Of a stretch of 64,000 bases of DNA, positions 1 through 64,000 are shown piece after piece. The stretch spans positions 1-64,000 of the forward strand of contig NZ_JACWNA010000019.1 of assembly GCF_015355765.1 (NCBI RefSeq), in the 5' to 3' direction. The position numbers and the translations under genes were made by a program. Each line of letters opens with the position of its first letter. Within the stretch, counting starts at the first letter, position 1. The notes under the pieces are model-generated. The model was given only the letters and a program-made list of their open reading frames with translations, was not told where the DNA came from and made no database searches. The DNA is from Actinomyces haliotis. Lineage in GTDB: Bacteria; Actinomycetota; Actinomycetes; Actinomycetales; Actinomycetaceae.

Positions 1-110
1 GGCAGGGCCTTGTCGAACAGGCGCTTGCCGTCCCTGTTCAGGGCGGTGGCCCAGTGGTCGGACTTGCCGACATCGATTCCGATGAACACATCGATCTCGT
101 CGGTGCGCAT
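1..110 (-). CDS. IS110-family transposase, N-terminal fragment cut by the window edge
   Basis: Only the first 36 codons are in the window; the gene runs off the left edge. The reverse complement starts ATG at 110 and reads MRTDEIDVFIGIDVGKSDHW, the RuvC-like start of IS110-type DEDD transposases, where the Asp in GIDVGK is the first catalytic acid. Family knowledge: these enzymes work with a bridge RNA made from the non-coding end of the element and leave no classical inverted repeats. The gene points away from mraZ, so the element's non-coding end should lie between 111 and the mraZ promoter. Whether the transposase is intact cannot be judged from this window. Confidence 0.85.
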   Translation of the reverse strand, partial: MRTDEIDVFIGIDVGKSDHWATALNRDGKRLFDKAL

Positions 111-415
111 CGCGGTGCTCCTTCGTCTCGCAGGACACGGGGCCAGCCTCGAGCGGCTGGTCCCGCACCCACGTTACGAAAGAACTCGAAGGCGGCCCTT
201 CGGTTCGTTCCCCTGATCAGCGGTGAGCAGCAGCCCTTGCGGTGGCCGGTGACAACACCCCCCGGATCATTGTGAAGACAGGGGCAAGACATCATGCCGA
301 CCACCGCTGGCCCGGCCACCGGCATCCCTCGCCGGCAACCACCAACAAGGTAACGGGCAGGACGGCCTGCGCGTGACGAGTCCCTCCACTCCTCGACACC
401 GCGAGATTTCCCTGT
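111..415 (-). mobile_element. Probable non-coding end of the IS110 element (candidate bridge-RNA region)
   Basis: There is no convincing gene between the transposase start and the mraZ promoter. On the transposase strand this is the upstream non-coding end, where IS110-group elements encode their bridge RNA. Two hairpins are visible: arms 140-148/155-163 and arms 182-192/197-206 (10 bp, one bulged base, CGGC loop). Smaller GC stems lie around 245-330. The element boundary cannot be placed by eye, so 415 is only an outer guess set by the start of the mraZ regulatory region. Confidence 0.4.
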
Positions 416-460
416 GATTCCAACGATCGTGATCCGATCGTGACACGGGTGCGACCGCTG

Positions 461-496
461 TGGGGATGGAAGGGGAGGGAAGTGGAGTAGGGTGGA
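461..496 (+). promoter_or_regulatory. MraZ operator: four G-rich boxes at exact 10-bp spacing
   Basis: The boxes TGGGGA (461), AGGGGA (471), AGTGGA (481) and GGTGGA (491) start exactly 10 bp apart, on one face of the helix, just before the mraZ ribosome-binding site (about 514-522). Characterised MraZ proteins bind tandem TGGG/GTGG-type repeats with 10-bp period upstream of mraZ, so this is most likely the autoregulatory site of the dcw operon. A 9-bp direct repeat CGATCGTGA (424-432, 435-443) lies just upstream. Confidence 0.7.
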
Positions 497-530
497 GTCG
501 TACGGATCGTCGAGGGGAAGGAGACCCGGA

Positions 531-962
531 ATGTTCCTGGGTACCCACGCCCCCCGGCTCGACGAGAAGGGCCGCCTCATCCTGCCGGCGAAGTTCCGCG
601 AGGAGCTCGCCGGCGGCATCGTCCTCACGCGCGGGCAGGAGCGCTGCCTCTACGCCTTCACGAGCGCGGAGTTCGAGCGCATGTACGCCCAGCTCCGCGA
701 GGCCCCCCTCGCCCAGAAGCAGGCGCGCGACTACGTCCGCGTCATGCTCTCCGGCGCCGACTCGCAGATCCCGGACAAGCAGGGACGCATCACCATCCCC
801 GCCCCGCTGCGCGCCTACGCCGGCCTCGGCCGCGACCTCGCCGTCATCGGCGCCGGGGCCCGCGTCGAGATCTGGGACGCCTCCGCCTGGGAGGCCTACC
901 TGGCCGACCAGGAGCAGGTCTTCGCCGACCAGGCCGAGGAGATCATCCCCGGCTTCTTCTGA
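531..962 (+). CDS. mraZ: Transcriptional regulator MraZ
   Basis: This is a 143-aa protein with two AbrB-like MraZ repeats. Each carries the signature DxxxR: D11-R15 in the DEKGRL segment and D82-R86 in DKQGRI. MraZ proteins form ring oligomers that bind repeated G-rich boxes and tune the division and cell-wall (dcw) operon. The ATG at 531 is chosen because [16 protein letters not shown] is the usual N-terminus and a GGGGAAGGAG ribosome-binding site precedes it; an upstream in-frame ATG at 492 lies inside the operator. It is the first gene of the cluster and is followed by a 260-bp gap before rsmH, with the four-box operator directly upstream. Confidence 0.95.
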
Positions 963-1222
963 GCCGTACCGCCGGCGACGGCCCGCCCGCCGCCACCCAC
1001 AACACAGCACGCAGGCACGGCGCTCCGACGCCGCCCACGGCCCGTCCCGTGAGGTCTCCGCCCGCCGCGCAGTCCGACGTCACTTCCCCGGCGCCGGAAC
1101 CTGCGGGAGGAGTCCTGGCGGAACGGGCTCGGGCTGAGCCCGCACCGAACCCGCACTGAATGAGCCAGCACCGTGCCAGCCGAGCCGAGCCGGCACGCAC
1201 GAGGACACCGAGGAGGATCGCG
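963..1222. other. mraZ-rsmH intergenic gap
   Basis: The 260 bp between mraZ and rsmH hold no supported gene. A GC-rich imperfect stem (GTGCC...GGCAC, about 1173-1196) lies shortly before the AGGAGG ribosome-binding site (1211-1216) of rsmH. No clear promoter or terminator was recognised. Confidence 0.5.
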
Positions 1223-2350
1223 ATGACCGACGCTGCGCAGCGCCACGTCCCCGTCCTCCTCGAGCGCTGCCTCGACCTCCTCGCGCCCGCCATCCAGCCG
1301 GCGGGCGCGTCCGAGCGCTCCGTCACCCCGGTCCTCATCGACTGCACCCTCGGCATGGGTGGTCACACCGAGGGCGCCCTGACGCGCTTCGAGAACCTCA
1401 CCGTCATCGGCATCGACCGCGACCCTGAGGCCATCGCGCTCGCCTCTGAGCGCCTCGCCCGATTCGGCGACCGCTTCCGCGCGGTCCGCACCACCTACGA
1501 CCACGTCGACGACGTCGCCCGCGAGGCCTCCCCCTACGGCGACGGCACCGTCGACGCCGTCCTCATGGACCTCGGTGTCTCCTCCCTCCAGCTCGACGAC
1601 GCCGATCGAGGCTTCTCCTACGCCCGCACCGCGCCCCTCGACATGCGCATGGACCAGTCCCAGGGCCGCACCGCCCAGGAGATCCTCGACACCGCCGACG
1701 AGCGCGAGATCGGCCGGATCCTGCGCGTCTACGGCGAGGAGCGCTTCGCTCCGCGGATCGCCCGCACCATCGTGCGCCGACGCGAGGACGGCGACCCCGT
1801 CGCCACGACCCAGGGCCTCGTCGACGTCGTCCGGGCCTCCGTGCCCGCGGCCGCTCGCCGCACCGGGGGCAACCCGTCCAAGCGCACCTTCCAGGCGCTG
1901 CGGATCGCCGTCAACGCCGAGCTCGAGGTCCTCGAGGCCGCCGTGCCGCGAGCCCTCAACTCCGTGCGCGTCGGAGGCCGTCTCGTCGTCGAGTCCTACC
2001 AGAGCCTCGAGGACCGCATCGTCAAGCAGGCCATGGTCGCCGGTGCCACGACGAACGCCCCCGCAGACCTTCCCTTCGTGCCCGAGGACGCCGCCCCGTA
2101 CCTCGAGCTCGTCACCCACGGCGCCGAGCGTGCCGACGAGGAGGAGCAGGCCCGGAACCCGCGCTCCGCCCCTGTGAGGCTGAGAGCCGCGACGCGCCTC
2201 CGGCCCGCCTCCGACGCACCAGCCCCTGAGCCTGGTACAGGTACGGGGGGAGCCCGCCGAGACCGTCCCCGGCCCGCCCCGAGCCGCCGGAGCGGCACCC
2301 GATCAGACACACGAGACCACGCACGAGCACGAGGGAGGAGGAGCCGATGA
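1223..2350 (+). CDS. rsmH: 16S rRNA (cytosine1402-N4)-methyltransferase
   Basis: This is a 375-aa RsmH/MraW-type SAM-dependent methyltransferase that modifies C1402 of 16S rRNA in the ribosomal P site. The sequence shows the N-terminal HVPVLLERCLDLL, the SAM-binding DCTLGMGGHTEGAL, the acidic VIGIDRDPEAI loop, MDLGVSSLQLDD and the late FQALRIAVNAELE block. The ATG at 1223 follows a perfect AGGAGG at 1211-1216. The C-terminus is an extended Arg/Pro/Ala-rich tail of about 50 residues without recognisable domain. The stop overlaps the ftsL start (ATGA), as expected for dcw translational coupling. Confidence 0.95.
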   Translation: MTDAAQRHVPVLLERCLDLLAPAIQPAGASERSVTPVLIDCTLGMGGHTEGALTRFENLTVIGIDRDPEAIALASERLARFGDRFRAVRTTYDHVDDVAREASPYGDGTVDAVLMDLGVSSLQLDDADRGFSYARTAPLDMRMDQSQGRTAQEILDTADEREIGRILRVYGEERFAPRIARTIVRRREDGDPVATTQGLVDVVRASVPAAARRTGGNPSKRTFQALRIAVNAELEVLEAAVPRALNSVRVGGRLVVESYQSLEDRIVKQAMVAGATTNAPADLPFVPEDAAPYLELVTHGAERADEEEQARNPRSAPVRLRAATRLRPASDAPAPEPGTGTGGARRDRPRPAPSRRSGTRSDTRDHARARGRRSR

Positions 2351-2829
2351 GCGCCGCCGCCAGCACCGCCACCACGACGAGGACCGACACGCCGTCGCGC
2401 GGCCGCGCGCGCACCGCGCGACGCGCCGTCAGCGCCTCCGCGGCTCCCGCGCGCCGTCCCCGTCAGCGCCGCGAGTCCTCCGAGTCCGAGCAGCCGCAGC
2501 TCTACGTCGTGCGCGGCCTCGCCCCGGCCCGCTCGACGCTGCCCTTCATCCTCCTCATCGTCGCCATCCTCATCGGCGCCCTCGCGAGCTCGATGGTCCT
2601 CAACGCGCGCATGGCGGACACCGCCTACAAGATGCAGAAGGCCCAGATCGAGCTCAACGTGGTCAACGACCACATCGACACCGTCCAGGGCCAGGTGCTC
2701 GACGAGTCCTCGCCCGAGCAGCTCGCCCAGCGGGCCTCGAAGCTCGGAATGGTGCCGGCCCAGGCGCCCGGCGTCATCGACCTCACCAGCTCGACCGTCT
2801 CCGGCGGTACCGCCGCCTGGTCGGAGTAG
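2347..2829 (+). CDS. ftsL: FtsL-like septum protein
   Basis: This 160-aa bitopic protein has a basic Ser/Thr/Arg-rich cytoplasmic N-terminus (about 55 residues), one membrane segment near residues 60-78 (LPFILLIVAILIGALASS) and an extracytoplasmic coiled-coil-like stretch with heptad spacing (residues about 85-130). Size and position between rsmH and ftsI identify it as FtsL, which links FtsI/FtsW to FtsQ in the divisome. Direct sequence similarity is weak, as is normal for FtsL. It starts within the rsmH stop (ATGA) after a GGAGGAGGAG ribosome-binding site. Confidence 0.8.
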   Translation: MSAAASTATTTRTDTPSRGRARTARRAVSASAAPARRPRQRRESSESEQPQLYVVRGLAPARSTLPFILLIVAILIGALASSMVLNARMADTAYKMQKAQIELNVVNDHIDTVQGQVLDESSPEQLAQRASKLGMVPAQAPGVIDLTSSTVSGGTAAWSE

Positions 2830-2835
2830 GTCGGC

Positions 2836-4668
2836 GTGAACCCCAGCCGCCGTCGAGCCCTCCAGTTCCTCGGCGTCGCCGGCTTCGCACTGCTCACCGG
2901 GAAGACCGCGTGGCTGCAGGCCGTCGACGGCCCCGCCCTCGCCGCCCAGGCCAAGGCCGAGCGCACCTCCGTCTGGATCAACCGCGCCGCCCGCGGAGAC
3001 ATCAAGGGCCGTGACGGCTCCGTCCTCGCCTCCTCGACGATCTCGTACGACGTCGGCGTCAACCAGGTGACGATCGCCCAGTACGAGGAGACCTCCACCG
3101 ACGGCTCCACCAGCACCGATGGCGCGCCCGCCGTCGTCGGTCACGGCGCCGTCGCGGCCGCCAAGCAGATCGCGCCGATCCTCGGTGTCGACCCCCAGGT
3201 GCTCGGCGCCAAGATGGTCGGCAGCTCGACGTACGCCGTCATCGCCGAGAACGTCGACCCCGACACCTGGCGCCGCATCAACGCGCTCGACATCCCCGGA
3301 GTCGAGCCCGACCAGCGCATCCGGCGCCTCTACCCTGCCGGCAAGGTCGCGGGCAACGTCGTCGGGTACACCTACGAGGGCGCCAACCGCCAGCTCATCG
3401 GCTCGGCGGGGCTCGAGCTCACCCAGAACAAGAGGCTCACCGGCACCAACGGCAAGGGCAGCGTCGAGATTGGCAAGACCGGGGCCATCATCCCCACGGG
3501 GGACCAGACCGACGTCCCAGCGGTTCCCGGGCAGACCGTGCGCACCACGATCAACCCCGATCTCCAGGCCGTCGCCCAGGACGCGCTCGACGAGGTCGTC
3601 AAGGTCCAGAACGCCGACTGGGGCTCGATCGTCGTCATGGAGCCGAGCACCGGCAAGCTCCTCGTCCTGGCCGACTCCAACTCGGTCGACCCCTCCGACC
3701 CGTCGGCCACCGACGCGAAGGACCGCGACGCCCGCAGCGTCCAGGCCATCTTCGAGCCCGGCAGCGTCGGCAAGGTCGTCACCTTCGCGACGGCGCTCCA
3801 GGAGGGGTACCTCACCCCCACGGACTCCTACACCGTCCCCTACCAGTGGACCGCCTCGAACGGGCAGACCTTCAAGGACTCCCACGAGCACGCCGTCGAG
3901 TACCTCACGAGCTCCCAGGTGCTCGCCCAGTCCTCGAACGTCGGCACCGTCCAGATCGGCGAGAAGGTCCCGGACGACCTGCGGTACCAGTACATGCAGA
4001 AGTTCGGCTTCGGCTCGCTCACGGGCATCGAGATGCCCGCCGAGTCCGCGGGACTCCTCTACCCGCCCTCCAAGTGGGACGACCGCACGCGCTACACGAC
4101 GATGTTCGGCCAGGGCTACGCCGGCACCGCCCTCCAGGCCGTCCAGGCCCTCGCCACGGTCGCCAACAAGGGCCGGCGCGTCCCGCCGCGCGTCGTCGAC
4201 GCCTGGATTGACGCCGACGGCAACGAGACCGCCCAGGACCCCGGCGAGGGCGTCGAGGTCATCAGCGAGGACACCGCCTCGACCCTCACCGAGATGCTCA
4301 TCGGCGTCACCCAGTCCGGCGGAACCGCCCAGGAGGCGTCCCTGGACGGCTACCTCGTCGCCGGCAAGACCGGAACCACCGAGATCCTCACCGAGTCGGG
4401 GACCGTCGCCTCCTTCGTCGGCTTCACGCCCGCGCGCGATCCCGCTATCGCGGTGGCCGTCATCGTGTACAGGCCCGACGGCACCTACGGAGGCACGGTC
4501 TCCGCCCCGGTCTTCCGCAAGGTGGCCATCGCGGCCCTCCACCAGCTCGGCATCGCCCCGGACCCAACCGTCATCGCCGCCCAGGCCGCCACCGACGCCG
4601 AGGCGCAGGCCGAGGCGAAGGCGCAGAAGGCCGCTCAGCAGGAGGCGCAGGCACGCAATGCGGACTGA
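2836..4668 (+). CDS. ftsI: Division-specific transpeptidase FtsI (PBP3, class B)
   Basis: This is a 610-aa class B penicillin-binding protein that cross-links septal peptidoglycan. It has a short cytoplasmic tail, one signal-anchor segment (residues about 8-25), a PBP dimerisation domain and a C-terminal transpeptidase domain. Catalytic motifs are visible: SxxK at S310-K313 (SVGK), SxN at 366-368 (SSN) and KTGT at 511-514. No PASTA repeats follow. The C-terminus ends in an Ala/Gln/Lys-rich helix. GTG at 2836, six bases after the ftsL stop, is the start that keeps the whole anchor. Confidence 0.93.
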   Translation: MNPSRRRALQFLGVAGFALLTGKTAWLQAVDGPALAAQAKAERTSVWINRAARGDIKGRDGSVLASSTISYDVGVNQVTIAQYEETSTDGSTSTDGAPAVVGHGAVAAAKQIAPILGVDPQVLGAKMVGSSTYAVIAENVDPDTWRRINALDIPGVEPDQRIRRLYPAGKVAGNVVGYTYEGANRQLIGSAGLELTQNKRLTGTNGKGSVEIGKTGAIIPTGDQTDVPAVPGQTVRTTINPDLQAVAQDALDEVVKVQNADWGSIVVMEPSTGKLLVLADSNSVDPSDPSATDAKDRDARSVQAIFEPGSVGKVVTFATALQEGYLTPTDSYTVPYQWTASNGQTFKDSHEHAVEYLTSSQVLAQSSNVGTVQIGEKVPDDLRYQYMQKFGFGSLTGIEMPAESAGLLYPPSKWDDRTRYTTMFGQGYAGTALQAVQALATVANKGRRVPPRVVDAWIDADGNETAQDPGEGVEVISEDTASTLTEMLIGVTQSGGTAQEASLDGYLVAGKTGTTEILTESGTVASFVGFTPARDPAIAVAVIVYRPDGTYGGTVSAPVFRKVAIAALHQLGIAPDPTVIAAQAATDAEAQAEAKAQKAAQQEAQARNAD

Positions 4669-4777
4669 GCCGGCACCGCACCCCCTCCCCGGCGCGACAC
4701 GCGTCTCACCGCACCGCTGACCGCCTGCCGCCAGCCCCGCACCCGTCACGACGGACGTCACGATAGATTGAGGAACC

Positions 4778-6403
4778 ATGAGCAACCACGCCTACGAGTC
4801 GGCGGCGGCCCTGCGGCCGCACCGCTGCGCGCCGACCGCCCTCACCGAGCTCGCGAGCCGCTTCGCGCTCGCCGCGGCGCCGGGCGCGGGCGACCTCGAG
4901 GGCGTGAGCGTCACGGGCGTCAGCGTCGACTCCTCCGACGTCGCCGACGGCGAGCTCTTCACCGCGATCCCCGGCTTCAAGCGCCACGGCGCCGAGTTCG
5001 CCGCCCAGGCCGTCGGCGCCGGCGCCGTCGCCGTGCTCACCGACGCCGTCGGGGCGGAGATCGTCCTGCGCGACCGCCCAGGCACACCCGTGCTCGTCAC
5101 GGAGGACCCCCGCGCCGTCGTCGGCCCCCTCGCCGCCGAGGTCTACCACCACCCCAGCGCCGAGCTCCTCGCGACCGCCGTCACCGGCACCAACGGCAAG
5201 ACGACCACCTCCTACTTCGTCGAGGCGATCCTCTCGGCGCACCTGGGCGGCTGCATGCTCGCCGGCACCGTCGAGCTGCGGGTGGGGGAGCAGCACGTCG
5301 AGTCCCCGCGCACCACGGTGGAGGCCCCGGTCCTCCAGCGGCTCATGGCCCTCGCGCTCGAGGAGGGAGTCCCCGCCGCGAGCCTCGAGGCCTCGAGCCA
5401 GGCCCTCGACCTGCACCGCATGGACGGCACCGTCGTCGAGGTCGCGGGATTCACCAACCTCCAGCGCGACCACCTCGACTACCACAGGACGATGGAGCGC
5501 TACCTCGAGGCCAAGTCGATCCTCTTCACCCCGGACCACGCCCGGCGCGCCGTCGTCTGCGTCGACGACGAGTGGGGCGTCCGGCTCGCGGAGAAGGTGA
5601 CCGCCGACGGCGCCCTGCCGCTGGACCGCGTGCGCGCCTACCCCGGCGAGGCGGACACCGACTGGTACGTCACCGACGCCGCCGTCTCCATGACGGACTC
5701 CGCGACGACCTTCGTCCTCCACGGCCCGGACGGCGAGGAGATCGCCGCCTCCTGCCCGCTGCCGGGGCTCGTCAACGTCCAGAACGCGGCGCTCGCCCTC
5801 GTCATGACGATCCGCGCGGGCGTGCCGGCCGCCACCGCCGTCGAGGCGCTCTCCCACGCCCACAACATCCCCGGCCGCATGCAGCGCATCAGCCAGCGCG
5901 ACGGCCAGCGCGGTCTGTGCATCGTCGACTTCGCGCACACGCCGGACGCCATGCGCCTCACCCTCGAGGCCGTCCGAGCCATCACGCCGGGGCGCCTCAT
6001 CGTCGTCTTCTCCTCCGACGGCGACCGCGACCACGGCAAGCGCCCCATGCTGGGCGCCGTCGCCGCCGAGCTCGCCGACGTCCTCGTCCTCACCGACGAG
6101 AACCCTCGCAGCGAGGACCCGCAGTCGATCCGCGACGCCATCCTCGAGGGGGTCCGCAGCGTGCGGCCCGACCTCCACGACGTCGAGCAGGTGACCACGT
6201 GGCGCGGCGACGCCGTCAAGCGCGGCGTCGAGCTGTGCGGCCCCGAGGACACCGTCATCGTCACCGGCAAGGGCCACGAGCCCTTCCTCGAGATCGGCGG
6301 CGAGTTCATCCGCTACAACGACGCCCCCGTCATGCGCGAGGCCGTCGAGGCCAAGTGGGGGCCGGTGGCCGCCGACGAGACCGGAAGGGACGGCCGGGCA
6401 TGA
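4778..6403 (+). CDS. murE: UDP-MurNAc-dipeptide:third-residue ligase MurE
   Basis: This 541-aa Mur ligase adds the third amino acid of the peptidoglycan stem peptide, using ATP. The P-loop GTNGKTTT lies at 137-144, followed by the central domain and a C-terminal domain. The family motif that reads DNPR in meso-diaminopimelate enzymes is here ENPR (441-444, in DENPRSEDP). The third residue could therefore be diaminopimelate or a diamino acid such as Lys/Orn; this is not settled by the sequence. A TAGATT -10-like hexamer (4764-4769) and GAGGAA lie before the ATG, so murE may have its own promoter after the 109-bp ftsI gap. The stop overlaps murF (ATGA). Confidence 0.92.
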   Translation: MSNHAYESAAALRPHRCAPTALTELASRFALAAAPGAGDLEGVSVTGVSVDSSDVADGELFTAIPGFKRHGAEFAAQAVGAGAVAVLTDAVGAEIVLRDRPGTPVLVTEDPRAVVGPLAAEVYHHPSAELLATAVTGTNGKTTTSYFVEAILSAHLGGCMLAGTVELRVGEQHVESPRTTVEAPVLQRLMALALEEGVPAASLEASSQALDLHRMDGTVVEVAGFTNLQRDHLDYHRTMERYLEAKSILFTPDHARRAVVCVDDEWGVRLAEKVTADGALPLDRVRAYPGEADTDWYVTDAAVSMTDSATTFVLHGPDGEEIAASCPLPGLVNVQNAALALVMTIRAGVPAATAVEALSHAHNIPGRMQRISQRDGQRGLCIVDFAHTPDAMRLTLEAVRAITPGRLIVVFSSDGDRDHGKRPMLGAVAAELADVLVLTDENPRSEDPQSIRDAILEGVRSVRPDLHDVEQVTTWRGDAVKRGVELCGPEDTVIVTGKGHEPFLEIGGEFIRYNDAPVMREAVEAKWGPVAADETGRDGRA

Positions 6404-7947
6404 TCGAGCGCACCCTGACCGAGATCGCCGCCGCGGTGGGCGGCGAGCTCCTCGACGCCACCGCCAGCGGCGCGCGCACCGCCGGCACCGAGCCCGCGGC
6501 CGCCTCAACCGTCGGCTCCGCCGTCAGCTCTGTCGTGACTGACTCCCGCAAGGCCGGCCCCGGAACCCTCTTCGTCGCCATCGCCGGCGAGCGCACCGAC
6601 GGCCACGCCCACCTGGGCGGCGTCCTCGCCGCAGGCGGCGCGGCCGCCCTCGTCTCCGACCTGCCCGCCGCCCGAGCCGCCCTCGAGGAGGCTGCCGCCG
6701 GGGCGGACGGTGCGCTGGGCGGCCTGCCGCTGATCGTCGTCGACGACACCGTCGAGGCCCTCGGCCGCCTCGCCAGGGCACACCTCGCGGACCTGCGCGA
6801 GCGCGCTGTCGCACGGGGGAGCGAGCTCACCGTCGTCGCCATGACCGGCAGCGTCGGCAAGACGACGACGAAGGACCTCACCCGCCAGCTCCTCGCGGCC
6901 CAGGCGCCGACCGTCGCGCCGGTCGCCTCCTTCAACAACGAGATCGGCCTGCCCCTCACGGTCCTCGAGACCGACGAGTCCACCCGCTACCTCGTCCTCG
7001 AGATGGGCGCCTCCGGCTTCGGGCACATCGCGTACCTCACGGACATCGCCCCGCTCGACGCGGCCGCCGTCCTCATGATCGGCCACGCCCACATGGGCGG
7101 CTTCGGCTCCGTCGACGGCGTCGCCAAGGCCAAGTCCGAGATCGTCCAGGGCCTGGTGCCCACCGGCACCGCGGTCCTCAACCGCGACGACGAGCGCGCC
7201 TGGGCCATGCGCTCCATCGCCCCCGGCACGGTCCTGTCCTTCTCCGCGAGCGGCGACCCGGCAGCCGAGATCCGCGCCGAGAACGTCGAGGCGGACGCCG
7301 AGGCGCACGCCGTCCTCGACCTCGTCGCCCCGGGCGCACCCACGACGCGCCTCCGCCTCGGCCTGCCCGGCCTCCACAACGTCGGCAACGCGCTCGCCGC
7401 GGTCGGCCTCGCGATCGCCGCGGGTGTCCCCGCCGCCGCCGCCGTCGCAGCCCTCGGGGACGCGGTCATCGAGAGCCCTCACCGGCTCGACGTGCGTGCC
7501 GTCGGCGCGCCCGCCGGCGGCGAGCTCCTCCTTATCGACGACTCCTACAACGCCAACATCGACTCCATGACGGCCTCGCTGGCCTCCCTGCCGGCCCTCG
7601 CCGGCGACCGGCGCCGCGTCGTCGTCATCTCCGAGATGCTCGAGCTGGGGGAGTCCTCCGACGCCGACCACGCCCGCACGGGCGAGCTCGTGGCCGGCGC
7701 GGGCGCGAGCCTCCTCGTCACCATCGGCGAGGGCGCCGCCCCCGCCGCGCGGAGCGCTCGAGCCGCCGGCGTGGCGGAGGTCGTCGAGCTGCCCGACGCC
7801 GACGCCGCCCTCGAGCGGATCGACACCCTCGTCCGCCAGGGCGACGCCGTGCTCGTCAAGGGCTCGAACGGGTCCGGCGCCTGGCGCGTCGCGAACCATC
7901 TCGCTGAACGACCCGTCGAAGGGACACCGGGAGGCACCGAACGATGA
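6400..7947 (+). CDS. murF: UDP-MurNAc-tripeptide:D-Ala-D-Ala ligase MurF
   Basis: This 515-aa Mur ligase joins D-Ala-D-Ala to the UDP-MurNAc tripeptide, finishing the cytoplasmic pentapeptide. The ATP P-loop GSVGKTTT is at 150-157, the SFNNEIGLPLT block follows, and the MurF-typical DDSYNAN is at 380-386. The ATG at 6400 overlaps the murE stop by four bases (ATGA), and the stop overlaps the mraY ATG in the same way, so murE-murF-mraY are translationally coupled. Length is slightly above the usual 450-480 aa because of an Ala/Thr-rich insertion near residues 20-40. Confidence 0.95.
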   Translation: MIERTLTEIAAAVGGELLDATASGARTAGTEPAAASTVGSAVSSVVTDSRKAGPGTLFVAIAGERTDGHAHLGGVLAAGGAAALVSDLPAARAALEEAAAGADGALGGLPLIVVDDTVEALGRLARAHLADLRERAVARGSELTVVAMTGSVGKTTTKDLTRQLLAAQAPTVAPVASFNNEIGLPLTVLETDESTRYLVLEMGASGFGHIAYLTDIAPLDAAAVLMIGHAHMGGFGSVDGVAKAKSEIVQGLVPTGTAVLNRDDERAWAMRSIAPGTVLSFSASGDPAAEIRAENVEADAEAHAVLDLVAPGAPTTRLRLGLPGLHNVGNALAAVGLAIAAGVPAAAAVAALGDAVIESPHRLDVRAVGAPAGGELLLIDDSYNANIDSMTASLASLPALAGDRRRVVVISEMLELGESSDADHARTGELVAGAGASLLVTIGEGAAPAARSARAAGVAEVVELPDADAALERIDTLVRQGDAVLVKGSNGSGAWRVANHLAERPVEGTPGGTER

Positions 7948-9032
7948 CCGCCATCCTCATCGCCGCCGCCGTGGGCATGGTCGTGACCCTGCTGGGTACG
8001 CCCGTGCTCATCGGCTTCCTGCACAAGCGGCAGTACGGCCAGTTCATCCGCCAGGACGGGCCCCAGGGCCACTTCACCAAGCGTGGCACGCCCACGATGG
8101 GCGGCCTCGTCATCATCGTCGCCACCGTCCTCGGCTACGCGGTCGCCAACCTCTCCGAGCTGCGAGCGCCACGGGCGAGCGGAGTCCTCCTGCTCTTCCT
8201 CATCGTGGGACTGGGCCTCATCGGCTTCCTCGACGACTTCGAGAAGATCTCCAAGCAGCGCTCCCTGGGCCTGACACCCTGGCAGAAGATGCTCGGGCAG
8301 GCCTTCATCGGCATCACCTTCTCCGTGTGCGGCCTCTTCTTCGCGGACCGCAACGGGCTGACGCCGGCCTCGACGCGCATCTCCTTCGCACGGGACTCGC
8401 ACCTCGACCTCGCCTTCGCGGGCGTCGGGCTCGGCATCGTCCTGTTCATCCTGTGGTCGAACTTCCTCATCACGGCGTGGTCCAACGCCGTCAACCTGAC
8501 GGACGGCCTCGACGGCCTGGCGGCGGGCTCCTCGGCCATGGTCTTCGGCGCCTACACGCTCATCGGCGTGTGGCAGACGAACCAGTCCTGCCTCTACGGG
8601 CACGCCGACGTCGTCGTCACCACCTGCTACCAGGTCCGCGACCCGCGCGACCTCGCCATGATCGCCGCGGCCCTCATGGGAGCCTGCTTCGGCTTCCTGT
8701 GGTGGAACGCCTCCCCGGCCAAGATCTTCATGGGGGACACCGGCTCACTCGCCCTGGGCGGCGCCGTCGCCGGCCTGTCGATCCTCACCCGCACGGAGTT
8801 CCTGGCCGTCATCCTGGGAGGCCTCTTCCTCGCCGAGGTCATGAGCGACGTCATCCAGATCGCCTCCTTCAAGTCGACCGGCAAGCGCGTCTTCCGCATG
8901 GCGCCCCTCCACCACCACTTCGAGCTCGGAGGGTGGAGCGAGGTCAACGTCGTCATCCGCTTCTGGATCATCGCCGGCGTGTGCGTCGTCGCGGGGCTCG
9001 GCGTCTTCTACACGGAGTTCCTCCTCTCCTGA
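7944..9032 (+). CDS. mraY: Phospho-MurNAc-pentapeptide translocase MraY
   Basis: This 362-aa polytopic membrane enzyme transfers phospho-MurNAc-pentapeptide to undecaprenyl phosphate, making lipid I. About ten hydrophobic segments are present. Conserved signatures are GTPTMGGLVII, NLTDGLDGLAAG, FMGDTGSLALGG and the cytoplasmic loop PLHHHFELGGWSE. The ATG overlaps the murF stop. It is followed by a 282-bp non-coding gap, the longest break inside the otherwise overlapping mur genes. Confidence 0.96.
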   Translation: MTAILIAAAVGMVVTLLGTPVLIGFLHKRQYGQFIRQDGPQGHFTKRGTPTMGGLVIIVATVLGYAVANLSELRAPRASGVLLLFLIVGLGLIGFLDDFEKISKQRSLGLTPWQKMLGQAFIGITFSVCGLFFADRNGLTPASTRISFARDSHLDLAFAGVGLGIVLFILWSNFLITAWSNAVNLTDGLDGLAAGSSAMVFGAYTLIGVWQTNQSCLYGHADVVVTTCYQVRDPRDLAMIAAALMGACFGFLWWNASPAKIFMGDTGSLALGGAVAGLSILTRTEFLAVILGGLFLAEVMSDVIQIASFKSTGKRVFRMAPLHHHFELGGWSEVNVVIRFWIIAGVCVVAGLGVFYTEFLLS

Positions 9033-9314
9033 CCCGCTACGCACGCCCTCTCGCGCACGACTCGTTGCGGGAGGGGTCGTGCGAGCAGGTCGCTGGTCGA
9101 CCGCTGACGGTGCACCGCGCCGCGCGTGACGTCGGCCGCGTCGCGCGCGTGGCTCCACCTCCCTCCCAGGTCGATGGGGGAGCATCGACCACGACGCCGG
9201 ACCTCGCCCGACGCCCCGGCGCCGCCCAGCACGGGCCCGCCGTCCGCACCACAACCCTCCCGACGCCCGGCCCTACGGCTCGCCGGCCGCCCACAGACAG
9301 GAACGAGAGACCCC
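9033..9314 (+). other. mraY-murD intergenic gap with stem-loop
   Basis: This non-coding stretch interrupts an otherwise overlapping gene run. A 10-bp stem (9054-9063 with 9074-9083, one G-T pair, 10-nt loop) lies 20 bases after the mraY stop. It has no T-run. It may act as a weak terminator or processing site, with a promoter for murD onward in the rest of the gap. No clear -35/-10 pair was recognised. Confidence 0.4.
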
Positions 9315-10825
<1,511 letters not shown>

Positions 10826-10829
<4 letters not shown>

Positions 10830-12304
10830 GCCCCGCACGCACCAGCCGCCCCGGCGAGCGCCCGGGGAAGCGGCGGACGGAACGTAGCCGCGGCACGGCC
10901 CGAGCCGATCGGACGCCGGGCCGGGGCCGTCGCGAGGCCCCGAGCGCCTCGAGCGCCTCGAGCGCCTCGAGCGCCTCGAGCGCCTCGAGCGCCGACGGCC
11001 CCGAGAACGCCTCTGAGCCCCGCCGCCGGCGCACCCTGCGCCCGGGATCTCCCGCAGCCTGGTGGCACCGCGTCTCCGGTGCCGACGGACCCGTGCGGGG
11101 CGAGAGCCCCGTCGTCACCTACTACGTCCTCCTCGTGGCGACCTTCATGCTGCTCTTCATCGGCCTCATGATGGTCTACTCGGTGCAGTCGGTCTCGAGC
11201 GCCGCCGCCGGGACGAACAGCCTCACGGCCTACGCCAAGTACCTCGTCTTCGCCGTCGTCGGCGTCGCCAGCATGCTGGCGGTCTCCCGCGCCCGGATCT
11301 CCACGCTCAAGAAGAGCGCCTGGTGGGTCATGGGCCTCGCCCTCGCCCTTCAGTGCCTCGTCTTCGTGCCCGGCGTCGGCATCGACATCATGGGCAACTC
11401 GAACTGGATCAGGCTCCCGGGCGGGATGACCCTCCAGCCCTCCGAGTTCATCAAGCTCGGCCTCTGCCTCGTCCTCGGGCGCACGGCCTGGAAGCACGCC
11501 GCGGACATGCGCGACGGCGTCCGCACCTGGGCGGAGACGAAGCCCTTCCTCCTGCGCGTCGGCCTTCCCGTCATGCTCGCCGTCGGCCTCGTCCTCGGCG
11601 GCGGCGACATGGGCACGTCGATCGTCATCGTGGTCGCCGCCTTCGGCGCCATGTGGATGGCGGGACTCTCACGCCGCTGGTTCGTCGGCGTCGGCGCCTT
11701 CGGGCTCGCCGGCTTCGCGCTCGTCTCCATCCTCAGACCGAGCCGTCGCGCACGCATCACGGCCTGGCTCAACCCCGACGGCTCCGACCCGCTCGGCCTG
11801 GCCTACCAGCCGAACCACGCCAAGTACGCCCTCGGCACCGGCGGACTGCTCGGCGTCGGACCCGGCGGGTCGCGTCAGAAGTGGGGCTACCTCACCCAGG
11901 CGGACTCGGACTACATCTTCGCGATCGTCGGCGAGGAGCTCGGCCTGGTCGGAACCGTCCTCGTCATCGCCCTCTTCATCACCGTCGGCTGGTGCTGCGT
12001 GCGCATCATGCGGCGCAGCCGGGACCGCTTCGCCGTCGTCACCGCGGCGGGCCTCATGACCTGGATCGTCGGGCAGGCGCTCATCAACATGAGCGTCGTC
12101 GCCGGGCTGCTGCCTGTCCTCGGCGTACCGCTGCCCCTCATCAGCGCCGGAGGCTCCGCGCTCATCGCCGTGCTCGGCGGCATCGGGGTGCTCCTCGCCC
12201 TCGCCCGGCACGAGCCCGGGGCGCAGGAGGCCCTCTCCGCCCGCGCGGGCTCCGTGCGCCGTACCCTCACCGTCATCACACCCCGCAGGAGGAACCGTGC
12301 CTGA
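10826..12304 (+). CDS. ftsW: Septal SEDS glycosyltransferase FtsW
   Basis: This 492-aa SEDS-family membrane protein polymerises septal peptidoglycan with FtsI. A cytoplasmic N-terminus of about 90 residues, rich in Arg and Ser, precedes about ten membrane segments starting near residue 100. The diagnostic late block PLPLISAGGSALIA is present, as is the SEDS GGDMGTS segment. The TTG at 10826 overlaps the murD stop and is the best coupled start, but a later start is possible because the N-terminus is poorly conserved. That N-terminus contains a 9-bp tandem repeat encoding ASS units (10942-10986), which could vary in copy number without shifting frame. Confidence 0.92.
10942..10995 (+). repeat. 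9-bp tandem repeat (GAGCGCCTC) in the ftsW 5' region
   Basis: Five perfect copies of GAGCGCCTC run from 10942 to 10986, and a sixth, partly matching copy ends at 10995. In the ftsW frame each copy encodes Ala-Ser-Ser. Because the unit is a multiple of three, copy-number change would lengthen or shorten the cytoplasmic tail of FtsW without loss of frame. Confidence 0.9.
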
Positions 12305-13523
12305 CACGTCCCAGAACGAGCCCACCGGACCCCGGGCGCTGCGGGTCCTCCTGGCCGGCGGCGGCACCGCCGGCCACGTCAACCCGCTCCTCGCCACCGC
12401 GGCCGCCCTGCGCGACCCGGCAGCCGGGGGAGACCCCGCCACCGAGATCCTCGTCCTCGGCACCCGGCAGGGGCTCGAGTCACGGCTCGTCCCCGAGGCC
12501 GGGTACGAGCTCTCCTACGTCCCCCGCGTCCCGCTCCCGCGCCGCCCCAGCCTCGACCTCCTGCGCCTGCCCCGGCACCTGCGACAGGCGGTCGACGCCG
12601 CCGGACGTGCCATCGAGGCGGTCGGGGCCGACGTCGTCGTCGGCTTCGGGGGCTTCGTGTCCACGCCCGCCTACCTCGCCGCCCGGCGGGCCGGCGTCCC
12701 CGTCGTCATCCACGAGCAGAACGCCCGCCCGGGCCTCGCCAACCGCCTCGGCGCCCGCTGGGCCGCCGCGGTCGCCCTCACCTTCGCCTCCACCCCGCTC
12801 AAGGCCGCGACGGGCAGCACCACCGTCACCGGCCTCCCGCTGCGGCCCGCCATCGGCGAGCTCGTCGCCCAGCGCGGCACCGAAGAGGGCGCCCGCGTCG
12901 CCCGCCTCACCGGGGCGACCGCCCTCGGCCTGGACCCCGAGGCCACGACCCTCCTCATCACGGGTGGCTCGCTCGGCGCCCAGCACCTCAACGAGGTCGT
13001 CGCCGCCGCCCTCGGCGACCTCCCCGCCGGGCTCCAGGTCCTCCACCTCACCGGCAAGGGCAAGGACGAGCCCGTCCGCGACGCCCTCAGCGAGGCCGTC
13101 GACGCCGGGCGCGCCGCCGCCGACCTCGCCGGGCGATACCACGTCCTGGACTACCTCACGGCCATGGAGCAGGCCTACGCCTGCGCCGACGGAGTCGTGT
13201 GCCGCTCCGGCGCCGGCACCGTCGCCGAGCTCACCGCCCTCGGGCTGCCGGCCCTCTACGTCCCCCTGCCCATCGGCAACGGCGAGCAGCGCCTCAACGC
13301 CGCCGACGTCGTCGCCGCCGGCGGAGGGCGGCTCGTCGCCGACGGCGACCTGATCCCCGCTGACGTCGCCGGCTTCGCCACCGAGCTCGCCGACGACGAG
13401 CGCCGCGCCGCGACCGCGAGCGCCGCCGCCTCCACCGGCGTGCGCGACGGCGCCGCCCGCCTCGCGGCCCTCGTGCGAGCCACCGCCCAGGACGCCCCGA
13501 CGACCAAGGAGAAGAACGCGTGA
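12297..13523 (+). CDS. murG: Lipid II synthase MurG (UDP-GlcNAc transferase)
   Basis: This 408-aa GT-B glycosyltransferase adds GlcNAc to lipid I on the inner membrane face, giving lipid II. The N-terminal loop GGGTAGH is at 21-27. GGSLGAQHLNEVV opens the C-terminal Rossmann domain, and the nucleotide-binding segment CRSGAGTVAELTALG is clear. GTG at 12297 follows GCAGGAGGAA and overlaps the ftsW stop by eight bases. The stop overlaps the murC start as GTGA. Confidence 0.95.
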   Translation: MPDTSQNEPTGPRALRVLLAGGGTAGHVNPLLATAAALRDPAAGGDPATEILVLGTRQGLESRLVPEAGYELSYVPRVPLPRRPSLDLLRLPRHLRQAVDAAGRAIEAVGADVVVGFGGFVSTPAYLAARRAGVPVVIHEQNARPGLANRLGARWAAAVALTFASTPLKAATGSTTVTGLPLRPAIGELVAQRGTEEGARVARLTGATALGLDPEATTLLITGGSLGAQHLNEVVAAALGDLPAGLQVLHLTGKGKDEPVRDALSEAVDAGRAAADLAGRYHVLDYLTAMEQAYACADGVVCRSGAGTVAELTALGLPALYVPLPIGNGEQRLNAADVVAAGGGRLVADGDLIPADVAGFATELADDERRAATASAAASTGVRDGAARLAALVRATAQDAPTTKEKNA

Positions 13524-15031
13524 GCACCACCACAGCCACGACCGACCCGTCCGGGGCCCAGGAGCGCAGCCTGGCCGGACGCGCCTTCCACCTCATCGGC
13601 GTCGGCGGCGCCGGCATGAACGTCGTCGCCCAGCTCCTCGCCTCCCGCGGCGCCACCGTCACCGGCTCCGACGCGCACGGCGGCCCCGCCTTCGAGCACC
13701 TGCGCGACCTCGGCCTCGACGTCACCCTCGGGCACGACGCCGCCAACGTGCCGGTGGACGCGACGGTCGTCGTCTCGACCGCCATCAAGGAGACCAACCC
13801 CGAGCTCGTGGCCGCCCGCGAGCGCGGGCAGGAGGTCATCCACCGCTCCCAGGCCCTCGCCCTGGCCGCGCAGGGCCGCGCCTTCGTCGCGGTCGCCGGC
13901 GCCCACGGCAAGACGACCACCTCCGGCATGCTCGCCGAGGCCCTCACCGCCGCCGGTGCGGACCCCTCCTTCGCGATCGGCGGCGTCGTCCGCGCGCTCG
14001 GCACCGGCGCGCACCTGGGCTCGGGACCCGCCTTCGTCGCCGAGGCCGACGAGTCCGACAAGTCCTTCCTCAACTACGCGCCGACCATCGAGGTCGTCAC
14101 CAACGTCGAGCCCGACCACCTCGACAACTACGGCACCGCCGAGGCCTTCGCGGCGGCCTTCGTGGACTTCGCGGGCAGGCTCGTGCCCGGTGGTCTCCTC
14201 GTCGCCTGCGCCGACGATCCCGGCGCGCACCGGCTCGCCGTCGCTGCCGCGGCTGACGGGCACCGCGTCCTCACCTACGGCACGAGCGCGGCCGACGCCC
14301 TCCCCGGTGGGCCGGTCCCCGGCTTTGAGGCTCACGTCCGGCTCGAGGTGACGGGCCGTCGCGGATCGGGCACGTCCGCCCGCCTCACCCGCACCGGCTC
14401 GGACGGCGCCGTCACCGCCGGCCCCGTCGACCTCGAGCTCGCCGTGCCCGGTGACCACGTCGCCCTCGACGCCGCGGGCGCCTGGGCGGCCGGCCTCGAG
14501 CTCGGCGTCGCCCCCGCGACGATGGCTGACGGGCTCGCCGAGTTCGGCGGCACCGGCCGCCGCTTCGAGGACCGCGGCGAGGCCGACGGCGTCCGCGTCG
14601 TCGACGACTACGCCCACCACCCCACCGAGGTGGCCGCCCTCCTGACGACGGCCCGCGAGGTCGCCGACGAGCGCGGCGGGCGGGTCCTGGCCCTCTTCCA
14701 GCCGCACCTCTTCTCACGCACCCGCAACTTCGCCGACCGCTTCGGCGAGGCACTCACCTCGGCCGACGTCGTCGTGCTCGCCCCGATCTACCCGGCCCGC
14801 GAGACCCAGGCGGACTTCCCGGAGGTCACCGGCGCCACCGTCGCCGACCTCGTGCCCGGCGCCCGCTACGTCGCCGACCGCGTCGCCTCCGCCGAGGCCG
14901 TCGCCGACGCCGCCCGCCCCGGGGACCTCCTCCTCACCGTGGGCGCCGGCGACGTGACGGAGCTGGCGGACGTCGTCCTGGCGCGCCTGCGTCGGCGCGA
15001 GTCACTGACTGGGGAGACCACCGCCCGATGA
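13520..15031 (+). CDS. murC: UDP-MurNAc:L-Ala ligase MurC
   Basis: This 503-aa Mur ligase attaches L-Ala, the first stem-peptide residue, to UDP-MurNAc. It shows the N-terminal GVGGAGMN dinucleotide-like loop, the ATP P-loop GAHGKTTT at 127-134, EADESDKSFLNY, NVEPDHLDNYG and the DDYAHHPTEV block typical of MurC. GTG at 13520 overlaps the murG stop (GTGA), and its own stop overlaps the ftsQ ATG (ATGA). Confidence 0.96.
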   Translation: MSTTTATTDPSGAQERSLAGRAFHLIGVGGAGMNVVAQLLASRGATVTGSDAHGGPAFEHLRDLGLDVTLGHDAANVPVDATVVVSTAIKETNPELVAARERGQEVIHRSQALALAAQGRAFVAVAGAHGKTTTSGMLAEALTAAGADPSFAIGGVVRALGTGAHLGSGPAFVAEADESDKSFLNYAPTIEVVTNVEPDHLDNYGTAEAFAAAFVDFAGRLVPGGLLVACADDPGAHRLAVAAAADGHRVLTYGTSAADALPGGPVPGFEAHVRLEVTGRRGSGTSARLTRTGSDGAVTAGPVDLELAVPGDHVALDAAGAWAAGLELGVAPATMADGLAEFGGTGRRFEDRGEADGVRVVDDYAHHPTEVAALLTTAREVADERGGRVLALFQPHLFSRTRNFADRFGEALTSADVVVLAPIYPARETQADFPEVTGATVADLVPGARYVADRVASAEAVADAARPGDLLLTVGAGDVTELADVVLARLRRRESLTGETTAR

Positions 15032-16161
15032 GGAAGCCCTCCCGTCCGCGCCCCGTGAGCCAGCAGCCGTCCCACGACGCCTCCGAGGTGCCTGTCCGCC
15101 CCGGCCGCGTCCCGGCCGCGGGCACGGCAGGCACGGCCGACTCAGCGGACTCGGCCGCCACGGCCGGTCGACCCGGAGGCGCGTCCCGTCGCCGGCGCAC
15201 GGGCACTGCGCCGTCCGCCGCCTCGAGCCGGTCGACCGCCTCCGCCGCGTCGAGCGTGGAGCCTCCGACCGCCTCGACCCCGGAGCTGCCCCCGCGCCGT
15301 GACCACGACGCCCTTCAGCCCGGTGGTCGCGCCCTGACGCTGTTCGGGCGCCGCTCCGGCCGCAGCGCCGTCACGGCCGACGAGGGCCGGGGGAGCGGTG
15401 CGGTCGCGTCGCCCGCCGACCGCGTCGTCTCGACCGGGTTGACGGACCGTCTCGCCGAGCGCCGACGCGCCGTCCGATCGCTGCGGCTGCGCCGCGCGGG
15501 CGCCGCGGCGGGCGTCGTCGTGCTCGTCGCGGTGCTCGTCTGGGCGCTCCTCTTCTCCCCGCTGCTCGCGCTGCGAACCTCGGCCGTCACGGTCAAGGGC
15601 TCGGACGGCACGGTCAAGGCCGCCCAGGTCCGCAAGGTGCTCGAGAAGGACGAAGGCACCTCGATCCTCAGGCTGAGCACCGGGGACGTCGAGCAGGAGG
15701 TGACCGACGCCCTCGTGCGCGTCCGCTCGACGAAGGTCTCCCGCGACCCCCTCCACGGTCTCACCGTCACCCTCACCATGCGCGTGCCCGTCGCGGCACA
15801 GGAGACGGACGCCGGCTGGAAGGTCATGGACGGCGACGGCGTCGTGCTCGGGACCGCCCAGGAGCAGCCGAGCGGAGTCGTCGTGATCGCGGCGCCGGAC
15901 GGGCAGACCGCGCTCACGGGCACCCAGGTCAAGGCAGTCGCCAAGGCGGTCGGCTCGCTGGACAAGACCACCCGCGGCAAGGTCGCCCAGGGCACGGCGT
16001 CGTCGACCGGCCAGGTCACCCTCACCCTCACCTCGGGGGCGAAGGTGGTGTGGGGCGACACCTCCGAGTCCGAGCTCAAGGCGCGGGTGCTGGCGGTGCT
16101 GCTCAAGCAGGGGGCTCAGACCTACGACGTCTCGAGCCCGCGCACCCCGACGACCGCCTGA
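15028..16161 (+). CDS. ftsQ: Cell division protein FtsQ
   Basis: This 377-aa bitopic divisome protein has a very long cytoplasmic N-terminus (about 160 residues, Ser/Ala/Pro/Arg-rich, low complexity), one membrane segment near 165-185, a POTRA domain directly after it (RTSAVTVKGSDGTVKAAQV) and the FtsQ beta domain to the end. FtsQ bridges FtsL/FtsB with earlier divisome parts. Its position between murC and ftsZ matches all actinobacterial dcw clusters. The ATG overlaps the murC stop. The disordered tail is longer than usual and its start could lie downstream, although the coupled ATG is the natural choice. Confidence 0.88.
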   Translation: MRKPSRPRPVSQQPSHDASEVPVRPGRVPAAGTAGTADSADSAATAGRPGGASRRRRTGTAPSAASSRSTASAASSVEPPTASTPELPPRRDHDALQPGGRALTLFGRRSGRSAVTADEGRGSGAVASPADRVVSTGLTDRLAERRRAVRSLRLRRAGAAAGVVVLVAVLVWALLFSPLLALRTSAVTVKGSDGTVKAAQVRKVLEKDEGTSILRLSTGDVEQEVTDALVRVRSTKVSRDPLHGLTVTLTMRVPVAAQETDAGWKVMDGDGVVLGTAQEQPSGVVVIAAPDGQTALTGTQVKAVAKAVGSLDKTTRGKVAQGTASSTGQVTLTLTSGAKVVWGDTSESELKARVLAVLLKQGAQTYDVSSPRTPTTA

Positions 16162-16210
16162 GGGAGAGCACGGACACGCCGAGCCCGGATGGCGTCAGCG
16201 GTGCGAGCGC

Positions 16211-16275
16211 GATAACGTTGCCCTCGTCATCGACAGAATGACATAAGTATAAACCTTCACCTGAGGTTGAGGGTT
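16211..16275 (+). promoter_or_regulatory. ftsZ promoter and conserved upstream element
   Basis: This is an AT-rich island in the ftsQ-ftsZ gap. TTGCCC (16218-16223) is followed after 17-18 bp by ACATAAG (16241-16247); TATAAA (16249-16254) is an alternative -10 core. Immediately downstream, AACCTTCACCT / AGGTTGAGGGTT (about 16252-16275) forms an imperfect palindrome. A similar GGTTGAGGGTT segment is, as recalled, found before ftsZ in other actinobacteria. Actinobacterial ftsZ genes commonly have their own promoters here. Confidence 0.55.
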
Positions 16276-16325
16276 GGCACCGGGGCTCCACCAGGGGAGT
16301 CCCACTGAGCTCGTGGAGGCAGACA

Positions 16326-17642
16326 GTGGCTGAGTCGCAGCACTACCAGGCAGTCATCAAGGTGGTGGGCGTCGGCGGCGGCGGCGTCAACGCCGTCAAC
16401 CGCATGATCGAGGCCGGCCTTCGCGGCGTCGAGTTCATCGCGGTCAACACCGACGCGCAGGCCCTGCTCATGTCCGACGCGGACACCAAGCTCGACGTCG
16501 GCCGGGACCTCACCCGCGGGCTCGGCGCCGGCGCCGACCCCTCGATCGGCCGCAAGGCCGCCGAGGACCACGAGGAGGACATCAAGGAGGCCCTCGACGG
16601 CGCCGACATGGTCTTCGTGACCGCCGGTGAGGGAGGCGGCACCGGTACCGGCGCCGCGCCCGTCGTCGCCAAGGTCGCCCGCAGCCTCGGCGCCCTCACC
16701 ATCGGCGTCGTCACCCGTCCCTTCGCCTTCGAGGGCCGCCGCCGCGCCAACCAGGCCGAGGACGGCGTCCAGAACCTCCGGGACGAGGTCGACACCCTCA
16801 TCGTCATCCCCAACGACCGCCTCCTGCAGATCGCGGACCGCAACATCTCCGTCGTCGACGCCTTCAAGCAGGCCGACCAGGTCCTCCTCCAGGGTGTTCA
16901 GGGCATCACCGAGCTCATCACCACTCCCGGCCTCATCAACGTCGACTTCAACGACGTCAAGTCCGTCATGCAGGACGCCGGCAGCGCCCTCATGGGCATC
17001 GGCTCCGCCACCGGCGAGGACCGCGCCCTCACCGCGACCGAGCAGGCCATCGCCTCCCCGCTCCTCGAGACCAGCATCGACGGCGCCCACGGCGTCCTGC
17101 TCTTCTTCCAGGGCGGCTCCGACCTCGGCCTCTTCGAGATCTCCGAGGCCGCCAACCTGGTCCGCGAGTCCGTCCACCCCGAGGCGAACATCATCTTCGG
17201 CAACGTCGTCGACGGCGCCCTCGGCGACGAGGTCCGCGTCACCGTCATCGCGGCCGGCTTCGACGAGGAGCCCGTCGCCACGGGCAAGCTCGAGAAGGCC
17301 GCCGCGGGCGCCCAGTCCGCGCAGTCGCCGGCCCAGACGGCCCAGCGCCCGGCCCAGACGCGCTCCACCTCGAGCCTGCGCCCCGCGCCCTCCGCCGCCT
17401 CGGCCTCCCTCGCCGGCTACTCCCGGGCCTCCGTCGTCGAGCCCCCGGCCGTCCGCTCGGCCCACTCGGCCGCCGCCGCCCCGGGTTACCGGACGGCCGC
17501 CCCGAGCGCCGCGTCCAGCGAGGTCCCCGCCTACGTCGACGACGCGGCCCCGGCCGCGCGCCGCCCCGAGCTCGACGTCCCGCCGGTCATCGGACGCGAC
17601 GCCGAGCCGGACGACATCGACCTGCCGGACTTCCTGCGCTGA
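16326..17642 (+). CDS. ftsZ: Cell division GTPase FtsZ
   Basis: This 438-aa tubulin homologue forms the Z ring. The GTP signature GGGTGTG is at 103-109 and the T7 loop NVDFND at 205-210. The conserved globular part ends near residue 320 and is followed by an Ala/Pro/Ser-rich linker of about 110 residues. The C-terminal peptide [10 protein letters not shown] (429-438) is the docking site for partners such as SepF. GTG at 16326 is preceded by GTGGAGG and is the only start giving the usual N-terminus. It sits after its own promoter region and before pgeF and sepF. Confidence 0.98.
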
Positions 17643-17732
17643 CCGCGCACCGTCCCGGCGTCCGGAACCGGCCCACCTGGAGGGCCGTGGCAGACTGGCG
17701 CGCCGCAGGGACGGTCGTGTGACACTGGTGCC

Positions 17733-18572
17733 ATGCGCACCAGCACCACGCGTGACGACCTCCTCATCGAGGTCGACCTGGGCCCCCGCGCCCGTGGGTA
17801 CTTCACGACCCGCGGCACGGGGGCCCCGTCCGTCCCCGAGGCGACCACCGGTCCGAGCGCGGGGGAGGGGGACTACGCCGGACTCAATCTCGCCGCCCAT
17901 GTCGGCGACGACCCTGCCCGCGTCGCCGCCTCCCGCGCTCTCCTCGAGGACGCCCTCGGCCTCGAGCGCGGCGGGATCGCCTGGATGAACCAGGTCCACT
18001 CGGCCACCGTCGCACGGGCCGTCCCGGGCGACGTGCCGACCGCCGACGCGCTCCTCCTCGACACCCGCGGCGCAGGCCCCCGCCCGCAGGCGGCAGCCGT
18101 CCTCGTCGCCGACTGCGTCCCCGTCCTCCTCGCCTCCGACGACGGCGCCGTCGTCGCCGCGGTCCACGCGGGCCGCAAGGGGATGCTCGACGGCGTCGTC
18201 GAGGCGGCTCTCGGGGCGATGGCGGAGGCCGGCGTCGAGCCGTGCGCCGTCCACGCCGCCATCGGGCCCTGCGTGTGCGGGCGCTGCTACGAGGTCCCGG
18301 AGGACACTCGTGCCGAGGCAGGTCTCATCGAGCCGACGAGCGCCTCGACGACGAGCTGGGGAACCCCGGCCCTCGACGTCGCCGCCGGCGTCCTCGCCCA
18401 GCTCGAGCGCAGTGGCGTCACCTCCATCACCCGGACCGGGCTCGGCGCGCACGCGGGGGAGGGGTCCTGGTGCACCCTCGAGGACGAGCGCTTCTACTCC
18501 TACCGCCGCGACGGCGTCACCGGCCGGATCGCGGGCGTCGTCGTGGCCGCGCCGCGGGACGGACGGGGCTGA
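17733..18572 (+). CDS. pgeF: Peptidoglycan editing factor / laccase-domain protein (YfiH, PgeF)
   Basis: This 279-aa member of the DUF152/YfiH copper-purine family regularly sits between ftsZ and sepF in actinobacteria. Homologues are described as purine nucleoside phosphorylase/adenosine deaminase-like enzymes and, in E. coli, as a factor correcting Ser-containing peptidoglycan precursors. Conserved metal-site blocks are NQVHS, VLVADCVPVLL, AVHAGRKG and IGPCVCGRCYEV, with Cys and His ligands present. No good ribosome-binding site precedes the ATG; a GACACT hexamer lies six bases before it (17721-17726), so the message may be leaderless. Confidence 0.85.
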   Translation: MRTSTTRDDLLIEVDLGPRARGYFTTRGTGAPSVPEATTGPSAGEGDYAGLNLAAHVGDDPARVAASRALLEDALGLERGGIAWMNQVHSATVARAVPGDVPTADALLLDTRGAGPRPQAAAVLVADCVPVLLASDDGAVVAAVHAGRKGMLDGVVEAALGAMAEAGVEPCAVHAAIGPCVCGRCYEVPEDTRAEAGLIEPTSASTTSWGTPALDVAAGVLAQLERSGVTSITRTGLGAHAGEGSWCTLEDERFYSYRRDGVTGRIAGVVVAAPRDGRG

Positions 18573-18732
18573 GCGCGGTCCCGGGCTGGGGAGCTGACCC
18601 GGGCGCGCCTGACCGGGACCCCGGGCAGGTCACGGTGACACGCCGGTGCGAGATGAGGTGCCGGTTTCCGCCCACCCGATAACGTCTGCGTGTCCGGGCC
18701 GCCAGGGATCCGGACGGACAAGGAGCCGAACG

Positions 18733-19233
18733 ATGAGCGCGCTGCGCAAGATGACGAACTTCCTGGGCTACTCAGAGCCCGCCGAGGACTCCTACGCGGA
18801 CGAGGGCTACGCCCCCGTCGGCGAGGGGTACGCCGAGGACGGCTACGCCGCGACCGGCGCCACCTCCTACGCGCCCGCCGAGGAGACCGGCGAGTACGAG
18901 GCCTACGACTCCTACGAGGACGATGCCGCGCCGCGGCCGGTCGCTGTCCCCGACCTGCGCCGCATCGTCACGGTGCACCCCTCCACCTACAACGAGGCCC
19001 GCGTCATCGGCGAGTCCTTCCGCGACGGCGTCCCGGTCATCGTCAACCTCACCAACATGAGCGAGTCCGACGCCCGCCGCATGGTCGACTTCTCCGCCGG
19101 CCTCGTCTTCGGCCTCCACGGCGCCATCGAGCGCGTGACCCCCCGCGTCTTCCTCCTCACCCCCGCCAGCGTCGAGATCGACGGTGGCGACGGCGCCGAG
19201 GAGCCCCACGGCCGCTTCTTCAACCAGTCCTGA
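18733..19233 (+). CDS. sepF: Cell division protein SepF
   Basis: This 166-aa protein polymerises and anchors FtsZ filaments to the membrane. It starts with the amphipathic membrane-binding helix ([16 protein letters not shown]), followed by an acidic Tyr/Gly/Glu-rich linker (residues about 16-70), and ends with the conserved dimerisation/FtsZ-binding core (residues about 75-160: [16 protein letters not shown] and [15 protein letters not shown]). ATG at 18733 is chosen over upstream in-frame starts because the membrane helix must be N-terminal and AAGGAG precedes it. Confidence 0.95.
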
Positions 19234-19247
19234 GCGAGGGCGCCCAC

Positions 19248-19553
19248 GTGAGCGTCCTCTCGCCGATCCTCTCGATCATCTCGAGCCTCCTGGGGCTCTA
19301 CCTGCTCATCCTCCTGGTTCGCGTCATCCTGGACTGGATCCAGCTCTTCGCGCGGCAGTGGCGTCCGAGCGGCGTCGTCCTCGTCATCGCGAACGTCGTC
19401 TACGGGCTCACCGATCCCCCGCTCAACTGGCTCCGTCGAGTCGTGCCCGTGCTCCGCATGGGCGCCATGGGGATCGACCTGTCCTTCCTGGTGCTGTACT
19501 TCGTCGTCGTGCTCGTCCAGAACCTCCTGGGCTTCACCTCGCGGCTCATGTGA
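19248..19553 (+). CDS. YggT-family membrane protein
   Basis: This 101-aa protein has two long hydrophobic segments (residues about 3-28 and 68-95) around a basic loop (RQWRPSG...YGLTDPPLNWLRRVVP), the signature of the YggT family (YlmG in Gram-positives). It lies 14 bases after sepF and before wag31, the standard actinobacterial order, which suggests a role in septum or membrane organisation. The biochemical function is not established. GTG at 19248 is the first start that keeps the first membrane segment. Confidence 0.85.
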   Translation: MSVLSPILSIISSLLGLYLLILLVRVILDWIQLFARQWRPSGVVLVIANVVYGLTDPPLNWLRRVVPVLRMGAMGIDLSFLVLYFVVVLVQNLLGFTSRLM

Positions 19554-19871
19554 CCGGGGGAGCGCATCGGTCGACGCCCCCGTGCGTCAGCCGCTGCGGC
19601 CCCGTCCGCCCGACGCCCTCGCCGATCCCCTCGGCGAGGGCGCCCTCGTGTTCCGGCCTGCCCCCGTGCCTCGTGCCCAGGGGCGTCGGGGTCCTCCCGG
19701 GGCCGGCGCGGGATGCGGCGCCGCACACGGCCGGCCGCCTCGTGGGAGGGGGCGCGCTCACAGGGTCCTCCCAGTGCGCTGATGGGGCGCCGCAAGGGTT
19801 TCGGGTACTCTGTTGTCACGAGCGGCTACCGGTCGCACGATCAATCTTCCGCACAACATGAGGTGACGACT
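19554..19871 (+). other. yggT-wag31 intergenic region: terminator and wag31 promoter
   Basis: These 318 bp contain no gene. The left part holds a strong GC hairpin (19614-19642). The right part holds the wag31 promoter candidate: TTGTCA (19813-19818), 17 bp, CACGAT (19836-19841), about 30 bases before the start codon. TACTCT (19806-19811) is a second possible -10 element. The change marks the end of the dcw transcription unit. Confidence 0.55.
19614..19642 (+). terminator. Hairpin after yggT
   Basis: The 12-bp perfect stem CGCCCTCGCCGA / TCGGCGAGGGCG encloses a 5-nt TCCCC loop. There is no U-tract after it, as is common for actinobacterial intrinsic terminators. It probably ends the ftsZ-yggT transcripts. 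Confidence 0.6.
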
Positions 19872-20549
19872 ATGACGCTGCTTGCAGACGACGTCCTCAA
19901 CAAGAAGTTCACGGCGACCAAGTTCCGCGAGGGCTACGAGCAGGACGAGGTCGACGAGTTCCTCGACGAGGTCGTCGAGGCGATGCGTCAGCTCGAGGCC
20001 GAGAACACCGACCTCAAGGCCAAGCTCGACGCCGCCAACGCGCGCGTCGAGGAGCTCAGCGAGGGCGGCACCACCGCGTCCTCCATCACCCCTGTCGAGG
20101 AGACCAGCACCGTCTCCGACGAGCCCGCCGAGGTCGTCGTCGAGGAGGAGTCCGTCGAGGAGACCGCCGCGCCGGTCGCCACCACCTCCGCCCAGGAGGC
20201 CGCTCCCGTCACCGCCGCTCCCGCGACCAGCACCTCCGCCCCGGCTGACGCCGCCGGCATGCTCGAGCTCGCCCAGCGTCTCCACGACGAGCACGTCGCC
20301 AACGGCAAGGCCGAGGAGCAGCGCCTCATCTCCGAGGCCAAGGCCTCCAGCGAGCAGATCCGCAAGGACGCCGAGGACCAGCGCGACCGCACCCTCGCCC
20401 AGCTCGAGAAGGAGCGCTCCGGCCTTGAGCACAAGATCGACGAGCTGCGCCGCTTCGAGTCGGACTACCGCGCCCGCCTCAAGAGCTACCTCAACAACCT
20501 GCTCACCCACGTTGAGGACGGCGACGACTCCGCCTCCCCGAGCCTGTGA
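19872..20549 (+). CDS. wag31: Polar growth and septum protein DivIVA (Wag31)
   Basis: This 225-aa coiled-coil protein recruits the cell-wall machinery to curved membrane, at poles and septa. The N-terminal DivIVA lipid-binding domain is clear (MTLLADDVLNKKFTATKFRE and YEQDEVDEFLDEV), followed by a coiled coil to about residue 65. An acidic, Thr/Ala/Pro-rich linker (about 70-130) and a second long coiled coil (about 135-215) complete it. ATG at 19872 matches the conserved N-terminus. It is flanked by hairpins on both sides and is probably monocistronic. Confidence 0.95.
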   Translation: MTLLADDVLNKKFTATKFREGYEQDEVDEFLDEVVEAMRQLEAENTDLKAKLDAANARVEELSEGGTTASSITPVEETSTVSDEPAEVVVEEESVEETAAPVATTSAQEAAPVTAAPATSTSAPADAAGMLELAQRLHDEHVANGKAEEQRLISEAKASSEQIRKDAEDQRDRTLAQLEKERSGLEHKIDELRRFESDYRARLKSYLNNLLTHVEDGDDSASPSL

Positions 20550-20618
20550 GCCCTTCGCGGCGCTGAGACGCCCCGCCCACCCGAGGCGGACGCACCGGCA
20601 CCGCACCCACCGTCGAAC

Positions 20619-20652
20619 GAGGGCGGCGACCCGCACCCGGGTCGCCGCCCTC
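20619..20652 (+). terminator. Terminator after wag31
   Basis: The 14-bp perfect stem GAGGGCGGCGACCC / GGGTCGCCGCCCTC encloses a 6-nt loop (20633-20638). It lies 70 bases after the wag31 stop and only 31 bases before the lspA start, leaving very little room for a separate lspA promoter. Confidence 0.8.
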
Positions 20653-20683
20653 GCCGCAGCCACCGCCCCTGGAGGATCAGCAC

Positions 20684-21871
20684 GTGACCACCGAGCCCGA
20701 GCATCACGGCTTTCGACGACTCGCCCACGGCCGACGCGCCGCGAGCTCGGCCGACGCCGCACCCGCCACGAGGCGGACCTCCCGGACGGCGCCCCGGGTG
20801 GAACCGCATGAGGAGGCGGAGCCCTTCGCCCGGACGCGGGCCGTGCCCGGAGGCCGAGCCGTGCTCGCGCTCCTGTGGGGCGTCGCGATCGCCGTGCTCG
20901 CCGTCGACCAGCTCACCAAGCTGTGGGCCGTGGCCTCGCTGTCCGACGGCCACCGCGTCAACGTGATCGGCGACTGGCTCACCCTCTACCTCATCCGCAA
21001 CCCCGGCGCCGCCTTCTCCTTCGCGACCGGGCAGACGTGGATCTTCACCATCATCGCGGTCGCCGTGGCCGTCATCGTCGTGCGGGTCTCCCACCGGCTC
21101 GCCTCGCGGGCGTGGGCCGTGACCCTCGGCCTCGTCCTCGGTGGCGCCGTCGGCAACCTCATCGACCGGCTCGTGCGCAGCCCCGGGATCTTCCGGGGCC
21201 ACGTCGTCGACTTCATCTCCTACGGCAGCCTGTTCATCGGCAACGTCGCGGACATCGCCATCGTCGTCGCCGCCTTCACCATCATGGCGCTCTCCCTCGT
21301 CGGCCTCGGCCTCGACGGCTCCCGGGCCTCGGGCGAGCGACGGGACGGGGAGAAGGCCGCCGCCGCCGTCCTCGGCGAGGGACCGGCGAGCCCGAGCAGC
21401 CCCTCGGGCGGCACGGCCGCCGGCGCACGGGCCGACGAGGGCCGGCCCGCCCTCGAGCTCGCCGAGCCGGATGACCGGGACGGGGAGAGGGCCTCGGACG
21501 ACGGCCTCACCGCAGCGGAGGGCGCTGAGCCCGAGCGCGGCCAGGCCGATGGCGTGACCCCGCTCGGCTCCAACGGCCTCGAGGACGCGGAGGACGCTGA
21601 GGACACGGGCGCGGCCGGCCCCCTCGCCCCCGAGGAGGCCGAGCAGGACCTCGCCGCCGACGCCGCCACGGGCCACGGCGACGCCACCACGGCCGTCGGG
21701 CGCGCTCTGGACGAGGACACGACCGGCCTCGGCCACGCCAGCCTCGAGTCCGAGCCCAACGAGGTCCTCGATCCCGTCGAGGCCCCGGGCGGTCGCTCCC
21801 AGCACCACGTCGCCGAGCAGCAGCGCCGTGCCGAGGCCCTCGAGTCCGAGGACGAGGTGCCGCTGCTGTGA
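20684..21871 (+). CDS. lspA: Lipoprotein signal peptidase with long tails (LspA)
   Basis: This is the aspartic membrane protease that removes signal peptides from diacylated prolipoproteins. Four membrane segments lie in residues about 58-215. The catalytic Asp pair is visible as D161 (GNLIDRL) and D190 (GNVADIA), with the family blocks VDQLTKLW and RNPGAAFSF. Total length is 395 aa, compared with about 160-200 aa usual. A basic 55-residue N-terminal tail and an acidic, Glu/Asp/Ala/Gly-rich C-terminal tail of about 175 residues are extra and low-complexity. GTG at 20684 follows GGAGGATCAG; the stop overlaps the next gene's GTG. Confidence 0.9.
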
Positions 21872-22788
21872 GCCTGCGCCTCATGCCCGTGCCCGACGGC
21901 CTCGTCGGTGAGCGCGTCGACGTCGCCCTGTCACGCATGACGGGCCTCTCCCGCTCCAAGGTCGGTGAGCTCTGTGCCGACGGCGGCGTGCGCGAGGGCG
22001 GCCGGGCCCTCGGCAAGTCCGACCGCCTCGCAGAGGGCGCCCTCCTCGAGGTCGACCTCCCCGACCCCAGGCCCGCGGAGCCGGTCGCCACGCCCGTCGT
22101 GGGCATGGGGATCCTCTACGAGGACGAGGACGTCGTCGTCGTCGACAAGCCCGCCGGCGTCGCTGCCCACCCCTCCATGGGCTGGGACGGCCCCGACGTC
22201 CTGGGCGCCCTCAAGGCGATGCACGTGCGCGTCGCGACCTCGGGCGCCGCCGAGCGCCAGGGCATCGTCTCCCGCCTCGACGTCGGCACCTCCGGCTGCA
22301 TGATCGTCGCCAAGGGGGAGCGCGCCTACTCCGTGCTCAAGCAGTCCTTCCGCGAGCACACGGTCGAGAAGATCTACCACGCGCTCGTCCAGGGGCACCT
22401 GGACCCGACCTCCGGCACGATCGACGCCCCGATCGGCCGGCACCCGAGCCGCGAGTGGAAGATGGCGATCATCGACGGCGGGCGCGAGTCCGTCACCCAC
22501 TACGACGTCATCGAGTCGATGCCGGCCGCCGACCTCGCCGAGGTCCACCTCGAGACCGGTCGCACGCACCAGATCCGCGTCCACATGTCCGCCGTCGGGC
22601 ACCCCTGCGTCGGTGACGAGACCTACGGCGCCGACACCGATCTCACCGCGCGGACCGGCCTCGTGCGCCAGTGGCTCCACGCGCGTCGGCTCGGGATCGC
22701 GCACCCCATCACGGGGGAGTGGATGGTCTTCGAGTCGGAGTACCCGGACGACCTCGCCCACGCCCTCGACGTCCTCCGCCTGCCCTGA
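21868..22788 (+). CDS. rluD: RluA/RluD-family 23S rRNA pseudouridine synthase
   Basis: This 306-aa enzyme has an N-terminal S4 RNA-binding domain (residues about 10-65: [16 protein letters not shown]) and a pseudouridine synthase domain. The catalytic Asp is D138 in RLDVGTSG. Further family blocks are [13 protein letters not shown] and [13 protein letters not shown]. By family it converts uridines in 23S rRNA helix 69 or a related site, but the exact target is inferred. GTG at 21868 overlaps the lspA stop, the usual lspA-rluD pairing. Confidence 0.92.
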
Positions 22789-22962
22789 GGCGGCACGGTG
22801 GGCTGAGCCCGGCCGATCGACGCGGCGCGCCACGTCGCGTGCCGCCGGACCGCCGCCCACCCAGCCTGCCCGTTCCCCACCGAGACCGACCGCTGGAGCA
22901 CCTGCCCCGGCGGGAGAGCGTCAGTCTCGACGCACGACGGCGGGGCACGGCAGGATGACCGT

Positions 22963-23574
22963 ATGACCGCGTGCGACACCGCCACGTCCACCCGCCCCGG
23001 GTTCCCCCAGCTGTGCATCGAACCGGTGCGCGCCGTCGCCGAGCCCCTTTCCTTCGCCACCGCGCGCGGCGACGACGCCGATCCCGCCCTCGACGACCTG
23101 TGCCGCGGCGTCGCCGACGTCCGACTCGAGGTCTTCGTCGGGGAGCAGGAGGTCCCCTTCATCGAGGAGATCGACGCCCGGGACTTCGAGGCGACGACCT
23201 GGCACGTCCTCGCGTCCGGCGCCGACGGCGTCCCGCTCGGGGCCGCGCGTCTCCTCCTCGAGCCCGAGCATCCCGGCCAGGTCCACCTGGGCCGGCTCGC
23301 GGTTCGCCGGGCGACCCGCGGCACGGGCCTCGGAGCGCGACTCGTCGCCGCCGTCGAGGCCGCCGCCCTCGAGCACACCGCCGCGCCCCTCGACGCCGAG
23401 ACGGCCGTCGCGGCTGGCGTCCCGAAGGGAACCGGGGCCGTCACCGTCGTCCTGTCGGCGCAGGAGCAGGCCATGGGCTTCTACGAGCGCTGCGGCTACC
23501 GGACCGTCAGCGGGGAGAGGTACCTCGACGCGGGGATCTGGCACCAGGACATGGCGCGTACCCTCACCTGGTGA
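22963..23574 (+). CDS. GNAT-family N-acetyltransferase
   Basis: This 203-aa protein has one acetyltransferase domain. The EVFVGEQEVPFIEEID segment resembles the N-terminal half of the YjcF/ElaA-like group. HLGRLAVRRATRGTGLGARL is the acetyl-CoA-binding V/RGxGxG motif, and GFYERCGY is the C-terminal beta-bulge block. The substrate cannot be predicted. It is probably transcribed alone from CAGGAT (22951-22956), six bases before the ATG, with no ribosome-binding site. An insertion of about 30 residues separates the CoA motif from the last strand. Confidence 0.85.
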   Translation: MTACDTATSTRPGFPQLCIEPVRAVAEPLSFATARGDDADPALDDLCRGVADVRLEVFVGEQEVPFIEEIDARDFEATTWHVLASGADGVPLGAARLLLEPEHPGQVHLGRLAVRRATRGTGLGARLVAAVEAAALEHTAAPLDAETAVAAGVPKGTGAVTVVLSAQEQAMGFYERCGYRTVSGERYLDAGIWHQDMARTLTW

Positions 23575-23728
23575 CGCCGGCCGGGCACCCCTCCCGCGGG
23601 CGGCGTGCGCTTTCTCGCACGGCACCCACGGCGCCGCCGGAATACCGCACGGTTCCAACGATCGGAGGTGCCCCGTCCCGCTCGTAGGCCCCTCCCGTCG
23701 CGCCCGCGCCAGCCCCTAGGATGCAGCC

Positions 23729-26700
23729 ATGGCGGACACGAGCAGCACGGGGAACAACGGCGCGACCCAGGAGACCGGACCCAAGGACGACTTCGTCCAC
23801 CTCCACGTCCACACCGACTACTCGATGCTCGACGGCGCCGGCAAGATCAAGGACTACGTCGCCGAGGCCAAGCGACTCGGTCAGCCCGCCCTCGCCATCA
23901 CGGACCACGGCTACATGTTCGGCGCCTACGAGTTCTACGACGCCTGCAAGTCCGCCGGTATCAAGCCCATCATCGGCGTCGAGGCCTACATGACGCCCGG
24001 CACGTCCCGCTTCGACAAGACCCGCGTCTTCTGGGGCGACGAGTCCCAGCGCTCCGACGACGTCTCCGCCCGCGGCTCCTACACGCACATGACCCTCCTG
24101 TCCCGCAACGACGAGGGGCTCCACAACCTCATGCGGCTGGACTCCTACGCCTCCCTCGAGGGCCAGTTCGGCAAGAGCCCCCGCATGGACCGCGAGCTCC
24201 TGTCCCGCTACAGCGCCGGGCTCATCGGCACCTCGGGCTGCCCCTCCTCCGAGATCCAGACCCGCCTGCGCCTGGGGCAGTGGGACGAGGCGCTGCGCTG
24301 CGCCGGCGAGCTCCAGGACATCTTCGGCAAGGAATTCTTCTACGTCGAGCTCATGGACCACGGGCTCGAGATCGAACGGCGCGTCACCAAGGACCTCCTG
24401 CGCCTCGCCAAGGAGATCGGCGCCCCGCTCATCGCCACGAACGACTCCCACTACGTGCGCCCTGACGACCGCGTCGTCCAGGACGCCATGCTGTGCATCA
24501 ACTCCGGCTCCGTCCTCACCGACCCGGACCGCTTCCACTTCGACGGCGACTCCTACTACCTGCGCCCCGGCCACGAGATGCGCGAGCTCTTCAAGGAGAT
24601 GCCCGAGGCCTGCGACAACACGCTCCTCGTCGCCGAGCAGTGCGACGTCCACTACAAGAGCGTCGACGAGGGCGCCTCCTTCATGCCCGCCTTCCCCGTC
24701 CCCGAGGGCGAGACCATGGAGTCCTGGTTCATCAAGGAGTGCTGGGAGGGGATGGACAAGCGCTTCCACGGCAACATCCCCGACGACTGCCGCGCCCAGG
24801 CCGAGTACGAGATCGGCGTCATCGTCCAGATGGGCTTCCCCGGGTACTTCCTCGTCGTCGCCGACTACATCAACTGGGCCAAGGACCACGGCATCCGCGT
24901 CGGGCCGGGCCGAGGCTCCGGCGCCGGCTCCATCGTCGCCTACGCCATGGGCATCACCGAGCTCAACCCGCTCAACCACGGCCTCATCTTCGAGCGCTTC
25001 CTCAACCCCGAGCGCATCTCGATGCCCGACATCGACGTCGACTTCGACGAGCGCCGTCGTGAGGAGGTCATCGACTACGTCAAGGAGAAGTACGGCGCCG
25101 ACAAGATCAGCCAGGTCGTCACCTACGGCGTCATCAAGGCCAAGCAGTCCCTCAAGGACTCCAGCCGCGTCATGGGCTACCCCTACGCCGTCGGCGACCG
25201 GCTCACCAAGGCGATGCCGCCCTCCATCCAGGGCAAGGACATCTCCATCAACGGCATCTTCAACCCCGACGACAAGCGCTACGGGGAGGCCGAGGAGTTC
25301 CGCAAGCTCCACGCCGAGGACCCCGACGCCCAGAAGATCGTCGACCTCGCCCGCGGGCTGGAGGGCATGACCCGCCAGTGGGGCGTCCACGCCTGCGCCG
25401 TCATCATGTCCTCCGCGACGCTCACCGACGTCATCCCCATGATGCAGCGCCTCCAGGACGGCGCCTACATCACCCAGTTCGACTACCCGACCTGCGAGCA
25501 CCTCGGCCTGCTCAAGATGGACTTCCTGGGCCTGAGGAACCTCACGGTCATCTCCGACGCCCTGGAGAACATCGTCGCCAACGGCAAGGACCCGGTCGAC
25601 ATCGACCACATCGAGCTCGACGACCGCGAGACCTACCAGATGCTCGCCCGCGGCGAGACCCTCGGCGTCTTCCAGCTCGACGGCGGCGGCATGCGCACCC
25701 TGCTGCGCCTCATGAAGCCCGACAACTTCGAGGACATCTCCGCCGTCGGCGCCCTCTACCGCCCCGGCCCCATGGGCGCGGACTCGCACACGAACTACGC
25801 GCTGCGCAAGAACGGTCTCCAGGAGATCGTCCCGATCCACCCCGAGCTCAAGGACGCCCTCGAGCCCATCCTGTCGACGACGTACGGCCTCATCGTCTAC
25901 CAGGAGCAGGTCATGAAGATCGCCCAGGAGCTCGCGGGCTTCTCCCTGGGCAAGGCCGACAAGCTCCGCAAGGCCATGGGCAAGAAGAAGCCCGAGATCC
26001 TGGCCAAGGAGTTCGTCGGCTTCCGGCAGGGCATGCTGGACAACGGCTACTCCGAGGAGTCCATCCAGACCCTGTGGGACGTCGTCGTCCCCTTCTCCGC
26101 CTACGCCTTCAACAAGGCGCACTCGGCGGCCTACGGCGTCGTCACCTACTGGACGGCCTTCCTCAAGTGCCACTACCCGACCGAGTACATGGCCGCGATC
26201 CTCACGTCCCAGAAGGACAACAAGGACAAGCTCGCCGTCTACCTCGGCGAGTGCCGCCACATGGGCATCCAGGTGCTCCCGCCGGACGTCAACGACTCGC
26301 GCGCCCAGTTCTCCGCCGTCGGGGACGACATCCGCTTCGGCCTGGCCGCGATCCGCAACGTCGGCACGAACGTCGTCGACGGGATCATCGCCGCCCGCGA
26401 GGAGAAGGGCGCCTTCACCAGCTTCGAGGACTTTCTCGACAAGGTGCCCGCCGTGGTCTGCAACAAGCGCACCATCGACTCCCTCATCAAGGCCGGCGCC
26501 TTCGACTCACTCGGCCAGACCCGGCGCAGCCTCCAGGCCTGCCACGAGGACTTCGTCGACGAGGTCATCGGCGTCAAGCGCAACGAGGCCGCCGGCCAGT
26601 TCGACCTCTTCGCCTCCCTCATGGGCGGCGACGACGCCGGCACCGACGACGTCTTCGGCAACGGCCCCGTCTTCTCCACCGAGGTGCCCAACCTCCCCGA

Positions 26701-27340
26701 GTGGGACAAGAAGGACAAGCTCGCCTACGAGCGCGACATGCTCGGCCTGTACGTCTCCGACCACCCGCTGCTGGGCCTCGAGGGCGTCCTCGGCAAGCTC
26801 GCCGACGTCGAGATCGCCGACCTCATCGAGAACGAGGAGCGTCCCGACGGCGCCATGGTGACCGTCGCCGGCCTCATCACCTCCCTGCAGCGCAAGACGA
26901 CGAAGCAGGGCAACCTCTGGGCCATCGCCCAGATCGAGGACCTCGGGGGAAGTGTGGAGGCGCTGTTCTTCCCGAGCACCTACCAGACGGTCTCGACGAT
27001 GCTCGCCCCGGACACGGTCGTGACGGTGCGCGGGCGCCTCAACCGCAGGGACGGCCAGGTGGCGCTGTACGCGCAGGAGATGACGATCCCGGACGTCTCC
27101 TCCGCGACGCACGAGGCCGTCACCATCACGCTGCCCAGCAACCGCTGCACCGGGCCGCTCGTGGAGCGGCTGCGCGACGTTCTCACGAAGCATCCCGGGA
27201 TGTCGACGGTGCGCCTCAACCTCACGAGCCCGGGCCGCGAGGTACGCACGCAGCTCGACAACTCCCTACGAGTGGAGGCCTCGCAGGCCTTCTACTCCGA
27301 CATCAAGGCCCTGCTCGGCCCGGGGTGCCTGAGGCACTGA
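23729..27340 (+). CDS. dnaE: DNA polymerase III alpha subunit (replicative)
   Basis: This 1203-aa C-family polymerase copies the chromosome. The order is the N-terminal PHP domain (residues about 18-290, HLHVHTDYSMLDG), the polymerase palm with catalytic Asp in PDIDVDFDE (D434/D436) and D598 in KMDFLGL, fingers, a helix-hairpin-helix region, and an OB fold near 1045-1110 (VTVAGLITSLQRKTTKQGNL). This is DnaE1-like, without the exonuclease insertion of PolC. A TAGGAT hexamer (23717-23722) lies six bases before the ATG and there is no Shine-Dalgarno sequence, so the message is probably leaderless. Confidence 0.97.
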   Translation: MADTSSTGNNGATQETGPKDDFVHLHVHTDYSMLDGAGKIKDYVAEAKRLGQPALAITDHGYMFGAYEFYDACKSAGIKPIIGVEAYMTPGTSRFDKTRVFWGDESQRSDDVSARGSYTHMTLLSRNDEGLHNLMRLDSYASLEGQFGKSPRMDRELLSRYSAGLIGTSGCPSSEIQTRLRLGQWDEALRCAGELQDIFGKEFFYVELMDHGLEIERRVTKDLLRLAKEIGAPLIATNDSHYVRPDDRVVQDAMLCINSGSVLTDPDRFHFDGDSYYLRPGHEMRELFKEMPEACDNTLLVAEQCDVHYKSVDEGASFMPAFPVPEGETMESWFIKECWEGMDKRFHGNIPDDCRAQAEYEIGVIVQMGFPGYFLVVADYINWAKDHGIRVGPGRGSGAGSIVAYAMGITELNPLNHGLIFERFLNPERISMPDIDVDFDERRREEVIDYVKEKYGADKISQVVTYGVIKAKQSLKDSSRVMGYPYAVGDRLTKAMPPSIQGKDISINGIFNPDDKRYGEAEEFRKLHAEDPDAQKIVDLARGLEGMTRQWGVHACAVIMSSATLTDVIPMMQRLQDGAYITQFDYPTCEHLGLLKMDFLGLRNLTVISDALENIVANGKDPVDIDHIELDDRETYQMLARGETLGVFQLDGGGMRTLLRLMKPDNFEDISAVGALYRPGPMGADSHTNYALRKNGLQEIVPIHPELKDALEPILSTTYGLIVYQEQVMKIAQELAGFSLGKADKLRKAMGKKKPEILAKEFVGFRQGMLDNGYSEESIQTLWDVVVPFSAYAFNKAHSAAYGVVTYWTAFLKCHYPTEYMAAILTSQKDNKDKLAVYLGECRHMGIQVLPPDVNDSRAQFSAVGDDIRFGLAAIRNVGTNVVDGIIAAREEKGAFTSFEDFLDKVPAVVCNKRTIDSLIKAGAFDSLGQTRRSLQACHEDFVDEVIGVKRNEAAGQFDLFASLMGGDDAGTDDVFGNGPVFSTEVPNLPEWDKKDKLAYERDMLGLYVSDHPLLGLEGVLGKLADVEIADLIENEERPDGAMVTVAGLITSLQRKTTKQGNLWAIAQIEDLGGSVEALFFPSTYQTVSTMLAPDTVVTVRGRLNRRDGQVALYAQEMTIPDVSSATHEAVTITLPSNRCTGPLVERLRDVLTKHPGMSTVRLNLTSPGREVRTQLDNSLRVEASQAFYSDIKALLGPGCLRH

Positions 27341-27358
27341 CGGGGGCGGGCGCGCCGT

Positions 27359-27607
27359 TCAGTCGGTGAGGGCGACGACGGCGCCGTCGGCTCCGGAGGG
27401 GAGCTCGACCTCGACGACGTCGCCGTCGGCGAGGTGGTGACCGCGGCGCGTCTCCACCTCGCCGTTGACGAGGACGTCGCCGGACTGGACGGCGACGCGC
27501 GCCTCCGAGCCGTCCTCGACGAGGTTGGCGAGCTTGAGGAACTGACCGAGCTTGATCTCGCCGCGCACGGGCACGGCCGGGTAGCTGGAGGCAGGGGACG
27601 TCGTCAT
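27359..27607 (-). CDS. S4-domain RNA-binding protein (YbcJ/YaaA-like)
   Basis: This 82-aa protein is almost entirely a single S4 fold (IKLGQFLKLANLVEDGSEAR, then VLVNGEVETRRGHHLADGD), as in E. coli YbcJ or Bacillus RlbA. It probably binds structured RNA or ribosome assembly intermediates; the target is unknown. The start at 27607 is chosen because the conserved part follows and GAGACT lies exactly six bases upstream on this strand (27614-27619). It converges on dnaE with only 18 bases between the stops. Confidence 0.8.
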   Translation of the reverse strand: MTTSPASSYPAVPVRGEIKLGQFLKLANLVEDGSEARVAVQSGDVLVNGEVETRRGHHLADGDVVEVELPSGADGAVVALTD

Positions 27608-27897
27608 GGCGTCAGTCTCCCAGAGAGCGGCCGCCCGGGTCGCCACGGCGCCCCAACGGGACCGGAGGGATGCCCCGGAACGAATGATGCCGAATCCCCG
27701 TTAGCACGATTCGTCGCAGGTGACATACAGAAAATACCGGTTTGCTAGCACGAGCCGGCAGTCGTTGCAACCGTCACAAGGCTCTGAACTGCGATTTTGC
27801 GGTGCAAACGTGCCGCTCCCCACTCAAGGTCGCTCTTGCGTCACGGCATGGTCACAATACGATAAACGCACCTCACTCCCTCACGACTGGAGCATCC
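27608..27897 (+). promoter_or_regulatory. Promoter region of the secreted beta-helix gene
   Basis: This 290-bp region has clearly lower GC than its surroundings. A good promoter is TTGCGT (27836-27841), 16 bp, TACGAT (27858-27863), placing transcription start near 27870, with GGAG before the ATG. Further up, TAGCACGA occurs twice in direct orientation (27702-27709 and 27746-27753), followed by the palindrome GTTGCAAC (27764-27771). These look like regulator sites, with no regulator gene nearby. Confidence 0.5.
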
Positions 27898-29847
27898 ATG
27901 CGTCGGCTCGTCGCAGCCCTCACCTCCCTCCTCCTGGGACTGACCCTCATGACCCTCGCGGTTCCGACGGCGCAAGCCGCGGGTCGCACCTACCACGTCT
28001 CACCATCGGCCTCGGCTGGGGGCGACGGTTCCGCGTCGAGCCCGTTCCGCACCATTGCCGCGGCGCTCGCCAAGGCCGGTAACGGCGACACCATCGAGCT
28101 CGCCAACGGCACGTACCGGGAGGGGAACCTGTACGTCCGCAAGGCCGTCGCCATCCGCGCCGCGTCGGGAGCGCACCCCGTCATCTCCGGCGCGACCACG
28201 GTCAGCGGGTGGGCCGCGAGCGGCAACGGGACGTGGAGCGTCGGCAACCAGGTCCGGTACTGCACCGTGTGCACGGCGGACGCCGACCCCACGAAGGAGG
28301 GGATGGCCGCCCATCCCGAGCAGGTCTTCGTCGACGGCTCGCCCCTGACCCAGGTCGGCTCCCGCTCGGCGGTCACCGCCTCGAGCTTCTACGTCGCCGA
28401 CTCGGACCCCGTCACCCTCAAGTCCGCGCACAACAACCGCGCCGGCTACAACGTCAAGCCGCACCGCGGTACTACTTACGTCATCGGCGTCGACCCGAGC
28501 AAGCACCGCGTCGAGATCGTCCAGCACGCCCGGGCCCTCACGGTCGCCGCCAACGGAGCCTCCATCAGCGGCCTGACGGTCGAGAAGTACTCGCCCGTCC
28601 AGCAGTCCGACTACAAGGATCCTGAGATCGGCAACGCCACCGGCTCCTCCATGGTGACGATCTCCGGGACGAACACGTCGGTCACCGACTCCACCTTCCG
28701 GTACTCCGCGGCGGGCCCGGCCGTGTCCGTCTCGAACGCGACGAGCACGACGCTGCGCAACGACTCCTTCGTCAACAACGGCGGCAACGGCCTCGGCGGC
28801 TTCCAGTCCTCCGGGATCACGGTGGAGCGCAGCTCCTTCACGGGCAACAACAGCGCCGGCTTCGTCTCCGCCTCCTGCGGCGCCTACTGCGTCGTCGCGG
28901 ACACGAAGATCGTGCGCTCCACGGACGTGCGCTACGCCTACAACACGGTTGACTACTCGGACGCCGGGGTCGACTACGCCGACCCGGACGTCTTCGCCAA
29001 CGAGCGGCGCGCCGCCGTCTGGTTCGACGAGGGCGTCATCAACTCCCAGGTCGTCGGAAACTACTTCGTCAACAACCCCGTCGCCGTGCTCGATGAGGTC
29101 TCCAAGGGCGACGTCATCGCCTCCAACCTCATCGAGGGGGCCGGCGTCGGCATCCACGTCGCCGGCTCCGAGGACACCCGGATCTGGAACAACACGGTAT
29201 CCCACGCCCTCACCAGCGTCATCATCCGCGAGGACGACCGGACGGACGCCTGCCAGTCGCGTGACTCCGCGAAGCGCTGCACCTCCTACGAGACCTGGTC
29301 GAAGAACCACGGCCTCACCTGGAACGTCCACGGCACCGAGCTCTACAACAACATCCTCTCCTCCGAGGAGATGGCCACGAGCGGGGACGTCTACGCGTAC
29401 TCCCCGATGCTCCAGGTCGTCGGCGCGACCAACGACGACGGCGTCACCCAGGTCTGGGCGAACCGGATGATCTACGGCATCGACTACAACGTGTACTACC
29501 GGGCGAAGGCGTCGACCACCTCGACCGCCATCCTGTGGCGCTCCGGCCCGAACCGCGGCACCGACGGCATCAACGCCGTCCACCTGTCCGACTTCCGCAA
29601 CAGCCCGGTCGTCCAGACGCGGGGCGAGGAGCTCCACGGCCTCGAGCTTCTCGGTACCCGAGCGGCGAACCCGATCTTCGTGCGCGAGTCCGCGAACCCG
29701 AGGGCGTGGAAGACCTCGGACTTCCACCTCAGCGCGAGCAGCCCGGCCCACGCCAAGGGAGCCAAGCTGCCCGACGACATCGCCTCGATGCTGGGCGTTC
29801 CGGCCGTCGAGGGGGACCGGGGCGTGCTCGTCAACGCCGCGTGGTGA
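27898..29847 (+). CDS. Secreted right-handed parallel beta-helix protein
   Basis: This 649-aa exported protein has a classical signal peptide (MRRLVAALTS...PTAQA, cut near residue 27). The mature part starts TYHVSPSASAGGDGSASSPF and TIELANGTYRE, the entry strands seen in DUF1565/pectate-lyase-like beta helices. Repeated short coils with Asn ladders and IxxNxF patterns fill residues about 170-480. Proteins of this shape are polysaccharide lyases, epimerases or surface adhesins; the catalytic class is not evident. ATG at 27898 is chosen because the signal peptide starts there. A terminator hairpin follows, so it is a single-gene unit. Confidence 0.82.
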   Translation: MRRLVAALTSLLLGLTLMTLAVPTAQAAGRTYHVSPSASAGGDGSASSPFRTIAAALAKAGNGDTIELANGTYREGNLYVRKAVAIRAASGAHPVISGATTVSGWAASGNGTWSVGNQVRYCTVCTADADPTKEGMAAHPEQVFVDGSPLTQVGSRSAVTASSFYVADSDPVTLKSAHNNRAGYNVKPHRGTTYVIGVDPSKHRVEIVQHARALTVAANGASISGLTVEKYSPVQQSDYKDPEIGNATGSSMVTISGTNTSVTDSTFRYSAAGPAVSVSNATSTTLRNDSFVNNGGNGLGGFQSSGITVERSSFTGNNSAGFVSASCGAYCVVADTKIVRSTDVRYAYNTVDYSDAGVDYADPDVFANERRAAVWFDEGVINSQVVGNYFVNNPVAVLDEVSKGDVIASNLIEGAGVGIHVAGSEDTRIWNNTVSHALTSVIIREDDRTDACQSRDSAKRCTSYETWSKNHGLTWNVHGTELYNNILSSEEMATSGDVYAYSPMLQVVGATNDDGVTQVWANRMIYGIDYNVYYRAKASTTSTAILWRSGPNRGTDGINAVHLSDFRNSPVVQTRGEELHGLELLGTRAANPIFVRESANPRAWKTSDFHLSASSPAHAKGAKLPDDIASMLGVPAVEGDRGVLVNAAW

Positions 29848-29871
29848 GAGCGCTGACGATCTGAGACGGGA

Positions 29872-29906
29872 CGGGTCCCGGCTGCGTGTCGCGCGGCCGG
29901 GACCCG
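29872..29906 (+). terminator. Terminator after the beta-helix gene
   Basis: The 11-bp perfect stem CGGGTCCCGGC / GCCGGGACCCG encloses a 13-nt loop and lies 25 bases after the stop codon. No U-tract follows. Confidence 0.65.
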
Positions 29907-30207
29907 CTCGCTTCCCGGGGTTCGTGCCCGACTGGCGAGAAGCCGCGTGCGAGCGACAGACGATCACAATAGGATCACGGTGTACGGGGCGCTCCCTCGC
30001 GTCCCGTACCGCTGATTCGACGACCGGTTTTCCCTGCGAACCGTCCGCTCCCGTGACTCGGGGTGCGCGCGGACCCGGGACGCCTCGGGGACCGTCGCGC
30101 CGAACCAGGTCCCGCGCAGCGGTCGTGCGTGACGCGCGCCAGTGGGGGTGCGCTGCGACGCGCTCCGCCGGCCGGCTCCGGGAGCGGGGTGGGGGAGGAT
30201 GGGGTCC
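29907..30207. other. Intergenic region without a supported gene
   Basis: About 300 bases lie between the terminator of the beta-helix gene and the next CDS. An isolated AT-rich patch with TAGGAT (29970-29975) looks like a -10 element but leads only to an 11-codon frame starting GTG at 29980. Nothing else is recognisable. Confidence 0.4.
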
Positions 30208-30696
30208 ATGACCACGTTCTCCCCCTCCTTCGTGTCCGGGGACCTCCCCGGGGGCGCGCCGCAGGTCGCCCCGTCTGCGGGGTCCGACGACGCGGCCGCG
30301 GACGACGTCGTCGACCTGGACGACGCACTGACCTGCGACGCCGTCCCGTCCCTCGTCCTCACAGAGGGCGAGCGGTACCCCGTCGGCGAGCGACTCTTCA
30401 CGCTGACCCCGCGCCTCGCGGAGGCGACCCGCCGCGCCCGCGCCGTCCTCATCGAAGCGGCCCGCCACGGGGAGGTGCTCACCTACGGCGAGCTGTCCGA
30501 GGAGATCGACGGGATCGTCCTGCCCCGGCACATGGGGCCGCTCATGCACATGCTCGGCCACGACTGCCGCCTGCGCGACGAGCCGCTCCTTCCCGCCCTC
30601 GTCGTCAGCAAGGCGAAGGGCGAGGTCGGCTCCGACGACGACGCCTGGGCCGCCCCGGAGCGCCGGGCCGCGTGGGAGTACTGGGGCGAGCGCTGA
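30208..30696 (+). CDS. Conserved protein of unknown function
   Basis: This 162-aa protein has an acidic, Asp/Ala-rich N-terminal 60 residues. A compact domain (residues about 75-150) contains EVLTYGELSEEIDG, RHMGPLMHMLGHDCR and LPALVVSKAKGEVG. A similar TYGEL...LxxLVV layout occurs in a small helical domain often linked to HNH-type or other nucleic-acid proteins, but no function is established and no nuclease motif is seen here. GAGGAT (30195-30200) lies seven bases before the ATG. It appears to be transcribed alone. Confidence 0.65.
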   Translation: MTTFSPSFVSGDLPGGAPQVAPSAGSDDAAADDVVDLDDALTCDAVPSLVLTEGERYPVGERLFTLTPRLAEATRRARAVLIEAARHGEVLTYGELSEEIDGIVLPRHMGPLMHMLGHDCRLRDEPLLPALVVSKAKGEVGSDDDAWAAPERRAAWEYWGER

Positions 30697-30862
30697 CCGA
30701 GCCCTGGCCGAGCACGGAGGCGCTCCTGCACGGCTGCGGTGCCCCGCAGGTTTCCGGCACGTGACGCACGAGCGGCTGCTCGACTCGTTCCCGAAACGTG
30801 TCCGTGATCTCCTGCCAGGCGGCAGCGCCGTACCCCGCGGCGTCCCCTCCCGGAGGTGAACG

Positions 30863-32200
30863 ATGTCGTCAGAACCGGTGGTCCACGCCTCGAGCGACCT
30901 GCGGCACGCCGCGCTCAACACTCTGCGCGGCTGCCTCGGCAACCTCGTCGAGTGGTACGACGTCTACACGTACACGGTCTTCGTCACCTACTTCGAGGCC
31001 CAGTTCTTCGACCCGGCGGACAAGAACTCGACGATCTACGCCTACGCCGTCTTCGCCATCACCTTCGTCATGCGGCCGCTCGGCTCCTGGTGGTTCGGGC
31101 GCTTCGCGGACCGTCACGGACGCCGCGCCTCCCTCAGCCTGTCCGTGACCATCATGGCGGGGGCGAGCCTCGTCGTCGCCTGCCTGCCCACGCGGGGCTC
31201 GATCGGCGCCTGGGCCGCGGTCCTCCTCATCTGCTGCCGCCTCGTCCAGGGATTCGCCACCGGCGGCGAGTACGGCACATCCGCCACGTACATGTCCGAG
31301 ACCGCGACCCGCGACCGCCGCGGATTCCTCTCCAGCTTCCAGTACGTCACGCTCGTCGGCGGCCAGGTCCTCGCCCAGCTCACGCTCCTCATCCTCACCA
31401 GTGTCCTCACCGACGCCCAGCTCCACGCCTGGGGCTGGCGCATCCCCTTCGTCATCGGCGGCCTGGGCGCCTTCGTCGTCCTGTGGATCCGCCGCTCGAT
31501 GGAGGAGTCGCTCTCCGAGGGGCACCTCCAGGAGATCGCCGAGGGCAAGGACCGCCAGTCCGGCTCCCTGTCCGAGCTGCTCACGCACTACTGGCGCCCG
31601 CTGCTCCTCGTCTTCCTCATTACGCTCGGCGGGACGATCGCCTTCTACGTCTACTCGGTCAACGCTCCCGCGATGGTCAAGGCCGCCTACAAGGGGCAGC
31701 CGGGCACCGCGACCTGGATCAACCTCGCCGCGCTCGTCATCCTCATGGTCCTCCAGCCGGTGTACGGCCTCATCTCGGACCGGATCGGCCGCAAGCCACT
31801 GCTCGTCTTCTTCGGCTGCGGCGCGCTCGTCTACACCTACGTCCTCATCCACTTCCTGCCGCGCACGACGACCCCGGCGATGAGCCTCCTGCTGCTCGTG
31901 GGCGCCTACGTCTTCCTCACCGGCTACACGTCGATCAACGCCCTGGTGAAGGCGGAGCAGTTCCCGGCGCACGTGCGGGCCCTCGGCGTCGGTCTCGGCT
32001 ACGGGCTCGCGAACTCGATCTTCGGCGGGACCGCGCCGATGATCTACGAGTGGGCCAAGTCCCGCGACGCCGTCGGCGCCTTCATCGCCTACGTGACCGT
32101 CTGCGTCGCCATCTCGCTGGTGGTCTACGTCTTCTTCCTGACGAACAAGGGGGACACGCACCTCGACTCCGAGCAGGGTCACTCCTTCCGCCGCGACTGA
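30863..32200 (+). CDS. MFS transporter, metabolite:H+ symporter (MHS) family
   Basis: This 445-aa permease has twelve predicted membrane segments. MHS hallmarks are NLVEWYDVYTYTVF in the first helix, RPLGSWWFGRFADRHGRR in loop 2-3, and GFATGGEYGTSATYMSE after helix 4. The closest well-known relatives are KgtP (alpha-ketoglutarate), ProP (proline/betaine) and ShiA-type permeases; the substrate is uncertain, with an alpha-keto or dicarboxylic acid the first guess. GGAGGTGAACG precedes the ATG. A small stem (GACGGC/GCCGTC, 32210-32227) just after the stop may terminate it. Confidence 0.88.
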   Translation: MSSEPVVHASSDLRHAALNTLRGCLGNLVEWYDVYTYTVFVTYFEAQFFDPADKNSTIYAYAVFAITFVMRPLGSWWFGRFADRHGRRASLSLSVTIMAGASLVVACLPTRGSIGAWAAVLLICCRLVQGFATGGEYGTSATYMSETATRDRRGFLSSFQYVTLVGGQVLAQLTLLILTSVLTDAQLHAWGWRIPFVIGGLGAFVVLWIRRSMEESLSEGHLQEIAEGKDRQSGSLSELLTHYWRPLLLVFLITLGGTIAFYVYSVNAPAMVKAAYKGQPGTATWINLAALVILMVLQPVYGLISDRIGRKPLLVFFGCGALVYTYVLIHFLPRTTTPAMSLLLLVGAYVFLTGYTSINALVKAEQFPAHVRALGVGLGYGLANSIFGGTAPMIYEWAKSRDAVGAFIAYVTVCVAISLVVYVFFLTNKGDTHLDSEQGHSFRRD

Positions 32201-32358
32201 GCAGGCGAGGACGGCGGGCGGGCCGTCATCGGTCCCGAGGAGTGAGCCCCGTCATCAGGGTGCAGCCCGGGATCGCCCTGTCTGAAACACGGCGGGCGTG
32301 TCATGACGGCGCCCGTTGAGACGCCCCACATGCTCCCGCCCCTGGAAGGAACCCCGTC

Positions 32359-32618
32359 ATGCCGACGACGCCGACCACCGCCCGCCCGCTCATCGAGCGC
32401 GGCGGGGCCACGATCAGCGAGGAGGTCGCCGCCGCCGTCCCGCTGCTGAGGAACACCTGCCCCTTTGACGTCACGCACCACCCGGGGCTGTCGATCCCCG
32501 CCGGCGAGGTGGACGGGCTGCCCGCCGGGATGATGTTCGTCGGCAAGCACTTCGACGAGGCGATGCTGTACGGGTCTCCGCCGCCTACGAGGCGACGGGG
32601 GAGGGCTTGTACCGTTGA
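32359..32618 (+). pseudogene. Amidase remnant: C-terminal piece with a frameshift
   Basis: The reading frame from 32359 opens VMPTTPTTARPL-like and continues NTCPFDVTHHPGLSIPAG and GLPAGMMFVGKHFDEAMLY, the C-terminal core of amidase-signature enzymes. Near 32571 one base appears lost: the expected continuation YRVSAAYEATGEGLYR is read in the next frame and ends at the TGA at 32616-32618. The catalytic Ser-Ser-Lys part is missing because upstream DNA belongs to the transporter region. The gene is therefore both 5'-truncated (about 400 residues gone) and frameshifted, a decayed leftover. Confidence 0.75.
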
Positions 32619-32645
32619 CGGGCGCTGCGATGCGTCGGCGTGGAC

Positions 32646-33053
32646 TCAGCGCTCGAGCGCACGCACCGCGCGGTGGGAGGAACGAAGCATCCACGGCACG
32701 CAGGCCAGGGCCCCGACCCCGACGGCGATGCCCGCCGCACCCACGGTGCTCTGGGTAGCCGAGGGGGAGAGGAGCCCGGCGGTGCAGGCGATGCCCGCGG
32801 CGAGGCAGATGATGGCCGCGAGGCCGCAACAGGCCGCCATGGCACCAGCCGCCGACGCGGCGGCTCGCTGGGCCGCGTACCACGCCTCGTCCGAGGCCAT
32901 CGACCAGCTCGTGCGCACGCCCGCCCAGTGCTGCCGCGGCAGCACGTCCGCCAGCGAGCGGCGACACACCCAGGCGACGGCGGCTGCCGCCGCGCCCAGG
33001 ACCAGTGCCATCGGGAGGGCGAGGGCGACGGCCGAGGTGGTGGTCGGGGTCAT
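32646..33053 (-). CDS. SdpI-like membrane protein
   Basis: This 135-aa protein has three to four hydrophobic segments. Between the first and second lies HWAGVRTSWSMASDEAWYAAQR, the SdpI-family signature (GIRTPWTxxSDEVW in typical members). Bacillus SdpI gives immunity to the killing factor SdpC and acts as a membrane signal receptor, but many family members have no assigned role. AAGAAT lies six bases before the ATG on this strand (33060-33065) without a ribosome-binding site, suggesting leaderless expression. No sdpC- or sdpAB-like partner is visible. Confidence 0.65.
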   Translation of the reverse strand: MTPTTTSAVALALPMALVLGAAAAAVAWVCRRSLADVLPRQHWAGVRTSWSMASDEAWYAAQRAAASAAGAMAACCGLAAIICLAAGIACTAGLLSPSATQSTVGAAGIAVGVGALACVPWMLRSSHRAVRALER

Positions 33054-33353
33054 GGACTCATTCTTGCCTGGGTAGCGGTTCTTCGGGGAGTGTGCGTCGT
33101 TCTACCGGCGCTCGCTCTCCGTTCTGGTGCAGCGACGTCCCGCCTCACACCCGGATGGGCTCATGTTGATCTCGATGATGTGCATCAACGCTATGGATTG
33201 AGCCCTCGGACTCGTGGAGCAACGCCACGTGCCCTCCCGGGACCTCGATGGACAGGACGCGGGCACTGGATGGAGCGAACCTGAATGGTGAGTGAAGTCG
33301 TGCCGCAGCGCATTAGTGTTGCGTGTATCCGATCCACTCGGAGGAGGAGCCAC
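33054..33353 (+). other. Upstream region of the MazG/helicase unit
   Basis: This 300-bp region has no supported gene and lower GC than the core genome. It carries the inverted repeat GTTGAT...ATCAAC with an inner TGATGTGCATCA palindrome (about 33166-33190). TAGTGT (33314-33319) is a promoter-like -10 hexamer, with GTGAAG 16 bp upstream. GGAGGAGGAG follows directly before the GTG start at 33354. Confidence 0.4.
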
Positions 33354-33680
33354 GTGACAGAACGACTCGAGGACACGGTCGCGCGCCTGCGCGCATTCAA
33401 TGAGGAGCGTGACTGGGACCAGTTCCATTCGCCTGAGAACCTCGCCAAGTCGATCTCCATTGAGGCTGCTGAGCTCCTCGAGTGCTTCCAGTGGGGCCCG
33501 CCGGCGGACGATGCCGGCGTTCGAGAGGAGCTCGCTGACGTCCTCTCCTACTGCCTTCAGATGGCCGACCGACTCGGCTACGACCCGCTCGAGCTCGTCC
33601 TCGACAAGCTCGAGGTCACCCGGCGGAAGTACCCAGTGGAGCTGGCCAAGGGACGGAGCACAAAGTATGACCGCCTCTGA
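33354..33680 (+). CDS. MazG-like nucleotide pyrophosphohydrolase
   Basis: This 108-aa all-alpha NTP pyrophosphatase belongs to the MazG/dCTPase (RS21-C6-like) group, which hydrolyses (d)NTPs to (d)NMP and pyrophosphate. The metal-binding pattern is visible as EAAELLECFQW followed by EELADVLSYCLQMAD (ExxE...ExxD). GTG at 33354 directly after GGAGGAGGAG is preferred over an upstream ATG at 33285. It overlaps the next gene by 14 bases, so the two are co-translated. GC content and codon choice are lower and more relaxed than in the dcw genes, pointing to horizontal acquisition. Confidence 0.85.
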   Translation: MTERLEDTVARLRAFNEERDWDQFHSPENLAKSISIEAAELLECFQWGPPADDAGVREELADVLSYCLQMADRLGYDPLELVLDKLEVTRRKYPVELAKGRSTKYDRL

Positions 33681-35529
33681 CCAGTCACGGGTCCCCGCCC
33701 CGGAACTTGCCGACGGTGGCTGGCACGTTCACGACTCGCCGTTCAACCGGGACGCGGTCACTGTGTGGGCGGCTCATGATCCGCGTCTCGGAAACTGGCC
33801 TGTTGTCTATCTCATCGATGGCACCGGGAAACGGATCTACGTCGGCGAGACGCTGCACGCGACGTCGCGCATGCGTCAGCATCTCGACAACCCCGACCGA
33901 GAGGGACTCAAGCACGTCCGGGTCGTTGTTGACCCGACATTCAACAAGTCAGCCGCTCTCGACTTCGAGTCTCGCCTCATCCAGTGGGTCCACGCGGACG
34001 GCCGTTACGTCGTCGACAATCGCAACTCGGGAATCGTCGATGCCGACTACCACGGTCGTGACTGGTACCGGCAGCGCTTCGAGGACATCGTTGCGAGTCT
34101 CGAGGCGTATGACGGTGGCGCGCTCCTTCGGAGCACCATCGACCAGCTCGAGAACTCAGACCTCTTCAAGCTGTCGCCCTTCAAGACACCCACCGATGAC
34201 CAGTACCGAGCAACTGAGCTCATCCTGAGCCAGATGTTGGACGCCATGCGCGAGGAGCGGCTGGCGACCGAGGCAACTGCAGGATCTGTGTTGGCAACCA
34301 GCCGCCCGCGGAGCCCCTTCGTCGTACGCGGCGAGCCTGGAACCGGCAAGACGATCGTTGCGATCTACCTCATCAAGCTCCTGATCGACATCAGCCGTCG
34401 AGGCGGCGATGAGGCCTACCTCGAGAACGGAGACGAGGTCACGGGGCTCGACTCGTTCTTCACCGCGGCGAACCAGAAGCTTCTCGACGGAATCCGCGTC
34501 GGATTCGTTATCCCGCAACAGTCACTTCGGGAGTCCGTCAAGCAGGTCTTCAAGAGGACTGCTGGGTTGAGCAAGACGATGGTCCTCTCGCCGATGGAGG
34601 TAGGGGCTGCGGACGAGGACTTCGATCTCCTCGTCGTCGATGAGGCGCATCGTCTCTCGCGCTATGCGGCGCAGTCGATGGGCACCGTGACGAAGCAGTT
34701 CAAGGAAGTTCACGCCAGGCTCTTCGGTGCCGACGACCGCGACCGCACACAGCTCGATTGGGTCATCGCTCGTAGCCGGTTCCAGCTCTTCCTCGTTGAC
34801 CCAGAGCAAGCGGTCCGGACATCCGACGTGCCGATCGAGGCGCTTGAGGCTCTTGTCGACGATGCCCGACGCGATCATCGCTACTCAGAGCTCAGCACAC
34901 AGATGCGAGTCGTGGGCGGTCAGGACTACATCCGCGAGATCAAGAACGCGCTTGCCGGCCGTCCGGTCTCCATGGCCTCGTTCAGCGACTACGACTTCCG
35001 TGTCTACGACGACCCTGAGGAGATGCACCAGGCCATCCTTCGCAGGGATGCCGAGCACGGCCTCGCACGGATGGTCGCCGGTTACGCGTGGCCCTGGGTC
35101 TCGAAGCAGACCAAGAGCAATCGGCAGCATCCCGTGTACGACATAGTCATTGGTGACCTCGCCATGCGCTGGAACTCCGTTGACCGCGACTGGATCGCCT
35201 CACCCAACTCCTTGAATGAAGTGGGCTCCATCCACACGGTCCAGGGCTACGACCTCAATTACGCCGGGGTCATCATCGGCCCAGATCTTCGCTATGACCC
35301 GATCGCTGGAACGACGTACTTCGACCGCTCGCAGTACGCGGACCGTGGCGCCAAGGCGAATAACCGCATGCTTGGGATTGAGTTCTCGGACGACGACCTG
35401 CGCAACTATGTCCGCAACATCTATGCCGTTCTTCTGACGAGAGGCATGCGCGGCACCTATGTGTACGCAGTGGACGAGCCGCTGCGCGATCGGCTCAAGG
35501 TCCTCTTTCCCGGGGCAGTAAGGGCGTAG
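33667..35529 (+). CDS. GIY-YIG nuclease / SF1 helicase fusion (DUF2075-like)
   Basis: This 620-aa protein has two parts. Residues about 35-140 form a GIY-YIG nuclease-like domain (VVYLIDGTGKRIYVGET, then RMRQHL and an FESRLIQW helix with the metal-binding Glu). Residues about 195-620 form a superfamily-1 helicase-like ATPase: Walker A GEPGTGKT at 222-229, DEAH at 325-328 (LLVVDEAHR), STQMRV, and the late motif SIHTVQGYDLNYAGVIIG. DUF2075 proteins of this type are found in mobile and defence regions, and the biochemical role is not established to my knowledge. The ATG lies inside the 3' end of the MazG gene. Confidence 0.8.
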   Translation: MTASDQSRVPAPELADGGWHVHDSPFNRDAVTVWAAHDPRLGNWPVVYLIDGTGKRIYVGETLHATSRMRQHLDNPDREGLKHVRVVVDPTFNKSAALDFESRLIQWVHADGRYVVDNRNSGIVDADYHGRDWYRQRFEDIVASLEAYDGGALLRSTIDQLENSDLFKLSPFKTPTDDQYRATELILSQMLDAMREERLATEATAGSVLATSRPRSPFVVRGEPGTGKTIVAIYLIKLLIDISRRGGDEAYLENGDEVTGLDSFFTAANQKLLDGIRVGFVIPQQSLRESVKQVFKRTAGLSKTMVLSPMEVGAADEDFDLLVVDEAHRLSRYAAQSMGTVTKQFKEVHARLFGADDRDRTQLDWVIARSRFQLFLVDPEQAVRTSDVPIEALEALVDDARRDHRYSELSTQMRVVGGQDYIREIKNALAGRPVSMASFSDYDFRVYDDPEEMHQAILRRDAEHGLARMVAGYAWPWVSKQTKSNRQHPVYDIVIGDLAMRWNSVDRDWIASPNSLNEVGSIHTVQGYDLNYAGVIIGPDLRYDPIAGTTYFDRSQYADRGAKANNRMLGIEFSDDDLRNYVRNIYAVLLTRGMRGTYVYAVDEPLRDRLKVLFPGAVRA

Positions 35530-35558
35530 TCGCCCGCACCCGCGGCACAATCACCCCC

Positions 35559-36533
35559 GTGAACACCGCTGACTTCGTGCCCGTCGCCGCCGTGACCCGC
35601 GGTGGCCGCGCTGACGCGCCCACCGTCGAGTCCCTCCACCTGGGCGCCGTCGTTGCACTCGAGCCCTCCGGCGCCAGCGCCTACGAGGCCGGCAACCCGG
35701 GCGTCGCCGTCTTCGCCCGCAGCGCCCTCAAGCCCCTCTTCGCCGTCGGGATGCTCCGGGCTGGCCTCGAGCTCGACGAGCCCCAGCTCGCCCTGGCGTG
35801 CGCCAGCCACTCCGGTGGCCCCGAGCACCTCGAGGTCGTCCGCAGCATCCTCGCCCGCTACGGCCTCACCGAGTCCGACCTGCGCAACACCCCCGGAGTG
35901 CCGCTCGGCGTGGCCGAACGCCTCGACTTCACACGTGCCGGCCTGCCGAAGGACAGGCTCCACCAGAACTGCTCCGGCAAGCACGCGGCCATGCTTGCCA
36001 CCGCCGTTGCCAACGGCTGGGACCCGGCCGGGTACCTCGACCACGACGGCCCCGTCGCCACCCTCCTGCGCGACGCCGTCGCCGAGCTCACCGGCGCCAC
36101 CATCGACCCGGCCACCGTCACCCGCGACGGCTGCGGCGCCGAGGTCTACCCGCTCCCGCTCATCTCCATGGCCCGCGCCTACGCCCGCCTCACCGCCGGC
36201 GAGCCGGGCACGCCCGAGAGCGCCGTCGCCGATGCCATGTCCGCCCACCCCGAGCTCGTCGCCGGCCGGGGGAGGGACGCCACCGCGATCATGGAGGCGA
36301 TCCCCGGCTCGATCGCCAAGGACGGCGCCGAGGGCTTCCTCGCCATCGCCCTGCCCGACGGCTCCGCGCTCGCCGTCACCATCGCCGACGGCGCCATGCG
36401 CGCCACCGTCCCCGCGGCACGACCGGCCCTGCGGGCATTGGGCGTGAGCGAGGAGCAGGTCGGCGGCCTGCCCGCTCAGGACGTGCTCGGCTGGGGGAAG
36501 CCCGTCGGCGCCGTCGTCGGGCTCGAGGTCTGA
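35559..36533 (+). CDS. L-asparaginase II-type amidohydrolase
   Basis: This 324-aa protein belongs to the asparaginase family typified by the Rhizobium etli enzyme (Asparaginase_II), distinct from E. coli AnsA/B. It would hydrolyse asparagine to aspartate and ammonia. Typical blocks are RSALKPLFAVGML, LACASHSGGPEHLEVV, NCSGKHAAMLATA and DGCGAEVYPLPL. CACAAT (35546-35551) lies seven bases before the GTG, with no ribosome-binding site. GC rises again here after the helicase gene. The last 60 bases of the gene recur at 36929-36994, beyond the next small gene. Confidence 0.85.
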   Translation: MNTADFVPVAAVTRGGRADAPTVESLHLGAVVALEPSGASAYEAGNPGVAVFARSALKPLFAVGMLRAGLELDEPQLALACASHSGGPEHLEVVRSILARYGLTESDLRNTPGVPLGVAERLDFTRAGLPKDRLHQNCSGKHAAMLATAVANGWDPAGYLDHDGPVATLLRDAVAELTGATIDPATVTRDGCGAEVYPLPLISMARAYARLTAGEPGTPESAVADAMSAHPELVAGRGRDATAIMEAIPGSIAKDGAEGFLAIALPDGSALAVTIADGAMRATVPAARPALRALGVSEEQVGGLPAQDVLGWGKPVGAVVGLEV

Positions 36534-36994
36534 GGAAGCTTTGCCCACACGGCCCTGTGCCTAGTCGGCCCGGCCATCTACGCTTGGTCCATGCCCCCAA
36601 CGGCCGAGAGTCTTCTACGACGCGATGCGCTCCGTGTCCATCGCGCCGAGATTGACGCCTTGCTCGCAGCGTATGGAGCCTCGACCCCCCGGCTCTTTGG
36701 CTCGACCGCACGGGGTACGGCTAACCGAGGTTCGGACGTTGACCTACTCGTGGAACTCAACGGGGGAACGGGCAATCCGCTCATGCGCGTCGCGGGGCTG
36801 AGTGAGGAGCTCAGCGACTTGCTGGGAGTTCGAGTCGACGTCGTCGCACCTGAACTGCTCCGCGACGGGGTCTCAGACGCGGCACTGGCTGACGCGAGGC
36901 CGCTGTGAGCCGCTCCGACGAGCCAATGGCCCAGGACGTCCTCGGTTGGGGCAAGCCCGTCGGCGCCGTCGTCGGGCTCGAGGGCTGACGAAGG
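36474..36994 (+). repeat. Imperfect ~65-bp direct repeat flanking the MNT gene
   Basis: Copy 1 (36474-36539) is the 3' end of the asparaginase gene. Copy 2 (36929-36994) starts at an ATG (36926) and encodes MAQDVLGWGKPVGAVVGLEG before a stop. The copies differ at about six positions. Between them lies only the MNT-domain gene. The layout is what results when DNA integrates into a gene's 3' end while supplying a replacement end, or when a duplicated asparaginase gene has been mostly deleted. Confidence 0.85.
36591..36908 (+). CDS. MNT-domain nucleotidyltransferase
   Basis: This 105-aa minimal nucleotidyltransferase carries the active-site signature GSTARGTANRGSDVDLLVEL, in which the GS and the DxD pair bind metal and nucleotide. 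Stand-alone MNT proteins often act as antitoxins that AMPylate a HEPN toxin (the MntA-HepT type), but no HEPN gene follows: the next sequence is the asparaginase-end duplicate. TACGCT (36579-36584) lies six bases before the ATG, with no ribosome-binding site. It is either an orphan antitoxin or a relic of a larger insertion. Confidence 0.8.
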   Translation: MPPTAESLLRRDALRVHRAEIDALLAAYGASTPRLFGSTARGTANRGSDVDLLVELNGGTGNPLMRVAGLSEELSDLLGVRVDVVAPELLRDGVSDAALADARPL

Positions 36995-37015
36995 CGCCGA
37001 GGCGTAGCGCCCGGC

Positions 37016-38071
37016 TCAGTCGAGGAGCCCCGCCTCCACCATGGTCCGGCCGGCCGCGATGACCGCCTCACGGCCCGGACGCTGCTCCCAGCCGAGGACC
37101 CGCGTCGCCTTCTCGTGCGAGGCCCGCCGCTCGTAGCCGAGGTCGGCTGCGTTCGCCCGCATCTCCGTGCTCGCCAGCCCGGCCGCGCGCATCACCCAGC
37201 CCGGCATCGAGCGCCGCGGAACCTTGCGCGCCGCCGGGCCCAGCGTGACGCGCAGCAGCCGCGCGATCTCCGCCATCGGCAGCGCCGGACCATCGCTGAG
37301 CAGGAAGCGCTCGCCCGCGGCCTGCAGCGACTCGAGCGCGAGGACGTGCGCCTCGGCGACGTCGCGCACGTCGACGATCGGCATCCGGATGTCCGGCGTC
37401 GCCGGCACCCGGCCCGTCAGCAGCATCCGCACGACACCGTTCGACCCCGTCACGCTCGGCCCCATGGCCGGGCCCATGACCGCCGTCGGCAGCATCGTGA
37501 CGAGCTCGAGCCCCGCGCCCTCACCGCGCACGAAGCCCCAGGCCGCCTGCTCCGCGAGCGTCTTCGAACGGCCGTAGGCGTCCGTGCCCGGGCCGTCGAG
37601 AACCGTCCAGTCGTCCTCGGTGAAGACGTGCTCGTCGTGCGGGTGGCCTCACGCGACCGCGTGGAAGGCGCTCGTGAGCACCACCCGCCGCACGCCGGCG
37701 TCGTCGGCCGCGCGCAGCACACGCAGCGCGCCCTCCCGGGCGGGCCGGATGACCGCGTCCTCGTCCTCGACGTGCCCCGGCGCGACCGGAGACGCGACGT
37801 GGAAAACGCCGGTGACGCCCGCCATCGCCCCGGACCAGCCGGCGTCGGAGAGCGGGTCCGCGGCGACGACCTCGAAGGTGCCCTGGTCCGTGAGGCCGGC
37901 CTCACCGAGCCAGCCGCGCATCGCCTCCTCGCGCGCGAGGGAGCGGACGGTGGTCCGGACCCGGTAGCCCGCCCGCGCGAGCCGAAGGACGCAGTGGCCG
38001 GCGATGAACCCCGAACCGCCCGTGACGAGGACGGCGCCGCGCTGGGCGTTGGTTGCGGAGGAGGCCGTCAT
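37016..38071 (-). pseudogene. NAD(P)-dependent epimerase/dehydratase gene with in-frame TGA
   Basis: Read from ATG at 38071, the frame encodes an extended short-chain dehydrogenase (dihydroflavonol-reductase-like): GAVLVTGGSGFIAGH is the NAD(P) loop, followed by FHVASPVAPGH and VVLTSAFHAVA. A TGA at 37651-37649 then interrupts it. The same frame continues GHPHDEHVFTEDDW, a DAYGRSK motif with the catalytic Tyr and Lys, and MLPTAVMGPA, to the end at 37016. Total length would be 351 codons, normal for the family. A single nonsense base change (the expected residue here is usually Tyr) most likely inactivated it; sequencing error is the alternative. Confidence 0.8.
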
Positions 38072-38308
38072 GGCGCGCATCCTCGCACCTCGGTTCCCGG
38101 ACGACTGCACAGCTCGGCACCGACGTCCCGACCGAGCCCACCGTCAAGGCCACCGAGCCGAGCCTCGACGACGCAGCGAACGTCACGGCCGACTCCTTCA
38201 GCTACGGCGGACCCGGCACCGGGAGCTGCCAGAAGAAGTGAGTGACGACGGCGGTCCCGTGCACGGCGAGGCGCCGCCCTTCCGATTGCGTTGACCTTCG
38301 GCACTTCG
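38072..38308 (+). other. Possible 3' gene remnant upstream of the toxin-antitoxin pair
   Basis: Between the divergent epimerase gene and the toxin-antitoxin operator one plus-strand frame ends in ADSFSYGGPGTGSCQKK (stop near 38241). Its Thr/Asp/Pro-rich sequence resembles a secreted or lipoprotein tail rather than random coding. No start or domain is recognisable, so at most it is the end of a lost gene. Confidence 0.25.
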
Positions 38309-38327
38309 TGGTATCAGCTTGATACCA
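38309..38327 (+). promoter_or_regulatory. Palindromic operator of the RHH/Doc module
   Basis: TGGTATCA GCT TGATACCA is a perfect 8-bp inverted repeat with a 3-bp centre. It overlaps the presumed -10 hexamer TACCAT (38323-38328), which lies six bases before the antitoxin ATG, so bound antitoxin would block transcription: the expected autoregulation of a toxin-antitoxin operon. Confidence 0.75.
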
Positions 38328-38334
38328 TCGCGGC

Positions 38335-38538
38335 ATGGCCATGACACTCCGCCTCGACCCCGAGCAGGACCAGCTTCTTCAGGAGCTCGCTGACGCACAG
38401 GGCGTCTCCAAGCAGGAGGCTGCCAGCCGCGCGATCGTCGAGACCGCGCAGCGCCACCTTCACTCCGCTCGCGTCTCGGAGCTCTCCGCACAGGCCCGCG
38501 AGAGGTACGCCGACGTCCTGCGGCGGCTGGGCGAGTGA
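38335..38538 (+). CDS. Ribbon-helix-helix antitoxin (CopG/Arc type)
   Basis: This 67-aa protein has a beta strand (MTLRLDPEQDQ) followed by two helices with a turn (LLQELADAQGVSKQEAASRAIV), the ribbon-helix-helix DNA-binding fold. The remaining C-terminal tail (about residues 40-67) would wrap the toxin. It is the first gene of a two-gene module and its stop overlaps the toxin GTG start. The first ATG (38335) is used because TACCAT sits exactly six bases upstream; a second ATG two codons later is possible. Confidence 0.85.
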   Translation: MAMTLRLDPEQDQLLQELADAQGVSKQEAASRAIVETAQRHLHSARVSELSAQARERYADVLRRLGE

Positions 38539-38909
38539 ACGTCACCTACCTCGACCTGGAGGACCTCCTGGCCCTGGCCGAGGACCTCGGCGTGCTCCAG
38601 GTGAGGGACGTCGGGCTCCTCGCCTCGGCCTCACAGCGCCCAGCCACCACCCTGTACGGTGAGGCCGCGTATCCGGCGCTCGCGGACAAGGCGGCTGTCG
38701 TCCTCGAGTCGATCGTTCGCAACCACCCACTCGTCGACGGCAACAAGAGGCTCGGCTGGCTCGCGACCGTCGTGTTCCTGGGGCTCAACGGGGTTGATCT
38801 CGACATCGCTGATGACGACGCCTACGACCTGGTCATCTCTGTCGCCGAGGGACGGCGGTCGTGGCAGGAGACCGCGCAGTGGCTCCGAGAGCGTGGCGTC
38901 ACCGGCTGA
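38535..38909 (+). CDS. Doc-type (Fic fold) toxin
   Basis: This 124-aa death-on-curing family protein has the short Fic motif HPLVDGNKR at 64-72 (HxFxxGNKR-type). P1 Doc phosphorylates elongation factor Tu and stops translation, and the motif residues needed (His64, Asp68, Asn70, Lys71, Arg72) are present. The N-terminal LDLEDLLALAEDLG and LYGEAAYP blocks also match Doc. It starts GTG in overlap with the antitoxin stop. Pairing of Doc with an RHH antitoxin rather than Phd is less common but known. Confidence 0.87.
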   Translation: MNVTYLDLEDLLALAEDLGVLQVRDVGLLASASQRPATTLYGEAAYPALADKAAVVLESIVRNHPLVDGNKRLGWLATVVFLGLNGVDLDIADDDAYDLVISVAEGRRSWQETAQWLRERGVTG

Positions 38910-39016
38910 CTGCCGCCCGCCCCGTCGCCCACTTGCGGATGCAAAACTGTGTCCACGGACCGTCGAACTGACCTGCGCCCTCCTCCGACATCACCCGTCT
39001 GACAGAGAGGTCAGTC

Positions 39017-39976
39017 ATGGCCCTGTACGAAGTCCCCTTCGCGTCCGCCAACGGCCGCGACGAGATCCAGGCCTGGATCCACACCCCAGCCACCACCCCG
39101 CGCGCCGCGGTCCAGATCGTCCACGGACTCGGCGAGCACTTCTGCCGCTACCAGCACCTCATCACAACGCTCCTCGACGCCGGCTACGTCGTCACCGGCG
39201 ACGACCACGCCGGCCACGGCCGCACCGCCATGGTCTCCGGCGTCTGGCAGGACGCCGGAGAGGACGGCGCCCGCGTCGTCGTCGAGGACGAGCAGCACCT
39301 GCACGAGATCGTCTCCGAGCGGTTCCCCTACCTGCCCTACGTCGTCTTCGGCCACTCCCTGGGCTCGATGATCGCGCGCGCCCTGGCCGCCACCCGCCCC
39401 GAGAGGCTCGCCGGCCTGGCGCTAGGAGGCGTCGTCTCCCAGATGAAGGGGCTCGAGAACGAGCAGCTCGTCGCGGCCCTGGAAGCCGCCATCGCCGAGC
39501 GCGGCGGCGACGCCCTCGACTCCGACGGCGTCTCGGCCGGGTTCTTCGAGGGCGTCATGGACCACGACACCGACGTCCAGGGCCCCACCGACTGGGTCGC
39601 CCTCGACCGCGGCGTCGTCGCCGACCACGCGACCGATCCCTTCACCAACTTCGGCGCCCCCATGACGCTGCGCTTCGCCCGCTCCTTCGTCGACATCTAC
39701 CACCAGGTCAACGACCCCGGCTGGTGCGAGTCCCTGCCCGCCACGCTGCCCGTATTGCTCCTCGGCGGCGACCAGGACCCCACCGCCCACTTCGGCGAGG
39801 GCACGTACCACGTGGCCAGCTCGCTGTGGGACCACGGCCTGCGCGACGTGCGCACTCACGTCTACCCGGGCGTGCGCCACGAGCCCCACAACGAGCCGAG
39901 CACCCGCGCCGACGTCGAGGGGGAGATCGTCGCCTTCGTCGAGCACTGCGCGGACAGGGCTGCTGAGCGGGGCTGA
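39017..39976 (+). CDS. Alpha/beta hydrolase (serine aminopeptidase S33 / monoacylglycerol lipase-like)
   Basis: This 319-aa hydrolase shows the oxyanion-hole segment IVHGLGEHFCRYQHL, the DDHAGHGRT block, the nucleophile elbow GHSLGS, a late acid in LLLGGDQDPT and the catalytic His in GVRHEPHNE. The arrangement is that of lysophospholipase/monoacylglycerol lipase relatives; the substrate is unknown and no signal peptide is present. GAGAGG precedes the ATG. It stands alone and converges on the ADP-ribosylglycohydrolase gene. Confidence 0.85.
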   Translation: MALYEVPFASANGRDEIQAWIHTPATTPRAAVQIVHGLGEHFCRYQHLITTLLDAGYVVTGDDHAGHGRTAMVSGVWQDAGEDGARVVVEDEQHLHEIVSERFPYLPYVVFGHSLGSMIARALAATRPERLAGLALGGVVSQMKGLENEQLVAALEAAIAERGGDALDSDGVSAGFFEGVMDHDTDVQGPTDWVALDRGVVADHATDPFTNFGAPMTLRFARSFVDIYHQVNDPGWCESLPATLPVLLLGGDQDPTAHFGEGTYHVASSLWDHGLRDVRTHVYPGVRHEPHNEPSTRADVEGEIVAFVEHCADRAAERG

Positions 39977-40134
39977 GCGACCTTGAGGCGAACGTTAGGC
40001 CCCGGCCAGCGCCACTGCCGCGTGGACCAGGGCTCTTCGTGGCGCGCCGCCGGGCCGAGGACTTGACGTCGCCACGGGTGACGCGCCGTGGACGTCGGTC
40101 CTGCGGCCCTGAGCGATTCGCCCCGGCGGCCGGT

Positions 40135-41223
40135 TCAGTCTCCTAGCCCCGCCAGCGCCGTCGCCCGTGCGAGGTCGCGCAGGTCGGCGGCGCGCCGCTC
40201 CGCGCCGTCCGGGCGGCGCGGCAGGCCGTGGACGGCGTCCGCCCACTCCGCGGGGACGCTGGACGCCCCGAGGTAGGAGCCCGCCATCGCGCCCGCGATC
40301 GCCGCGACAGTGTCCTTGTCCTGCGCGCCCTCCAGCGCGTGGCGCAGAACCGCGCCCATCCAGCGTCGCGCCGTCGCCGCCCGGTCCACGGAGAAGAAGC
40401 CCTCGTCGCGCGCCGAGTAGTTCGCCTCCGTGAAGGCCAGCACCGCCTTGCCGAGCGCGTCCACCGTGAAGCCGTCCGACGCCGGTGCCCCGTTGAGCGC
40501 CCACACGGCCGGGTCGTAGGTGCCGCCGTCGAAAAGCTCGTGCCAGTAGCCCTGACGCTCAGCCGGCAGGAGCTCGATCGCACGCAGGACGGGTGCTCCT
40601 GAGTACGGCATCCCCGACCACTCGGGGCCGGCCACGTTGGCGCGGATGACCTCCGCCTGCAGGACGCAGGAGTCGCCGGCCAGCGGGTCCGCGTGGGTGA
40701 GCTCGGCGACCGCGCGCGCCGCGGCCGCCGTCGCCTCCGGGTCATTGAGGCGCGTCAGCCCCACGATCCCGTTGCGCATGAGGGCACCGTTGCCCGCGGT
40801 GCGACCCGTGGCGGCGTGCAGGGCGACGGCCGCCTCGCGCATCCGCGCAGCGATCCCGGGCTCGTCACGGCTCGCGGCGACGGCGTCGATGACCTGCCTC
40901 GTCTGGGAGCCGACGTCGGTCGCGCCGTCCTCGACCACCCACCGGCACCAGCCCCGCGCGATCTCGTCGAGCGTCTCCTCGCTGGTGAGGTCATCGCCCG
41001 TGGCGGCGACGTCGGCGACGTAGATCGCCATCTGCGTGTCGTCGCTCCACTCGGCCGGGGCGTAGCCCCCGTAGCCGCCACCGAGCATCTCCGGGGCACC
41101 GGTGAGGGGTACGTCGCCGGGCTCGTACGGGACCCCCATCGCGTCCCCGACCGCCTGCGCGAGCAGGACCCCCTCGGCGCGGTCGAGCTGGGAGGGCGTG
41201 AGGGCGGAGTCGGTGGCGACCAT
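40135..41223 (-). CDS. ADP-ribosylglycohydrolase family protein (DraG-like)
   Basis: This 362-aa all-helical hydrolase shows the family's metal-binding landmarks: GVLLAQAVGDAMGVPYE, WSDDTQMAIYVAD (the TDDT-like motif), NGALMRNGIVG and ALEGAQDKDTVAAIAG near the C-terminus. Family members remove ADP-ribose from protein or other targets; the target here is unknown. ATG at 41223 is chosen because TACCCT lies six bases upstream on this strand (41230-41235). It is divergent from hisD, with 140 bases between the two starts. Confidence 0.85.
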   Translation of the reverse strand: MVATDSALTPSQLDRAEGVLLAQAVGDAMGVPYEPGDVPLTGAPEMLGGGYGGYAPAEWSDDTQMAIYVADVAATGDDLTSEETLDEIARGWCRWVVEDGATDVGSQTRQVIDAVAASRDEPGIAARMREAAVALHAATGRTAGNGALMRNGIVGLTRLNDPEATAAAARAVAELTHADPLAGDSCVLQAEVIRANVAGPEWSGMPYSGAPVLRAIELLPAERQGYWHELFDGGTYDPAVWALNGAPASDGFTVDALGKAVLAFTEANYSARDEGFFSVDRAATARRWMGAVLRHALEGAQDKDTVAAIAGAMAGSYLGASSVPAEWADAVHGLPRRPDGAERRAADLRDLARATALAGLGD

Positions 41224-41363
41224 GCCGACAGGGTAGGAGGCATGCCAGGAGAGGATGCGCGGTGCGCGGGCAGGGCGTCCTCGCGTGCCGGGGGCTGCCC
41301 CGTCGTCGGAGCCGTCCCTGAGACCAGTCCGGGTCCCAGCGGCCACGCGGATACGATGCGACC

Positions 41364-42719
41364 ATGCTGAGCCGCATCGACCTGCGCGAGACCGACCTGA
41401 CCGCCCGCGAGCTCGCCGAGGCCCTGCCGCGCGCCGAGCTCGACGTCGCCAAGGCCCTCGACGCCGTCGCCCCCACCATCGAGGACGTCCGCGACCGCGG
41501 CGCCGCCGCCCTGCGCGACGCCGCCGAGCGCTTCGACCACGTCAGCCCCGAGCACCTCCGCGTCCCCGCCGAGGCGATCGAGCAGGCTCTCGAGTCCCTC
41601 GACGCGGACGTGCGCGAGGCCCTCGAGCTCTCCATCGCCCACAACCGCGAGGGGCACACCGCCCAGCTGCCCACCGAGGTGCGCACGGAGATCGTCCGCG
41701 GCGGCGTCATCACCCAGCGCTGGATCCCCGTGCGTCGCGTCGGGCTGTACGTGCCCGGCGGACTCGCCGTCTACCCGAGCTCCGTCGTGATGAACGCCGT
41801 GGCCGCGCAGGTCGCCGGCGTCGAGCAGATCGCCCTGGCCTCCCCGCCGCAGGAGCGCTTCGGCGGCCTGCCCCACCCGACGATCCTCGCCGCCTGCGCC
41901 CTGCTCGGCGTCACCGAGGTCTACGCGGCCGGCGGCGCCCAGGCCATCGCCATGCTCGCCTACGGCGCCAAGGCCGAGAACGACGTCGACCGCGCCGACA
42001 TCACCGCCGCCGGCGGCACCGGCGACGTCCTGTGCGAGCCCGTCGACGTCATCACCGGTCCAGGCAACGTCTACGTCGCCGCCGCCAAGCGCGCCGTGCG
42101 CGGCGTCGTCGGTATCGACGCCGAGGCCGGCCCCACCGAGATCGCCGTCCTCGCCGACGCCACCGCCGACCCCGAGCTCGTCGCCGCCGACCTCCTCAGC
42201 CAGGCCGAGCACGACCCCAACGCCGGCAGCGTCCTCATCACCGACTCGCCCGAGCTCGCCGACGCCGTCGACACCGCCCTCGAGCGCCGCGCCGACGCGA
42301 CCAGGCACACCGAGCGCGTCCACGTCGCCCTCGGTGGGGACCAGTCCGGGATCGTGCTCGTGCGCGACCTCGAGCAGGGGATCGCCGTCGCCGACGCCTA
42401 CGCCGCCGAGCACCTCGAGATCCAGACGGCGGACGCCGCCGCCGTCGCCCACCGCGTCCGGAACGCCGGCGCGATCTTCGTCGGCCCCTACTCACCGGTG
42501 CCGCTCGGCGACTATCTCGCCGGCTCCAACCACGTGCTTCCCACCGGCGGCACGGCTCGCTTCGCCGCGGGTCTCAACGTCATGGCCTTCATCAAGCCCG
42601 TCCAGCTCATCGAGTACTCGGCCGAGGCGCTCGAGTCCGTGACGGACCCGCTCACCGCGCTCGCCGAGTCCGAGGACCTGCCCGCGCACGGCGAGGCCGC
42701 TCGAGCCCGCCGCCGCTGA
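41364..42719 (+). CDS. hisD: Histidinol dehydrogenase
   Basis: This 451-aa zinc enzyme carries out the last two steps of histidine synthesis (histidinol to histidine, NAD-linked). Conserved blocks are [54 protein letters not shown] and [17 protein letters not shown] (41352-41357) lies six bases before the ATG with no Shine-Dalgarno, so it is probably leaderless. Unlike most actinobacteria, where hisD leads hisCBHA, here it is 13 kb away from hisC. Confidence 0.95.
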
Positions 42720-42770
42720 GGACACGTCAGCACGTCGCCCTCACAGCACCTCGCCAGCTCACGAGCGTGA

Positions 42771-42819
42771 CGTCGTCGGACGAGCCTGGCACCGACGGCG
42801 CCGTGCTCGTCCGAGGACG
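42771..42819. terminator. Stem-loop between convergent hisD and the membrane-protein gene
   Basis: A 15-bp stem (42771-42785 with 42805-42819, one mismatch) encloses a 19-nt loop containing ACCGACGGCGCC. It could end transcription from both sides. Confidence 0.55.
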
Positions 42820-42885
42820 CCGCGCTCCGGGTGCGCGCGTGCGCGTGCGTCGGGAGACCGGAGCTGCCGTCGGGGGCCGTGGGGG

Positions 42886-44136
42886 TCAGGCCTCGCTCGG
42901 CCGCACACGGGTGCGGAACCGGGCCAGGATCGTGATCGCCAGCGACTGGACCGCCGCTGCCCCGAGGATGAGGAACTGGCTGTAGTACGCCGCGACGACG
43001 TTGACTCCGCCGAGCATGAGGAGCAGGGCGGCGATGCCGAGCTCCGTGCCGGACGTGAGGCGCTCGTCCGAGGCGTCCGGTGACAGACGTCGGATCGCGA
43101 GCCAGGCGAGGACGCCTGCGGCGATCCCGAGCGCGGCCGCGATGGCGGCGAGCGTCCAGGTCGTCGCCGCCGGGTGCTCACCGATCGGGCTGTCGACCCC
43201 GCCGAGGGGGACGGGGCTCATGAGCTGCCACACCGACAGGGCGAGCAGTCCGGGCCCGGCGAGCAGGCAGATGAGCGTGAGCACCACGAGGAGCCCCCGG
43301 CCGAGCCTGCGGGCGCGGCGCAGTGGGAGCGCACGGGCCTCGTGGTCGACGTACCAGGTCATGAGGCGCTGAGACCATGCCGCGTCCTCTCCCTCAGCGA
43401 CGTGCTCGGCCGCCTCGTCGACGGCGTCGCGGAGCCCGGCGACGAGGGAGCCCTGCTGCGCGGAGAGCTCGTCGTCCTCGAGGGCGCTCAGGTGCTTGCG
43501 CGCCTTCGCCAGCTGACCCGCGGTCATCGGCCCGTCGGTCGCGAACTTCATGTCCTCGAGCAGGGCGTAGAGGTTGCCGCGCGTCCCGCGCCTGCTCCTC
43601 AGGTCCACCAGGAGCCCGGCCGCGCCCAGGAGCGCGAGGAGCGTGTAGCACAGGGGCGCGGCCAGCGGGTGGAAGTAGTCGTTGTCCTGGGTGATGAACT
43701 TGCCGATCTCGTCCAGGAAGAGCCCGACGCCGACCCCTCCGAGCACGGCGGCCACAGGGTAGGCCCAGCGGTTGGCGAGGGCGAGGACCAGGGCGAGAGA
43801 GATCATGAGCAGCAGACCGCCCCACACGGCGTGGGCGATGTGGAACTCGCTGCCGCCCACCTGCGGGTACCCGGACAGCGCGAGCGCCACGCGCGTGATG
43901 AGGATCGTGAGCGCGGCGACGCCGGTCATCCCCGCGATGAGGACGCCCGCGCGAGGGCGGGTGAGGGCACGACGCTTGAGCGGCTTGGCCAGCCGGGGGC
44001 CGGTGCTCGTGCGCGATCGATCGCGGTGGCCGCCAGCGTCCCCGGAGCCGTTGGTGGACGGGTTCCCGGATGAGGAGGGGGTGGCGGTGCTGGGCATGTC
44101 AGGCTTTCTGGGTCGGGATGCGGGTGCCTCCGTCAT
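42886..44136 (-). CDS. Conserved membrane protein of unknown function
   Basis: This 416-aa protein has a disordered 60-residue N-terminus. Four or five membrane segments follow (residues about 65-175), including HIAHAVWGGLLLMISLAL and VGVGLFLDEIGKFITQDNDY. A cytoplasmic helical section (about 190-280, Glu/Ala-rich) precedes three more membrane segments. The FLDEIGKF acid-rich patch inside the membrane part is distinctive. No enzyme motif is seen. It follows corA by 48 bases on the same strand, so it may share the transcript. Confidence 0.7.
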   Translation of the reverse strand: MTEAPASRPRKPDMPSTATPSSSGNPSTNGSGDAGGHRDRSRTSTGPRLAKPLKRRALTRPRAGVLIAGMTGVAALTILITRVALALSGYPQVGGSEFHIAHAVWGGLLLMISLALVLALANRWAYPVAAVLGGVGVGLFLDEIGKFITQDNDYFHPLAAPLCYTLLALLGAAGLLVDLRSRRGTRGNLYALLEDMKFATDGPMTAGQLAKARKHLSALEDDELSAQQGSLVAGLRDAVDEAAEHVAEGEDAAWSQRLMTWYVDHEARALPLRRARRLGRGLLVVLTLICLLAGPGLLALSVWQLMSPVPLGGVDSPIGEHPAATTWTLAAIAAALGIAAGVLAWLAIRRLSPDASDERLTSGTELGIAALLLMLGGVNVVAAYYSQFLILGAAAVQSLAITILARFRTRVRPSEA

Positions 44137-44184
44137 AGCCGACGGTCCTGGGAGCGGCCTGGGGCGCTCGGGTCGACGGGGCGA

Positions 44185-45168
44185 TCAGATCCAGTCGTTG
44201 CGGCGCATGAGGGCGTACACGACCGCGGCCGGCACGATGACCAGGATGACGGACCAGATGAAGCCCCCGAGGGTGCCGTTGCCGGGGTAGGGCACGTTCT
44301 GGCCGAACCAGCCGGTCACGAGCGTCGGGATCGAGATGACCGCGGCCCAGCCCGCGAGCTTCTTCATGACGTTGTTGAGCCGCTGGTCCTGGAGCGACAG
44401 GTGCGTCTCGAACACGGACGTGATCATGTCTCGCAGGGACTCGGTCCACTCGGCCGCCCTCAGGGCGTGGTCCGTCAGGTCCGAGTAGTACGGGTCGAGC
44501 TCGCGTACCTCCTCGGGCCTGTGGCGCCAGATGACGTTGATGACCTCACGCATCGGCAGGACGACGCGGCGCAGCGTGACGAGCTTGGTGCGCACGTCGT
44601 AGGCCTGGCGCTGGAACTCGGTGGAGCGTGACTCGGGGGAGAAGAGGTCGTCCTCGAGGTCCTCGATGGCGTCATCGAGCTTCTGGACGGTGTCGAAGTA
44701 GCCGTCGACGATGACGTCGAGGAGGGCGTGGACCAGGGCCGGCGTGCCCAGGCGGAGCAGGTCGCGGTTCGCCTTGATCCGGGACACGACCGTGGCGAGG
44801 CTGAGGGCGTCGCTCGTGCGCACGGTGACGAGGCCGCCGGGGAAGGCGAATCCGGCGACCTTGCTCAGCTCGTCCTCCTCGTCACCGTCGGTGGTGGCGA
44901 ACATGCGCAGGGTCGCGTAGGTGACGAAGTACGTGTAGTCGTCGAGCTGCTGGGCCTTGGCCCGCTCGTGCGGGGCGACGGCGTCCTCGATGGCGTTGCG
45001 GTCGACGCCGAGCTCGTCGGCGAGGACCGCGAGGTCGTCCAGCGTGGGGTGGACGAGGTCCGCCCACAGGAGCATGTCCGGGTCGGCGAGGGCCTCGCTG
45101 ACGCCGGAGATGTCGGTGGGGGCATCCGTGGGGACGCCGTCGCGCCAGGCGAGTGCTCGGAAGGTCAT
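44185..45168 (-). CDS. corA: CorA-family Mg2+/divalent cation channel
   Basis: This 327-aa protein has a cytoplasmic alpha/beta funnel domain, a long helix, and two C-terminal membrane segments (about 265-285 and 298-318). The pore-entry motif usually read GMN appears as GQN in TGWFGQNVPYPG, a common variant in actinobacterial CorA-like channels that may change ion choice. The C-terminus is basic (RRNDWI). ATG at 45168 has CACCAT six bases upstream on this strand (45175-45180). Confidence 0.88.
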   Translation of the reverse strand: MTFRALAWRDGVPTDAPTDISGVSEALADPDMLLWADLVHPTLDDLAVLADELGVDRNAIEDAVAPHERAKAQQLDDYTYFVTYATLRMFATTDGDEEDELSKVAGFAFPGGLVTVRTSDALSLATVVSRIKANRDLLRLGTPALVHALLDVIVDGYFDTVQKLDDAIEDLEDDLFSPESRSTEFQRQAYDVRTKLVTLRRVVLPMREVINVIWRHRPEEVRELDPYYSDLTDHALRAAEWTESLRDMITSVFETHLSLQDQRLNNVMKKLAGWAAVISIPTLVTGWFGQNVPYPGNGTLGGFIWSVILVIVPAAVVYALMRRNDWI

Positions 45169-45250
45169 GAGCGCATGGTGCCACCGCCGCGTCCGCCTGC
45201 TCGTGGTGAGACGGGCGACCGGGGTGTGATGCTCGTCGGGGCGCGCTCGC

Positions 45251-47557
45251 TCAGCGCTGCGAGAGGACAAAGGGGTGCACGCTCGCGGCTCCTCCGCGCA
45301 GGAGCATCGCGCCGGCCACCGTGAGGGTCCATCCCGAGTCTGTCCAGTCGTCGACGAGGACGACCCGCGCCCCCTGCAGACCGGCGAGCGCGTTCCGGTT
45401 CCAGTCCGCCATCGTGAGCGAGCGGGCGACGTCGGCCAGGCGGAAGGCTGAGCCGACGTCGTGGCGCCCGGGCTCGCCAGTCACCCCCATGATCCCGAGC
45501 GGGCGGGCCGCGAGCTGGTGGGCGACTGCCCGTCCCAGCTGCCGCACCAGCTGCGGGCGGCGCCTCGACTCGACGATGACGACGACGAGCTCGCCGGCCC
45601 CTCCCGCACCGGAGGCGTCGAGAGCGTCCAGCGGCCCCTCGCTGCTGGGGAGCCCGTCGTCGTCCGCGTCTCCTGAGCCGATGAGGGAGCCGAGCCGGTC
45701 CGCGACCTCGAGGACGGGGCCGCGGAGCACGCCCGGGACCTGGCCGTCCTCTCCCGACTCGACGAGATCGCGAAGCGCGCCCGAGATCCCGAGGCCGTCG
45801 AGGCGACCCACGGCCATGCCCTCGCGGAGCCGCTCCGCCTCGCCGATCTTGCCCTTGAGGTCCGGGAGGCCGAGCCGGGCCATGCCGGTGGGCCACTGCT
45901 TGCGCGGCTCGAGGCTCACGCCGACGCGGGTCAGCGACTCGCGCGCCGCCTCGACCTCGGTCGCGCTGGCGGCGGCGGCGAGATCGAGCCCGCCGCACAG
46001 GTCGCACTTGCCGCAGCGCCAGCCCTCCGGCATCTCGGGGTCGTCGAGGGCGGCGCGCAGGAAGGCCATGCGGCACTGGGGAGCCTCGAGGCGCTCGTAC
46101 CGGAGCATCGAGTCTTGCTCACCCAGCCTGGCCGCCTCGACCCGCTGGTAGCGCTCGGAGTCGTAGACCCAGGACTCGCCCGTGGACTCCCAGCCGCCGC
46201 GCACCCGGCGAACCGCGCCGTCGACGTCGAGGACCTTGAGCATCGACTCCAGGCGCGTGCGCCGCAGGCTCGTCACCGTCTCGAGGACGTTCGTGCTCAT
46301 GACGCCGTTGCCCTCGGCTCGAGCGGCGTCGAGGCCGGCAAGGACCTCGCGGACGTCCGGCTCCGGAGGGAAGCCCTGCGCGCCGAACCAGTCCCAGATG
46401 GAACGGTCCTCGGCACCGGGCAGGAGGACGACCTCAGCCCGGGCCACCCCGCGCCCGGCGCGGCCGACCTGCTGGTAGTACGAGACGGGCGAGCTCGGGG
46501 CGCCGACGTGGACGACGAAGCCGAGGTCCGGCTTGTCGAAGCCCATGCCGAGCGCGCTCGTCGCCACGAGCGCCTTGACGCGGTTCTCCTTGAGGCTCAC
46601 CTCGAGCCGCTCGCGCTCGGCCGGGTCCGTCTGACCGGTGTAGGTCGCGACCTGCAGCCCGGCCTCGCGCAGGCGCTGGGCGACCTCGCCGGCGGCGGAG
46701 ACGGTGAGGCAGTAGACGATCCCGGAGCCGGGCTGGGAGCGCAGGTAGTCCGTGAGCCACGCGAGCCGCGTGGCCGCGTCCGGCAGGGTGCGCACACCCA
46801 GGTGGAGGGACTCGCGCTCGAGCGTGCCGCGCAGGACGAGGACCTCGGGCGCCTCGTGCCCCATGGCCCGCCCCGCGAGCTGCTCGGCGACGTCGTCGGT
46901 GACACGCTTGTTGGCGGTCGCCGTCGTCGCGAGGACCGGGGTGGCGGGCGGCAGCTCGGCGAGGAGCGTGCGGATGCGTCGGTAGTCGGGACGGAAGTCG
47001 TGGCCCCAGTCGGAGATGCAGTGCGCCTCGTCGATGACGACGAGCCCGGCGTCGGAGGCGAGGTGGGGGAGGACCTCGTCGCGGAAGACCGGGTTGTTGA
47101 GGCGCTCGGGGGAGACGAGGAGGACGTCGACGGCGCCGTCGCGGACCTGGCCCTCGATCTCGTCCCACTGGGTGGCGTTGGCCGAGTTCATCGTGACGGC
47201 GTTGATGCCGGCGCGCTGGGCGGCAGAGACCTGGTCCCGCATGAGCGCGAGGAGAGGCGAGATGATGACTGTCGCGCCGGCGCCCGTGCGCGCGCCCGGC
47301 GAGGGGATCGGGTCGCCGTCGTGCCAGCCGGCCCAGTCCTCCCGCAGAAGGACGGTGGAGACGAAGTAGACGGCGGACTTGCCCCAGCCGGTGCGCTGGA
47401 CGACGAGGGCGCGGCGGTGGTCGACGACGAGGGCCTCGATGGCGCGCCACTGGTCCTCGCGCAGGGCGGCGTCCGGCCGGCCGACGAGCTCGCGCAGGAC
47501 GACCTCAGCGCGCTCGCGGATGGGGGAGTGGGCGTCGGGGGTGCTCGTCTCGCTCAT
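45251..47557 (-). CDS. RecQ-family DNA helicase fused to a phosphoribosyltransferase-like domain
   Basis: This 768-aa protein carries a RecQ helicase core: Walker A in QRTGWGKSAVYF, the DEAHCISDWGHDFRPDYR aromatic loop and YYQQVGRAGRG (motif VI). A zinc-binding cysteine set follows (C..CGKCDLC). No HRDC domain is seen. The last 200 residues instead resemble a type I phosphoribosyltransferase: VVLVDDWTDSGWTLTVAGA is the PRPP-binding loop. Such fusions occur in actinobacteria and may link DNA unwinding to nucleotide metabolism or damage sensing. TAGCGT lies six bases before the ATG (47564-47569 on this strand). Confidence 0.85.
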   Translation of the reverse strand: MSETSTPDAHSPIRERAEVVLRELVGRPDAALREDQWRAIEALVVDHRRALVVQRTGWGKSAVYFVSTVLLREDWAGWHDGDPIPSPGARTGAGATVIISPLLALMRDQVSAAQRAGINAVTMNSANATQWDEIEGQVRDGAVDVLLVSPERLNNPVFRDEVLPHLASDAGLVVIDEAHCISDWGHDFRPDYRRIRTLLAELPPATPVLATTATANKRVTDDVAEQLAGRAMGHEAPEVLVLRGTLERESLHLGVRTLPDAATRLAWLTDYLRSQPGSGIVYCLTVSAAGEVAQRLREAGLQVATYTGQTDPAERERLEVSLKENRVKALVATSALGMGFDKPDLGFVVHVGAPSSPVSYYQQVGRAGRGVARAEVVLLPGAEDRSIWDWFGAQGFPPEPDVREVLAGLDAARAEGNGVMSTNVLETVTSLRRTRLESMLKVLDVDGAVRRVRGGWESTGESWVYDSERYQRVEAARLGEQDSMLRYERLEAPQCRMAFLRAALDDPEMPEGWRCGKCDLCGGLDLAAAASATEVEAARESLTRVGVSLEPRKQWPTGMARLGLPDLKGKIGEAERLREGMAVGRLDGLGISGALRDLVESGEDGQVPGVLRGPVLEVADRLGSLIGSGDADDDGLPSSEGPLDALDASGAGGAGELVVVIVESRRRPQLVRQLGRAVAHQLAARPLGIMGVTGEPGRHDVGSAFRLADVARSLTMADWNRNALAGLQGARVVLVDDWTDSGWTLTVAGAMLLRGGAASVHPFVLSQR

Positions 47558-47621
47558 GCCGTCACGCTAACGCCTCACTCCGACGTGAACTCGTGGGCCG
47601 TACATGAGTGACGCAGAACGT

Positions 47622-47672
47622 ACAGGAACCTGCTGTACCTGCTTGACGAGGTTTAACAGGAGCCTGTAACGT
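47622..47672 (+). promoter_or_regulatory. marR promoter with embedded operators
   Basis: The promoter is TTGACG (47643-47648), 18 bp, TAACGT (47667-47672). The palindrome ACAGGAGCCTGT (47656-47667) sits in the spacer; a related site ACAGGAACCTG (47622-47632), inside the wider repeat GTACAG-N7-CTGTAC, lies just upstream, and ACAGGTACC (47691-47699) downstream. This is the expected arrangement for MarR autorepression, and the upstream site is about 65 bases from the recQ start. Confidence 0.65.
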
Positions 47673-47734
47673 CACCCTCGTCAGAAACCGACAGGTACCC
47701 GTAGAAAGGTGCCCATACGACTCAGGAGAACACC

Positions 47735-48625
47735 ATGACGACCGTGGAATCGAACTCGGACCCGAACCAGAACACCAACCGTCCCACCGACGAGCCCGTC
47801 GACGCCGGCGCCGCCGACCAGGACGCCCGCCCCGACCGCTCCGCCGTCGAGACCCGGCTTCACCGCCTCCAGCACCTCCTCCGCCGCCGTCACCACGAGC
47901 AGCGCGGCCCCCACGGCGCCGGGCGCTTCGGCGACGCGACCCGCGGCCGCGGCCGCGTCATCGCGGCTCTCCAGATGCAGAGCCCCATCCCCACCCGCGA
48001 GCTCGCCTACCTGCTCGACATCCGCCAGCAGTCCCTCAACGAGCTCCTCAAGAAGCTCGAGGGCGACGGCCTCGTCGAGCGCACCCCCTCCGAGAAGGAC
48101 AAGCGGGTCATGCTCGTCTCCCTCACCGACGTCGGCCGCGCCGCCGAGGTCGGTGCCGCACGGGCCGACTACCTGGCCGCCCTCACCGACGACGAGGCCG
48201 CGACCCTCTCCGGGCTGCTCGACAAGGTCATCGACTCCCTCGAGGCCGAGCTCGGCGTCGACGCCGACGAGGACCCCGCCGACTGGCAGGCCGAGGCCCG
48301 TCGCCGCATGGGTGACGAGCGCTTCGAGGCCATGATGCGCATGCGCGAGGAGGGCTTCGGCCCCCGCCCCTTCGGCCCTGGCCCCTTCGGACGCGAGGAC
48401 GGCCCCTTCGGTGGGCCCCACCACGGCGGCCCGCACGGGATGAACCAGGGCCACCGCCGCGGCCCGGCGGGCGAGGACGGCCCGCGCCGCGGCGAGTTCG
48501 GCCCTGGCTTCCCCGGCGGCGAGGTGCCCGAGCGCGGCGCCCGCGAGTTCCGCGGCGGCCGCCGCCTCGGACGCTTCGGACGCCCGAGCAGCTCCGGCCT
48601 CGAGGGCTGGGGCGAGCGCGCCTGA
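47735..48625 (+). CDS. MarR-family regulator with Gly/Pro/Arg-rich tail
   Basis: This 296-aa protein has a disordered N-terminal 38 residues and a winged helix-turn-helix (residues about 40-165: VIAALQMQSPIPTRELAYLL recognition region, LERTPSEKDKRVMLVSLTDVG-like wing). A 100-residue tail is rich in Gly, Pro, Phe and Arg (repeated FGPG, GPHHGG). MarR proteins usually respond to small phenolic or oxidative signals. The tail is much longer than in normal MarR proteins (about 150 aa) and could be disordered. It is divergent from recQ and preceded by its own operator-bearing promoter. Confidence 0.85.
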   Translation: MTTVESNSDPNQNTNRPTDEPVDAGAADQDARPDRSAVETRLHRLQHLLRRRHHEQRGPHGAGRFGDATRGRGRVIAALQMQSPIPTRELAYLLDIRQQSLNELLKKLEGDGLVERTPSEKDKRVMLVSLTDVGRAAEVGAARADYLAALTDDEAATLSGLLDKVIDSLEAELGVDADEDPADWQAEARRRMGDERFEAMMRMREEGFGPRPFGPGPFGREDGPFGGPHHGGPHGMNQGHRRGPAGEDGPRRGEFGPGFPGGEVPERGAREFRGGRRLGRFGRPSSSGLEGWGERA

Positions 48626-48657
48626 CGGCCCGAGCCTCAGCGCTCCACCACGAGCCG

Positions 48658-48710
48658 GACCTTCCTGGACCAGCACGACGCCGACGGCGCCCGGCTCGTC
48701 CAGGGAGGTC
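48658..48710 (+). terminator. Stem-loop after marR
   Basis: A 13-bp stem (48658-48670 with 48698-48710, one G-T pair) encloses a 27-nt loop. A competing stem is CGAGCCGG (48651-48658) with CCGGCTCG (48691-48698). The loop carries GCCGACGGCGCC, as do two other terminators in the window. Confidence 0.5.
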
Positions 48711-48857
48711 TGGCTCGCGCTCGTCTGGGCGGGCACGGGGGCGTGCGCGTGTCGGTGCGTTCGCCCGCGGCGGCGCCCCGGCTCCGTCTCGGCTTCTGGG
48801 AGCGCCGCGCCCCGACTTGCGACGCTCCCGCCGTCGTCGGTTATGCTCCGCCCACAA

Positions 48858-48944
48858 CCATCCCGAGCGGCTGAGAGACCTGGCTCCACGACGCCGCAGC
48901 AACCACGTCCACGACGGGCGAGGTGCTCCAGCCAGGAACGATGG
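48858..48944 (+). ncRNA. SAM riboswitch (S-box) leader
   Basis: The S-box core is readable: GGCTGAGAGACCTGGC, then CGCAGCAACC, then GAGGTGCTCCAGCCAGGAACGATGG. The closing P1 stem is CCATC (48858-48862) with GATGG (48940-48944). It precedes two MetE-like genes. Family knowledge: SAM binding switches off methionine-synthesis genes. The start and end are set from P1. Confidence 0.85.
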
Positions 48945-48953
48945 AAGGCACAC

Positions 48954-49067
48954 ATGAACACCACCCGATGCGAGGCGGACGCCCCCGGCGCCTGTCGCCG
49001 TACCGTGAGGACGGAGTCTCCCCTGCCCGCGCAGCCGCGCGGTGCAGGGGCGGTCATGCCCCGCTGA
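48954..49067 (+). CDS. Possible leader ORF between riboswitch and metE-like genes
   Basis: This is a 37-codon frame (MNTTRCEADAPGACRRTV...) ten bases after the riboswitch P1 stem, containing two Cys codons, with GGAAGG ahead of the ATG. The strong attenuator hairpin (49020-49050) lies inside it, so its translation would melt that hairpin. It may be a fortuitous open frame; no homologue is recognised. Confidence 0.3.
   Translation: MNTTRCEADAPGACRRTVRTESPLPAQPRGAGAVMPR
49020..49050 (+). terminator. Attenuator hairpin downstream of the SAM riboswitch
   Basis: The stem CCCCTGC-CCGCGC / GCGCGG-GCAGGGG (13 bp, one bulged T at 49043) has an AGCC tetraloop. It lies about 75 bases after the riboswitch and 120 bases before the first metE-like start, the right place for a SAM-controlled terminator. 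Confidence 0.6.
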
Positions 49068-49171
49068 GGCGCCCGGTCGTCTCAGCCCCAAGTCGTGCGA
49101 CCCGCCCGGGTCACGACGCCGGTCCCCGAACGCAAGCCCGCGGCGCCGCCGCAGCCACGAAAAGGACCACC

Positions 49172-50380
49172 ATGACCACCCGCATCCGCACCACCCACGT
49201 CGGCTCCCTCCCGCGCACCGACACCCTCCTCAAGGCCAACGCCGACCACGCCGCCGGAAGCCTCTCCGACGCCGAGCTCGCCGACGTCGTGACCCGGGAG
49301 ACCGACGCCGTCGTCGCCCGCCAGGCCGAGATCGGCCTCGACGTCGTCAACGACGGCGAGTACGGCCACGCCATGACCGAGAAGGTCGACTACGGCGGCT
49401 GGTGGTCCTACTCCTTCGAGCGCTTCTCCGGCCTCGAGATCCTCCACGAGCTCCCCGAGCACAAGCCGACCCCCGCCGGCAAGCTCGAGCTCGACGACAT
49501 GGGCGACCGCCGCGACTGGGTGGCCTTCGCCGACGCCTACTCCGACCCCACCAGCGGCATCCACCTCGCCACCGCCCCCGCACCCGTGTGGCCCACCGTC
49601 ACCGGCGAGATCCGCTACACCGGCCAGGACGTCGTCTCCCGCGACATCACGGCCCTCAAGTCCGCCCTGGAGAAGGCCGGCAAGCCCGTCTCCGACGGCT
49701 TCATCGCCTCCATCTCCCCGGCCGCCGCCGCCCGGATCGGCAACCAGTACTACGAGGACGACGAGGCCGCCGTGTGGGCCTGGGCCGAGGGCCTGCGCGA
49801 GGAGTACAAGGCGATCACCGACGCCGGGCTCACCGTCCAGATCGACGCCCCCGACCTCGCCGAGTCCTGGGACCAGTTCAAGGTCGCGCCGTCGGTCGAG
49901 GACTACCGCCGCTTCTCCGCCGTCCGCATCGATGCCCTCAACCACGCCCTCGAGGGCATCGACCCCGACCAGGTCCGCTACCACATCTGCTGGGGCTCCT
50001 GGCACGGCCCGCACTCCACGGACCTCGGCCTCGACAAGATCGTCGACCTGGCCCTCGCCGTCAACGCCAACGGCTTCACCTTCGAGGCCGCGAACGCCCG
50101 CCACGAGCACGAGTGGCGCGTGTGGAAGGGCCTCGTCGAGGACGGCGGGCTCGCCGACGGCAAGTACCTGATCCCCGGCGTCGTCTCCCACGCCACGAAC
50201 GTCCTCGAGCACCCCGAGCTCGTCGCCGAGCGCATCGAGCGCTTCACGAGCATCGTCGGCCCCGAGCGCGTCGTGGCCTCGACGGACTGCGGCCTGGGCG
50301 GGCGTGTCCACTCCCACATCGCCTGGGCCAAGCTCGAGTCCCTCGCCGAGGGCGCCCGCATCGCGAGCGAGCGGGTCTGA
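49172..50380 (+). CDS. MetE-like methyltransferase, copy 1 (YxjG/YxjH type)
   Basis: This 402-aa protein corresponds to the C-terminal catalytic half of cobalamin-independent methionine synthase. It opens RTTHVGSLPRTDTLL, as in Bacillus YxjG/YxjH. Zinc ligands are in place: His271 and Cys273 (YHICWGSWHGPH), Glu305 (FEAANARHEHEW) and Cys373 (TDCGLGG). Lacking the N-terminal folate half, such proteins probably use another methyl donor to methylate homocysteine, perhaps S-methylated compounds; this is inference. It is controlled by the S-box leader and sits 29 bases before a paralogue. Confidence 0.88.
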   Translation: MTTRIRTTHVGSLPRTDTLLKANADHAAGSLSDAELADVVTRETDAVVARQAEIGLDVVNDGEYGHAMTEKVDYGGWWSYSFERFSGLEILHELPEHKPTPAGKLELDDMGDRRDWVAFADAYSDPTSGIHLATAPAPVWPTVTGEIRYTGQDVVSRDITALKSALEKAGKPVSDGFIASISPAAAARIGNQYYEDDEAAVWAWAEGLREEYKAITDAGLTVQIDAPDLAESWDQFKVAPSVEDYRRFSAVRIDALNHALEGIDPDQVRYHICWGSWHGPHSTDLGLDKIVDLALAVNANGFTFEAANARHEHEWRVWKGLVEDGGLADGKYLIPGVVSHATNVLEHPELVAERIERFTSIVGPERVVASTDCGLGGRVHSHIAWAKLESLAEGARIASERV

Positions 50381-50409
50381 GCGGCACCCGCCGCGAGAGG
50401 ATCAGCAGC

Positions 50410-51612
50410 ATGACTCACATCCGTACCACGCACGTCGGCTCCCTGCCGCGCACGCCCGAGCTCCTCGACGCGAACCTCCGTCGCGCCGACGGCTCCATCA
50501 CCGAGGAGGCCTTCCACGACGTCCTCACCGACGCCGTCGCCAAGGTCGTCGCCCGCCAGCACGAGATCGGCCTCGACGTCGTCAACGAGGGCGAGTACGG
50601 CCACATCACCTCCGGCGCCGTCGACTACGGCGCCTGGTGGAACTACTCCTTCTCCCGCCTCGGCGGCCTCACCATGACCGACGAGGACCGCTGGGCGAGC
50701 ACCGAGACCGTCCGCTCCGAGCCCGGGCACATCCGTCTCACGACGATGAGGGACCGCCGCGACCGAGTCCGCTTCAACGAGGCCTACGAGGACCCGACGA
50801 CCGGCATCCTCACCGGCCGCAGCGTCGTCGGGAACCCCAAGATCACGGGCCCGATCACGTACATCGGCGACGACGCCGTCAAGGCCGACGTCGACCTCCT
50901 CGTCCAGGGCCTCAAGGACAACGGCCTCACGCCCGCCGACGGCTTCGTCGCCGCCCTCTCCCCGGGGTCCGCCGCGCGCATGAAGAACGCCTACTACGAC
51001 GACGAGGACGCCCTCCTCGACGACTGCGCCGACGCCATGCACGAGGAGTACAAGGCGATCACCGACGCCGGGCTCACGGTCCAGCTCGACGCCCCCGACA
51101 TGGCCGAGTCCTGGGACCAGATCAACCCCGAGCCGACCGTCGCCGACTACCGCGAGTTCATCGCCAAGCGAGCCGCCGCGGCGAACCGCGCCCTCGAGGG
51201 GATCCCGGCCGAGCAGGTCCGCTTCCACGTCTGCTGGGGCTCCTGGCACGGCCCGCACACGACCGACATCCCCTTCAAGGAGATCGTCGACATCGTCCTG
51301 AAGGTCAACGCCGGCGGCTACACCTTCGAGGCCGCCAACGCCCGCCACGAGCACGAGTGGAGCCTCTGGAAGGGCGTCAGCCTCCCCGAGGACAAGGTCA
51401 TCATCCCGGGCTGCGTCTCGCACTCGACCAACGTCGTCGAGCACCCCGAGCTCGTCGCGGAGCGCATCACGCGGTTCGCCGAGATCGTCGGCCCGGAGCG
51501 CGTCATCGCGTCGACCGACTGCGGCCTGGGCGGGCGCGTCCACCCGCTCATCGCCTGGGCGAAGCTCGAGTCCCTCGCCGAGGGCGCCCGCATCGCCTCC
51601 GAGAGGTTCTGA
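50410..51612 (+). CDS. MetE-like methyltransferase, copy 2 (YxjG/YxjH type)
   Basis: This 400-aa protein is a tandem paralogue of the preceding gene. It shares the opening IRTTHVGSLPRT and the Zn-site blocks FHVCWGSWHGPH, FEAANARHEHEW and STDCGLGG, but the segment around residues 75-130 differs strongly (TMTDEDRWASTETV versus LHELPEHKPTPAG in copy 1). The divergence is in the region expected to shape the methyl-donor pocket, so the two may have different donors. AGGATCAGC precedes the ATG. It very probably shares the SAM-riboswitch transcript. Confidence 0.88.
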   Translation: MTHIRTTHVGSLPRTPELLDANLRRADGSITEEAFHDVLTDAVAKVVARQHEIGLDVVNEGEYGHITSGAVDYGAWWNYSFSRLGGLTMTDEDRWASTETVRSEPGHIRLTTMRDRRDRVRFNEAYEDPTTGILTGRSVVGNPKITGPITYIGDDAVKADVDLLVQGLKDNGLTPADGFVAALSPGSAARMKNAYYDDEDALLDDCADAMHEEYKAITDAGLTVQLDAPDMAESWDQINPEPTVADYREFIAKRAAAANRALEGIPAEQVRFHVCWGSWHGPHTTDIPFKEIVDIVLKVNAGGYTFEAANARHEHEWSLWKGVSLPEDKVIIPGCVSHSTNVVEHPELVAERITRFAEIVGPERVIASTDCGLGGRVHPLIAWAKLESLAEGARIASERF

Positions 51613-51684
51613 GCGCTCCCGAGCGGGCACCGCGCGCTCGGACGTACGGTCCGTCCTGGGCGTGGCGCTGGCTACCCTGGGCGC

Positions 51685-53556
51685 GTGGAGACCCTCGTCA
51701 TCGCGGTCCTCGGCCTGCTCATCATCGCCGCCTGCAACCAGCTCGCGCCCAAGGTCGGCGTCGCCTCGCCCCTCATCCTCCTGGCCGTCGGGGTCCTCGT
51801 CGGCTTCCTGCCCTGGGTGGGCACAGTGAGCGTCGACCCCGAGATCATCCTCGAGGTCGTCCTCCCGCCTCTGCTCTTCGGCGCCGCCGTCGGCATGCCC
51901 GTCATGGACTTCCGCCGCGAGCTGCGCAGCGTCGCCGGTCTCGCGATCGGCCTCGTCGTCATCTCCGCGATCGTCATCGGCCTCGCGGTCCACGCGCTCG
52001 TCCCGGCGGTCTCGCTCGCCTGGGCGATCGCTCTCGGCGCCGTCCTCAGCCCCACCGACGCCGTTGCCGTCTCCATCGCACGCGGTGCCGGGGTCAACCA
52101 CCGGATCATCACGATCCTCGAGGGCGAGGGCCTCTTCAACGACGCCACCGCCCTCGTCCTCCTCTCCGCCGCCGTCTCCGCGGGCCAGGCCGGCGGAGAG
52201 GGCGTCACCGCGTGGGGAGTCGCCGGGGAGTTCGTCCTCGCCCTCGGCGTCGCCGTCGTCATCGGGCTCGTGGTGGGCGAGATCGGGGTCCGGGTGCGCG
52301 GGCGCATCACCGACCCCGCCGCGGACACCGTCTTCTCCTTCGTCATGCCCTTCCTCGCCTCGGTGCCCGCCGACCACCTCGGCGGCTCCGGGCTCGTGGC
52401 CGCCGTCGTCGCCGGGCTCGTCGTGTCCCGGCGGCGGGTCTCCGTCATGGGCGCCCAGAACCGACGCTTCGCCCAGCAGAACTGGAAGACCGCCGAGCTC
52501 GTCCTCGAGGGCGGCATCTTCCTGTTCATGGGGCTGCAGGCCTACGGCATCTACCACGAGGTCGACGTCCTGCCCGGGGGGCCCGGCGTCGGCCGCGCGG
52601 TCCTCGTGGCCGTCACCGCGGGTGCGCTCACCGTCGTGCTCCGCGCCGTCTTCGTCGCGCCGCTGCTCGCCTGGCTCGCCTCCGCGCGCCACCGCAACGC
52701 CCGCCGCGTCGCGGTCGGCGCCGAGCGTCTTGAGCAGTTCGAGGAGCGCCTCTCCCACGCCTGCGACGTCGATGACGAGATGCTCGCCGCCCGCAACCTC
52801 ACCCAGGACGACTGGGCCCGCGCCCTGGACCGGTGGCGGCATCGCCTCGACCGCGGCCACCGCAAGCAGAATCGCGTCGCCGGCGACCTCGCCTACTGGA
52901 CGCAGACCCCGCTCGGGCCCCGTGAGGGAAGCGTCATCGTGTGGGCGGGGATGCGCGGGGTCGTCACCCTCGCTGCCGCCCAGACCCTCCCGTTCACCGC
53001 ACCGATGCGCCCCGTCCTCCTGCTGGTCGCGCTGCTCGTGGCCGGAGGCTCCCTCGTCATCCAGGGGCTCACCCTCGTCCCGCTCATCGCCCGGGTCAGG
53101 CCCCAGACGGCCGACCCCGAGGAGGAGGCCGCCGAGCAGAGGCGCCTCCTCAAGCTCCTCGGCCACGCTGTCAAGGACACTGCCCTGGCCCGCGCGATGC
53201 AGGAGCAGTACGAGGCCGGCAACACGGCCACGCGCGACGCCGGCCGCTCCCTCTCGCTCGTCGGCCGGACGGGTCTGGCGCAGCAGCGCGCGCGGAGGGA
53301 CGACGACGTTGAACAGCCCGTGCCGCAAGCCGCGCCGGTCTCGCAGGAGGCGGACCAGCACGACGCCGTCGAGGCCGCCGAGGAGGCCATCGAGCCGCTG
53401 AGCCGCGAGCAGGTCCGTGACCTCGCCATCGAGGCGATCCAGACGCAGCGCGACGCCCTCATCGAGGCGCGCGACGAGGGCCTCTTCCACTCGTCGGCCC
53501 TGGAGCTCGCCCTCGAGCGCCTCGACGCCGAGGAGATCATGCTGTCCTCCCACTGA
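51685..53556 (+). CDS. CPA1-family Na+/H+ antiporter, copy 1
   Basis: This is a 623-aa monovalent cation:proton antiporter. About twelve membrane segments lie in residues 1-460, with transport-site blocks SPTDAVAVSIARG and EGEGLFNDATALVLL (the ND pair) and the late WAGMRGVVTLAAAQTLP. A long cytoplasmic tail ends in RDLAIEAIQTQRDALIEARD and LERLDAEEIML, shared with its neighbour. TACCCT (51673-51678) is six bases before the GTG, with no ribosome-binding site. It works in Na+ export or pH balance. Confidence 0.9.
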   Translation: METLVIAVLGLLIIAACNQLAPKVGVASPLILLAVGVLVGFLPWVGTVSVDPEIILEVVLPPLLFGAAVGMPVMDFRRELRSVAGLAIGLVVISAIVIGLAVHALVPAVSLAWAIALGAVLSPTDAVAVSIARGAGVNHRIITILEGEGLFNDATALVLLSAAVSAGQAGGEGVTAWGVAGEFVLALGVAVVIGLVVGEIGVRVRGRITDPAADTVFSFVMPFLASVPADHLGGSGLVAAVVAGLVVSRRRVSVMGAQNRRFAQQNWKTAELVLEGGIFLFMGLQAYGIYHEVDVLPGGPGVGRAVLVAVTAGALTVVLRAVFVAPLLAWLASARHRNARRVAVGAERLEQFEERLSHACDVDDEMLAARNLTQDDWARALDRWRHRLDRGHRKQNRVAGDLAYWTQTPLGPREGSVIVWAGMRGVVTLAAAQTLPFTAPMRPVLLLVALLVAGGSLVIQGLTLVPLIARVRPQTADPEEEAAEQRRLLKLLGHAVKDTALARAMQEQYEAGNTATRDAGRSLSLVGRTGLAQQRARRDDDVEQPVPQAAPVSQEADQHDAVEAAEEAIEPLSREQVRDLAIEAIQTQRDALIEARDEGLFHSSALELALERLDAEEIMLSSH

Positions 53557-53695
53557 GGCCGCTCCGCGGAGCGCTCGCTCGCGCGCCGGTGGCCGGCCGG
53601 ATCGGGCGGCCCCCCGTCCGTGAGCGTGCCCACGAGCCCCGGGGGGGGCACCCGCCCGCCGCGCGGTCCGAGCGGTGCGCGCCTAGGGTGGCCCG

Positions 53696-55648
53696 GTGCA
53701 GACCCTCGTCATCGCGGTCGCCGGGATCCTTGCCGTCGTCGTCTCCAACCAGCTCGCGCCGCGCGTCGGCGTCGCCTCCCCGCTCATCCTCCTGGCCCTC
53801 GGCGTCGCCGTCGGCCTCACGCCGTGGGGCGGTGGCCTCACGGTGGACCCGGAGGTCATCCTCGAGGTGGTCCTGCCGGCCCTCCTGTTCTCGACGGCGG
53901 CCTCGCTGCCCGTCATGGACTTCCGACGCGAGGTCGTCGCCGTCTCCGGGCTCGCGATCGGCCTCGTCCTGGCCACGGCCGTCCTCCTCGGCCTCGTCCT
54001 GGACGCCCTCGTCCCCGCCCTCACCCTGCCGTGGGCGATCGCCCTGGCCTCCGTCATCAGCCCCACCGACGCCGTCGCCGTCTCCATCGCCCGGGGCTCG
54101 GGCGTCGGACGCCGTGTCATCACGGTCCTCGAGGGCGAGGGCCTCTTCAACGACGCCTCCGCCCTCGTCCTCCTGTCCAGCGCGACGGCGGCCGGCCTCG
54201 CTCACGACGACGGGGAGCTCAGCCCCGGCGCCCTCGTCCCCGACTTCCTCCTCGCCCTCGTCGTGGCCGTCGTCATCGGCTGGGCGGTGGGCGAGCTCGC
54301 CGTGCGGACGCGAGCCCGCGTGCTGCGCGCCCCGATGGACACGGCCCTGACCTTCACCATCCCCTTCCTGGCCTCGGTGCCGGCCGAGCACCTCGGCGGC
54401 TCCGGGCTCGTGGCCGCCGTCGTCGCGGGACTCGTCCTGTCCTACCGAGGTCCGCGCCTCCTCCCGCCGTCCTACCGCCAGGCCGGCGACCGCAACTGGC
54501 AGACGATCGAGCTGCTCCTCGAGGGCCTCATCTTCCTCACCATGGGGGTCCAGGCCTTCGGGATCGTCGCGGAGGTGGAGCGGGACGGCCTCGGCGTGGG
54601 CACGGCCGTGCTCGTCGCCGTCGTCGCCGCCGTCGTCACGATCAGCGTTCGCGGCGCGTTCGTCGCGGTCCTCATCCCCGGGCTCCGGCTGCTGGGACGC
54701 GGCCGACGGCACCGCCACAACCGGCACGCCGACGCCCTCGCCCGGATGGAGGAGCGTCTGACCGCCCTGTCCGCCGACGGCGTCGGCGGACCGGGCGACG
54801 ACGCTGACGGGACCACCGACGGCGGTGACGACGGTGCCGGGCCACGGCAGGCCCCGGCGGCCACCCGGCTCAGTCCCGTCGGCCGGAGCCTGCGCCGGGA
54901 GCGGCGGCGCGCGCGCCGGCTCGGCGCGGACCTCGAGTACTTCCGCAACGAGCCGCTCGGCTGGCGCGAGGGTGCCGTCATCGTGTGGGCGGGCATGCGA
55001 GGCGCCATCACACTGGCGGCCGCCCAGACCCTGCCCACCGCGACGCCCTCGCGTCCCTTCCTGCTGCTCGTCGCGCTCGTCGTGGCCGCGGGCTCGCTGA
55101 CCGTCCAGGGCCTCACCCTCCCGTGGCTCATCACGCTGGTCCGCCCTGCCATGGCGTCCGAGATGACGGACCGTGAGGAGCGGGACCGGCTCGTCCGCCT
55201 CCTCGCGTCGGCCGCGAAGTCCTCAGCCCTGTCCGAGGCCATCGCCGACCACGCCTCCGACGAGGCAGGCCCGCAGCGCGTCGCCCGCGTCATGACCGGG
55301 TGGTCGACCCTCGGACGGGTGCTCCATCACCACCACGGCGAGGGCAGCCCCGTCGAGGCGGCCGACGCGACCCTCGCCGAGCCTGGTGCGTCGGGCGACG
55401 ACGTCGCCGCCGAGCAGGCGGTGGACGAGGAGATGGCGGCCGACCAGGCGGCCGCCCGCGCGGGCTCCGCGCAGGCCTCCGAGGCTCTTGACGCAGCGCA
55501 CGTGCGCGAGCTGGCGATCGACGCGATCCGTCAGCAGCGCGACGCCATCCTCGACGCCCGCGACGAGGGGATCTTCTCCTCCGGCACCCTCGCCTACGCG
55601 CTGGCGCGCCTGGACGCCGAGCAGATCATGCTCGAGACGCACCGGTGA
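53696..55648 (+). CDS. CPA1-family Na+/H+ antiporter, copy 2
   Basis: This 650-aa tandem paralogue of the previous gene has matching blocks SPTDAVAVSIARG, EGEGLFNDASALVLL and WAGMRGAITLAAAQTLP. It differs by a Gly/Asp-rich insertion near residues 360-390 and a longer acidic tail before the shared RELAIDAIRQQRDAILDARD end. TAGGGT (53684-53689) lies six bases before the GTG. An eight-G run (53641-53648) is about 36 bases upstream of that hexamer, in the promoter zone. Separate promoters suggest the two transporters are used under different conditions. Confidence 0.9.
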   Translation: MQTLVIAVAGILAVVVSNQLAPRVGVASPLILLALGVAVGLTPWGGGLTVDPEVILEVVLPALLFSTAASLPVMDFRREVVAVSGLAIGLVLATAVLLGLVLDALVPALTLPWAIALASVISPTDAVAVSIARGSGVGRRVITVLEGEGLFNDASALVLLSSATAAGLAHDDGELSPGALVPDFLLALVVAVVIGWAVGELAVRTRARVLRAPMDTALTFTIPFLASVPAEHLGGSGLVAAVVAGLVLSYRGPRLLPPSYRQAGDRNWQTIELLLEGLIFLTMGVQAFGIVAEVERDGLGVGTAVLVAVVAAVVTISVRGAFVAVLIPGLRLLGRGRRHRHNRHADALARMEERLTALSADGVGGPGDDADGTTDGGDDGAGPRQAPAATRLSPVGRSLRRERRRARRLGADLEYFRNEPLGWREGAVIVWAGMRGAITLAAAQTLPTATPSRPFLLLVALVVAAGSLTVQGLTLPWLITLVRPAMASEMTDREERDRLVRLLASAAKSSALSEAIADHASDEAGPQRVARVMTGWSTLGRVLHHHHGEGSPVEAADATLAEPGASGDDVAAEQAVDEEMAADQAAARAGSAQASEALDAAHVRELAIDAIRQQRDAILDARDEGIFSSGTLAYALARLDAEQIMLETHR

Positions 55649-55712
55649 GAATGCTGCGCCAGCACCCGGACCGCTCGTCGGCCGCGTCGGCGCCGCCCGT
55701 AGACTCCCGGGC

Positions 55713-56852
55713 ATGAGCACGCTGCCCCTGCGACCCGGGCTCGAGGGCGAGACGCCCTACGGCGCCCCCGAGCTCGACGTCCCCGTCCGCCTCAACGTCA
55801 ACGAGAACCCCTACGCGCCGTCCGAGGCCGTCGTCGCGTCGATCCGCGACGCCGTCGCCGAGGCCGCCACCGGGCTCAACCGCTACCCGGACCGAGACTT
55901 CCAGGCCCTGCGCGGCGCGCTCGCGGATTACCTCGACGTGGAGTCGGGCGTGCGCGTGGCGCCGGAGCAGGTGTGGGCCGCCAACGGCTCGAACGAGGTC
56001 ATGCTCCACGTCCTTCAGGCCTTCGGCGGCCCCGGGCGCACCTGCCTCACCTTCACGCCCACGTACTCGATGTACCCCGAGTACGCGCGCGACACCCTCA
56101 CCGAGTACGTCACCGAGCCGCGCGCCGTCGACTTCACCCTCGACCTCGACGTCGTTCGCGAGGCGATCGCTCGCACACGCCCGGCCGTCGTCATCCTCGC
56201 CAGCCCGAACAACCCCACGGGCACCGCCCTCCCGCTCGACGACGTCCGCGCCGTCCTCGACGCCGCCCGCGGCGCCGGCCCGCTCACGGCCGACGGCGAG
56301 CCCACCGACGCCGTCGTCGTGATCGACGAGGCCTACGGCGAGTTCCGTCGCCCCGGAGTCCCCTCCGCCCTCGAGCTCCTCGCCGACAACCCGCACCTCG
56401 CCGTCTCGCGCACCATGTCCAAGGCCTTCGGCATGGCGGGGCTGCGGCTGGGCTACCTCGCGGCCTCCCGCGAGCTCGTCGACTGCCTGCGCGTCGTCCG
56501 CCTGCCCTACCACCTCTCCGCCGTCAGCCAGGCCGCGGCGCTCGCGGCGCTCTCGCACCGCGAGGAGCTCATGAGCCAGGTGGCCTCCCTGCGCGGCGAG
56601 CGCGACGGACTCGTCACCTGGCTGCGCGAGCAGGGCTGGAACGCCTACGAGTCCGACTCCAACTTCGTGCTCTTCGGCCCCTTCGAGGACCGCGAGGCCG
56701 TCTTCGAGGCCCTCCTCGAGCGCGGCGTCCTCATCCGCGTCGTCGGCCCGGACGGGTACCTTCGGGTCTGCATCGGCACGCCCGAGGAGATGGAGGCCTT
56801 CCGCACCGCCCTCACGGCCGTCGCCCCCAGCAGCGAGGAGAGGAACGCATGA
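55713..56852 (+). CDS. hisC: Histidinol-phosphate aminotransferase
   Basis: This 379-aa PLP-dependent class II aminotransferase converts imidazole acetol phosphate to histidinol phosphate. The [10 protein letters not shown] and NRYPDRDF blocks are near the N-terminus, ASPNNPTG is the cofactor loop, and the PLP lysine is K237 in [20 protein letters not shown] (55700-55705) lies seven bases before the ATG. It is the first gene of hisC-hisB-X and its stop overlaps hisB (ATGA). Confidence 0.94.
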
Positions 56853-57448
56853 GCCGCACCGCCCGTATTGAGAGGACGACGAGCGAGTCCAGCGTCGTCG
56901 TCGAGATCGACCTCGACGGCACCGGCCGGACGGACATCGAGACGACCGTCCCCTTCTACAACCACATGCTGACGGCCCTGGGCAAGCACTCGCTCATCGA
57001 CCTCACCGTCCGCGCCAGCGGCGACACGGACATCGACGTCCACCACACTGTGGAGGACACCGCCATCTGCATCGGCGAGACGCTCAAGGAGGCGCTGGGG
57101 GACAAGCGTGGCATCCGCCGCTTCGGCGACGCGACCGTCCCGCTCGACGAGGCCCTCGCCCAGGCGGTCGTCGACATCTCCGGCCGCCCCTACCTCGTTC
57201 ACGACGGCGAGTCCGAGGCCTTCGTCCACCACCTCATCGGCGGGCACTTCACCGGCTCCATGGTGCGCCACGTCCTCGAGGCCATCGCCTACCACGCCGG
57301 CATCTGCCTGCACGTCCGCGTCATCTCCGGCCGCGACCCGCACCACATCGCCGAGTCCGAGTTCAAGGCCCTCGCGCGCGCCCTGCGCCAGGCCATCGAG
57401 CCCGACCCGCGCGTCGACGGCATCCCGTCCACGAAGGGGGCCCTGTGA
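56849..57448 (+). CDS. hisB: Imidazoleglycerol-phosphate dehydratase
   Basis: This 199-aa Mn-dependent dehydratase is a monofunctional HisB without the phosphatase domain found in enterobacteria. Metal-binding motifs are HHTVED near residue 67 and the later HHLIGGHF and DPHHIAES. The N-terminal [12 protein letters not shown] is typical. The start overlaps the hisC stop (ATGA) and the stop overlaps the next gene, giving tight translational coupling. Confidence 0.96.
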
Positions 57449-58401
57449 TGCACGACGGTCACGGAGCGGGCCCCACGGGTCCTGACGCCACAGACGGCGC
57501 CGACGAGCCGCAGGACATCGACGCCGAGTTCGCCGCCATGATGGAGGGCCTCGAGCTCCCCGCCGAGATGCAGGCGGACCTCGCCGCCCTCGACGAGGCG
57601 CAGCCCTCCGACGACGACCGCGCCGGCGAGACCGACGCCGACGACGCGCAGGAGCCCGAGCGCAACGAGACCGGCGGCTCCGTCCACACGGTCTCCGCCG
57701 ACGACGTCCCCCACAACACCTACCGCGCTCCCAGCGAGGAGCCCGACGACGGTCTGAGCGAAGGGCAGGAGGACGAGATCGCGGCCCTCGCGGCCGCCCT
57801 CGCCGCCGCGCCCACTGCGGGCGAGGGCGCCGACGGAGCAGCCGACGCCGCGTCTGCGGACCCGACCGTGGCCGCCAAGGCCGTCAAGGTCGCCGTCGTC
57901 CTCACGCCGCTCGCCTCCGCCGACGCGCTCGCGGCCCTGTGCAGGATGAGCGACCTCGACTGCGTCGTCGTCCCGGCCTCCTCCGGGGCCTTCGCGGTCA
58001 AGGAGCTCGTCTCCGCCCACTCCGAGTGGGACGTCACCGAGCTGCTCGGCGGCGAGGACTCCGAGCCTGCCGAGGCGGCCGAGCTCGCGAGCGCCCTCTC
58101 GCGCCTCTCGCGCGCCGGCGTCGTCCTGCTCACCGCGGACCTCGCCACCGACGTCGGCATCGAGTCGGGCCTGTCCGGCACGATGACCGCGCGCCGCTAC
58201 CAGAACGCCCAGGCGGGGGAGGAGGCCAGCGCTGGCCTCATCCTCGCGGCCGTCGACCAGGTCGTCGAGGACGTCCTCCTCGGCGTCACCCGGGCCGAGG
58301 ACGCTCCGGGCGCCATCCGCACCGAGGACGTCAAGCCGGGCCGTGCCATGCGCCTGTTCGGCCGGGGCCTGCGCCGTCCCAAGGGCGACTCGCAGAACTG
58401 A
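57445..58401 (+). CDS. Unknown acidic protein between hisB and hisH
   Basis: This 318-aa protein is of unknown function. The first 140 residues are very acidic and low-complexity ([20 protein letters not shown] is one segment). A folded part follows (about 145-250: [21 protein letters not shown] and [16 protein letters not shown]) resembling an alpha/beta signalling or regulator domain. A basic end ([11 protein letters not shown]) closes it. Actinobacterial his clusters often carry an uncharacterised gene here. GTG at 57445 overlaps the hisB stop; the adjacent ATG at 57448 is an equally good start. Confidence 0.7.
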
Positions 58402-58468
58402 GCCAGGCGCCCGCCCGGGCACCGGACGGTCACGATTCCGTGTCGCACCCGGGCGGTAGGCTCATCAC

Positions 58469-59140
58469 ATGAGTCAGCCACGCGTCGTCGTCCTGGGCTA
58501 CGGATCCGGCAACGTCCGGTCGGCGGTGCGCGCCCTCGAGCGCGTCGGGGCCGAGGTGACTCTCACCGCGGACGCCGCGGAGGTCGAGGCCGCCGACGGC
58601 CTCGTCGTCCCCGGCGTCGGCGCCTTCGCCGCCGTCATGAACCAGCTCCGCTTCGTCGACGCCCCCCGCCTCATCGAGCGCCGTCTCGCCGGTGGCCGCC
58701 CCGTCCTCGGGATCTGCGTGGGCATGCAGGTCATGTTCGAGGACTCCACCGAGTACGCGGACGGCACCGACGACGTCGCTGGCGACGGGGGCTCCCGGGT
58801 CCCGGGACTCGGTGAGTGGGCCGGGACCGTCTCGCGGCTCGACGCCGACGTCGTCCCCCACATGGGCTGGTCCGAGGTCCGGCCGCCCGCGCGCTCCGTC
58901 CTCTTCGACGGCGTCGAGTCCGAGCGCTTCTACTTCGTCCACTCCTACGCCGCCAAGACCGACCCCGCCGCCGGTCTCGCCGAGTCCGCCACGCGTCTGC
59001 CGCAGGCCACGTGGGCGACGCACGGCGAGGACTTCGTCGCCGCGGTGGAGAACGGCCCGCTGTCGGCCACCCAGTTCCACCCCGAGAAGTCCGGCGACGC
59101 CGGCGCCCAGCTTCTGCGAAACTGGCTCGCCACCCTGTGA
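58469..59140 (+). CDS. hisH: Imidazole glycerol phosphate synthase, glutaminase subunit
   Basis: This 223-aa class I glutamine amidotransferase feeds ammonia to HisF. The catalytic triad is visible: Cys83 in [11 protein letters not shown], and His204 and Glu206 in [20 protein letters not shown] is the typical N-terminus. TAGGCT (58457-58462) lies six bases before the ATG with no ribosome-binding site, so hisH probably starts a second transcript in the his group. hisF is not in the window. Confidence 0.95.
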
Positions 59141-59225
59141 CGGGCCGCGTGGGCGTCAGCGGCTCGATCGACCGACCCGACGCGCACAACGACCGACCTA
59201 CCCGACCGATCCGAAGGACTACCTC

Positions 59226-59978
59226 ATGCTGACCCTCCTGCCCGCCGTCGACGTCGCCGACGGCAAGGCCGTCCGCCTCCTCCAGGGTGAGGCCGGCTCC
59301 GAGACGGACTACGGCAGCCCCGTCGACGCCGCCCGCGACTGGGGCGAGGCAGGCGCCGAGTGGATCCACCTCGTGGACCTCGACGCCGCCTTCGGCCGCG
59401 GCTCCAACGCCGCCCTCCTGTCCCGCATCGTCGGCGAGGTCGGCATCAAGGTCGAACTCTCCGGCGGCATCCGCGACGACGCCTCCCTCGAGCGGGCGCT
59501 CGCAGCCGGCGCGGCCCGCGTCAACATCGGCACCGCCGCCCTCGAGGACCCCGAGTGGACCGAACGCGTCATCCGCGAGTACGGGGACAAGGTCGCCGTC
59601 GGCCTCGACGTGCGCGGCACGGCGCTGGCCGCCCGCGGCTGGACCAAGGAGGGCGGCGACCTCTGGGAGACCCTCGACCGCCTCAACGCGGCCGGCTGCT
59701 CCCGCTACGTCGTCACTGACGTCACCAAGGACGGCACCCTCCAGGGCCCCAACACCGAGCTCCTCCGCCAGGTCGCCTCGCGCACCGACGCCCCCGTCGT
59801 CGCCTCCGGCGGCATCGCCCACCTCGCCGACATCGCGGCCCTCGCGGCGCTCGTGGACGAGGGTGTCGACTCGGCGATCGTCGGCAAGGCCCTCTACAAC
59901 GGCAACTTCACCCTCCAGGACGCGCTGCGCGTCGCCCGCGGCGAGGAGCCCCTGGCCGTCGACGGGCTGGCCCGCTGA
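59226..59978 (+). CDS. priA: ProFAR isomerase HisA, PriA type (possibly also TrpF)
   Basis: This 250-aa (beta/alpha)8 isomerase converts ProFAR to PRFAR. Catalytic acids are D9 (PAVDVADG) and the Asp in [10 protein letters not shown]. It retains the Arg-Gly-Trp element (R137, W139 in [13 protein letters not shown]) that Mycobacterium PriA uses to accept both ProFAR and phosphoribosyl anthranilate. Dual HisA/TrpF activity is therefore plausible. In Actinomycetaceae this enzyme is known to have specialised in some lineages, so assignment as dual-function is inference. AAGGACTACCTC precedes the ATG. Confidence 0.88.
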
Positions 59979-60853
59979 TGACGGCGCAGGGCTCATCCGC
60001 CTCGGACGGTGCCGGGCTCGGTACTGCAGCCGTTGACGACGACCCTCAGGTTCAGGCGGTCCTCGCCGCCCGCGCCAAGATGGCGAGACTCCTCGCCGCC
60101 CCGACGCCCTTCGCCACCGACGACGGCTCCGCCGACCCGGCCGTCACCGCCGCTCTTGAGGCGACCGACCTCCCGCGCCACGAGTACCTCGACCGCCTCT
60201 GGGCGGCCCTCGCCGGCTCGCGCGTCATCGTGCCCGTGGCCGCCCACGCCGTCCACGCTCCGAGCCAGGTCGACGGCCCGACGAGGCTCGCCGGACCCGC
60301 CGTCGCCGAGCGAGAGGTCGGGGGCGCCACAGTCCCCGCCCACGAGGTCCACACCGCCGACGCCGCCCAGGACGCGGCCACCCTCGCCGTCGACCTGCCC
60401 GACGGGCACATCGCCCTGCCGGTCTTCACCTCCGCGGCCGCCATGAGCGCCTGGCGCTCCGACGTGCGCCCCGTGCCGATCGAGCCCGAGCGCGCCGCCC
60501 AGGTCGCCGTCGAGCACACCGACCAGCTCTGGGTCCTCGACCCCGGCACCCTCGACCTGCGCCTGCCGCGCCCCGCGGTCGTCGCCCTGGCCGGGGGAGA
60601 GGGCTGGGTCCCGTCCTGGCGCAGCGAGGCGATCCAGGATGAGGCGACGGCCCAGCTCCTCGCCGTCGACGGCGTCACCGGCGTCGCCTTCGAGCCCGGG
60701 GAGACGGCCGAGCTGCGCGTCTTCATCCGCATCGACGCCTCCGGTGGCATGCCCGCCGTCGCCGCGAGCCTCGAGGCCTGCCAGCACGTCATGGTCAACC
60801 CTGCCTGGGGTGAGCTCATCGACACCGTCGAGCTCTGCCCGGTGCCCGCCTGA
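59978..60853 (+). CDS. SseB-family protein
   Basis: This 291-aa protein overlaps the hisA stop by one base. Residues about 40-250 match the SseB N-terminal domain layout seen in actinobacteria: the DLPRHEYLDRLWAALAGSRVIVPV opening, LPVFTSAAAMSAWRSDVRPV, and a C-terminal VELRV-type sheet with ECQH-like segments. SseB proteins lack a firm function; the enterobacterial name comes from a serine-sensitivity phenotype. Coupling to hisA is common in this phylum. Confidence 0.75.
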   Translation: MTAQGSSASDGAGLGTAAVDDDPQVQAVLAARAKMARLLAAPTPFATDDGSADPAVTAALEATDLPRHEYLDRLWAALAGSRVIVPVAAHAVHAPSQVDGPTRLAGPAVAEREVGGATVPAHEVHTADAAQDAATLAVDLPDGHIALPVFTSAAAMSAWRSDVRPVPIEPERAAQVAVEHTDQLWVLDPGTLDLRLPRPAVVALAGGEGWVPSWRSEAIQDEATAQLLAVDGVTGVAFEPGETAELRVFIRIDASGGMPAVAASLEACQHVMVNPAWGELIDTVELCPVPA

Positions 60854-61187
60854 CGGGCTTTCGACCCCGTGCCGACCGGCCGCGCCCGACGACGTCGGCG
60901 TGGGCAGCCTCACGGAGGGTGCGGCCACGCGGGCCTGGGAGCATCCTGGGTGACCTGGTAACCTACGGATCGACCGGCCGGGGTCCGTCTCCGGCACGCA
61001 AGCGGAGAGATCCCACCTGGGTTCCCCATGGGGAACCGGGTCAGACGAGGAGCGATCCTCGTGGTCCCCGCGCCTGGGCGCAGCGGGACCGCGCCCCTGA
61101 GGGGCGCGTGACAGGGCCTTCGCTCGCGCTAAGCGGCGAGGCCCTTTCTCGTTGCTCGGTCATCGTCACCAGGAGTGAGGAACAACC
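60854..61187 (+). promoter_or_regulatory. Structured infC leader
   Basis: This 334-bp non-coding leader contains a -10-like TAACCT (60959-60964) and then a series of hairpins: the 18-bp palindrome GGTTCCCCATGGGGAACC (61020-61037); ACGAGGA-GCGA-TCCTCGT (61045-61062) with a GNRA tetraloop; CGCGCCCC-TGA-GGGGCGCG (61090-61108); and a terminator-like stem (61113-61145). Such a leader suggests attenuation of the infC-rpmI-rplT operon, possibly by L20 or another product, but no known Rfam motif is claimed. Confidence 0.6.
61113..61149 (+). terminator. Attenuator-type terminator before infC
   Basis: The stem AGGGCC-(T)-TCGC / GCGA-GGCCCT (61113-61145) is followed by TTTCTCGTT, one of the few U-rich tails in the window. 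It stands about 40 bases before the infC start codon. Confidence 0.6.
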
Positions 61188-61841
61188 ATCAGCGAGCCCC
61201 GTATCAACGAACGGATCCGCGTCCCCGAGGTGCGCCTCGTCGGCCCCAGCGGTGAGCAGGTCGGCGTCGTCCGCGTCGAGGACGCACTGCGCCTGGCCGA
61301 GGAGGCCAACCTCGATCTCGTCGAGGTCGCGCCCGACGCACGCCCCCCGGTGTGCAAGCTCATGGACTACGGCAAGTTCAAGTACGAGTCGGCCATGAAG
61401 GCGCGCGACGCCCGGCGTAACCAGTCGAACACCCAGCTCAAGGAGATCCAGTTCCGGCCCAAGATCGATGAGCACGACTACGCGACCAAGATGGGTCACG
61501 TGAAGCGCTTCCTCGAGGGCGGGGACAAGGTCAAGTGCATCTGCCGCTTCCGCGGCCGTGAGCAGTCCCGTCCGGAGCTCGGCGTCCGCCTGCTCCAGAA
61601 GGTCTCCGAGGAGGTCGCGGACCTCGCGACCATCGAGTCCTACCCCCGCCAGGACGGCCGCCAGATGGTCATGGTGCTCGCCCCGACCCGCAAGAAGGCC
61701 GAGGTCAAGTCCGACCAGCGCCGTCGTCGCGAGGAGGCCCGCGCCAGCCGTCGCGCCGAGAAGCACGCGGCCCGGAACGCCAAGGCCGCCGAGCAGGCGG
61801 GCGAGGCTCCGGCTGCGGACCAGGCCGCCGAGCAGGCCTGA
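61188..61841 (+). CDS. infC: Translation initiation factor IF-3 (ATC start)
   Basis: This 217-aa IF-3 splits ribosomal subunits and proofreads start-codon choice. The conserved N-terminus [17 protein letters not shown] begins at ATC (61188), preceded by AGGAGTGAGG; the first ATG/GTG-type codon in frame (61230) would cut off conserved residues. A rare ATC/ATT start is the known means by which IF-3 limits its own synthesis. The N-domain, linker and C-domain ([18 protein letters not shown]) are followed by a 35-residue Ala/Glu/Arg-rich tail absent from E. coli IF-3. Confidence 0.93.
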
Positions 61842-61928
61842 CACAGACCACAGACCCACCCCAGCGGCAGACCGCCAGGGGTACGCAGCCGGCGGGCCAC
61901 CGCCCACCGGCCGAGAAGAGGAAACACA

Positions 61929-62123
61929 ATGCCGAAGAACAAGACGCACTCCGGTGCCAAGAAGCGCTTCCGGGTCACCGGCAGCGGCAAGATCATGCGC
62001 GAGCAGGCCAACAAGCGCCACCTCCTCGAGGTCAAGTCCTCGCGTCGCAAGCGTCGCCTGTCCCGGGACCAGGTCCTGGACCCGTCGAACGTCCGCGAGG
62101 TCAAGAAGCTGCTCGGTCGCTGA
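61929..62123 (+). CDS. rpmI: 50S ribosomal protein L35
   Basis: This 64-aa basic protein opens [20 protein letters not shown] and ends in [10 protein letters not shown], the L35 pattern. GAAGAGGAAAC precedes the ATG. It is the middle gene of the infC-rpmI-rplT operon. Confidence 0.97.
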
Positions 62124-62151
62124 CCGGCCCCACCACTGAAGGAGTCATCAC

Positions 62152-62532
62152 ATGGCACGTGTGAAGCGGGCTGTCAACGCCCAGAAGAAGCGTCGTACCG
62201 TTCTCGAGCAGGCCTCGGGCTACCGCGGCCAGCGCTCGCGTCTCTACCGCAAGGCCAAGGAGCAGGTCACCCACTCCGGCGTCTACGCGTTCCGCGACCG
62301 CCGCGCGAAGAAGGGCGACTTCCGTCGCCTCTGGATCCAGCGCATCAACGCCGCGGCGCGCGCCGAGGGCCTCACCTACAACCGGTTCATCCAGGGCCTC
62401 GGCCTCGCCGGTGTCGAGATCGACCGCAAGATGCTGGCTGAGCTGGCCGTCAACGAGCCGGCCGCCTTCAAGGCCCTCGTCGAGACCGCCAAGGCCGCCC
62501 TGCCCGAGGACGTCAACGCCCCCAAGGCCTGA
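62152..62532 (+). CDS. rplT: 50S ribosomal protein L20
   Basis: This 126-aa L20 is an early 23S rRNA-binding assembly protein. It opens [20 protein letters not shown] and contains [15 protein letters not shown] and [13 protein letters not shown]. In several bacteria L20 represses its own operon through the leader RNA; the structured infC leader makes this possible here but unproven. GAAGGAG precedes the ATG. A 17-bp terminator follows. Confidence 0.97.
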
Positions 62533-62582
62533 GCCTCCGGTCCTCAGCGGCACCGCACGAGCGGACGCCGGCTGACCACCAC

Positions 62583-62620
62583 CGACGGCGCCGCCTCCCA
62601 CCCGGGAGGCGGCGCCGTCG
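62583..62620 (+). terminator. Terminator of the infC-rpmI-rplT operon
   Basis: A perfect 17-bp stem (62583-62599 with 62604-62620) encloses an ACCC loop, 50 bases after the rplT stop. It is the longest perfect stem noticed in the window. No U-tract follows. Confidence 0.85.
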
Positions 62621-62702
62621 TCGTGCGTGCCGAGGTCGTGCGGCCGGCCGGCCGTGCCGCCTGCTCCCCAGCCGCCTCCACCTCTGCCGTAGGCTGCCCC
62701 GC

Positions 62703-63614
62703 GTGAGCAAGCGCAAGGACCACTGGCACCCCGGCACACCCATCGAGACCGAGGACGGCGCCCCCGTCGTCGGCACCTCCATGGGCTTCCTCGACAACCC
62801 TGGAGCCCAGCGCGTCAGCCGCGTCGCCGCCCTCGCCTCCCGGCGCGCCCGCACCAAGCACGGCCGCTTCCTCGTCGAGGGACCCCAGGGCGTCCGTGAG
62901 GCCGTCGTCCACCAACCCTCCCGCGTCCAGGACCTCTACCTCACCCAGCAGGGCCTCGAGCGGCACTCCGACGTCCTCGCCGCCGCGCAGGACGCAGACG
63001 TCTACGTCCACCTCGTCAGCGACGAGGTCATGGCCGCGATGAGCACGGACGCGCAGGGCGTCCTCGCCGTCGTCGCGACTGCCGCGGGCGCCGACGCCCC
63101 GACGGGCATCGAGGCGCTCGCCGCCCTCCTCGAGCGGGGCGCCCGCCTCGTCGCCGTCCTCACCGAGACCCAGGACCCCGGCAACGCCGGCACCATCATC
63201 CGCGTCGCCGACGCCGCCGGCGCCGACGCCGTCGTCCTCGCCCGCGGCTCCGTCGACCCGACGAACCCGAAGGTCGTGCGCTCCACCGCCGGCAGCCTCT
63301 TCCACCTGCCCGTCGTCTCCGACCTCACCCTCGACGAGGCCGTCACCGCGCTCAAGGCCGCAGGGCTCTCCGTCCTGGCCGCCGACGGCGCGGGGGAGAC
63401 AGGCCTGTACTCGCCCGCGGCCGAAGAGCGCCTCGTCGTCCCGACCGCCTGGCTCCTCGGCAACGAGGCCCGAGGCTTCGCACCGGCCACGCTCGGCACC
63501 GCCGACGCCGTCGTCTCCATCCCGGTCTACGGCGAGGCCGAGTCCCTCAACGTCGCCACGGCCGCCGCGATCTGCCTCTACGCCTCCGCCCGCGCCCACC
63601 ACGCGGGGGAGTGA
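62703..63614 (+). CDS. SpoU (TrmH)-family RNA 2'-O-methyltransferase
   Basis: This 303-aa SPOUT methyltransferase modifies rRNA or tRNA ribose. It has an N-terminal substrate-binding domain (RRARTKHGRFLVEGPQGVREAV) and the catalytic knot with motifs TETQDPGNAGTIIRVADAAG, WLLGNEARGF and SIPVYGEAESLNVATAAAI. Its position after rplT is standard in actinobacteria (before pheS). TAGGCT (62690-62695) lies seven bases before the GTG, suggesting a leaderless message. The first 35 residues are not conserved, so the start could be later. Confidence 0.88.
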   Translation: MSKRKDHWHPGTPIETEDGAPVVGTSMGFLDNPGAQRVSRVAALASRRARTKHGRFLVEGPQGVREAVVHQPSRVQDLYLTQQGLERHSDVLAAAQDADVYVHLVSDEVMAAMSTDAQGVLAVVATAAGADAPTGIEALAALLERGARLVAVLTETQDPGNAGTIIRVADAAGADAVVLARGSVDPTNPKVVRSTAGSLFHLPVVSDLTLDEAVTALKAAGLSVLAADGAGETGLYSPAAEERLVVPTAWLLGNEARGFAPATLGTADAVVSIPVYGEAESLNVATAAAICLYASARAHHAGE

Positions 63615-63735
63615 CCGCGCAGCCGCTGCATGAGACGGCACCGGGCGCACGAGAGCCCACGGTGCTATCGTCACGAGCACGCCCGTCCCGACCCTGGGAC
63701 GCAGGCGCCCGTTTCCGGACAGGAGGGAGCGTCGC

Positions 63736-63795
63736 ATGAGCACTGCCATGAGCACGCCGACCCGTCGCTGTCGTGGCTGTCGTCTTCACCGCTGA
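63736..63795 (+). CDS. Short leader peptide with Cys codons
   Basis: This is a 19-residue frame (MSTAMSTPTRRCRGCRLHR) with a near-perfect AGGAGGGAG ribosome-binding site just upstream (63721-63729). TATCGT (63666-63671) is a possible -10 element. It lies 95 bases before an ABC-transporter ATPase gene. Small actinobacterial ORFs with clustered Cys codons are known to attenuate sulfur-assimilation genes, so this may sense cysteine supply. It is too short for homology proof. Confidence 0.5.
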   Translation: MSTAMSTPTRRCRGCRLHR

Positions 63796-63890
63796 GCGAC
63801 CGCTGAGCCGCCACCGGAGGTCCTGAGCGACCCCGCTCCAGCCACCACCCGTCCGCGAGGCCACGCCTCCTGAACCCAGTGAGGTTCACC

Positions 63891-64000
63891 GTGACACACA
63901 CCCTTGCCCCCACCGCCGCCGACGAGCCCCTCGTCCGGATCAGCCACGTCTCCAAGTGGTACGGCGACTTCCAGGCCCTGGACGACGTCTCCCTCGACGT
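63891..64000 (+). CDS. ABC transporter ATP-binding protein, N-terminal fragment
   Basis: Thirty-six codons are visible before the window ends: MTHTLAPTAADEPLVRISHV, then SKWYGDFQALDDVSLDV. The SKWYGDFQALDDVSL segment is the usual opening of polar amino-acid importer ATPases (GlnQ/HisP type), ahead of the Walker A. A GTG start at 63891 is assumed; upstream spacing to a purine-rich ribosome-binding site is weak. The cysteine leader peptide just upstream hints at cystine or another sulfur compound as substrate. Confidence 0.7.
   Translation, partial: MTHTLAPTAADEPLVRISHVSKWYGDFQALDDVSLD

Follow-up and report, generated by a model that had tools for sequence, protein, structure and literature searches.

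A candidate defence-type gene pair in Actinomyces haliotis: a MazG-like enzyme encoded with a predicted GIY-YIG and Schlafen group 3 helicase protein

Nuclease-helicase proteins are a known kind of defence. Nhi and AbiO are single-protein systems, and by profile comparison they appear to be the nearest characterised systems to the locus described here, matching only part of its helicase. Nuclease-helicase defences can respond to DNA damage: according to the respective reports, Hachiman is activated by DNA damage (PMC12278908) and AbpAB likewise belongs to the responsive systems (PMC10732053). Schlafen-linked systems can act in anti-phage defence, according to one study (PMC12839542). MazG is listed among the predicted, not validated, defence domains of DefensePredictor; its main text makes no mention of a helicase or of GIY-YIG (PMC13092281). 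The unusual parts of the family considered here would be the coupling to MazG and the S24 arm of some relatives. The initial annotation knew of no described system with exactly this pair of genes, and no description was found in the literature searched; an earlier mention is possible, e.g. in work on bacterial Schlafens.

The pair lies on the forward strand of the window, the whole 64-kb stretch of DNA that was analysed, from a high-GC genome of 2.68 Mb. The first gene (33354..33680) begins with GTG and encodes a MazG-like (DCTPP1-type) nucleotide pyrophosphohydrolase of 108 aa; its ribosome-binding site, GGAGGAGGAG (33340..33349, forward strand), ends 4 bases 5' of the start. The second gene (33667..35529) encodes a protein of 620 aa that joins a GIY-YIG segment to a Schlafen group 3 (SLFN-g3) SF1 helicase. 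Both reading frames overlap by 14 bases (33667..33680), and gene sizes, overlap and coordinates agree with the initial annotation. Its description of the surroundings also holds. The pair has a GC content of 62.2% vs 72.2% for the window, and the lowest-GC 2.2-kb segments of the 64 kb all overlap it; GC3 is 0.80 and 0.78 in the two genes, compared with 0.97 in the flanking MFS gene and 0.94 in the flanking asparaginase gene, i.e. more codons end in A or T. Decayed genes are present on both sides: a remnant at 32232-32623 lacks about 1.25 kb that a same-genus genome has, and epimerase-like ORF pieces lie at 37016-38110. The toxin-antitoxin module is a ribbon-helix-helix-like/Fic-Doc pair at 38335-38909.

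The helicase domain (residues 218-603, 34318..35475) matches Pfam family PF09848 (SLFN-g3_helicase, presumably the former DUF2075) at 242.5 bits (cut-off 24), over profile positions 4-354 of 354. Walker A (residues 222-229, 34330..34353) and the DEAH box (residues 325-328, 34639..34650) are found where they had been placed before, and their motif residues are conserved in 67 aligned GIY-type sequences: G222, G225, G227, K228, D325, E326 and H328 are invariant, and the third letter of the DEAH box varies. Further along the protein, Q526 and R592 are invariant as well. The near full-length profile match and the Walker A and B motifs assign the domain, at the level of sequence, to the Schlafen group 3 family.

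The GIY-YIG segment (residues 45-121, 33799..34029) scores 20.0 bits against PF01541 at residues 48-110, under the cut-off of 22.6. Among homologues, L063 reaches 24.9 bits (above the cut-off), L078 reaches 20.9 (below it), and L119 gives no match; a profile comparison with I-TevI and Endonuclease II chains yields only E=0.006 and 0.013. In the 67 aligned sequences, P45, Y48, Y58, G60, R68 and H72 are invariant and E101 is kept in at least 90%. The catalytic set is, we assume, formed by the GIY and YIG tyrosines, the downstream Arg/His and a Glu, here Y48, Y58, R68, H72 and E101. Loss of key residues had been named as a possible objection to the initial reading; instead, the residue pattern of the superfamily appears to be kept in the window protein and its GIY-type relatives.

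The N-terminal part differs among relatives: it is GIY-YIG in 76 loci and other in 46, out of 122 loci counted (L001-L123 minus L014, which is a duplicate, and counting the locus of the window itself). A locus is typed GIY when its alignment profile starts in the GIY-YIG part, which is homology to the profile and not a Pfam call, and L119 is typed GIY in this way. Of the 46 non-GIY loci, 34 carry an RxD...ExK motif 5' of the helicase part, a motif typical of PD-(D/E)XK nucleases; no Pfam nuclease family was matched at this region in the four such loci scanned (L010, L029, L093 and L101).

The smaller ORF passes Pfam PF12643 with 65.1 bits (cut-off 27) and is the sole match to this family in the whole genome. 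Among solved structures it matches RS21-C6/dCTP pyrophosphatase 1 chains (E=4e-19). W21, E37, E40, W47, E59, D62 and K85 are invariant across 20 aligned MazG partners; the four acidic residues belong to the metal-site region (residues 37-62, 33462..33539), so the key MazG residues, whose loss had also been considered, are conserved. By profile and metal site, the ORF is assigned to the MazG-like, DCTPP1-type NTP pyrophosphohydrolases. It shares with dCTP pyrophosphatase 1 (DCTPP1/RS21-C6) the ERDW-QFH and FQW motifs and the acidic metal site; it differs in being bacterial and encoded with a nuclease-helicase, and its substrate is a prediction.

The best explanation, which we hold to be somewhat more probable than otherwise, is that the two genes form a defence-type module that moves horizontally. 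In this module the helicase would find abnormal or replicating DNA, the GIY-YIG domain would cut it and MazG would lower or clean the dNTP pool. The defence role is one that we infer from genomic context. In the proposed mechanism, the helicase would engage ssDNA or stalled or damaged forks, as in phage replication, and its ATP-driven movement would license the GIY-YIG domain to cut. MazG would hydrolyse dCTP or modified dCTP, whereby resynthesis would be blocked, or modified nucleotides that mask invader DNA would be removed.

The distribution of the family is patchy. At E<=1e-20, the nuclease-helicase occurs in 13 of 200 genomes sampled from its own family and in 30 of 396 sampled from its own phylum (own genome included in both), and no match was found among the 20 other same-genus genomes listed. 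A known housekeeping role had been raised as a point against the initial reading; with these counts the gene is not core, and a core housekeeping pair is unsupported. A scan of named genomes confirmed at least 105 relatives, of which 80 were kept, and the relatives listed come from Actinomycetota, Bacillota, Bacteroidota, Pseudomonadota, Saccharibacteria, Mycoplasmatota and others. One listed record, L116, is archaeal and of the non-GIY kind. A quick maximum-likelihood tree (67 rows, branch support by SH-aLRT only) scatters the window's own bacterial family over three or more distinct clades and places Alcanivorax and Marinobacter among Bacteroidota. The pair thereby appears to move horizontally, by repeated transfer.

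The insertion site itself varies (32624..35558, no strand assigned). Genome G038, from the same genus, matches the window on both sides of the site, as far as 32623 on the left and from 35559 onward on the right; the 13.6 kb in between contain a locus for type I restriction (REase_I at 1110 bits, Specificity_I at 391 bits) and a gene matching the PADLOC candidate PDC-S14 (338.6 bits). A transposase and hsdM were recognised in this stretch, by eye only. In G181, also of the same genus, the corresponding flanks are about 2.9 kb apart, and the ORFs read there by eye, from a list filtered by codon composition, include no restriction gene and no copy of the pair. Because both genomes hold other contents between matching flanks, the site looks like a variable slot where defence genes replace one another, as seen in these two comparison genomes.

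Gene neighbourhoods elsewhere give context of the same kind. PADLOC models (E<=1e-10) were run on 14 of 20 prepared locus/control sets, with controls from the same genomes and neighbour ORFs picked by a simple script rather than a gene caller. They returned 64 families among 138 ORFs near the 14 pairs vs 10 among 133 ORFs in the 14 control regions, a contrast that is qualitative and modest because the 64 include many redundant models for a single protein and both lists contain generic models. The control regions hold one DndA/SspA-type match and several candidates (PDC-M37B, PDC-M72A and DolB). Near the pair, Thoeris ThsA and ThsB occur in L061, a dCTPase defence gene (378 bits) starts about 190 bases past the helicase gene in L063, and L064:5405-8131 matches the Orf5, HEC-06 and SspE models; GmrSD_N domains are present in two near ORFs, in a Pfam scan of near ORFs only, with no control set.

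On plasmids, seven of the ten best loci were opened, the other three having no annotation under the match. In all seven, annotation or Pfam places restriction/methylase, type III CRISPR, CBASS-like or Mcr-like genes no more than 7 kb away, a count over the opened loci alone, and such genes may be frequent on plasmids in general; DUF2357 is taken here to be Mcr-linked. The initial proposal of a candidate defence system is thus backed in part: the restriction swap in G038, the plasmid neighbours (7/7) and some chromosomal neighbours speak for it, but the chromosomal neighbour contrast is modest. The mechanism suggested there, recognition of foreign DNA tied to depletion of dNTPs, stands as a prediction, and many relatives have no MazG close by. 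The Schlafen group 3 assignment, the exchange of the N-terminal domain and the S24 domain of relatives go beyond what that annotation had available.

On an L. plantarum plasmid (L188), a NUDIX gene overlaps a PLD-SF2 helicase-DUF3427 gene directly 5' of the pair. Related DUF3427-type helicases lie in the flanks of L058, L066, L068, L069, L091, L096, L103 and L187; L100 gives a weak match. The arrangement of an NTP hydrolase encoded beside a nuclease-helicase may be a design that recurs.

Some relatives carry an additional C-terminal domain. Peptidase_S24 matches above 170 bits were obtained in 20 of 123 loci (16 GIY-type, 4 others); 17 of these loci supplied the sequences for the profile and so match by construction. 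Independent recognition by Pfam S24 comes from L063 (37.3 bits) and L113 (31.6 bits), and L078 stays below the cut-off (18.4 bits). Ala-Ala-Gly, the serine of G-x-S-M and a following lysine are kept in 17/17 aligned S24 relatives. In LexA, Ala-Ala-Gly holds the cleavage site, and autoproteases of the LexA/UmuD type use Ser and Lys. The S24 relatives thus carry what reads as a LexA/UmuD-type autoprotease signature, which suggests switching by RecA-type DNA-damage signals: a RecA-ssDNA-like signal would probably trigger self-cleavage and so switch the protein. The window protein stops after its helicase part, with no S24 domain. A separate S24 gene elsewhere in the window is ruled out, as no S24 profile match occurs anywhere in the 64 kb.

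The DNA-damage logic of S24 fits repair as well as defence, and DNA repair is the main rival of the defence reading, although we consider it rather unlikely. Here the pair would serve genome maintenance by processing the host's own damaged or stalled DNA, MazG would clean damaged dCTP, S24 would act as SOS-type control, and mobility would reflect a stress-tolerance benefit. The LexA-like domain in 20/123 loci, a partner that is a nucleotide-pool hydrolase and the NUDIX plus DUF3427 helicase modules nearby agree with this, as does the action of human Schlafen helicases at stalled forks. It accounts less well for the patchy distribution with repeated horizontal transfer, for a type I restriction locus as the replacement at one site, and for restriction, CRISPR or CBASS-like neighbours on plasmids.

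The module reading also depends on the association of the two genes. Profile search places MazG next to the nuclease-helicase in 67 of 76 GIY-type loci, and the pairing spans Actinomycetota, Bacillota, Bacteroidota and Pseudomonadota; the co-occurrence across genomes that the initial annotation had proposed to check is therefore conserved across phyla. Placement varies: 45 upstream on the same strand, 18 downstream on the same strand and 4 upstream on the opposite strand. Because of these order changes within the 67 adjacent loci, more than one inherited operon keeps the genes together. Only 3 non-adjacent MazG matches occur as background in 1.60 Mb of fetched DNA, and chance pairing is ruled out by this comparison. 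MazG is also adjacent in 19 of 46 loci without GIY-YIG, two of which (L083 and L089) are truncated or broken, and lies beside 2 of the 7 plasmid copies opened.

Counts from the MazG side depend on the sample. Across 27 genomes picked for a GIY-type locus, 30 MazG matches exceed 100 bits: 26 beside the fetched helicase, 1 beside a second SLFN-g3 helicase and 3 with no helicase within about 7 kb. By genome, 26/27 have such a MazG beside the fetched helicase, and the 27th has it beside the second one. A less selected phylum sample gave 37 MazG matches, 30 of which were taken as loci with 1.5-kb flanks; 16/30 (window included) lie beside an SLFN-g3 helicase and 14/30 have none within 1.5 kb, 7 of these 14 belonging to a single family whose genomes measure 6-10 Mb. 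MazG and helicase protein distances correlate (r=0.49, 64 pairs; best of 2000 shuffles 0.18).

MazG is not an obligatory partner: none is nearby in 9/76 GIY-type loci, 27/46 others and 5/7 plasmid loci. These absences are what would be expected if the nuclease-helicase were a defence effector alone, with MazG as an independent passenger or accessory, e.g. one that protects the host from the effector's consequences; Nhi and AbiO, which PADLOC matches mark as distant relatives, act as single proteins, and this points the same way. Adjacency in 67/76 loci with order changes, overlapping genes and co-divergence argue against this, and we regard it as unlikely.

Relatives occur in 40 of 72,556 plasmid records, 15 of the 40 being predicted mobilizable. 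Among 600 pattern-matching viral stretches there is no relative, and 4 of 50,697 phage records match; a phage origin is ruled out by these two results. Judged by eye, the best of these phage records, MT836409, has a glycogen-debranching-like ORF, and it probably represents a piece of bacterial DNA. A selfish role, or one in the stability of mobile elements, in which an integrated element would exclude competing plasmids or phages rather than defend its host, could draw on the plasmid records and the low GC of the pair, but it is very improbable given that most fetched loci are chromosomal or on unplaced contigs and that the ORFs scanned in the window show no recognisable integrase or transfer gene next to the pair.

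Should the two-gene defence module be confirmed, it would bring in a common and mobile type of nuclease-helicase defence without a name in the PADLOC models used, and MazG enzymes, until now no more than predicted defence domains, would gain a concrete immune role. With the S24-bearing relatives, the link from RecA/SOS-type signals to an anti-phage effector would become directly testable, and through the helicase a bacterial immune system would be tied to the domain family that includes human SLFN5 and SLFN11. A wider proposal is offered tentatively, as possible but doubtful: the relatives might form a so far undescribed class of immune modules that spans several phyla and is built on one plan, with an exchangeable nuclease (GIY-YIG or PD-(D/E)XK-like) on a Schlafen group 3 helicase, a dCTP-specific MazG and, in some lineages, LexA-like self-cleavage. 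Invader DNA stress would free the protein by cutting, unleash DNA degradation and remove dCTP or modified dCTP, and the invader could neither rebuild nor mask its genome. Such a class, if true, would parallel human Schlafen helicases at stalled forks.

Comparison with described systems places the locus near several of them. The PADLOC search suggested earlier gives partial matches only (Nhi, AbiO, PDC-S14 and PDC-S41), with no model covering the nuclease-helicase and none matching this MazG. The window protein scores 19.5 bits against Nhi and 23.2 bits against AbiO, with no full-length match, and is assigned to neither. The helicase core is related, and both models match relatives (E down to 8e-15 and 1.5e-16); they differ in matching mainly the helicase, with nothing over the GIY-YIG segment of the window protein, and the present family has a MazG partner and, in some relatives, an S24 domain. 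PDC-S14, a GIY-YIG protein, matches that segment at 24.2 bits and has a gene at the same site in G038, but its models span 280-320 positions and the match is confined to residues 54-121. PDC-S41 partially matches four non-GIY relatives (56.7-64.3 bits); for the window protein the value is 22.9 bits, at residues 501-600. The prokaryotic Schlafen-type RNases have the Schlafen name in common; they are RNase-domain proteins, whereas the window protein belongs to a helicase family (PMC12839542). The NUDIX plus PLD-SF2-DUF3427 module that adjoins the pair in L188 likewise has an NTP-hydrolase gene overlapping a nuclease-helicase gene, but is built from a PLD nuclease, an SF2 helicase and a NUDIX hydrolase. 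No GajA/GajB or HamA/HamB match was obtained with PADLOC at E<=0.01, and the pair belongs to neither Gabija nor Hachiman. Hachiman and Gabija resemble it in outline, as a nuclease controlled by a DNA-sensing helicase; they are two-gene systems of nuclease plus helicase, whereas here both activities are predicted in one protein and the second gene encodes a nucleotide pyrophosphohydrolase.

At several loci, the pair of MazG-like and GIY-YIG/SLFN-g3 helicase genes lies near other helicase genes. On a mobilizable plasmid of L. plantarum (locus L188), a PLD-SF2 helicase-DUF3427 gene and the NUDIX gene overlapping it (L188:2255-5552) stand directly upstream of the MazG and GIY-YIG helicase genes, and several further loci carry DUF3427-type helicases close to the pair. 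The pair also occurs, at 48% identity, in a record titled Bacteriophage sp. (L187, MT836409.1); this record is probably a fragment of bacterial DNA, because the pair there adjoins a helicase of the DUF3427 type and an ORF that, judged by eye, resembles a glycogen-debranching enzyme.

SLFN-g3 helicases can also occur twice in one locus or genome. Locus L052 holds two in tandem (L052:8396-12360), one with the RxD...ExK motif typical of PD-(D/E)XK nucleases and the other with a profile match beginning in the GIY-YIG part; no MazG was found near them. The helicase of L070 has no adjoining MazG, and a second SLFN-g3 helicase from the same genome (L133) has a MazG beside it.

In the window, epimerase/dehydratase-like ORF pieces at 37016-38110 (minus strand; domain scan of 37649-38110 only) appear to be a decayed gene, and overlapping ribbon-helix-helix-like and Fic/Doc genes (38335-38909) apparently form a toxin-antitoxin pair. 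A 105-aa nucleotidyltransferase-domain gene (36591-36908) matches the PADLOC candidate defence family PDC-S09 (91.5 bits). In G038, a same-genus genome with matching flanks, the site of the pair carries a type I restriction locus, where the reading frame of hsdR overlaps that of a 318-aa gene (L128:1311-2267) matching the PADLOC candidate family PDC-S14 (338.6 bits).
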